From Propionibacteriaceae bacterium (GTDB taxonomy: Bacteria > Actinomycetota > Actinomycetes > Propionibacteriales > Propionibacteriaceae), in NCBI GenBank assembly GCA_031268515.1, contig JAIRXC010000088.1, positions 1 through 39,201 of the forward strand: DNA of 39,201 nt, given 5' to 3'. This document shows, in pieces, positions 1-39,201 of the stretch (positions are counted from its first letter, which is position 1; every line of letters begins with the position of its first letter). The notes under the pieces were generated by a model that was not told the origin of the DNA, searched no databases, and worked only from the letters and a program-made list of their open reading frames with translations. Position numbers and translations under genes: made by a program.

Positions 1-446
1 TGGGCGTATTTAGCGACAGTCATCGACTTGTATTCACGGAAACTGGTCGGCTGGGCTGTCGCTGATCATCTGGAAACATCTTTAGTTATCGATGCTGTGG
101 CTGTGGCTGTGGCGTCCCGTCGGCCGGGTTCGGTTATTTTTCATTCTGACCGGGGCTGTCACATCGGGTGGGTTTGCCCGGTTTTGCGCGGCTCATAATA
201 TCACCCGGTCGCTGGGGCGGACCGGTGATTGCTTCGACAATGCGGTCGCGGAGTCTTTTAACTCGACGTATAAGAAGGAGTTGGTCTGTACGCGTCCCTG
301 GCCGGATATGGCTAGTCTTAGGAAAGCTGTTTTTGAATGAGTCGAGAGGTATTGCAACCGGACTAGGAGGCATTCGTATCTAGGGTATTTGACTATTGAG
401 GAGTTTGAGTTAGGATATACGCATATAGACCAACTCGCGGCATAGC
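1..446 (+). pseudogene. IS3-family transposase (OrfB/integrase core) C-terminal fragment, frameshifted and with a nonsense codon
   Basis: Frame 1 reads WAYLATVIDLYSRKLVGWAVADHLETSLVIDAVAVAVASRRPGSVIFHSDRGC, then the reading frame changes to TSGGFARFCAAHNITRSLGRTGDCFDNAVAESFNSTYKKEL, then in-frame TGA at 338-340, then VERYCNRTRRHSYLGYLTIEEFELGY up to TAG at 444-446. HSDRG / D-D-E rve motifs of IS3 OrfB. Confidence 0.9.
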
Positions 447-475
447 GAGTGTCCACTTTTTCGGGAACACTCCAG
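447..475 (+). repeat. Probable right terminal inverted repeat of the IS3-family element (GAGTGTCCACTTTTTCGGGAACACTCCAG)
   Basis: Immediately follows the transposase stop; identical 29-bp copy at 755-783. Confidence 0.65.
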
Positions 476-558
476 CCTGGTACAAACCTTCGTCTCCCAG
501 GACCTGATCGCTGGGCACGTTATCCAGATCGGACATGCCCCTCCTCGCTGTTGCACAG

Positions 559-582
559 ATTCCTGCCACGCGTGGCAGGAAT
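559..582. repeat. 24-bp perfect palindrome ATTCCTGCCACGCGTGGCAGGAAT, copy 1
   Basis: Direct reading; the two 12-nt halves are exact reverse complements. Confidence 0.9.
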
Positions 583-680
583 TCTCTCCTTCAAGTACTG
601 CGCAAGCCAGCGACCCTTGCTGCCTCCGAGTCGGTCGAGCTGGGCCATCTGTCCTACCGACTCCCGGCCTGAACCCAGTC

Positions 681-710
681 CAGATTCCTGCCACGCGTGG
701 CAGGAATCTG
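681..710. repeat. 30-bp perfect palindrome CAGATTCCTGCCACGCGTGGCAGGAATCTG, copy 2
   Basis: Direct reading; contains the same 24-bp core as 559-582. Confidence 0.9.
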
Positions 711-754
711 CCCATGTCTGAAGGGACTGCTCTCGCACCTATCAGGTGTCCATG

Positions 755-783
755 GAGTGTCCACTTTTTCGGGAACACTCCAG
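755..783 (+). repeat. Second copy, same orientation, of the 29-bp IS end sequence
   Basis: Identical to 447-475 (GAGTGTCCACTTTTTCGGGAACACTCCAG). Confidence 0.8.
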
Positions 784-1150
784 TTCTACGACGACGCGAT
801 CACCATGCCAGCCCTCAAGAAGGAACAAGGCCGCATCGCCGTCCAGTTGGCCGAGGTCACCTCCCGCCTCGACGCCTACCAGGCCGGATGCGACGACTCC
901 AAGCTCCGCCTCAAGGCCTACCTCGCGCTGGCCACCAACTGCTGGGGGTTCTACCGGACCTGCGACGACACCAAGAAGCGGCCATGCTGCCAAGCGTTCT
1001 TCACCAAGATCACCCTCACCGAGGACCACAACCATCAAGACCGAGTCCACCGGGGCCTATGACACCATCATGGACCCCGAAGTGCGCCTCCAAGACGCAT
1101 GTTTCCCGAAAGTCTTGGAGGGTTGCCATTTTCTGGGAGGGGACATGGCT
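784..1150 (+). pseudogene. Large serine recombinase C-terminal remnant, frameshifted
   Basis: FYDDAITMPALKKEQGRIAVQLAEVTSRLDAYQ...CWGFYRTCDDTKKRPCCQAFFTKITLTED, then a shift near 1033 into IKTESTGAYDTIMDPEVRLQ; resembles the C-terminal part of recombinase-family proteins (coiled coil plus 'NQAFFTKI' segment). No catalytic domain upstream. Confidence 0.65.
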
Positions 1151-1213
1151 GGCGGAGGTTTGGTGGGGGGTGCGAGGTGTTACGTGAAGTAGCAATCTGG
1201 TTGCGGTAGGGGG

Positions 1214-1232
1214 TGCGGGGCTTGGCCCCGCA
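1214..1232. other. Perfect 8-bp stem hairpin TGCGGGGC-TTG-GCCCCGCA downstream of the tRNA-Ile gene; possible terminator without U-tract
   Basis: Direct reading. Confidence 0.4.
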
Positions 1233-1291
1233 GATGCCAATGGCAGACGACGGCGGTTCTCTGGAAGAGAACACACCCCTGGGGAGTCTGG

Positions 1292-1365
1292 TGGGCCTAA
1301 CTGGACTTGAACCAGTGACCTCTGCCTTATCAGGGCAGCGCTCTAACCGACTGAGCTATAGGCCC
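1292..1365 (-). tRNA. tRNA-Ile(GAU)
   Basis: Reverse complement GGGCCTATAGCTCAGTCGGTTAGAGCGCTGCCCTGATAAGGCAGAGGTCACTGGTTCAAGTCCAGTTAGGCCCA folds as a cloverleaf; anticodon GAT; T-arm GGTTCAAGTCC. Confidence 0.95.
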
Positions 1366-1432
1366 GGGCACGGGTGCCGGTACACCGTACCGAATCCGCC
1401 CGCGATCATCAAACTTTAGCCGCCGCCTTCCC

Positions 1433-2962
1433 TCAGTCTTCCGCCAGTGTCACTTCGATGCCGCCCATGATGTTGGCGGCGAGGTTGTAGAGGGCTCCGA
1501 AGATCGTGGCCAGCGCCGTCACGATGACGACGTCGACGGCCCCGAGGATCGCCGTCACCCCGACCGCACGCTCCGTGTTGACATACGTCTTGATGTCGAA
1601 AGGCACGCCGGTGGAGGACGTGAAAAGGGTCGAGACGGTCTTGTTGACAGCCTCGTAGATGCCCGTCTGGTCGATGACCGTGAAGACGGCGTAGACAGCG
1701 ACGACAAGCATGATGGCGCCCGCCACGCCGAACAGGAGGGCTGTTTTCATGATCGACCAGGGGTCGATGCGGGCCAGCCGGAGGCGGGCCTTGCGGGTCT
1801 GGCGGTCTTTGGAAGCTGGTTTGATGGCTGTCGGGGTGACGCTGCGGGCCGGCGCGTGCGGCGGAGTTGTCGGCGGGGCCGCTTCGACGAGGACGGGGAG
1901 GGGCGCGCTGGTTTGGGGCACGGCGCCGAGGTGCCCGACTGGGATGGCCGAGCCAGACGGCGGCGGCGGGATGGGGGCCTCGCGGAACAGCGGGGCCAGC
2001 TCTGCCGTCGTCGCGGCCCGGCCGGCCGCGCTGCCAAGGGCCGCCGCGCCCGCCGGCGCGGCAACTGGGGCCGCAGGGACTGAGGTCATGGGATCTGAGG
2101 TTGCGGCGCTGGCAGCGGGGGGCACGGCCGGCGCCGCGGGCAACGGTTCGGGCACGGCGTCCAGGGGCGTCTTCTCCCAGAAGCGGCGGAAGCGGCGATC
2201 GCGCTTCTCTGGCGCCGCCGCCGGCGGTTCCGAGGTTGGGAGGGCTGTCGCCGCTGCCGCAGCCGTCTCGACTGGGGCCGGCGGGGCTGCTGGCGGGGCC
2301 TCTGGGACCGGGTCGGACCGTCCCCAAGCCGGGGCAGAAGATGGGCTGAAGGGGAGGTTGGACCACGACTTGGCTCCGCCGAAGCTCGCCCCTGGCGTTT
2401 CCCGCGAAGCCGAGGAGGCGGCCCCGGAGGACTCCGCGCCGCCGGCTGGGAAAGAAGCCGACGACGGCGCTGCCGTGGGGGCGGTCAGGGGTGAGGCTGC
2501 GCTCAAAGAAGAAGCGGCGGGAACAGAAGCCAGGGCCGTGGCGCTGCCCGCCGCGGCGGCCGTCGCAGTGTGGCCGGCCGCTGGAGCGCCGGCCACAGCG
2601 CCAACAGTCGGGGAACCGCTCGGGCCGCCCAACCCTGCCGACGGGCTTACCGAAGCCGTCAAGCCGGCCGCCGCGCTGGCGCCAGGTCCGCTTGCGCTCG
2701 CCGCCGCGGCGGCGGCCGGAGCGGGCTGGGCAGCGCTCGCCGATGAAGCAATTGAAGTTGAGGCAGAGTGGCTGAATGAGCCGGCTGGCGGGGGAGAACC
2801 TGCCGCCGTACGGCGTTTGTCGCGGTTGGCCAGGCTGGCGGCGATGGATTGGGCGACGCTCGGGCGGCCGGCGGATTCGGCGGCGGCCGGCGGCGGGGCC
2901 GAGGTGTGAGCGCTGTCGCTGACGGGCCCTGGGACTTCAGGGGCAGTCTCTGGACTGCTCAC
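1433..2962 (-). CDS. DUF3566 domain transmembrane protein with long Ala/Pro-rich N-terminal region
   Basis: C-terminus RLRLARIDPWSIMKTALLFGVAGAIMLVVAVYAVFTVIDQTGIYEAVNKTV...AVDVVIVTALATIFGALYNLAANIMGGIEVTLAED is typical of DUF3566; located after gyrA as in other Actinobacteria. GTG start at 2962 is preceded by AGGAGG (2968-2973); the track's longer ORF starts at 3028. Confidence 0.9.
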   Translation of the reverse strand: MSSPETAPEVPGPVSDSAHTSAPPPAAAESAGRPSVAQSIAASLANRDKRRTAAGSPPPAGSFSHSASTSIASSASAAQPAPAAAAAASASGPGASAAAGLTASVSPSAGLGGPSGSPTVGAVAGAPAAGHTATAAAAGSATALASVPAASSLSAASPLTAPTAAPSSASFPAGGAESSGAASSASRETPGASFGGAKSWSNLPFSPSSAPAWGRSDPVPEAPPAAPPAPVETAAAAATALPTSEPPAAAPEKRDRRFRRFWEKTPLDAVPEPLPAAPAVPPAASAATSDPMTSVPAAPVAAPAGAAALGSAAGRAATTAELAPLFREAPIPPPPSGSAIPVGHLGAVPQTSAPLPVLVEAAPPTTPPHAPARSVTPTAIKPASKDRQTRKARLRLARIDPWSIMKTALLFGVAGAIMLVVAVYAVFTVIDQTGIYEAVNKTVSTLFTSSTGVPFDIKTYVNTERAVGVTAILGAVDVVIVTALATIFGALYNLAANIMGGIEVTLAED

Positions 2963-3590
2963 GTGATCCTCCTCGCTGCCAGCGTCAGACGCCTCCAACC
3001 GTAGCGGAGCGTTCCAGCCCCGTCGCACCCGGCCGGTTGAGCCTGGACGATCTTATTAGCCATTCCTCAAGAAATTCCCAGTCTTCCAACAGGCTCTACG
3101 CGATTCCCGGCCCGCTGCGTCCAGCCGCCAAGACCTTGAAGGGAACGAAGCCTGGGGATACGCCTGGCCGGGGTCCGCTCGGCTGGTCTCAGATGCGGCC
3201 GGTCTCAGATGAGCCTGGAGCCGCCTGCCGGACTGAGAGGGTTCTCTGGTCTGCCTGGGTGAGTTCAGCTCTGTGTGGGATGCCATCGTCTGCTGTGCGC
3301 GATTCCCTTCCTGAGCCCGTCTGGGTGGGCTCTCGCCGTATTGGACGCCGCCGCTTGCTGAAGACGACCCCAGGGTTCGGCGGGGGCGCAGACGGGCTGT
3401 CCGCCGGCTCAGACAGGCAGTCGGGGGGCTGCCGACTGCCGGCCGGGGGGGGGAATCCGGAACCCGACGGCCGGGGAATCCGCCGAGCCGGCGCCTTAGT
3501 CCGTCTCGGCCGCCGATCGGCTGGTAAAGCCAGTGGGTTTTCCCACAAAGCCGGCGAGGCTCCTTAGTCCGTCTCTGCCGCCGGGCTGGC

Positions 3591-6500
3591 TTAGTCGGAG
3601 GAACTCGCAGTGGTTTCACTGGCCGAGCCGGCGTCGGCCGGGGAGTCAGCGGTGGTTTCGTCGGCCAGATCGGGGGAGGCCGGGGAATCAGGACTGCCCT
3701 CTTCGGCCGGTCCGGACTCTGCTGGACTGTCTTCGTCTGAATCCGGATACAAGGCGATGACGGCCACCGTGTCATCGCCGCGTAGGCCGACAAACTTGAC
3801 GACCATGGCGTCGCGGCCCTGGACCGGCACATCGGCCACCGAACTGCGGATGATCTGGCCCGAAGCCTTGATGGCGATGACCTGGTCGCCAGAGCCGACG
3901 ACGAGGCCGCCTACGAGGTTGCCGCGGTCCTCGTTCAGGCGCATGGCCCGGACGCCGAGGCCGCCGCGGCCCTGCTGGCGGTAGTCGCCGACCAGGGTCC
4001 GTTTGGCGTAGCCGCCGTCGGTCACCGTGAAGACGTAGCGGGCCTCCGGAGCGGCGGCCGAGTCAGCCCCCGCCTCCCCGATCTCCTCGGCCGAGTCCGT
4101 TTCGGCCTCCTCGGCGGCTTCCCCGTCGGCGCCGGCGGCGGTCGCAGCCGCGGCGCTTAGGTTGAAGCGCCGGTCCGCGCCTGGCCACGGGCTGGCTAGA
4201 CGAGACGCCTCAGCGCCCGCCAAGGCCGCGTCAGCCGGCCCGCTCGGGTGGGCCGCGCCGCCTAGGCGGCCGGTCGAATCATCCGCTACGGCCGCCGGGG
4301 CGTCCGACCAAGACAGCCCGTCAGCGCGAGCCTCCGAGCCCTTTGACCCGGCCTCCGGGCCAGCCGTTTCGGCTTCCAAACCGTCCAATCCAGCCGGGCC
4401 GCCCGGCTCGGCCGCGATGACCGACATCGACAACAAGGCGTCGCCGGGGCGGAACTTCATGCCGATGACCCCCGAGGTGGCCCGGCCCATCGGCCGTAGC
4501 TGCTCGTCGTCGGCCGGGAAGCGGATCGCCTGGCCCTGGCGGGAAATGAGGAGGACATTGTCCGAAGGGTCAGCCAAAGCGGCCCCGATCAGCTCGTCGT
4601 CTGCCTCCCGGAAGCTGATGGCGATGACGCCGGCCTGGCGAGGGGAATCGTAGGCCGTCAAGACCGTCTTCTTGACGAGGCCGTGGCGGGTGGCGAGGAG
4701 GAGGTAGCGGGCGTCGTCGTAGGTCGAAAGCGTCAAGACCTGGGCGATGCGCTCGTCCGGCTGGAAACTGAGCAACCCGGCGACGTGGCCGCCCTTGGCG
4801 TCGCGGCCGCCCTCGGGCAGCTGCCAGACCTTCGTCCGGTACACCCGGCCCTTGGTCGTGAAGAACAATAACCATTCGTGCGAGTTGGTCGCGAACAGAT
4901 GCGCCACTTCGTCGTCGGCTCGCAAGGTCGCCCCCCGGACGCCGCGGCCGCCGCGCTTTTGCAGGCGGTACTGGTCGGCCCGGGTGCGTTTGGCGTAACC
5001 GCCGTGGGTGATCGTGACGACGACGTCCTCCTGCGGGATCAAATCCTCGTCCGACAAATCGCCTTCAGCCGCCACGATCCGGGTGCGCCGGGCGTCGCCG
5101 TACTTCTCCACGATCTCGGCCAACTCCTCCGAGATGATGCGGCGCTGCCGGCCCGGCGAGGCCAAAATGTCCCGCAAATCGGCCAAGTGGCGCTCCAACT
5201 CGGCCAACCGGGCGATGATGCGGTCACGCTCCATGGCGGCCAGACGGCGCCATTGCAGATCGAGGATGGCCGTCGCCTGCTCCTCGTCGATGGGCCGGTC
5301 CTGGCCGGTCGCCGGATCGTTGTAGCGCAGCAGCCCCATGAGGCCCGTCTTGGCCGTTTCGGCGTCGCGCGAAGCCCGGATCAAGGCGATGACGGCGTCG
5401 AGCTGGTCGAGGGCGGCGACGTAGCCGCGCCAAATGTGGGCGTTCTTCTCAGCCGCGGCGATACGGTAGCGGGTCCGGCGGACGATGACTTCGACCTGGT
5501 GGCGGACCCAGTAGCGGATGAACTGGTCGAGCCGCAGCGTCCGCGGCACCCCGTCAACCAAAGCCAGCATGTTACAACCGAAACTGTCTTGGAGGGCAGT
5601 GTGCTTGTAGAGGTTGTTGAGGACCACGCGCGGCTGGGCGTCCCGCTTCAAGATGATGACGAGACGCTGGCCGGTGCGGGCTGAAGTGTCGTCCCGGATG
5701 TCGGCGATGCCGGTCAGCTTGCCGGTGTTGACCAATTCCGCGATACGGGAGGCCAAATTGTCAGGATTGCACATGTAGGGCAACTCGGTCACGACAAGTG
5801 TCGTACGACCGTTGGCCTCTTCTTCGACATCGACGATCGCCCTCATCGTGACCGAGCCACGACCGGTCCGGTAGGCGTCTTCGATGCCTTTGCGGCCGAC
5901 GATCAGGCCGCCGCCTGGGAAATCCGGCCCCTTGACGCGGGCCATCGCCGCTTCCAGCAGCTCATCTTTTGTAGCTTCAGGGTTGTCGAGATACCACTGG
6001 ACGGCAGCGCCGACCTCACGTAAGTTGTGGGGCGGAATGTTCGTCGCCATGCCGACGGCGATGCCGGTCGAGCCGTTGACGAGCAAGTTCGGGAAACGGG
6101 CTGGCAAAACGACCGGTTCCAACTCGCGGTTGTCATAGTTGGGTTGGAAATCGACGGTGTCTTCGGTGATGTCTTTGACCATCTCCATGGCCAGGGGGGC
6201 CATCTTGCACTCGGTGTAACGCATGGCGGCGGCTTTGTCGTTGCCAGGAGAACCGAAGTTGCCTTGGCCGGAGGCCAGGGGGGCGCGCATGACCCAAGGC
6301 TGAGCCAGGCGGACGAGGGTGTCGTAGATGGCCGTGTCGCCGTGCGGGTGGTACAAACCCATGACCTCGCCCACGACGCGGGAACACTTGTTCCAACCCC
6401 GGTCGGGCCGGTAGCCGCCGTCGAACATGGCGTAGATGACCCGCCGGTGGACCGGTTTGAGGCCGTCCCTGACATCCGGCAGGGCCCGCCCGACGATGAC

Positions 6501-6650
6501 CGACATGGCGTAGTCGAGATAGCTGCTCTTGATCTCGGACGTCAGGTTGACCGGCTCGGTCCGGGCCTCGGCGTTGCCGGCCAAGGCGTTGTTGTCAGCG
6601 CCCTCGACGGGGGCTTCCTCCGAGTCGAGCTGGGTTGGGTCGTCAGCCAT
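3591..6650 (-). CDS. gyrA: DNA gyrase subunit A
   Basis: [80 protein letters not shown] repeats [16 protein letters not shown]. Confidence 0.98.
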
Positions 6651-6724
6651 GGGACTGGTTCCTTAGGGTTGTCAGATTGTCAAGAGCCGTCGGACGGACG
6701 GAAGCCGGCGCGGCGGCGGGCGTC

Positions 6725-8830
<2,106 letters not shown>

Positions 8831-9264
8831 CGGACTCCTCAGTCTTTTTCGCTCAAGGGTCTTGGGGGCCGCCCACGGGTCGGCCGGCTCCCAGCAAGAA
8901 GCGGCGGAGCTGCCTCCCGCGCCCGAGGCGGCCGGCCAGACGGGCGGCGCCCCGAGGGGTGACTCAAGGAAGAAGCATACAGGATGCAACCGCTTTCTGC
9001 CGCCACAGAAGCGGACAATCGCTGGAGGATTAGCGCTGATCGGCCCTAGGCCGTCTGTGGAGGCCTTGGAGGACGAGACGTGTGGGTCCCCCTCCGGGAT
9101 CGGGCTAGCGGGCGCTGGGAGCGGTTTGCGGAGTGTTTTCCGGCCCTGGCGGCCCAAACGGGAACGGCTCGGCGGCGGCGCTTCAAACCGCGCTTTTGGG
9201 GTGCTGCTTCAAAAACTTTGGCGGCGGCGCAACCTGGCCCATCTTAACGCCAGAGGCCGCTGAG

Positions 9265-9690
9265 TCAGCCGTTGGCGGCCGTCAGTTCGGCCAGCCGCAA
9301 AGCCAAGAGGTCTTTGAGGTCGATGGCTTCGCCGTCCCGGCCGCCGCGGCCGACCGTCAAGGGCGGTTCCTCCGGGGTCAGACGCACGCCGGTGAAACGG
9401 GCCGCCCAGCCGCCCGGAGTCTGCAAGACGAAGTAGCGGCCTTCGGGGTCCGTCGCCACGGTCCGGTTGGACCGCAGGTACCAGCCGACGACATCGGTTT
9501 TATAAGGCCGCCCACCCGAATAACCAGTCGCCTCCAGGCGCTCCGGAGCGATCCCTAGAGCCTTGACCTTGGCCACGAAGTCAGCCAGCAAAGACCGGGC
9601 TTGGGCTGACTCGGCCGCCTGCGCCTGGGCCAGCGCGGCCTCGTGGACACGTGCGGCGGCCCGCCGTTTTGCTGCCCAATCCGATTCCAT
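9265..9690 (-). CDS. Conserved hypothetical protein (~141 aa)
   Basis: ATG at 9690 ([24 protein letters not shown]...YKTDVVGWYLRSNRTVATDPEGRYFVLQTPGG); upstream part of the track ORF is low-complexity. Confidence 0.65.
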   Translation of the reverse strand: MESDWAAKRRAAARVHEAALAQAQAAESAQARSLLADFVAKVKALGIAPERLEATGYSGGRPYKTDVVGWYLRSNRTVATDPEGRYFVLQTPGGWAARFTGVRLTPEEPPLTVGRGGRDGEAIDLKDLLALRLAELTAANG

Positions 9691-10001
9691 GGCCGCCAAG
9701 CCTAACGGTCGGATCAGCGGCTCCGACGGCCGCTCCGGCGGCCGCGGCGGCAGAGGACATTCGCCGCGGCCGTATTGCGGCCAAGATCCGGGAGGCCGGC
9801 GCCCGCGGCGGCATATGACACTCCAGCCGGGGCGAGGCAGCCCAAGCCGGCGGCTTGGCCGCCCGCCGGGCCCGCGGAACAGCCCGGCCGGGGCGGGGCG
9901 GCTTCCCGACAGCCAAGTCCGCCAACGCCCGTAAAGAAACAACTCCGGTGGTGGAGCGGCCTTGGGGCGAGTCGCGCCGCCGCGCGAGGCTGACCGCCGG
10001 C

Positions 10002-11033
10002 TCAAGGGGTGAAGTCGGCGACAGCGTCAAAGCTGGCTTTGCGGGAGGCGCGGCGCAGGAGGCCGAGGACAGGGCGGCCGAGGACAAGCACGGCGACCAG
10101 GTCCGTTATGGCTCGGCCCGTGTCCCACAAGGCCGTCGAAGTGACGAGGGTGAAAGAGACGAAGCGATGGAGATTGTCGAGGAGGGCGCCGCCGGGGATG
10201 TAGGCCAGGGCGCCGCCGGAAGCCCCGGCCGCGAAAGGCCAAAACCACATGTTCATGAGGAAGCCAAAACCGTAGGCGGCGGCAATCCCGTAGAAAGCCA
10301 AGAGGGCGGTCTCAGCCCAGCCGCGGACCGCCCGGCCGCACAGCCGGTCGGGCAACAACCCGGCCCCCAAGCCGATCCAGGCGCAAGACAACATTTGATA
10401 CGGCAGCCAGGGTCCGACGCCCGCCGTCAACAAGGCGGAGGCGAACAACGACGTGCAACCGAGGGCGAAGCCGAAACCGGGCCCGAAGACGCGGCCCGCG
10501 ACGATGAGGAGGAAGCCGACGGTCTCGATGCCGCCGACGCCGGCGCCGAGGGGGCGGAGGACGGCGTTGACGGCCGAGAGGACGCCAAGCAGGGCGAGCG
10601 CCTTGACGTCGAGACCACCCTCGGCCAACTGGGCTAAAACAAGGACGATGAGAAGGGGGATGAGAGCGGCGAAGACGAAGGGGGCGTCGAGGGCATGTTG
10701 GAAGTCAGCCGGGTCCGCGGAGGTGAAAAGCGGCCACAAGAACATGGCCAGGCCCGCCAGGGAAACGACAATCAAGAGGAGCGTGCTCTTCCAACGCAGC
10801 GGCAACGCCGCCTGGCGAGTCAAGGTGGTGTTGCGAGGTGAGCTGGTGTTGCTATCCAAGGTGGTGTTGCTGGGTGAGGCGGCTCCGCCAGCCAAGGCGC
10901 TGCCGTGGGGCAAGGCGGCTCCGTCGGGCAAGGCAGTTCCGCTGGGCAGGACAGCGTCGTGGGGCGGAGCGGTGTCGTGGGGCTGGGCGGTGTTGTGGGG
11001 CAGGGCAGCGTCGCGGGGCGAGTCGGCGTTCAC
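10002..11033 (-). CDS. ECF transporter substrate-binding (S) component with hexapeptide-repeat N-terminus
   Basis: Multi-TM protein ALLGVLSAVNAVLRPLGAGVGGIETVGFLLIVAGRVFGPGFGFALGCTSLFASALLTAGVGPWLPYQMLSCAWIGLGAGLLP; 4-bp overlap with upstream EcfA gene. Confidence 0.85.
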   Translation of the reverse strand: MNADSPRDAALPHNTAQPHDTAPPHDAVLPSGTALPDGAALPHGSALAGGAASPSNTTLDSNTSSPRNTTLTRQAALPLRWKSTLLLIVVSLAGLAMFLWPLFTSADPADFQHALDAPFVFAALIPLLIVLVLAQLAEGGLDVKALALLGVLSAVNAVLRPLGAGVGGIETVGFLLIVAGRVFGPGFGFALGCTSLFASALLTAGVGPWLPYQMLSCAWIGLGAGLLPDRLCGRAVRGWAETALLAFYGIAAAYGFGFLMNMWFWPFAAGASGGALAYIPGGALLDNLHRFVSFTLVTSTALWDTGRAITDLVAVLVLGRPVLGLLRRASRKASFDAVADFTP

Positions 11034-12706
11034 AGGTCCTCCAACGCGGCGGCGACTTGGCAGACCGTCAACCAGGGCTGCGGGGACAAGACCTTGGCGG
11101 TTTGGGGGGCCATGGCGCTGGAGCGGCCGAGGATCTCGGCCGGCGGGCCGTCGGCGATGAGGTCGCCGGCCGCCATGACAAGGACTCGGTCCGCTAGACG
11201 GGCGGCGAACTCGACATCATGGGTTGCTACGGCCAGGGTCCGGCCCTTGCGGGCGAGGCCGGCCAAGCTGGCAGCCAGCGCGGACTTGGCCGCGTCGTCA
11301 AGGCCCCTGGTCGGTTCGTCGAGGAGGAGGACCGGCGGGCCGGCGGCGACCTGGAGGGCGAGGACGAGGCAGAGACGCTGGCCTTCCGAGAGGTCGCGCG
11401 GATGGCTGGCCAAGTCGAGGCCGGGAGCCAGACGGTCGAGCGAGCGTTTCGCCGTTCCCGGCGGGGAACCCTGAGCGCGGTCAGCGGCGGCGCACTCAGC
11501 GCCGACCGAGTCGAGGTAGAGGAGGTCGGCGGCGTTCTGAGGGACGAGGCGGATGGCCTCGCGGACCTTGTCGAGCGGCGCCGCGCTGAGATCGCGGCCG
11601 CCGACCGACCAGCGGCCTGAGTAGCAAGGGCCGGCCCCGCTCAGCGCCCACAGCAGGCTCGACTTGCCGGAACCGTTGCGGCCCATGAGGAAGGTGATCT
11701 GCCCGGCCGTCAGCTCGAACGTGGCGTCACGGACGGCGACGGTCCGGCCGTAGACGACGCCGATGTGCTCGGCCCGCAAACCCGTGGGTCCGCTGGAAGG
11801 AACGGCCGAAGCCATGGAAACAGGCGCGGCGGCGATGGTTTCGACGGCAGAGACAGGCGGGGAACTGCGGCGGGGGTAGGCGTCAGGGTCGCAGCCGGCC
11901 AAACGTTGGCGCAGCGGGCCGGCCAGGCGGCGGGCCGCCCGGACCGACAGGGGCAGCGGCGACCAGCCGGCCAGCCGGCCGAGGTCGGCCACGGGCGGGC
12001 GCAGCGGGCTGCGGGCGATGAGGTCGGCCGGAGGGCCGTTTTCCACGGCGCCGCCGGGTTGGACGAGGAGCAAGCGGTCGGCGTATTCGATGACCCGCTC
12101 CAACCTGTGCTCGGCGATGAGCACCGTCGTGCCAAGGTCGTGGACGAGCCGTAGGAGAGTCGCCAAGACCTCTTCCGCCGAGGTCGGGTCGAGGGCGCTG
12201 GTCGGCTCGTCGAGGACGAGGACGCGGGCTCCGGCCGCCAAGACGGAGCCGATGGCGACGCGTTGCTGCTGGCCGCCGGAGAGGCTGCGCAGGGCGCGAG
12301 CCCGCAGCGGCGCGATGCCGAGGAGGTCGAGCGTCTCCTCGACCCGGGTCCGCATGACGGCCGGAGCAAAACCGAGTTGCTCCATGCCGTAGGCCAACTC
12401 CTCTTCGACCGTGTCCGCGACGAAACCAGACAAGGGGTCTTGGCGGACGACGCCGACCGTTTGGGCCAGTTCGCGGGGCGGGTGGTCGCGGGTGTCGCAG
12501 CCCGCTACCTCGACCCGGCCGCCCAAACGGCCGCCGGTGAAATGGGGGACATGGCCGTTGACCGCCCCCAGGAGGGTTGATTTGCCGCTGCCGGTCCGGC
12601 CGGCCACGAGGGCGAACTCGCCTTCGGAGAGGTGGAAACTGACGTGGGCCAGAGCCGGCCGGCGGGCGCCGGCGTAGGTGACGGTGACATCCGTGAAATC
12701 GATCAC
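11030..12706 (-). CDS. Fused ECF-type ABC ATPase (EcfA-EcfA')
   Basis: Two ABC domains: GRTGSGKSTLL/LSGGQQQRVAI/VLVLDEPTSALD and GRNGSGKSSLL/LSEGQRLCLVLA/VLLLDEPTRGLD. GTG start at 12706 overlapping ecfT stop. Confidence 0.9.
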   Translation of the reverse strand: MIDFTDVTVTYAGARRPALAHVSFHLSEGEFALVAGRTGSGKSTLLGAVNGHVPHFTGGRLGGRVEVAGCDTRDHPPRELAQTVGVVRQDPLSGFVADTVEEELAYGMEQLGFAPAVMRTRVEETLDLLGIAPLRARALRSLSGGQQQRVAIGSVLAAGARVLVLDEPTSALDPTSAEEVLATLLRLVHDLGTTVLIAEHRLERVIEYADRLLLVQPGGAVENGPPADLIARSPLRPPVADLGRLAGWSPLPLSVRAARRLAGPLRQRLAGCDPDAYPRRSSPPVSAVETIAAAPVSMASAVPSSGPTGLRAEHIGVVYGRTVAVRDATFELTAGQITFLMGRNGSGKSSLLWALSGAGPCYSGRWSVGGRDLSAAPLDKVREAIRLVPQNAADLLYLDSVGAECAAADRAQGSPPGTAKRSLDRLAPGLDLASHPRDLSEGQRLCLVLALQVAAGPPVLLLDEPTRGLDDAAKSALAASLAGLARKGRTLAVATHDVEFAARLADRVLVMAAGDLIADGPPAEILGRSSAMAPQTAKVLSPQPWLTVCQVAAALEDL

Positions 12707-14004
12707 GCGGCCGCCCCCGCTTTGTCGGCTGGCCCGGCCGCGACGGCCGGTTGCGGCGGCGTGCCAGCGGACCGCGGCGCCCCGGCGGTCGGCAACGCCG
12801 GCTTGGCCATCGCGGCGGCAGCCAAGCCGGCGCCCGCTGAAGCCGATTCTGGTGGAATCGGCTCTGTTGAAGCCGGCGGTTTTCGACTCATCTCTCCTCC
12901 GTTGTTGTTTTGCCCGGTTTCGGTTCCGTCGTCGGTTGTCAACGGCGGCGGCGGGGTCGCGAAGGCGGGGACGACGGCGGCGAGGAGGGCGCAGACGACG
13001 AAGACAGGGACAGACGGCAAGGCGAGAGGAGAAGCTGGAGGGTAGGCGGCGGCGGGGTCGAGGAGGGAGAAGACGCCTACGGCGGCGGCGGGGACGAGGC
13101 CAGAGGCGGCCGTCACGGTCTCGGCCAAACGCCAACGGTCGGGGCGGTAGCGGCTGCGGCGGCTGCGGCGGCCGGCCCGCCGCAGTGACCAGCCGGCCAA
13201 GGCGACGCCGGCGGCGAGGAAGGGCCAGCCGAGTTGGCTGGGCGCGCCGCCGAGGTCTAAGAGCGCGAACGCGCCGACGCTTATGAGCGTCACGGCGGCC
13301 GCGAAGCCGGCGCCCGTCCAACGCGACGCCGCCTCGGCCCGGCGGCCGTAACCCCGTCCGTCCATCGCGGCCGCCAACGCCAGAGAACCCTCGAGCGAGT
13401 CGGCCAAAACCGGGATGACGAGCTCTTTGAGGACGTGGCGGGTGCGGCGGCGGCCGGAACGGAGCAGCCGGGCCCGGTTGACCCGCTGGGCCGACTCAGC
13501 CAGCCGGGGGAAGACGCTTAAAGCCACGACGATGGCGCCGCCGAACTCGGCCAAGGCGCCGGGCACAGCCGACAATAACCGCTTTGGATTGGCGAGGGAA
13601 TTGGCGGCGCCGACGCAGATGATCAGCGTGCCGAGGCGCAGGCCGTCTGCGAAGCCGGCCGCCAGCGCCTCAACCGAAACGGGGCCGAACAGACTGGCGC
13701 CCGTGAGGAAGTCGGGCAGGCGCAGCCGCGGCAGGGAGACCAGGACCGTCGGGCCATCGCCGGCCAGCAGGATGCGAAAACCAATTCGGATGGCGACGAT
13801 GAAGGCGGCCAAGAAGAGGTAGAGGCGAAAACTCAAGGCCCAAGGGGCGTCCGTCCGCCGGGCCATGACGACGACGGCGACGACGGCGACGAGCAGAGCC
13901 AAAACAACAGGATTGGTCGTCCGTGAGGCTGCCGCCGCCGCGCCCAGCGCCCATAGCCACCAGGCGCCGGGATGGAGGGGGCGGGGAAGCAGATACGTCC
14001 GCAC
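12703..14004 (-). CDS. ECF transporter T component (EcfT/CbiQ-like)
   Basis: TNPVVLALLVAVVAVVVMARR..., AMDGRGYGRR motif near the C-terminal part; GTG at 14004 preceded by GAGGAGG. Confidence 0.85.
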   Translation of the reverse strand: MRTYLLPRPLHPGAWWLWALGAAAAASRTTNPVVLALLVAVVAVVVMARRTDAPWALSFRLYLFLAAFIVAIRIGFRILLAGDGPTVLVSLPRLRLPDFLTGASLFGPVSVEALAAGFADGLRLGTLIICVGAANSLANPKRLLSAVPGALAEFGGAIVVALSVFPRLAESAQRVNRARLLRSGRRRTRHVLKELVIPVLADSLEGSLALAAAMDGRGYGRRAEAASRWTGAGFAAAVTLISVGAFALLDLGGAPSQLGWPFLAAGVALAGWSLRRAGRRSRRSRYRPDRWRLAETVTAASGLVPAAAVGVFSLLDPAAAYPPASPLALPSVPVFVVCALLAAVVPAFATPPPPLTTDDGTETGQNNNGGEMSRKPPASTEPIPPESASAGAGLAAAAMAKPALPTAGAPRSAGTPPQPAVAAGPADKAGAAA

Positions 14005-14014
14005 CGGCGCCTCC

Positions 14015-14776
14015 TCAGCCGGCCCGGCCCGGCCGTGAGCGGGCGCGGCGGGCGGCCAGGCCGGCGGCCAGCAGCCCGAGCACGACAATGGCGGCGATGG
14101 CGGCCAAGGCGCCAGGGGAGACCGCCGGCCCGGCTGTCGCCGCGGCGGGGCTGGCTTCCGCGGCAGGGCTTATCGCGCCGGCGGCGGCAGGGCTGGCCGT
14201 GGCGCCGTCCGGGCCGCAACTGGTCGCGTCGATCGAGCAGGACCCCAAGGCGGCGGCCGTAGGGGCGGTCCGAGGGGCGGTGACGCCAGGGTCGGCGGCG
14301 TCATGGGAGAACGAGAAGCCTTCGAAACCGCCGAGGTTGACGCGGCTGGTCCCCGCGCCGCGCAGGGAATATTCCCAGTCGCCGCCCGGCTCGGCCTGCC
14401 AATACGACCAATAAGCCGTCGGTGGCGGGGTGGTGGCGCAGGTTTCGACGTAGCCAGGGTCGGCGGCCGTGCCGATGGCCTGGTCTGGGGCCGGCAACCC
14501 GTTCAAGCGGCAGATGAAACCATTGCCCTGGGCGGTCCCCGTCACTTCGACGCCGGCGATACGTAGGAGGTCGGCGCCAGAAACGTCGGCGTCGAGGTTG
14601 GAAACGCAATAGGCCTCCGGTTCACGGCCGAGGTCTTGGTAGTCGATGACAAGGCTGACGGCATTCTTGTCGGCAACCGTGCAGACGCCGTCACGGCTGA
14701 CCGGACCGTCCTCGGCCCAGGCCGCCGCAGACCCGGCCGCAAGGGCGGCGCCCGTGAGTAAGGCGACAACAAGCAT
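14015..14776 (-). CDS. Secreted/membrane-anchored SCO2322-like (DUF4430-like) protein
   Basis: Signal peptide MLVVALLTGAALAAGSAAAWA; GNGFICRLNGLP...YVETCATTPPPTAYWSYWQAEPGGDWEYS...GFEGFSF; C-terminal TM plus RRARSR tail. ATG 14776 preceded by GAGGCGGG; the track's longer ORF begins with GTG at 15022. Confidence 0.75.
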   Translation of the reverse strand: MLVVALLTGAALAAGSAAAWAEDGPVSRDGVCTVADKNAVSLVIDYQDLGREPEAYCVSNLDADVSGADLLRIAGVEVTGTAQGNGFICRLNGLPAPDQAIGTAADPGYVETCATTPPPTAYWSYWQAEPGGDWEYSLRGAGTSRVNLGGFEGFSFSHDAADPGVTAPRTAPTAAALGSCSIDATSCGPDGATASPAAAGAISPAAEASPAAATAGPAVSPGALAAIAAIVVLGLLAAGLAARRARSRPGRAG

Positions 14777-14785
14777 TTTGACCCG

Positions 14786-14929
14786 CCTCAGGGCCCGCCC
14801 CGCGGTCCTCCCAAAAACCAATTCGGCGATTCTCCCTCTGGTCCGGCTGGCGGTCCTCCCCGTAGTTCGGCCGGCGCTTCTTCCCCTGATCCGGCTAGCT
14901 GCCCCCTCAGAGGTTCGGCCGGCGCTTCT
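14786..14929. repeat. ~48-bp degenerate tandem repeat between the two surface-protein genes
   Basis: Translated in the extended ORF as RSAGRTSEGAASRIRG / RSAGRTTGRTASRTRG / RIAELVFGRTAGRALR. Confidence 0.6.
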
Positions 14930-15021
14930 CCTGTCGGCCAAGCCACTGGAAAAGCGGCGGCTCCGGCTGGTTTCCTTGGCGTCGCGGCCGGGGCAAGGCG
15001 TCGTCATGGCGGTGACGACCA

Positions 15022-16314
15022 CTACTTACGTCGGGCCAAGACGGCCCCGGCGACGCCGCCGGCCAAGAGCAGCAAGGCGATGCCGCCGCCGATCCACCAA
15101 CCAACCGAAACACCGGTGTTAGCCGCCGGCGGCGCGGCGATAAGCGGGGCGTCAGTGCCAGGCGCGCTGGGCAGCTGGTCGGCCAGGCAGGGAGCGCCGG
15201 AGGGCACGTCGGCGCTGGCCTGGGTCCCGTCCAACTCGCCCAGCGGGCCGCCGCCCAAGCCGAGCAGCCCTTGGACGCTGGCGCCCAGGAAAACGGCGAC
15301 GGCCTCGGTCTTTGTCGCCCCAGGGTCCGGCTTGCCGTCGGCGGCCGCGTACGCCATGGCGCCGATGTTGTCTGTGGGCCCGTCGGCCGTCACCTCGTCG
15401 CAGCCTAGGGTCAAGCTCAGGAGGAACGCCTCGGCGGCGGCCGGCGCCGAGCTGCCGAGGGCTCGCAGAGCTTGACTGGCCAGGCCGGTCGTATTGGCGT
15501 TGACAGGAGAGAAACCCGGTGTGCCCCAGCCTCCGGAGGGGTCTTGTTGGGTCTCCAGCCAAACTTTGGCCGCCGCCAGCACGGGGGCGTCGGGACTACG
15601 GCCGGCCGCCAGGAGGGCCTGGATGGCCAGGGCGGTCGAATCGGCGTCGCCGCTGGCGCAGTCCATTGGCGTAAAACCAAAACCGCCATAGTTGTCTGAG
15701 GCAGCGTCGGCGCAGGGCTGGGCTTCCAGCCAGTCAGCCAGGGCCGGGGGCACGCCGTCGGCCGAACGGGCCAAGGCGAGGACGGCCAAGGCGGCGGTGT
15801 AGGCGCTCGGGGCCGCCCCGATCTGCCCGTCCGGGCCGACCTGGGAGGCGACCTCAGCGAACAGGTCACGCGGCCCAGCCGCCGCCGGGAAGGAACTGGG
15901 ATTGCGACCCGCCACGGCCAAGGCGAGGGCGGTCAAGGCGACGGCCGACCACTTGTCTGGCAAGGCCTCGGGGGCGCCGATGTAGGCCTCGCCGGAGTCA
16001 AGGAGCGTGTCGGCAGCCAAGCCGATGGCGTCTCGTCCGACGCCGGCGGCGGCCAGGCTGAAGATGGCGTAAGCAGTGTTCGTATAGTCGGTTTCCCCCG
16101 CCGCGTAGGCGCTGGGCAAAGCCCCGCCGTAAGCCTCGGTCTGCCGGGCCAGCCACCCGGCCGTCAACGCCTGGCTGGCGGCGGCCTCGGAACTCGGCGC
16201 GGTCGGTGCGGCCAGAGCGGGAGCGGCGGCCTGAGACAACGCTGCAGCGGCGACGACGGCGAGGATGAGGGGGCGGGCGAGAAAAGCAAGGGGGCGGACG
16301 GCAGATGACAACAC
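15022..16314 (-). CDS. Prenyltransferase/squalene-oxidase-repeat (intrinsic-factor alpha-domain-like) surface protein
   Basis: Repeats DYTNTAYAIFSLAAAG, DADSTALAIQALLAAG, NANTTGLASQALRALG, GGWGTPGF; signal peptide and C-terminal TM NTGVSVGWWIGGGIALLLLAGGVAGAVLARRK. GTG start at 16314. Confidence 0.82.
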   Translation of the reverse strand: MLSSAVRPLAFLARPLILAVVAAAALSQAAAPALAAPTAPSSEAAASQALTAGWLARQTEAYGGALPSAYAAGETDYTNTAYAIFSLAAAGVGRDAIGLAADTLLDSGEAYIGAPEALPDKWSAVALTALALAVAGRNPSSFPAAAGPRDLFAEVASQVGPDGQIGAAPSAYTAALAVLALARSADGVPPALADWLEAQPCADAASDNYGGFGFTPMDCASGDADSTALAIQALLAAGRSPDAPVLAAAKVWLETQQDPSGGWGTPGFSPVNANTTGLASQALRALGSSAPAAAEAFLLSLTLGCDEVTADGPTDNIGAMAYAAADGKPDPGATKTEAVAVFLGASVQGLLGLGGGPLGELDGTQASADVPSGAPCLADQLPSAPGTDAPLIAAPPAANTGVSVGWWIGGGIALLLLAGGVAGAVLARRK

Positions 16315-16424
16315 GACGCGCCTTTCGGATGAGCGGGTCCGGTGGGTACGCTCCGTGCCGCTCGTCAAGGGAGCGGATGAACGATGCGCCCCCGCAGACC
16401 TCGACGGATGGGAGCCGCTCTGAA

Positions 16425-16515
16425 GGTGGGTTTTCGGACTCGCCCGCGCCTTGTTTTGAAGGCCGGGCCCACCGTTGCGGGTCAGTGCCGGGTTTCGACC
16501 GGCTTGCCCCACCGG
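16425..16515 (-). promoter_or_regulatory. Cobalamin (B12) riboswitch core
   Basis: Reverse complement CCGGTGGGGCAAGCCGGTCGAAACCCGGCACTGACCCGCAACGGTG...GCGAGTCCGAAAACCCACC; matches conserved cobalamin-riboswitch segments (CTGACCCGCAACGGTG; GAGTCCGAAAACC) with GGTGGG...CCCACC closing pairing. Confidence 0.87.
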
Positions 16516-16621
16516 AATGGCTTATGCAGTTGTAGGTGAGGAAGTATCTCACAGCCCGGCCTAGGCAAGGGGCGGCCGATTTCCGAAGGCCGCCTAGCTG
16601 ACGCCGGGCCGACGGCCTGCC

Positions 16622-17986
16622 TCAGCCTTCCAGGACTGTGCCGTCCGGCACTTCGCCGCCGGCCTCGCCCAGCCTCACCGCGCCTACTGCCGCGACATCC
16701 CGGCCGAAACGCCAGTCGCCGGCCACCTTGAGGGAAGCCGCCCGGCGCAGCGACAGCGGCTGCGGCAGGCGGGCGTCGAAGTCGGCGATACGGGCGTACG
16801 GCTTGCCCAACTCGACCACCGGCAACGGCTCGACGCCGGCCCGGAGGATGTAGTCGGGGCCGAGCGTGAAGACATCCGAGCGCAGGAGGGCCAGCTCGTT
16901 CGTCGTCTTGACGGGGCGGAAGCGGCTGCGCGGCACGGCGATGGCCGCGGCCCCCTCGAAGACTTCGATGGCGGCGCCCATGGCGGACTCGATCTGATAA
17001 ACCGCCGGGGAAGCCGGGTCGGCCGGGTCGACCGTCTTGGCGTTGCGGATGAGGGGCAGCTTGAGGACGCCGCCCGTGGCGGCCAACTTGGCCTGCAAAG
17101 CGGGCAAGTCAAACCACAAGTTGTTGCAGTGGGTGAAGGGGTGGATGGCGGCGTCGGTGAAATAGGCCAATTCCTCGGGGGCAGTTTGGGCTGTTTCGCG
17201 CAAGATGAGGCGGCCGTCGGACTTACGGCGGGCCAGATGGCCGCCCTTGACGTCCATGGGGGTGCGGCGGGTGACCTCGGCCGCGAAAGGCGCGCCGGAG
17301 CGGGCGAACCAGCCCGCCAAGGCCGCCGACGGCGCACAACCTAAATTGTCAGAATTGGAGACCGAGGCGTAGCGGAAACCGGCGTCGACGAGCTGGTCGA
17401 GGAGCCCGGAGTCGAGCAGGGTCGGGTAGAGGTCGCCGTGGCCGGGCGGGCACCATTCAAGTTTCGGGCAGGCGGGCCAGGAGACGGGGCTGAGGTCGGA
17501 GCGCAGCAACTTCGGCTCCTGCGATTGGACCACGTCGAGAGGCAGTCCGGCGACCGTCAGGCCAGGGTAGCGGGAGAGGGCGGCCAGGCAATCGGACTGG
17601 GTGTTGAAGCTGTGCAGGAACAGCAGCGGCAGCGCGACCCCGTAGGCTTCCCGCGCCGCCAAGACTTGCCGCGCGATGATGTCGAGGAATGTCAAGTTGT
17701 CGCGGACCGTCAGCAGCGTCTTCGCCTTGTCGAGGCCCATGGATGTGCCCAAACCGCCGTTCAAGCGGATGACGGCCGTGAGGGCCAAGGCGTCCCGGTC
17801 GCCGGGGCTCTCCTTGTCCGGGTCGACGAGGTCCAGGTCCTGGAGCGGGCTGATCGAGTCCTCGGGGATGAGGCCCGAGCCGCCGGCTTCGAGGACGGCG
17901 TAGGAAGAGGCGAAGATCGCCTGGGCGCTTGGGCTGACGCCTGCGGCGCGCATTTTCGCGAGGGCTTTTTGGAGTCCGGCGTTCAC
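16622..17986 (-). CDS. UTP-glucose-1-phosphate uridylyltransferase, UDPGP family
   Basis: IRLNGGLGTSMGLDKAKTLLTVRDNLTFLDIIARQ, LLFLHSFNTQSD, KLEWCPPGHGDLYPTLLDSGLLDQL, YASVSNSDNLGC. GTG start at 17986. Confidence 0.93.
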   Translation of the reverse strand: MNAGLQKALAKMRAAGVSPSAQAIFASSYAVLEAGGSGLIPEDSISPLQDLDLVDPDKESPGDRDALALTAVIRLNGGLGTSMGLDKAKTLLTVRDNLTFLDIIARQVLAAREAYGVALPLLFLHSFNTQSDCLAALSRYPGLTVAGLPLDVVQSQEPKLLRSDLSPVSWPACPKLEWCPPGHGDLYPTLLDSGLLDQLVDAGFRYASVSNSDNLGCAPSAALAGWFARSGAPFAAEVTRRTPMDVKGGHLARRKSDGRLILRETAQTAPEELAYFTDAAIHPFTHCNNLWFDLPALQAKLAATGGVLKLPLIRNAKTVDPADPASPAVYQIESAMGAAIEVFEGAAAIAVPRSRFRPVKTTNELALLRSDVFTLGPDYILRAGVEPLPVVELGKPYARIADFDARLPQPLSLRRAASLKVAGDWRFGRDVAAVGAVRLGEAGGEVPDGTVLEG

Positions 17987-18000
17987 GCCTGGCGAGTATA

Positions 18001-18031
18001 GAGGCCGGCGGCACGGGTTGCCGCCGGCCTC
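18001..18031. promoter_or_regulatory. Perfect 13-bp inverted repeat (5-nt spacer) between divergent UDPGP gene and galK
   Basis: GAGGCCGGCGGCA CGGGT TGCCGCCGGCCTC, adjacent to TATACT (minus strand) at 17995-18000. Confidence 0.6.
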
Positions 18032-18251
18032 TTGGCCACGCTGGCCGAGGCGGGCCGGGCTCGGGCGGCGTCTTGTCCGCCGTCGTCTCCTACGTGCGAA
18101 AAGCCTGCGTCCGCGCGCCCCGAAAGCGGAATAAGCCAGAGCCGCCATCGGCAAGTTGGCTCAAGGCGGCTACATTTGGGCCGGCGGCCGCCAGCCGCTC
18201 CCCCTGCGCCCCAAGAACGCCCCTGTGCCCCAAGACCGACGGAGGGACCCC

Positions 18252-19427
18252 GTGGCCGAAACGTCCGCAGCCGCCGCCAGCGCGTTGTTCGAGCAGGCCT
18301 ACGGCGGCTCTCAGGCGGGACTGTGGGCCGCCCCCGGCCGGGTCAACCTCATCGGCGAACACGTCGACTACAACGCCGGCCTTGTCCTGCCCATCGCGCT
18401 GCCCCAACGCGCCTACGCGGCGGCCCGGCCGCGGGCCGACCGGCTGGTCCGCTTCGCCTCCGCCGGGCTGCCGGGGGTGGCCGAAGTCGACCTGGACGAC
18501 ATCGCCCCCGGCCGCCCCGCTGACTGGTCCCGTTATCCCGCCGGCGTCTTCTGGGCGCTGCGGCGGGCCGGCCACGACGTCGGCGGCCTCGACCTGGCCT
18601 TCGCCTCCGACGTGCCCATCGGGGCTGGCCTGTCCAGTTCGGCCGCCATCGAAGGGGCCGCCGGGGCCGCCGTTTCCGACCTCTTCGGCCTCGGCCTCTT
18701 GGCCGACGACGCCAGCCGGGCCGAACTGGCCCGTCTTTGCCAGCGGGCCGAGAACGAGATCGCCTTGGCTCCGACCGGCGGCATGGACCAGGCCGCCGCG
18801 CTACGCTGCCAAGCCGGCCACGCTCTCAATCTTGATTGCCGTGACGGGGCTGTCGCCCAGATCCCCTTCGACGCCGCCGCCGCCGGTCTCGTCCTTCTTG
18901 TCATCGACACGAAGAGCGCCCACGCCCTCGGCGACGGCGGTTACGGCGCCCGCCGCGCCGACTGTGAGCAGGCGGTCCGAGAACTCGGCCTCCACAGCTT
19001 GCGCGAGATCGCCCCCGACGAGCTCGGCGCCGCCGTGGCCAACCTTTCGAACGACCGCCTACGCCGCCGCGTCCGGCATGTCGTGACCGAGATCGAACGC
19101 GTCCGCCGATCCGTCGTCGCCCTCCGGGCCGGTGATTTCGCTTTGCTGGGGGAGCTTTTCGACCTTTCCCACGCGTCGCTGCGCGACGACTACGAGGTCT
19201 CCTGTCCAGAACTCAACACCGCCCAGGAAGCCGCCCTCGCCGGCGGCGCCATCGGGGCCCGGATGACCGGCGGCGGCTTTGGCGGCTCGGCCATCGCTTT
19301 GATCGAGGCCGCCGCGGCCGGCGCTGTCGAGGACGCCGTCCGGGCGGCTTTCGCGGCGGCCGGCCACGCCCGGTCGCCGGCCTGCCTAGCTGCCGTCCCC
19401 GCTGGCCCGGCCGGCCGTATCGCCTGA
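18252..19427 (+). CDS. galK: Galactokinase
   Basis: GRVNLIGEHVDYNAGLVLPIALP, PIGAGLSSSAAIEGA, GARMTGGGFGGSAIAL; GTG start at 18252 preceded by GGAGG. Confidence 0.96.
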   Translation: MAETSAAAASALFEQAYGGSQAGLWAAPGRVNLIGEHVDYNAGLVLPIALPQRAYAAARPRADRLVRFASAGLPGVAEVDLDDIAPGRPADWSRYPAGVFWALRRAGHDVGGLDLAFASDVPIGAGLSSSAAIEGAAGAAVSDLFGLGLLADDASRAELARLCQRAENEIALAPTGGMDQAAALRCQAGHALNLDCRDGAVAQIPFDAAAAGLVLLVIDTKSAHALGDGGYGARRADCEQAVRELGLHSLREIAPDELGAAVANLSNDRLRRRVRHVVTEIERVRRSVVALRAGDFALLGELFDLSHASLRDDYEVSCPELNTAQEAALAGGAIGARMTGGGFGGSAIALIEAAAAGAVEDAVRAAFAAAGHARSPACLAAVPAGPAGRIA

Positions 19428-19454
19428 TTCCCAACGGCCACGCCCGCGTAGAGC

Positions 19455-19602
19455 GGATCGTCCCGGCGCCCGCTGGCTAGGCTCAAGATCGCCTACGGCA
19501 GCAATGTCATCACCGGGATCGTCCCGGCGCCCGCTGGCTAGGCCAAAACGCCTGGACCCCCGGACTGCGTTCCCAGGGATTGTCCCGGCCCGCTGGCTAG
19601 GC
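19455..19602 (+). repeat. Degenerate tandem repeat: three copies of GGATCGTCCCGGCGCCCGCTGGCTAGGC at an exact 61-bp period
   Basis: Cores at 19455-19482, 19516-19543, 19577-19602 (third copy: one substitution, 2-bp deletion). Confidence 0.85.
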
Positions 19603-19888
19603 CGGCCGTATCGCCTGTTTCGCCGCCCGCCGCCTGGAGGCTCACCGAATACGGGCGGCGGCGCGCTGCCTCGGTCATCGCCGCCCGCCCGCCGCCTGGA
19701 GACCTAACTTGATAATCCGACGTTGGCCCTCGCCGGCCGGGCCATCTGCTCCACCGCCGGCCCGCCGCCTTGCCGTCACGCCGGCCCGCTTGGGAACAGG
19801 GCGGCCGGCCACAAGGCGGCCGCTGGACCCTCGACCGTGCCCTGAGCGCTAGTGGACCGCTCGCGAGCGCCAGTGGGAGACTCATCCT

Positions 19889-22800
19889 TTGGACCCGGTC
19901 CGCCCCCGCCGCCATCACGTAAGGAAAGTTGTGTTTCGGCTTGCCGTCCTGTCTCTGCGCAACCGCGCAGTGGTCGCGCTCGTCGCCTTGGCCATCATGG
20001 CAGCCGGCGTGGCCGCGGTCGGCGCGCTGAAACGTGAGTTGATACCTTCGCTCGACATCCCCATGGCGGCTGTCATCGCCTCTTACCCTGGCAGCTCGCC
20101 GGCCGTCGTCTCGGCCCAGGTGACCGATCCCATCGAGGCGGCCGTCCGCGGCGTCAGCGGCGCCACGTCCATCGAATCGACCAGTTCGACCGGCCTGTCA
20201 ACAACCATCGTGAGCTTCGACTACGGCACTGACATGGACCAGGCCAACCAGCGCCTGGCCGCCGCCGTCAACCGTGTGTCAGCCGCTTTGCCCAGCAGCG
20301 TCGAAACGCAAATCGTGACAGGTTCGATGGACGACTTCCCCATCCTCCGCTTGTCTGTCACGGGGGGAGACGACCCGGCCGCCGTCGCCGCTGTCGTCAC
20401 GGACGTCCTCGTGCCCCGCCTGCGCGACTTGGCTGACGTCCGCGCCGTCGATGTCCACGGCTACACCGCCGATGTCATCACTGTGGCCCCCGACGCCGCC
20501 GCCATGGCGCAATACGGTGTCACAACGGCGCAAATCTTGTCAGTTTTACGTGACAATGGCCTCACCGTGCCTGTGGGCACGGTCGCCAAGGCCGACAAGA
20601 CGATCTCCGTCCAAATCGGCAATCCCGTGACGACCGCCGAACAACTCGAAAACCTCCCCCTGACGATTTACCAACCCCCCGCCCCCGACCAGCCGACCCC
20701 GTCCCGCGGCGCCACCCCCACCCCAGGGCCGCTGCCGGAGCCTGTCACCGTCACCTTGGGCCTTGTCACGAATATCTCTTTGGCTCCAGAAACTGTCACA
20801 TCGTATTCCCGTTTCAACGGCGAAGCCGCCATCGACGTGGCTGTGACCAAGACCCCAGCTGGCAACACCGTCGATGTGGCCGCCGCCGTGGACGAGGTGT
20901 TGGCCGACCTGGCCGGGGTGTTGGCCGAACGCGGCTGCGCCGCCCAGGTCTCCTACAGCCAAGCTCCCTTCATTGAGCAATCCATCGAGTCGCTCGCCAC
21001 AGAGGGGCTCATCGGTTTGGCCGCCTGCATTGCCGTCATCCTATTGTTCCTTCTGTCGTTGCGGGCCACGTTGGTGTCAGCGGTGTCCATCCCCTTGTCG
21101 ATCCTCGCTGTCTTCATCGGCTTGCGGCTGACGGGCGGGACCTTGAACATCCTCACAATCGGCGCCATCGCCATCGCCATCGGCCGAGTCGTGGACGATT
21201 CGATCGTCGTCATCGAGAACATCCGCCGCCATCTGACCTACGGGGAAGACAAGCTCCCCGCCATCACGGCCAGCGTCCGCGAGGTGGCCGGGGCGGTGGC
21301 GGCCTCGACCGTTTGCACCGTGGCGGTCTTCTTGCCCATGGCTTTCGTCACCGGCCTGGTCGGGGAACTGTTCACCCCCTTCGCGGCAACCGTGGCGATC
21401 TCCTTGGCAGCCTCCCTCGTCGTCGCGCTCACCATCGTGCCCGTCCTCGCCTATTGGTTCGTCAAGCGTCCCGTCGTCGTCGACGCCGCCGACGCGGAAC
21501 GCCAGCGCGCTGCCGCCGAGGCCAAAGAACGCCGTTCGCCGCTCCAACGCGGTTATCTCGGCGCCCTCCGCGCCGCCCTCGCCCATCCTGTCGTCACCGT
21601 CGTCCTCGCCGCTTTCATCCTCGGCGGCACGGCTTGGTTCGCCCGCGGCCTCGAAACGAATTTCCTCGGCGCCCAAGGCCAAGACACTGTTACGGCGACC
21701 TTGGCCTTCCCGCCCAACACGTCGCTGGCCGCCCAAGACGCCGGCGCCAAGCAGGTCGAGGAAATGCTCAGCCAGTTCCAAGGCGACGACGGTTTCATCA
21801 CCGCAGTGCAAACGACCGTTGGGGCTGCCGGCTCCCTGGCCGCGCTGGGTTCCGCCGGGCAGCCGACCGCCTCTTTCGCTTTGACGGTGACGCCGGAGTC
21901 CGCCGCCGACGCCCCGGCCCGGATACGGCAGGCGCTGGCTGGCCTCAACCCGGCTGTCGGCGCCATAGAAGTGTCCGACGGCAGTTCGATGATGGGTTCG
22001 ACGACGGTCGACCTTGTCATCCGGTCCGACGACTCAGCTCACCTGGCCGACGCCGCCGCCGCCGTCGAGGCCATGGCGGCAGCCCTGCCGGAAACCGCCG
22101 CCGTCGGCAGCAACTTGTCGGCCAGCCAGGAATTGTACGAAATCCGGGTCGACCGCGTTCGCGCCCTCTCCTTCGGCCTGACCGAATCCCAGGTCGCCAG
22201 CCTTGTCGCCTCCCTCGTCCAGCCGGTCCAGATCGGCTCGGTCAGCGACGGCGGCACGACGACAGCCGTCCAGGTCTCCTTGGGCGCGAGCCCCGGCAGC
22301 CTTGAAAACCTCATGGGCCTGCCTGTCGCGACGACTCCCGCCGGGCCGGTCACGTTAGGCCAGGTCGCCACGGCTTATCTCGTGGACGCTCCCGCCGCCA
22401 TCACGACGAGCCAAGGCAAGCGCAGCGCCACGGTTTCCGTCACTCCAGCCGGAACCGACCTCGGCGCCTTGACGACGGCGCTCACGGCTGGCCTGGCCGG
22501 CCTCGACCCGGCTCAAGACTGCGACCCGCTGCGGACCGTCTGCCTGCCGGAAGGCGTGACAGTCGAGATTTCCGGACTGGCCCAACTGCAAGCCGACGCC
22601 TTCGGCGACCTCGGACTGGCGCTGCTCATCGCCATCGCCGTCGTCTACATCGTCATGGTCGCCGCCTTCGGCTCCCTCCTCCAACCCTTCATCCTCCTCA
22701 TTTCCATCCCCTTCGCCGCCACGGGAGCCCTCATCGCCCTCCTCGCCAGCGGCACTCCGCTCGGCGTCGCGCCCCTCATCGGCCTCCTCATGCTCGTCGG

Positions 22801-25030
22801 CATCGTCGTGTCCAACGCCATCGTCCTCATCGACCTCATAAACCAATACCGCCGCCGCGGCCTCAGCGTCCAACAAGCGATCGAAGACGGCGCCCGCCAG
22901 CGCCTACGGCCCATCCTCATGACCGCCGCTGCCACCGTTTTGGCCCTCCTGCCCATGGCCCTCGGCGTGACGGGCCACTCGTCTTTCCTGTCGCAACCCC
23001 TCGCCCTCGTCGTCATCGGCGGGCTCGTCTCTTCGACCGTTTTGACTCTCGTCGTCGTACCGACCCTCTACCGCGTCGAAGCTTTGGCCCACGACCACCG
23101 CGGCGTCCGGCGCGAAGCCGCGATGGCCCGCCGTCGCCAGGAGCGGGCCGAAAGCCTTGGTTTGGCGGCCGGCTTGGAGGACGGCGCGGCGGGCGGCAAC
23201 GGGCCGGACGGCGAGACGCCGGAAGACGGCGACGACGATGGCGATACGGCCGTCCCGGCCCGGGGGTTGGACGGCGCGGCCGCAGGGCGGGACGGCGTCG
23301 GCCGTGGTTTGGACGGCGCGGCCGGCGAAGGCCTTGAAGGCGGCCGGCCGGAGCGCCTGGGCCGCGGCGAGGCTGCTTCCCGCCGCGGCGCCGGGGACGG
23401 CGGGGAGCGCGGGTCGGCAGGACGAGATCCAGACGGGTCGGCGCGCAGCCGGCGCGGCGCGGGCGGCGCAGCGGGATTGGACTGGGGGTCGGACGATGTG
23501 GCTGCGACCGCTTCGCGCCGGTTCCTCAATCCCCCGATCACGACGGCCGTCAGAGCCTTTGGGGCCGCGGACAGCCAAGCCGCGGCGCCAACGCTCGGCG
23601 ACGGAGCCTCGTCAACGGCCGGCGGGCCGGGGCCGTCGGCGGCGGCGTCCGGCGACCTGCCTCCCTACCGTGTCACCGGCCCGGGCCAACCGGACCGGGC
23701 CACCGGCGATGACTCAAGTTGGGCTGTTCCGGGCGGGCCGGATTGGCCTGGCGGCGGTCCGGCGGCGCCGGATTGGGCCGCCTCTGACGGGCCGTCCCAA
23801 GAGGCCGGCCGGTCTGGCGGCGCCGACCGGCCTTTGCGGGATCGGCCCGGGGCGCCTCTGGACTGGTTGGCGGCCGAGGCCGGCGGTTTGGCGCCGGATG
23901 GCGCCTCTGGCCGCTTGGACGGGCAGGCTGTAGGCGAGCGAACCGGGTCTTTCGACCGGGGTCCGCAGGAGATGGCGCAGGGAAACGAGGGCGCCGCGGG
24001 GGGTCTGTTCAAGCGCCGTGGAGACCAGGACGCCGATGGGCAAACTCAACTTTCAAATCAAGGTCTTGGCGAGGTAGCGTTGGCAGGCGGCAGGGCTTCG
24101 TGGGCTTCGCTTGGCGATTCGGCGGCCGGCGGCCGGCCCGGCGCCTCGTCTTCCTCTTCCGCTGGCCGGTCTGGCGCCTCGCTTGGGTTCGGCGGACCAG
24201 ACGGCCTGACGCCGGCTGGCGGCCCCGGCGGTTCGCCGCCGCGATCGGATCTTGAAAGCCCAGGCCGCCGCGGTGAGCCCGCCGCTCCCGTCGACGCCGC
24301 GGCGACCGCAGCAGAACAAGAAGCCTTACGGTGGTTGGCTCAGATCAAGGGCGTCGCCCAGGCCGGCCAGGCTGCCCCGCCGTCGCCGCCTCGGCCGACT
24401 CGTGCCGGCCGGCTGCCGTCGGTTCCCTCGCCGGAATCAGCGCGCTGGGACGCCGGCCGCCCGGCGGCTGGGCCGGCCGACGGTGGAACCGGCTTTGGCG
24501 AGCCTCCGGCGACGGTTGGCCCCGCCGCTGGCACCGCCTTTGGCGAGCCCTCCGAAATGGGGTCTGTCGATGCTGACGGTGCCTTTGGCGGCCCTTTGGC
24601 GGGCGCTGGTTTCGACGCTGGAACCGCCTACAGCGAGTCTTTTACGGGGGCTGGTTTCGATGCTGGAACTGGCTTTGGGGAGCCTCCTGCGAGGGCTGGT
24701 TTCGACGCTGGAACCGCCTTTGGCGAGCCTTCTGCAGGGGGTGGTTTCGACGCTGGAACTGGCTTTGGGGAGCCACCTGCGGGGGCTGGTTTCGACTCTG
24801 GCGCCGCTTTTGGCGAGCTTCCTGCGGCGGCTGGTTTCGACCCGGCCAACGCGTTTGCCAGCTCGCCCGCCGTTTTCGGAACCGTTTCCCCAGACAGCTC
24901 GGACAACGCCGACGGCGCGGGTCCTCTGACAGGGGAAACCGAGTCCGCCGGCCCGCTCTCGCCCGGGGACATCGTCCGCTCTTGGCGCGAGTTGCCGCCG
25001 CTTCCCAATCCCCACCCCTTCTGGTCCTGA
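19889..25030 (+). CDS. RND-family efflux permease (AcrB/HAE1-like) with very long low-complexity C-terminal extension
   Basis: ELIPSLDIPMAAVIASYPGSSPAVVSAQVTDPIEAAVRGV, IAIAIGRVVDDSIVVIENIRRHL, GELFTPFAATVAISLAASLVVALTIVPVLAYWF, LMLVGIVVSNAIVLIDLINQYRRRGLS. Exact start uncertain (GTG at 19931 also in frame). Confidence 0.93.
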   Translation: MDPVRPRRHHVRKVVFRLAVLSLRNRAVVALVALAIMAAGVAAVGALKRELIPSLDIPMAAVIASYPGSSPAVVSAQVTDPIEAAVRGVSGATSIESTSSTGLSTTIVSFDYGTDMDQANQRLAAAVNRVSAALPSSVETQIVTGSMDDFPILRLSVTGGDDPAAVAAVVTDVLVPRLRDLADVRAVDVHGYTADVITVAPDAAAMAQYGVTTAQILSVLRDNGLTVPVGTVAKADKTISVQIGNPVTTAEQLENLPLTIYQPPAPDQPTPSRGATPTPGPLPEPVTVTLGLVTNISLAPETVTSYSRFNGEAAIDVAVTKTPAGNTVDVAAAVDEVLADLAGVLAERGCAAQVSYSQAPFIEQSIESLATEGLIGLAACIAVILLFLLSLRATLVSAVSIPLSILAVFIGLRLTGGTLNILTIGAIAIAIGRVVDDSIVVIENIRRHLTYGEDKLPAITASVREVAGAVAASTVCTVAVFLPMAFVTGLVGELFTPFAATVAISLAASLVVALTIVPVLAYWFVKRPVVVDAADAERQRAAAEAKERRSPLQRGYLGALRAALAHPVVTVVLAAFILGGTAWFARGLETNFLGAQGQDTVTATLAFPPNTSLAAQDAGAKQVEEMLSQFQGDDGFITAVQTTVGAAGSLAALGSAGQPTASFALTVTPESAADAPARIRQALAGLNPAVGAIEVSDGSSMMGSTTVDLVIRSDDSAHLADAAAAVEAMAAALPETAAVGSNLSASQELYEIRVDRVRALSFGLTESQVASLVASLVQPVQIGSVSDGGTTTAVQVSLGASPGSLENLMGLPVATTPAGPVTLGQVATAYLVDAPAAITTSQGKRSATVSVTPAGTDLGALTTALTAGLAGLDPAQDCDPLRTVCLPEGVTVEISGLAQLQADAFGDLGLALLIAIAVVYIVMVAAFGSLLQPFILLISIPFAATGALIALLASGTPLGVAPLIGLLMLVGIVVSNAIVLIDLINQYRRRGLSVQQAIEDGARQRLRPILMTAAATVLALLPMALGVTGHSSFLSQPLALVVIGGLVSSTVLTLVVVPTLYRVEALAHDHRGVRREAAMARRRQERAESLGLAAGLEDGAAGGNGPDGETPEDGDDDGDTAVPARGLDGAAAGRDGVGRGLDGAAGEGLEGGRPERLGRGEAASRRGAGDGGERGSAGRDPDGSARSRRGAGGAAGLDWGSDDVAATASRRFLNPPITTAVRAFGAADSQAAAPTLGDGASSTAGGPGPSAAASGDLPPYRVTGPGQPDRATGDDSSWAVPGGPDWPGGGPAAPDWAASDGPSQEAGRSGGADRPLRDRPGAPLDWLAAEAGGLAPDGASGRLDGQAVGERTGSFDRGPQEMAQGNEGAAGGLFKRRGDQDADGQTQLSNQGLGEVALAGGRASWASLGDSAAGGRPGASSSSSAGRSGASLGFGGPDGLTPAGGPGGSPPRSDLESPGRRGEPAAPVDAAATAAEQEALRWLAQIKGVAQAGQAAPPSPPRPTRAGRLPSVPSPESARWDAGRPAAGPADGGTGFGEPPATVGPAAGTAFGEPSEMGSVDADGAFGGPLAGAGFDAGTAYSESFTGAGFDAGTGFGEPPARAGFDAGTAFGEPSAGGGFDAGTGFGEPPAGAGFDSGAAFGELPAAAGFDPANAFASSPAVFGTVSPDSSDNADGAGPLTGETESAGPLSPGDIVRSWRELPPLPNPHPFWS
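24470..24874 (+). repeat. 45-bp/15-aa tandem repeat in the RND C-terminal tail (about 9 units)
   Basis: AGFDAGTAYSESFTG/AGFDAGTGFGEPPAR/AGFDAGTAFGEPSAG/GGFDAGTGFGEPPAG/AGFDSGAAFGELPAA/AGFDPANAFASSPAV from 24605, preceded by three more degenerate units. Confidence 0.9.
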
Positions 25031-25043
25031 GGCCGCCGGCCGC

Positions 25044-27371
25044 CTAGACGGGTTGCCGATTGACGACGGCGATGAGGTCGGCCAGGCCGAGCCACCACTG
25101 CTGGGCCGGCCGCTGGTGTGCCGTGTCCGTCGCCTTCATCGCCTCGGCCAGATCTGTCACGATGAGCCGCTCGACATCGGCCCCGACACAGGCGTAGCCC
25201 GCCGTGCCGGCCGCCCACTCCGCCGCCGCCCAACTGAGCGCCTGCTCGGCCAACTCCGTCGCGAGGATGCGGTCGGCTGGCGTCGGCGTGCCGCCTTGCT
25301 GGATGTGCCCGATCTGGGCCGTCCGGGTGTCGTAGCGCCCCTGCCCCGCCTCGTCGAGCAGATGCGCCAAGACCGCCGTCGTGTAGTTGGCGTTGGCGTT
25401 TTCGTTGCGCACCCACAAACAAAAGTCACGGTGTTGCTCGTCGAAGCTGTGGACCAGCCAGTCGAGATCGGCCTTGATCTGGCTCAAGGTGACGGTTGTT
25501 TCATTTAAGTAAACTTGTTCAGCGCCGCTGGCCAATGCCCCCATGAGGGCGAGGTAGCCGCAGTCGCGGCCCATCGTCTCTGCCACGAAACAACGCTGTG
25601 AGGCTGAGGCGGAGGTTTTGATCTTGTCGATCGAGTCGACGATGACGTTGAGGGCGGTGTCGGCGCCGATCGACATCTGCGTTCCCGGCAGGTTGTTGTC
25701 GATGGTCGCCGGCAGGCAGACGACCGGCAGTTTGAGGGACGGATAGCGGTCCCGCTCGGCCAGCATGAGGGCGGCGCTTTGATACGCCGTCCAGCCGCCG
25801 ATGACAAGGAGGGCGTCAAGGCGGGCCAACTCGACAGCCCGGGCGACGGCGTAAAGATCTTCGACCGCCGGGGCTGTCCGACGTGTGCCGAGCCGCGCGC
25901 CGCCTTCTTGGTCCCAGCCGTCGACATCCTTCCAAGACAGTTCCCGGACCGCTCCGGCCATGAGTCCGGGGAAACCATCCTCGATCCCGATCATCGTGTG
26001 GCCACGGGCCCAACCGAGCCGCACGACAGCCTTGGCCGCCGCGTTCATGCCCGGGGCCAAACCGCCGGCGTGCATGAGGCCGATCCGTTTGCCGCCGCCG
26101 GCCGGCTGGGCAGCGGGGCCGGAACCGGCCGAGCTGGCGGCCGGAACAACCGTGGACAGACCAGACGGCAACCCGGCGGCGGGATTGGCGCCGGCCGGGG
26201 CGCTCAACTCGTCGAAGAAACTCAAAGCGCTGGCGAATTCGTCGCCGCGGGCCCGGACGGCCGCGTCGTAATCGCCGGCTTTGACGAGCGTGGAAACACG
26301 CCTGGTTTCAGCCACCGCCTCGGCCAGAGGGAGCGCGACGACCTGATAGCCGTGGAAGCCGAAGACCGGGCCTGGTTCCTCGCCGGTCGCCGTCAAGACG
26401 TGGGCGGCGGCCGAATAGCCAAGCCAGGTGGAAGCCCAACGGTCGTACGCGCTCGGCTGCCCGCCGCGTTGGACGTGGCCGAGGATCGTGACGCGGGCCT
26501 CCTCGCCCAACTCTTCTTCAATGGCCTGGCGGACGTAATCCGCTGTGATCGGCCGCCCCGACCGATCAGTCGCCCCCTCGGCCAAGATGACAATGGAGTC
26601 TTTCCGGCCGGCGGTGCGGCCACGCCGGAGTTGTTCGCACATGGCTTGCTCCCAGCCGTCGGCGGGGGGCCGCTCGGGCAAGAGGACGAAGTCGCAGCCG
26701 CCCGAGACGGCGGCCATCAAGGCCAGGTAGCCGCAGTGGCGGCCCATCACCTCAACGACGAAGGCCCGCTGGTGGCTGGCGGCGGTCGAGGCGACGGCGT
26801 CGATGGCGTCTTGGATGCGGTGGAGGGCGGAATCCGCGCCGATCGTCAGATCGGAGCCGACAAGGTCGTTGTCGATGGAGCCGACCAGGCCGGCGTAGAC
26901 AAGACGGGGGTGCGCGGCGGCTTGGGCGGGCGTGATCTCGCCTGCTTCGGCTAATTCCTGAAGCAGGCCGGGCCACTCGGACGCGAACTGGTTCAGGCCG
27001 CTGAGAGAGCCGTCGCCGCCGATGACGACGAGCCGGTCGATGCCGCGGGCGACGAGGTTGGCGCAGGCTCGCAGCCGTCCGGCCCGCTCTCGGAAGCCCG
27101 GGGAGCGGAAGGTGCCGATGACCGTGCCGCCGCGGTTGAGGATGCCAGAGACGTCGTCCCACGAGAACTCGCGGAGGCCGTCGCCGCCGTCGATGAGGCC
27201 TTGGTAGCCCTCTGACACGGCGTAGGCGCTGGCCCCAACGGACAAGGCAGTCCGGATCACGGCCCGCAGGGCGGCGTTCATGCCTTGGGCGTCGCCGCCG
27301 CTGGTCAAGACGGCCAGCCGACGGCCCCGGGCCGCGGCCAAGTCGGACGGGGACAAGAGCAAGGGGCGCAT
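25044..27371 (-). CDS. Fused two-domain, eukaryote-like 6-phosphofructokinase
   Basis: Two PFK halves: LAVLTSGGDAQGMNAALRAVIR / VIGGDGSLSG / GSIDNDLVGSDLTIGADSAL and IGLMHAGGLAPGMNAAAKAVV / VIGGWTAYQSA / PATIDNNLPGTQMSIGADTAL. Confidence 0.93.
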   Translation of the reverse strand: MRPLLLSPSDLAAARGRRLAVLTSGGDAQGMNAALRAVIRTALSVGASAYAVSEGYQGLIDGGDGLREFSWDDVSGILNRGGTVIGTFRSPGFRERAGRLRACANLVARGIDRLVVIGGDGSLSGLNQFASEWPGLLQELAEAGEITPAQAAAHPRLVYAGLVGSIDNDLVGSDLTIGADSALHRIQDAIDAVASTAASHQRAFVVEVMGRHCGYLALMAAVSGGCDFVLLPERPPADGWEQAMCEQLRRGRTAGRKDSIVILAEGATDRSGRPITADYVRQAIEEELGEEARVTILGHVQRGGQPSAYDRWASTWLGYSAAAHVLTATGEEPGPVFGFHGYQVVALPLAEAVAETRRVSTLVKAGDYDAAVRARGDEFASALSFFDELSAPAGANPAAGLPSGLSTVVPAASSAGSGPAAQPAGGGKRIGLMHAGGLAPGMNAAAKAVVRLGWARGHTMIGIEDGFPGLMAGAVRELSWKDVDGWDQEGGARLGTRRTAPAVEDLYAVARAVELARLDALLVIGGWTAYQSAALMLAERDRYPSLKLPVVCLPATIDNNLPGTQMSIGADTALNVIVDSIDKIKTSASASQRCFVAETMGRDCGYLALMGALASGAEQVYLNETTVTLSQIKADLDWLVHSFDEQHRDFCLWVRNENANANYTTAVLAHLLDEAGQGRYDTRTAQIGHIQQGGTPTPADRILATELAEQALSWAAAEWAAGTAGYACVGADVERLIVTDLAEAMKATDTAHQRPAQQWWLGLADLIAVVNRQPV

Positions 27372-27476
27372 GAAATCAGCTTATAGTCGCCGTCCGACGC
27401 CGAACCGGCGGGCGGCCCGCGGCGGGCGCCGCCGCTCGGTCAAAGCCACAGGCCCTAAGTCCAAACCTGGACCGCG

Positions 27477-27755
27477 TCAAACCCCGTCGGAGTCAGGTTC
27501 GGCGGCCTCGTCCGTCCGGGGGCGGCCGGGCGGACGAGGCGGTTTGAGGCCGCCGGGCAGACGGCCGGCTTGCCGCAGGCCTTGGCGTATGAGCAGTTCG
27601 ATTTGGGCGTTGGCTGAGCGCAACTCGTCGGCCGCCCACTGGACCAGGGCCCGGTGGACGGCCGGGTCGAGCCGCAACAGGATGGCTTTGCGAGCGGAGT
27701 CGCCGGCCGCGGACGGAGCCGGGACTGGCTTGGCCGCTTCAGCGGGGTCGGTCAC
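27477..27755 (-). CDS. Ribbon-helix-helix (Arc/HicB-like) DNA-binding protein
   Basis: [42 protein letters not shown]; directly downstream of an SPFH gene. Confidence 0.75.
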
Positions 27756-27763
27756 GATTGGGC

Positions 27764-28672
27764 TCAGGTGTAGAGGGAGCCAGCGTTGACGACCGGTGTG
27801 GCGCGGGAGTCAGAGCACAAGACGACGAGCAGGTTCGACACCATGGCGGCCTTGCGCTCCTCGTCCAACTGGACAATGTCATTGTCTTGGAGGTGGGTGA
27901 GGGCGCTTTCGACCATCGTCACGGCGCCTTCGACGATCCGGCTGCGGGCCGCCAGCAGGGCGTCGGCTTGCTGACGCTGCAACATGGCTTGGGCGATTTC
28001 GGGGGCGAAGGCCAAAGATGAGATGCGAGTCTCGATGACGCGCAGGCCCGCGATGGCGATCCGGGCCCTGACTTCGCCGGCCAGTTCTTCGGCCACCAGG
28101 TCGGTTGCCCCACGCAGGGTCGGTTCGCCCTCGTGGCCGTTGTCGTAGGGGTGGATCGTGGCGATGTGGCGCAAGGCGGCCTCGGACTGGACCTTGACGA
28201 ATTGCTCGTAGTCCTCGACTGCGAAAGTCGATTGGGCGGTGTCGGCGACCTGCCAGACGATGATGGCGGCGATGTTGATCGGGTTGCCGGTGGAGTCGTT
28301 GACCTTCAACTCATGGGTCTCGAAGTTGCGCACCTTGATCGAGACGCGCCGTTTCAAGGTCAGAGGGTAAGTCAGCCGGAGGCCGTCCCGGCGGACAGTG
28401 CCGACGTACTTGCCGAAGAAACAGATGACCTTGGTGTCGCCGGGCGAGATGATGGTGAAAGAGGTCAAGATGAGGCAGGTCAGCAAAAACAGGAGCAGGC
28501 CGACCAGGAGCGGGAGGAGTTCATCGCCGCTGACGGCGAACAGCCAGATGGCGACCCCCCAGGCGGCCAGGCAGAAGATGATGGCGTACAGGCCGTTGAC
28601 CGAGGCGGCGACACGTTCTTTGACAGCGACGGCCGGCGACGGGATTGAAGTGGGCGGGATGAGGTTGGACAT
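27764..28672 (-). CDS. SPFH/band-7 domain membrane protein
   Basis: N-terminal TM pair, [33 protein letters not shown]...[62 protein letters not shown]. Confidence 0.92.
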
Positions 28673-28697
28673 CTAGGCTCCAATGCTCGTTATAAAT

Positions 28698-28707
28698 GTG
28701 ATATCAC
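28698..28707. promoter_or_regulatory. GTGATATCAC palindrome upstream of the SPFH gene; candidate operator
   Basis: Perfect 10-bp palindrome about 25 bp upstream of the SPFH start codon. Confidence 0.4.
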
Positions 28708-28882
28708 TTTATCGGACGGGCGAGCGGCGGTCAATAGTCCGTAGCGTCTCCGCCCGTAGGTTTGACAGGGCGGCGGCGGAACCGTTGTCGTCAACGATTG
28801 GCGGCAAGCCAGCGAAGTAAGCTCCACGGGCCCAAAGCGCGCGAGCCACCGCAATAAATTCGGTGCTTAGATAGCTCGAAAG

Positions 28883-28911
28883 TTGACAAGGTGTGCAGGG
28901 GTGCATAAGTT
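28883..28911 (+). promoter_or_regulatory. Candidate sigma70-type promoter of the bacteriocin-like operon
   Basis: TTGACA-N17-TAAGTT about 110 bp upstream of the first precursor ORF. Confidence 0.55.
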
Positions 28912-29019
28912 ACCCGCAATGCCTGGGAGCAAGACTGCAAGCAGTTAACAGTCAGATGTCCGCGCAGATGGGGAACGAGCAAACTTACTCCGTCTTCACC
29001 TAGTAGAGAGGGGCCCACG

Positions 29020-29262
29020 ATGCAAGCTGGTTACTATATTGCCCAATTCATTTTTAACAAACTTAATGCAATGGGTTGGGTTTCGGCTCGAAACTGGGTA
29101 GCCAATCTCGTCGGCGTTACTCTGGCAACCACCATAATGAATGTCCTCGCGGCAGGCGGCGTGGTCGGCCTTGGCGCGTATTTTGGCTTCCACTCGTATC
29201 TTTATGGGTTCTTTGCAGGACCCATCGGTGCGGTGGTGCTTGGCGTGGTCGGTTCTCTGTAA
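29020..29262 (+). CDS. Candidate circular-bacteriocin-like precursor peptide 1 (80 aa)
   Basis: MQAGYYIAQFIFNKLNAMGWVSARNWVANLVGVTLATTIMNVLAAGGVVGLGAYFGFHSYLYGFFAGPIGAVVLGVVGSL; SD GAGAGGGG; colinear and about half identical to the next ORF. Confidence 0.75.
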   Translation: MQAGYYIAQFIFNKLNAMGWVSARNWVANLVGVTLATTIMNVLAAGGVVGLGAYFGFHSYLYGFFAGPIGAVVLGVVGSL

Positions 29263-29466
29263 GCGAACGAACCAGTCGGTTCCTGAGGGTAAACTAATGA
29301 TGAGGCGCCTATCTGGTATCGGTCCATCCCCAGCCGTCATTTCATGACAGTAAAACATTGCAGAAAGAACGAGTAATTTCGGCCGTCTTGTGCAGCCGCT
29401 AGACAACGGGTGCGCAGGATTACACAGAGAGCGTTTATTTTTCGCATCAACTAGAAAGGAATTATG

Positions 29467-29709
29467 ATGCAAGCAGGTTATCTATTGGCGCAGTACCTTC
29501 TCAAGAAGCTCAACGCTAGCGGCAGCGCAGCCGCGAGGAATCAGCTAGCAGCTTTTGTTGGCATGGCGACCGCTTCGACAATCGTGTGCATCCTCCAAGC
29601 TGGTGGAGTGGCTGCTCTCACTGTCTGGTTCGGGGCAAACTCAGCTGTTGTTGGAGCGCTGGCCGGCCCCTTCGGTGTCGTGGGTCTTGCAGTTATCGGC
29701 GCTCTCTGA
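29467..29709 (+). CDS. Candidate circular-bacteriocin-like precursor peptide 2 (80 aa)
   Basis: MQAGYLLAQYLLKKLNASGSAAARNQLAAFVGMATASTIVCILQAGGVAALTVWFGANSAVVGALAGPFGVVGLAVIGAL; SD AGAAAGGA; alternative ATG one codon upstream at 29464. Confidence 0.75.
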   Translation: MQAGYLLAQYLLKKLNASGSAAARNQLAAFVGMATASTIVCILQAGGVAALTVWFGANSAVVGALAGPFGVVGLAVIGAL

Positions 29710-29781
29710 CATCACTTTAAGACGCCAACTCTGATAGGGGTTGGAGTTTCTATCCTTAAGGGCAGCGTGTAAGTGAGTTCT

Positions 29782-29818
29782 CACCCTACCTGTTCTACTC
29801 TGCTTGCTCGGTAAGGTG
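29782..29818 (+). promoter_or_regulatory. Imperfect hairpin between precursor genes and downstream biosynthesis genes
   Basis: CACCCTACC-N19-GGTAAGGTG, 9-bp stem with one mismatch. Confidence 0.4.
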
Positions 29819-29904
29819 AACCCCCCACCTCTTGATGAGCGTCTATGAACGCAGTGAGTAGGACTTGCCCTTGCGTCAAACTCTCAATATCGTAAGGACT
29901 GACA

Positions 29905-30384
29905 ATGAGACGGCTATTACCGGTTCTCGTGCTGGCCTATATAAGTTTCATTACTTGGATGGCTTATGATAATGTAGACAGTGATTTTATGCGCACAATA
30001 GCTCAGACGAACAAATCGTGGGTAGTTGTTGTGGCTCTTGGTGTTCTATATTCTGGTATCACGCTAGTGACAATTTGGTTAATTCGTCTATTATATCGTT
30101 TCGCCTATAGGTTGGCGGTTCCGGGTGAGTTCTGTGCGAAGACGGTGAACTCCCAAGGGCTGCTCATGATTGTCATGTGCCTCTTTTCTCACGCGCTAGC
30201 TGTGTGGGTCAAGATTATTTCAGGGTTGGCGCTTGGGGCGGTTTCTTTTCTATTTCCGTTGGGGTTAATCATTTGGATTGGCATGAAGGACCCGCTACTC
30301 CGTGGCGCCCGTAAGATCATCGTTGGGACTCCTTTGTATCTGTACATCCTCGCTGATGCGGCTTTGATCATTTGGTTTCAGTAG
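29905..30384 (+). CDS. Small polytopic membrane protein (159 aa), bacteriocin island
   Basis: Several hydrophobic segments; SD TAAGGA upstream of ATG. Confidence 0.75.
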   Translation: MRRLLPVLVLAYISFITWMAYDNVDSDFMRTIAQTNKSWVVVVALGVLYSGITLVTIWLIRLLYRFAYRLAVPGEFCAKTVNSQGLLMIVMCLFSHALAVWVKIISGLALGAVSFLFPLGLIIWIGMKDPLLRGARKIIVGTPLYLYILADAALIIWFQ

Positions 30385-30392
30385 GCAGCTCG

Positions 30393-30962
30393 ATGGTTAA
30401 TACAGAAACTTCGACGCGACACTCGGAACGCGCAGAGGTACTGTCAGAAATAATTCTGTGCCATGTAGCTCTCGCGGTATTTCTCGCCTTTGTTGGCTTC
30501 TTGGTCGCAGAGTGGGCGGTGGCCGGGTTCTTTGGAGATGCCCTGCGGCAATCAACATTGCCGGTCACGCTTTCGGTGACTCACAGCGAGATGTGGGGGA
30601 TATTTTTCCATAACATAGCATTTTTTCTCGCGGTGTCTGTTCTGCCTATGTTTAATTCCGTCGTCGTGGCCGCACAATTCTTTATCCTGGGGGCCATGGC
30701 AAGTCTAATCACGAATCTACCGCCGTCGGTACAATTCGAAATATTCTATCGCCATGCGCTCCTCGAGGTTGCTGCGCTACTATTGGCCGTGGCCGTGAGC
30801 TATGTCCTGTATTTTTCGGTTAGGCAATTCATTAAGGCACCTCGACGAGACACAGGAGCATTGAAGTGGAGGCTTTTACCGGCTATTCCCATGTACGCTG
30901 GTATCGTCACTCTGACGCTAATTGGTGCAATTTTGGAGGGATCTGTCTTTGTACGTCTTTGA
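30393..30962 (+). CDS. SpoIIM/DUF95-like membrane protein
   Basis: SEMWGIFFHNIAFFLAVSVLPMFNSVVVAAQFFILGAMASLI...FEIFYRHALLEVAALLLAVAVSYVLYF follows the DUF95/SpoIIM pattern (N-rich TM, H-x-x-x-E-x-x-A-x-x-x-A). Confidence 0.7.
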   Translation: MVNTETSTRHSERAEVLSEIILCHVALAVFLAFVGFLVAEWAVAGFFGDALRQSTLPVTLSVTHSEMWGIFFHNIAFFLAVSVLPMFNSVVVAAQFFILGAMASLITNLPPSVQFEIFYRHALLEVAALLLAVAVSYVLYFSVRQFIKAPRRDTGALKWRLLPAIPMYAGIVTLTLIGAILEGSVFVRL

Positions 30963-31530
30963 TGAGATGTCATTTCGTTACCGAGAATGGGTCTTCGAAG
31001 CCTACTCGGGCTCCATCGAAATTTCCAAGGTTGGACTCGTGGGAAAGAATGGTTGTGGTAAGACGACGTTGCTCAAGCTGCTTGATCGGCAGCTTAAGCC
31101 TCAGAAGGGGCGTATTAGGGTGGCGGGGTCGACTTACATGGTCGATTTTGACTTGTCATCGTACAAGGCTTTCTGGCCAGATGATGTCGTGGAACTCTGC
31201 TCTCATCTGAGTTCTTTTGACACGACGCAGGCCGATCACGTCATCGACTATCTCGGGTTGGGAGATTACATCAAGACTCCGATAGGAGAACTCTCCAAAG
31301 GCACAGTCAAAAAAGTGGCGCTGCTGATGGGGTTCATGTCCACAGCCGATGTCTTATTGGTCGACGAACCCTTTGAGTCCATCGATCAAGAGTCAAATTC
31401 CCACCTGGTGATGATGTTGCGGCAGCGTCAGGGGAGCCACGTAATTGTCAGCCATGATGAGGGTATTCTGCGTCAATGTGTAGACACGGTCTACACGATT
31501 ACCGATAGGAAGCTGGCGGAAAGCCCGTGA
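30949..31530 (+). CDS. ABC transporter ATP-binding protein
   Basis: GLVGKNGCGKTTLLKLL (Walker A), ELSKGTVKKVALLMGF (signature), ADVLLVDEPFESID (Walker B), HVIVSHDEG. TTG start at 30949 after GGAGG; overlaps upstream gene. Confidence 0.85.
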   Translation: MYVFDEMSFRYREWVFEAYSGSIEISKVGLVGKNGCGKTTLLKLLDRQLKPQKGRIRVAGSTYMVDFDLSSYKAFWPDDVVELCSHLSSFDTTQADHVIDYLGLGDYIKTPIGELSKGTVKKVALLMGFMSTADVLLVDEPFESIDQESNSHLVMMLRQRQGSHVIVSHDEGILRQCVDTVYTITDRKLAESP

Positions 31531-32840
31531 GAGATCTCTGCTCATCGCTGGTCCGTGTAGAGTTCCGCCGCCGCCAGTTTAAGCCCGTCAAGCAGACTTT
31601 TATCGGTCTCGGAGTGGGGACTGGAATGTCAGTATTCATGTTGGCCAGTCCGCAGTGGACGCTTTTCGCTCTGTTATTGTACTGCGTTTTCACCCAGTTC
31701 ATCGCCATGGACAGCAATGGCATATTTCTAAGTTTTCGCGATTGGTATCGCCTCGGTTTCCGCAGGCCTAGTTGGACTTATCGGATCGCCTATGTCACCG
31801 ATTACGTCATGCGCGACTGGTGGTTGGCAGATATCTTAGCCCTGATCGTTTGCTTGTTCGGCGCTATAGTGCAAAGCAAAACCCTATGGGGGGTGATCAT
31901 ATGGATCGTCTGGGTGGTTAATCTATGCGTGTTGCCTAGCCACGCTTACCTGGGATTCCGTACGACGGCCAAGGCTCGGACCATTTATTTGACAATTCTA
32001 ATGAGTTTTCTTGGCGGCGCTGCTCTGCTGTATGCCACCGGTTTTGATCTGCCAGATTGGGTCTGGTCTTGGATGCCTTTGTGGTGGCCGATTTTCTGCA
32101 TGATTTACCTGTTGGGCCTTGACGTTGTGACCTCCCGGATCCATACCCCGGGCTTCGACACCCACGGCGAGAGGAGGATCTTTGCTTGGATTCGACCACT
32201 GTCGCCGTTCTTGTTTAAAGATTTGCTGCTTTTCTATGGCATGGCAGTCGGCGCTGTATTTCTGGCAGGCTGCTTGTTCTTCGCGCTCCTGCCGACTGCC
32301 AATGGCTTACCCAAAATGCTGACCGTCAATGCGTTCATCGTTCTCGGTTGGATAAACCTGTTTATGGCTCGCAAAGAAAAGAATTACCGCCTCATAGCCG
32401 AGGATAACGTGTTCTCAGAGCAGGCTCTGCCACGCGATGGCCGCTTCATACGACACCGAAAGTTTGGCACTTTGGCTCTGGGGGCGATGATTCCGTTTGC
32501 TCTCTGTTGCATTGTGGCTCTGAGCGTCTCTTCCTCGTGGCGAATCTTACTGCTAGCAGCTGCTGTCTTTGCCGCCGGACTGGTCATCGACGCGCCGCTC
32601 ATCATCAGACGAGGCGCACTGGCCCGCAGACTGCGGACCGTAGTCAAGTATTCAATGATCCTCTTGCTGGCTCCGGTGATCTATACCGGTGGCTCTGAGT
32701 GGTCCATATTGGTCTACTGCGGCGTCCTATGCCTCCTGTATGCTCCTTCGTGTATCAGAGTTTATGGGATACGGCCTCGAAGAGTGCGATCTGGAGACTT
32801 AAACCGAACCGAGGCGCATGCAGTTGTTAGCGATATCTGA
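31527..32840 (+). CDS. Large polytopic membrane protein (437 aa), putative partner of the ATPase
   Basis: GTGA overlap with ATPase stop; many TM segments. Confidence 0.8.
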   Translation: MRDLCSSLVRVEFRRRQFKPVKQTFIGLGVGTGMSVFMLASPQWTLFALLLYCVFTQFIAMDSNGIFLSFRDWYRLGFRRPSWTYRIAYVTDYVMRDWWLADILALIVCLFGAIVQSKTLWGVIIWIVWVVNLCVLPSHAYLGFRTTAKARTIYLTILMSFLGGAALLYATGFDLPDWVWSWMPLWWPIFCMIYLLGLDVVTSRIHTPGFDTHGERRIFAWIRPLSPFLFKDLLLFYGMAVGAVFLAGCLFFALLPTANGLPKMLTVNAFIVLGWINLFMARKEKNYRLIAEDNVFSEQALPRDGRFIRHRKFGTLALGAMIPFALCCIVALSVSSSWRILLLAAAVFAAGLVIDAPLIIRRGALARRLRTVVKYSMILLLAPVIYTGGSEWSILVYCGVLCLLYAPSCIRVYGIRPRRVRSGDLNRTEAHAVVSDI

Positions 32841-32860
32841 TACAAGTTAAGGACGCGATC

Positions 32861-33109
32861 ATGAAAACAAGCGAATTCAGGCATCTCGTTGAGCCGTTCG
32901 CGGCAGGATCTGATTATGTCGTTTATGGGTTGCGAAAAGCGAAACTCAATCAGTCCTGGTGGCATAAGATGGTAGTTGCCTTATCTCCATCGAGAGGCGT
33001 CATCGACTCAGAGGGCGGAATCTGGTTCCTGGTGGCGTGTGACTCACATAGCCTTTGCGCTGTCACTATGCCGTTTACCTGGAAACGGCTCGGCAGCGTT
33101 GATTTCTGA
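32861..33109 (+). CDS. Small protein (82 aa) of unknown function; candidate immunity/accessory protein
   Basis: ATG preceded by AAGGA; positioned between the membrane protein and the MacAB-like genes. Confidence 0.6.
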   Translation: MKTSEFRHLVEPFAAGSDYVVYGLRKAKLNQSWWHKMVVALSPSRGVIDSEGGIWFLVACDSHSLCAVTMPFTWKRLGSVDF

Positions 33110-33155
33110 TGACCAAACGACTCTCATTGACGCGTTGTTAGACGGTCTGAGGTAG

Positions 33156-34466
33156 ATGAACATGAGAGCTATTTCAAGGACATGTTGGCAAATCTCTGAC
33201 GGTGTCCGGCTATGGCGAAATATCGTTTATATCATCACGATGGCGGCGCTGGCTTGTACCCTGACGAGTTGTAAAGACCCAGTGAGCGAACCGCAGACTT
33301 ATGTTCTTCAATACGAGAAGTATTCATATGCCGGGAATTTCATGCCAGCGATGATTTATCCTCTCGATCTCTCGAAAGCAGATGTCGCATACGCGGCTGG
33401 GACGCAGGTGGTCAAAGGGGAGGATCTGAGAGCCCAGACTCCCGAAATCCAGGAAATGTTGGCGCGCCTCCAGGCTAAAATCGACCACGCTATGAGTGAA
33501 AAAGACAGAGTATTGAGAGCTCTCGCTGAACTGAATCGTGGAGGGTTCGCCTACGAATGGGTGTCAGACGCTAGCCCGGAATCAGACGAGGTCCGCCAAG
33601 CGGGGCACGAAATCCAGTCCACAATTATTTCCTATAATCGTTCAGTTTCAGATTACACGCTACAAGCAATGAAGACAGATGCCGACATCGCCTCGTTGCA
33701 AACTCATATTGCATTAGCCGCGCCATGTGACGAAGCTGAGCCAGTAAGTACGCCTGCAACGCCCCAGATAACGCCCCAGATATCGTGCACCGATAATGCT
33801 ACATTGTTGAACTTACGCCAGCAGATAACTGACCTCAATGGCGCACGTGAGTCTGCAAGGACGGACTTGTCCTTCACCAAGATGGCTACAGATAATCAAC
33901 TGGGCTCATCCTTCGAAGCGCTTGCTGGCGTGTACGACCGCCTTATTGATGGCAACATCCAACAAATAGACACCTACCATGTGCCTTCTCCCGATTCCGG
34001 CACGCTCTCTATTGAAGATGGCAAGGCGTATGTGCTTTCGGCTGAATTCGTATTCGTATATATAGCGACGGAAACTCAGGTGGAAGCGCTGTCCGCCGCG
34101 ACCGATCTAAAAGCGGAGGTCGATGGCCATGTAGTAGCTGACTTGCTGTTGGCCTCAGTTAATTTCAGCGCCGAGTTCACAACGGATTTCCACTTGCCGA
34201 AATATGAAATGACATTCAGCGCCGAGAATACTCGACACGGGTTTGTTCCCAGTTCTCATGGAACGGCCACTATGACGCGCACATCCACTTCCATCGTCAT
34301 CCCGCCCGATTTTCTTGGCTTGCAGGGAGAGCGCAATTACGTACTTCTAGACGGTCGGGAAGTCACGGTCCAAGTCGTCAAGAATGCCGATGGCCAATGG
34401 GTATTGTTGTCTCCGTACTCGTCTCTCAGTGTAGGAGATGTCATTCAGGAAGTAGTGGGTGGGTAA
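33156..34466 (+). CDS. Lipoprotein, HlyD/MacA-like adaptor
   Basis: Signal and lipobox ALACTLTSC; predicted coiled-coil region (QEMLARLQAKIDHAMSEKDRVLRALAEL...); followed by TAATG-coupled ATPase and FtsX-type permease. Confidence 0.7.
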   Translation: MNMRAISRTCWQISDGVRLWRNIVYIITMAALACTLTSCKDPVSEPQTYVLQYEKYSYAGNFMPAMIYPLDLSKADVAYAAGTQVVKGEDLRAQTPEIQEMLARLQAKIDHAMSEKDRVLRALAELNRGGFAYEWVSDASPESDEVRQAGHEIQSTIISYNRSVSDYTLQAMKTDADIASLQTHIALAAPCDEAEPVSTPATPQITPQISCTDNATLLNLRQQITDLNGARESARTDLSFTKMATDNQLGSSFEALAGVYDRLIDGNIQQIDTYHVPSPDSGTLSIEDGKAYVLSAEFVFVYIATETQVEALSAATDLKAEVDGHVVADLLLASVNFSAEFTTDFHLPKYEMTFSAENTRHGFVPSSHGTATMTRTSTSIVIPPDFLGLQGERNYVLLDGREVTVQVVKNADGQWVLLSPYSSLSVGDVIQEVVGG

Positions 34467-35134
34467 TGATCAGCCTCACTGACGTCGGAAAGGTGTATAG
34501 AGGCAGGAATTTTGAAGTTGAGGCTCTGCGAAATGTTGATCTACAGGTGCCTATGGGGCAGTTCCTCTCCATCGTGGGAAAGAGCGGATCGGGCAAATCT
34601 TCTCTGCTTAAGATCATCGGCCTCTTAGACTTCGACCACACCGGCGAATACCTCTTCCACGGGTTGCGGTATGGAGGAGCTAAGGACTCCTTCGTCACGT
34701 CCGCCCGGAAAAATATTGGATACGTTTTCCAGGACTTTCAGTTGATCAGACGGTACACATTACGGAAGAATCTTCGAATAGCTGCCGCTATTCGAAAAGG
34801 ATCGCCCGTGGATGAGGAGGTCGATCTTTGCCTGGAGCGAGTGGGAATTGCAGACAAAGCGTTGAGCTATCCTGATGAATTAAGTGGCGGGCAGAAACAG
34901 AGAGCATCAGTTGCGCGAGCGATCATTGGCCAACCACGACTCATCATTGCGGATGAGCCTACTGGGTCCCTGGACTCGTCAACAGCTCAACAGATCGTGA
35001 CACTTCTGCGACAAGTGCACGATGACCTCCAGTGTTGCTTACTTCTCGTCACACACGATTCTGATATTGCTATGACTGCTGACAGGGTCGTAAAACTGGT
35101 GGCAGGAGAAGTTCGCCATGATATTCTTTATTAG
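34466..35134 (+). CDS. MacB/LolD-type ABC ATPase
   Basis: GKSGSGKSSLLKIIGLLD, YVFQDFQLIRRYTLRKNL, DELSGGQKQRASVARAIIGQPRLIIADEPTGSLD. Confidence 0.93.
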   Translation: MISLTDVGKVYRGRNFEVEALRNVDLQVPMGQFLSIVGKSGSGKSSLLKIIGLLDFDHTGEYLFHGLRYGGAKDSFVTSARKNIGYVFQDFQLIRRYTLRKNLRIAAAIRKGSPVDEEVDLCLERVGIADKALSYPDELSGGQKQRASVARAIIGQPRLIIADEPTGSLDSSTAQQIVTLLRQVHDDLQCCLLLVTHDSDIAMTADRVVKLVAGEVRHDILY

Positions 35135-36245
35135 GAACTGTCTCCAGGGCTTGTGGTTTAACAAGCTACGGTCGGCCCTAACCGGGATTGGCGTTCTGGT
35201 TGGAGTAGCCTCGGTCGTTCTCATTATGACCCTCTCAGCCTCCCTCCTAAATGATCTTAGCAACCAGAAGCCCAACTCGTGCGATTTCATCTTGATGAGC
35301 AGCGCTGAGGCCAATTTTGACCCGATGATTGTGATGTCCGACTCCGATATTGTGTCGAGACTTTCAACGATTTCCAAACGTCCAGATGTCAGCAGTTTCA
35401 CTCCGTCTAAGGTTGAGGCGCGGGTCCATGCGCAATTGGCATCAGGTGGTGACATCGGTTTCTTGGTTGCAGAGTTCGCTGACGATGTCCCTGTCGAGCA
35501 AGGACAGCCTTTCAGCCAGACGTCAGGCAATGTGGCAATCATGTACCGAAATCAAGAGTTTGCCAATATTAAGATTGGCGCGCGCATACTAGTCGACGGT
35601 GAAGTCTTCACCGTCATCGGTCTCACAGATTCACTCGGAACGGGGGGATCGACTCGACTATATTTTCCCTTGCGCTTGGAAGGACATGTGCACATCCATG
35701 AGGAAAGCGTGGCAGCGGCCTATACTCTTAGGGTGGCTAATGGAGTTGATCTCATGTCCGTGTGTCAATCCGCTCTGCGGCAACTCAACACAGGGATCGA
35801 CCCCAACTTGAAATTCATCGATATGAATGCTGAATTATCATCCATGCTGCAACAGTCCTTATTGTCGGTTCAAGTGGTTCTTGCGCTGATTGCCTCCGTT
35901 TCGTTGGCTGTTGCGGCGCTTAACATCTTAAACACAATGTACATCGCCACGCTCGAGAGGGCCGACGAGATCGCCATCTTCAAGTCGTTGGGAATGACGC
36001 GCGCTAGAGTGGTGCTGCTGTTCATTTTCGAATCAGTCGTCGTGGTGGCTTTGTTCGCCGCCATGGGCTGCCTCTTGGGCAATCTAGGCGCGTTAGTGAT
36101 TCTATCGCTGGTGGGTATGCCGATGGTATTTTCATGGCCCAGTGTGGTGGTGCTGCTGCCAGTCACTATCCTCGTTGGCCTAGGCGGGGGCTTCTACCCC
36201 GCGTATCGAGCTGCGAAGATCGATCCCGTTAGGCTGTTGAGATAG
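35118..36245 (+). CDS. MacB/FtsX-type ABC permease
   Basis: N-terminal TM plus NKLRSALTGIGVLVGVASVVLIMTL; C-terminal ALNILNTMYIATLERADEIAIFKSLGMTRARVVLLFIFES...YPAYRAAKIDPVRLLR. Confidence 0.93.
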   Translation: MIFFIRNCLQGLWFNKLRSALTGIGVLVGVASVVLIMTLSASLLNDLSNQKPNSCDFILMSSAEANFDPMIVMSDSDIVSRLSTISKRPDVSSFTPSKVEARVHAQLASGGDIGFLVAEFADDVPVEQGQPFSQTSGNVAIMYRNQEFANIKIGARILVDGEVFTVIGLTDSLGTGGSTRLYFPLRLEGHVHIHEESVAAAYTLRVANGVDLMSVCQSALRQLNTGIDPNLKFIDMNAELSSMLQQSLLSVQVVLALIASVSLAVAALNILNTMYIATLERADEIAIFKSLGMTRARVVLLFIFESVVVVALFAAMGCLLGNLGALVILSLVGMPMVFSWPSVVVLLPVTILVGLGGGFYPAYRAAKIDPVRLLR

Positions 36246-36298
36246 CCTGTTTCAACCCCTGCTTGTCAGCTAGCCAGACCACTGATGTTGCTGGCGGC

Positions 36299-37696
36299 TT
36301 AATCTGGCGGCGGCGGGGGAACTGCGCCGCCGGTGAACTGCATGTCCGCGTCGTTGGCGAAGCGGGCCAGGTGGCCTTGGAAAAGCAGCTTGATGTTCCT
36401 TGTGGCCCCGTTGCGGTTCTTGGCGACGATGACTTCGGCGTCGCCGGTCCGCTTGGCCGGATCTGGCTGATAGGCGTCGTCGCGGTGGAGGAGGATGACG
36501 ATGTCGGCGTCTTGCTCCAAGGAGCCGGATTCACGCAGGTCCGACAGCATGGGCTTCTTGTCGTTGCGGGCGTCGGGGGCGCGGTTGAGCTGGGACAACG
36601 CGATGACCGGGAGGCCGAGTTCCTTGGCCAAGAGCTTGATCTGGCGGGAAAACTCGGAGACCTCGACCTGGCGCGATTCGACCTTCTTGCCCGAACTCAT
36701 GAGCTGGATGTAGTCGATGATGACGAACTTGAGGTCGTGGCGCTGCTTGAGCCGGCGGGCCTTGGCTCGGATTTCCATCATCGTCAGGTTGGGCGAGTCG
36801 TCGAGGAACAAGGGCGCGCCGGACAGGCGGCTGGAGACGGCGGCCAGACGCTCCCAGTCGGCTTCCAAGTTGCCGGTCCGGATCGACTGGAGGTTGATGC
36901 CGGCCTCGGCTGACAACAAACGCATCATGATCTCGAGCGAGCTCATCTCGAGGGAGAAGACGACGGTCGGCAGGCCGTGGCCGATGGCGGCGGCGCGGGC
37001 GAAGTCGAGGGCGATGGTGGACTTGCCGACGGCGGGCCGGGCGGCGACGATGACCATCTGGCCGGGGTGGAAGCCGTTCGTCAGATCGTCAAGCTCCCGG
37101 AAACCGGTCGGGACCCCGGCCAGGCGGCCGCCGTGGGAGGCCAGGGTCTGCATCTCGTCCCAGGTCGGCTCGAGCAGGTCGGCCAAGGGCTTGCAGTCTT
37201 CGTTACGCGAGTTGTCGCCGACCTCGTAGACGGTCTGTTGGGCCATGTCCACGATGTCGTCGACATCGCCCTCGGCCGTGTAACCGAGTTGGGCGATCTT
37301 GATCGAGGCCTCGACCAGGCGGCGCAAGACCGCCTTCTCGCGGACTATCTCCGCGTAGTAGGCGGCGTTGGCGGCGATGGCGACCGAGGAGAGGAGGTCG
37401 TGGATATAAAGGTGGCCGCCGACGCGGCCGATCTCGCCGCGGCGGGTCAGCTCGGCTGCCACGGTGATGGGGTCTGCGGGCTCGCCCCGGCCGTAAAGGG
37501 CCAAGACGGTCTCGAAGATGAGTTCGTGGGCCGGTTTGTAAAAGTCGCGGCCGTGGACCAACTCGATGACGTTGGCGATGGCGTCCTTGCTCATGAGCAT
37601 GGCCCCGAGGACCGACTGTTCCGCCGCCAAATCCTGGGGCGGGGTGCGGTCGACCGAGTCGCCGCGGTATTCGGTGAACTCGCGGATCTGAGTCAA
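36299..37696 (-). CDS. dnaB: Replicative DNA helicase
   Basis: AAEQSVLGAMLMSKDAI, VPTGFRELDDLTNGFHPGQMVIVAARPAVGKSTIALDFAR, VVFSLEMSSLEIMMRLLSAEAG, IDYIQLMSS. TTG start at 37696 after GAGGAGG. Confidence 0.97.
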   Translation of the reverse strand: MTQIREFTEYRGDSVDRTPPQDLAAEQSVLGAMLMSKDAIANVIELVHGRDFYKPAHELIFETVLALYGRGEPADPITVAAELTRRGEIGRVGGHLYIHDLLSSVAIAANAAYYAEIVREKAVLRRLVEASIKIAQLGYTAEGDVDDIVDMAQQTVYEVGDNSRNEDCKPLADLLEPTWDEMQTLASHGGRLAGVPTGFRELDDLTNGFHPGQMVIVAARPAVGKSTIALDFARAAAIGHGLPTVVFSLEMSSLEIMMRLLSAEAGINLQSIRTGNLEADWERLAAVSSRLSGAPLFLDDSPNLTMMEIRAKARRLKQRHDLKFVIIDYIQLMSSGKKVESRQVEVSEFSRQIKLLAKELGLPVIALSQLNRAPDARNDKKPMLSDLRESGSLEQDADIVILLHRDDAYQPDPAKRTGDAEVIVAKNRNGATRNIKLLFQGHLARFANDADMQFTGGAVPPPPPD

Positions 37697-37833
37697 GGGG
37701 GCCTCCTCGGTCGATGTCAGCTGACGGCACTCTAGGGACAGCCTCTGACAGTTTCCGAACGGGAGACCGAACGCCCTACGGGGAGAACCTAGGTCCCCGC
37801 GGGCCGTCCGCCAAGCCAGTTATGCCCAGGTGC

Positions 37834-38086
37834 TGTGGATAGCCTGGGGATGGCTGTCGCGGCCCCGTCCGAACTGTCCACAGAGCCTGTGGAGAAGAAC
37901 TTCCAAAAGTTACGAAAAATGCGAGAAATATGCTTCTGACTAGGCGTTATGTCGCTCGCCTAGGGTTGCGGGGAGAAGTTTTCAGGCATTTGTCGCCACC
38001 TCGACTCGGCTACCGGCGAGTCCTTGAAAAGGAACCGGGGGATCGCCGGCGAGGATAGTTGTCCACAGGGGGTGTGGACAACTATC
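37834..38086. promoter_or_regulatory. Cluster of DnaA-box-like sites plus AT-rich patch upstream of dnaB
   Basis: CTATCCACA (37834-37842, minus), CTGTCCACA (37874-37882, plus), TTCTCCACA (37888-37896, minus), TTGTCCACA (38059-38067, plus and its inverted copy 38073-38081). Confidence 0.65.
38054..38086. repeat. Perfect 14-bp inverted repeat containing two divergent DnaA boxes
   Basis: GATAGTTGTCCACA GGGGG TGTGGACAACTATC. Confidence 0.95.
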
Positions 38087-38558
38087 AGCAGCGGCGGGGT
38101 GGTCCCCACGTCTGACGGCGACGGTTGAGAGCCTGGGCGGCGCTGGGCGGCCCCCGTCCGGCGGCGTTTGCCGGCTGGGGCTGGTGTGCGGCGATACGCG
38201 GCAGCCCGGTGTCCGGTGGTGGTTGCAAATTCGGGGTGGCGCTTGGCTGGTCCGTGTGCGGCTGGGGGTTGTGTGCGCCGGGCAGCCCCGGCGATTCGTA
38301 GGCAGTCTTGTGCTCGGTGGGGACGGTTGCCGTAACCGACGTGCTTCCAGAGGAGTCCGCTGGCAGCTTGTAGGCGAGGCTCCGCCGGCCGTCGGGAAAG
38401 AGCGGCCGACGTGCTCCCGGAAAGAGTCCATCGGCGGTCTTGTGTCAGTTAGGGCGGTTAAGCTGGCTGTCAGACCGCCGGGATTGGGGGACCGCCTGCC
38501 CGGCGCGTCGCGGCCACTGGGCCGTGATTCTCCACCCCGTTAGCTGTGAGGAGCCGTC

Positions 38559-38822
38559 GTGGACACCGTTTACACCGTCACCGGGATGACCTGCCAGCAC
38601 TGCGTCAACCACGTTAAAGAGGCGGTTGGCGCGATCCCCGGCGTCAGCGCCGTGGACGTGCGGTTGGACGACGGCCGCCTCGTCGTCGGCTCGGCTGACC
38701 TCGTCGACTTCGCCCTTGTCGAAGCGGCCGTCCGGGAAGCGGGGGATGGTTACGCGGTCCAGCTCGGAGGACCGCCGGAAAGCGGCCGGCGCCGTCTCGG
38801 GAAGCTGTTCGCGCGGCGCTGA
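38559..38822 (+). CDS. Heavy-metal-associated (HMA) domain protein, CopZ-like
   Basis: VTGMTCQHCVNHVKEAVGAIPGVSAVDVRLDDGRLVV; GTG start after GGAG. Confidence 0.9.
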   Translation: MDTVYTVTGMTCQHCVNHVKEAVGAIPGVSAVDVRLDDGRLVVGSADLVDFALVEAAVREAGDGYAVQLGGPPESGRRRLGKLFARR

Positions 38823-39053
38823 GAACCCGTAGGCCGCGGCGAACCCATAGCCGCGACGCCTAAGAACCTAATAGGCGCTGGGAACCTACAGGCCGGCTCC
38901 GAAGCGGTTCGCCCCGGCCGCCGGGCTCGGGGTTTTGCGCGCTTGCCGGCCGTGGCGGCCAGCGCCAGTCAGGTGAGGAAGCAGCGCCGCGTAGGCGCGA
39001 AGAGGCTGGCGGACGTTGAGGCCGGGGCTGCGGCCAGCGCCAGTCAAGGGAGA

Positions 39054-39201
39054 TCAGTACCAATTGTGGGATTGGAAGAAGCCCCAGGCGCCGCAGGGGC
39101 TGTTGTAGCGGTCGGCGATGTAGCTGAGGCCCCAGCGGATTTGGGTGGCTGGGTTGGTTTGCCAGTCGGCTCCGGCTGACGCCATTTTTGATCCGGGCAG
39201 G
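39054..39201 (-). CDS. Lytic transglycosylase-like protein, C-terminal fragment (truncated by window edge)
   Basis: Minus strand reads LPGSKMASAGADWQTNPATQIRWGLSYIADRYNSPCGAWGFFQSHNWY*; not in the ORF track because the start is outside the window. Confidence 0.85.
   Translation of the reverse strand, partial: LPGSKMASAGADWQTNPATQIRWGLSYIADRYNSPCGAWGFFQSHNWY

Follow-up and report, generated by a model that had tools for sequence, protein, structure and literature searches.

Paralogous precursor peptides of a Propionibacteriaceae gene cluster and their apparent circular permutation relative to AS-48/uberolysin-type bacteriocins

The analyzed window is the whole stretch of 39,201 nucleotides of contig JAIRXC010000088.1 from a Propionibacteriaceae bacterium (assembly GCA_031268515.1). 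Between an SPFH-type gene and dnaB it contains two ORFs for small precursor peptides, followed by genes encoding membrane proteins, an adaptor and ABC transporter components (Table 1). The second precursor ORF has an alternative start at 29464 (ATGATG), while the start at 29467 yields an 80-aa product in register with precursor 1. Each precursor ORF is preceded by a purine-rich stretch (gtagagagggg for the first, actagaaagga for the second), and the hairpin listed after precursor 2 is a possible attenuator. Elsewhere in the window there are an RND-type efflux ORF (19889-25030) with a long low-complexity tail of repeated GFDAGTxFGEP-like motifs, and a 775-aa phosphofructokinase-like ORF (25044-27371, minus strand) whose halves are alike (fused duplicate); a phosphofructokinase-like ORF is found near the SPFH gene in genomes G012 and G014 too.

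Table 1. Features of the precursor locus and its flanks, in coordinates of the window.
Feature	Coordinates	Strand	Description
SPFH-type gene (flank)	27764..28672	-	
Precursor peptide 1	29020..29262	+	80 aa; circular-bacteriocin-like, apparently permuted
Precursor peptide 2	29467..29709	+	80 aa; paralogue of precursor 1
Terminator-like hairpin	29725..29744	+	between precursor 2 and the genes that follow; a match to the consensus that does not exceed chance
159-aa membrane protein	29905..30384	+	about 5 TM
SpoIIM/DUF95-like membrane protein	30372..30962	+	196 aa, divergent; PF01944 E=8e-5
ABC transporter ATPase 1	30922..31530	+	PF00005 E=7e-19; hhalign against AS-48-type ATPases, prob 99.6
437-aa membrane protein	31527..32840	+	about 9 TM; presumed transporter partner
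82-aa ORF	32861..33109	+	possible shorter relative of a 113-aa ORF in G003
Probable membrane-fusion/adaptor protein	33156..34466	+	lipoprotein-like start
ABC transporter ATPase 2 (LolD/MacB type)	34469..35134	+	PF00005 E=7.5e-29
MacB/FtsX-type permease	35118..36245	+	PF02687, PF12704; hhalign against AS-48-type permeases, prob 99.6
dnaB, replicative DNA helicase (flank)	36299..37696	-	

The first-pass annotation of this stretch had described the two 80-aa ORFs as aligning without gaps with about half of the positions identical, and both ORFs are indeed present, with 40 of 80 residues identical in a gap-free alignment. The ungapped score of the pair is 195, compared to -8.4 +/- 11.3 for shuffled sequences (z=18). 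The DNA identity between the two ORFs is 55%, different codons are used at 30 of the 40 identical residues, dN is 0.42 and dS is saturated. Since the codons differ and the synonymous sites are saturated, the duplication is old, with selection kept on the protein, and the pair is most simply explained by an old local duplication with both copies retained. The remark that charge is concentrated in the first ~25 residues was also correct: Lys and Arg are confined to positions 13-24 in both peptides (K14 and R24, plus H58 outside this segment, in precursor 1; K13, K14 and R24 in precursor 2), and Asp and Glu are absent. Both precursors are small and hydrophobic (GRAVY 1.02 and 1.13), as are circular bacteriocin precursors.

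Clusters of circular bacteriocins are recognized by a SpoIIM/DUF95 protein and an ABC transporter, and both are found here. The Pfam match of the SpoIIM-like protein lies under the curated cut-off, while its hhalign score against SpoIIM proteins of the AS-48, Bt and Anoxybacillus clusters (41.3) is well above the null maximum (18.4). The transporter genes comprise two ATPases and a MacB-type permease. The similarity of the adaptor to AS-48-type adaptors is weak (hhalign 29.4, null maximum 19.8); it is 37% identical to its counterpart in G003. By hhalign, the window cluster has no recognizable counterpart of As-48B, the large membrane protein of the AS-48 type. The 437-aa protein was considered for this role and rejected, its hhalign scores of 15-16 being at the null level (16.0, null mean 15.6), and the 159-aa protein, considered as a second SpoIIM or as As-48B, shows no similarity to either.

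The GC content of the cluster genes is 0.47-0.58 (about 0.5), compared to 0.66-0.69 in the neighboring genes. In two congeners (G011 and G015) dnaB is separated from the SPFH gene by at most a few hundred bases and the cluster is absent, hence it is an insertion relative to these genomes. The SpoIIM/DUF95 homologue, the AS-48-like gene set and the sequence relation of the precursors to circular bacteriocins described below agree with the proposal of the first-pass annotation that the ORFs encode precursors of a circular bacteriocin, and we regard the operon as probably a circular-bacteriocin-type cluster acquired by this bacterium as an island.

Three further homologues of the precursors were identified. 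One is encoded in the same genome on contig C43 (L006:231-470, minus strand), near the contig end; it is more cationic, and a further cluster, only partly assembled, is probably located there. Genome G003 has a whole cluster with one precursor. In G058, from another genus of Propionibacteriaceae, one precursor is followed by genes for a 159-aa-type protein and SpoIIM and then by the first part of the ATPase gene, where the contig ends. A gene of the 159-aa type adjoins the precursor in G003 as well, and the C43 precursor is followed by what looks like the beginning of one. The SpoIIM protein of G058 is matched by Pfam under the curated cut-off (E=0.0039), and Pfam detects nothing in that of G003. 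Together with the window pair, these sequences form a family of five members. No others were found in 199 Propionibacteriaceae genomes, weak partial matches in G047 and G065 being excluded from the count (they lie in frames of about 1000 residues), nor in 397 genomes drawn from the order and 396 from the class. A scan of genome contigs for the family recovered the G003 locus alone, and a plasmid search with the window SpoIIM gave no match.

Several related loci were observed in addition. The G003 cluster has an extra 189-aa lipoprotein-like ORF (L007:10297-10866) between the 113-aa ORF and the adaptor gene, with no Pfam match and no counterpart seen in the window. In G001 (contig C53, L030, 2936-5302) a truncated SpoIIM-like gene, an ABC ATPase gene and a gene for a 463-aa membrane protein occur with no precursor, probably as a remnant of a decayed cluster. 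Canonical, unpermuted circular-bacteriocin precursors exist in the same family, in G046 (L037), G052 (L038) and G080 (L039). SpoIIM and ABC genes accompany them in G046 and G052, and no SpoIIM was recognized among the proteins tested from the G080 cluster. Clusters of the canonical and of the apparently permuted kind thus coexist in one genus (G046 and G052 versus G058).

The pairing of precursors had been taken as a sign of a two-peptide circular bacteriocin, in which the two products would be processed and work jointly. The ORFs are both uninterrupted, diverged long ago and are constrained at the protein level, as such a system would demand. Still, the search for paired precursors elsewhere returned one precursor per locus in all three homologous loci (those of G058 and C43 being cut by contig ends). 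Moreover, two or three precursor copies per cluster have been reported for circular bacteriocins (PMC8659200), and plasmid pFORC087.2 of Bacillus cereus (L025) carries two adjacent precursors. As multi-copy clusters are known, a duplicated precursor is not new and calls for no synergy; none of the observations suggests any, and cooperation between the two peptides seems quite improbable.

No circular-bacteriocin family of Pfam or NCBIfam matches the precursors. In linear order, the uberolysin/carnocyclin model TIGR03651 does not match them at E<=10, and it has no match in the whole source genome at E<=0.01. The relation to members of TIGR03651 appears after circular permutation, which is not a criterion of the curated family, and permutation is absent from the first-pass annotation. 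The rotated profile of known cores scores higher than the unrotated one in all five family members, in one register, where the known junction (last to first residue) falls at family residues 26/27. In the hhalign comparison of the five-member family with 13 known cores, the score is 16.5 for the linear and 28.3 for the doubled profile, family residues 10-50 being aligned with columns 54-96. Hence residues 10-26 correspond to the cationic C-terminal helices of known cores and residues 27-50 to their N-terminal helix, so that the similarity spans the junction. The 13 references include the cores of uberolysin, garvicin ML, amylocyclicin and lactocyclicin Q; with database-only references, which exclude these, the scores are 17.2 and 29.6.

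None of 1000 column shuffles reached the doubled score (null maximum 19.4), while two reached the linear one; overall, doubled scores of 28.3, 29.6 and 27.1 compare with shuffle maxima of 19.4, 18.4 and 17.8. Both parts of the family contribute: 28.3 was reached in none of 1000 shuffles of columns 1-26 (mean 17.0, maximum 25.2) and in none of 600 shuffles of columns 27-80. When canonical members were left out in turn, doubling added nothing to their scores. Among the results that count against the permutation are the non-significant doubled score of 16.0 (null maximum 19.8) with the three canonical Propionibacteriaceae precursors as the only reference, and the HHalign probability of the match, which for the five members is only 40-59%.

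Taken singly, the cationic C43, G058 and G003 precursors score 28.0, 26.1 and 23.4, above the best (16.4) of 207 hydrophobic 80-residue decoys, circular bacteriocins aside. Window precursors 1 and 2 score 14.7 and 13.5, not clearly above the decoys, and as a two-member profile 21.5 doubled and 15.7 linear. The window pair is tied to the permutation via its relatives, and the case for permutation rests mostly on the three cationic members.

The invariant residues G19, A28, G32, A36 and G47 are aligned with identical residues of AS-48 (G63, A2, G6, A12 and G23, respectively). The basic residues of AS-48 all lie inside one 26-residue segment, which in the permuted register falls where the window peptides hold their Lys and Arg (helix 4/5 region); the permuted register with its cationic helices would therefore explain the uneven charge noted above. 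Of the two segments initially likened to known bacteriocins, the circularin-like VGVTLATTIMNVLAAGG stands in homologous register, residues 31-47 being aligned with the N-terminal helix of known cores. The match of AGYYIAQ to carnocyclin was rejected as out of register, since this segment corresponds to the C-terminal helices of known peptides.

AlphaFold models of both peptides, built template-free from three sequences, are all-helical with a mean pLDDT of 77. In both, the helices break at residues 19 and 32, with a helix at 20-31 in between, and in the permuted register these breaks correspond to G63 and G6 of AS-48. The junction helix 5 of AS-48 spans about residues 64 to 5, and the modeled helix 20-31 would occupy its place. 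Structure prediction had been suggested as a check for a saposin-like bundle. The helical content is what a circular bacteriocin precursor would show; Foldseek returned nothing significant for either model (AS-48 was first at E=4.9 for one and absent for the other), nor did a PDB sequence search with the family profile give a match. Statistically, the profile comparison points to a circular permutation, and the helix breaks of the models are consistent with it. We consider it rather probable that these precursors are naturally occurring permutants of AS-48/uberolysin-type peptides, the ligation point being either moved or no longer needed.

The leader length had been left ambiguous between a few residues and about 25-30. 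As residues 10-26 correspond to C-terminal helices in known cores, and conservation in this part is no lower than in the remainder (0.48 for residues 2-26 versus 0.44 for 27-80, unlike a leader; cf. PMC8659200), a leader of 0-2 residues seems to fit better, and the longer one is disfavored. Ordinary precursors with a long leader would comprise leader 1-26 and a 54-aa core, Leu27-Leu80, cyclized by a Leu80-Leu27 bond; the resemblance of residues 10-26 to the C-terminal helices would then be a coincidence or reflect an extra copy of that helix serving as the leader. Residues 27-50 do align, without permutation, with the beginning of known cores (linear hhalign scores 16.5-19.0), and known leaders span 2 to 48 aa (PMC8659200). 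However, such a core would lack the cationic helices, and its length would fall below that of all the reference cores (60 aa or more), and the N-terminal columns, conserved like the rest, add about 11 score units relative to the mean of their 1000 shuffles. We regard this arrangement as unlikely.

Under the preferred permuted reading, the chain would start before the cationic helix 4, continue through helix 5 and helix 1 and end after helix 3, so that helix 5, which in AS-48 is made by ligation, would be encoded unbroken. Nearly the entire chain of 78-80 aa would be the core, with at most Met and one polar residue removed. The backbone would most likely be closed between about Ala3 and Leu80, which would move the ligation point out of mid-helix 5 and into the loop between helices 3 and 4. 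SpoIIM, ATPase 1 and the membrane proteins may provide maturation and export, and the adaptor-ABC-MacB trio may give the producer protection in the manner of as-48EFGH. Once mature, the saposin-like peptides would permeabilize membranes of competing Gram-positive bacteria. As tandem precursors occur, it is conceivable, as a speculation, that the permutation arose by duplication, fusion and trimming of such precursors.

Alternatively, with helices 5 and 1 joined in the gene, cyclization may be unneeded, and the products may be permuted but linear leaderless bacteriocins. Linear saposin-like leaderless bacteriocins are known in Actinomycetota, Propionibacteriaceae included (PMC11580447), fragments obtained from engineered AS-48 fusions, linear or permutated, were active against Listeria (PMC4284732), and the As-48B-type protein was not found in the window cluster. 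On the other hand, DUF95/SpoIIM is described as class-defining for circular bacteriocins, leaderless clusters having no such protein (PMC11580447), and it is retained in G003 and G058. Moreover, residues at both chain ends are invariant across the family (A3, G4, Y5 and G78, L80), as expected of ligation substrates. Because of the retained SpoIIM and the invariant ends, closure at a new site is favored over a linear state, the latter being a possible but weaker candidate. It shares the permutation with the preferred reading and differs in the last step, and the confidences in the rival readings overlap.

We know of no identified enzyme that cleaves and closes circular bacteriocins. All known ligation sites sit within a hydrophobic helix (review, PMC6131525). 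A natural permutant, if confirmed, would separate the needs of the fold from those of the ligation site, having the same fold and other ends with SpoIIM kept, and would suggest that the site at which ring-shaped bacteriocins are joined has been shifted, or dispensed with, in nature. The presence of canonical and permuted clusters in one family and genus would allow the roles of SpoIIM and the ligation site to be tested by comparison. Engineered permutants of AS-48 are already known (PMC4284732), and no report of natural permutation of circular bacteriocins was found in the literature searched, mostly journals open without subscription.

Among known systems, the AS-48 cluster of pPD1 (L019) has the order precursor, large membrane protein, SpoIIM, ATPase, small proteins, adaptor, ATPase, permease. 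The window cluster resembles it in the precursor, SpoIIM and ABC ATPase genes followed by the adaptor-ABC-permease set, and in the cationic helices and the pattern of sequence across helices 5 and 1. It differs in the apparently permuted chain order, the probable lack of a long leader, the absence of a recognizable As-48B homologue, the additional 159-aa membrane protein and the presence of two precursors. The uberolysin/carnocyclin family has a related core sequence, but its canonical members from G046, G052 and G080 match TIGR03651 linearly, unlike the window pair and its relatives. Multi-copy clusters (groups 1, 2 and 5 of PMC8659200; L025) also have adjacent paralogous precursors followed by one processing set, but they are unpermuted and come from Firmicutes. 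The leaderless aureocin A53/lacticin Q-like bacteriocins of Actinomycetota (PMC11580447) are likewise small and saposin-like, sometimes with several peptides per operon, but, unlike the window, have no protein of the DUF95 class; no PH-domain family was recognized in the window cluster by Pfam and NCBIfam. Finally, the swaposins, which are saposin domains in permuted order (Ponting and Russell 1995, cited in PMC4862142), are linear domains and not bacteriocins, but they exemplify natural circular permutation of a saposin-type fold, as is proposed here for the precursor family.
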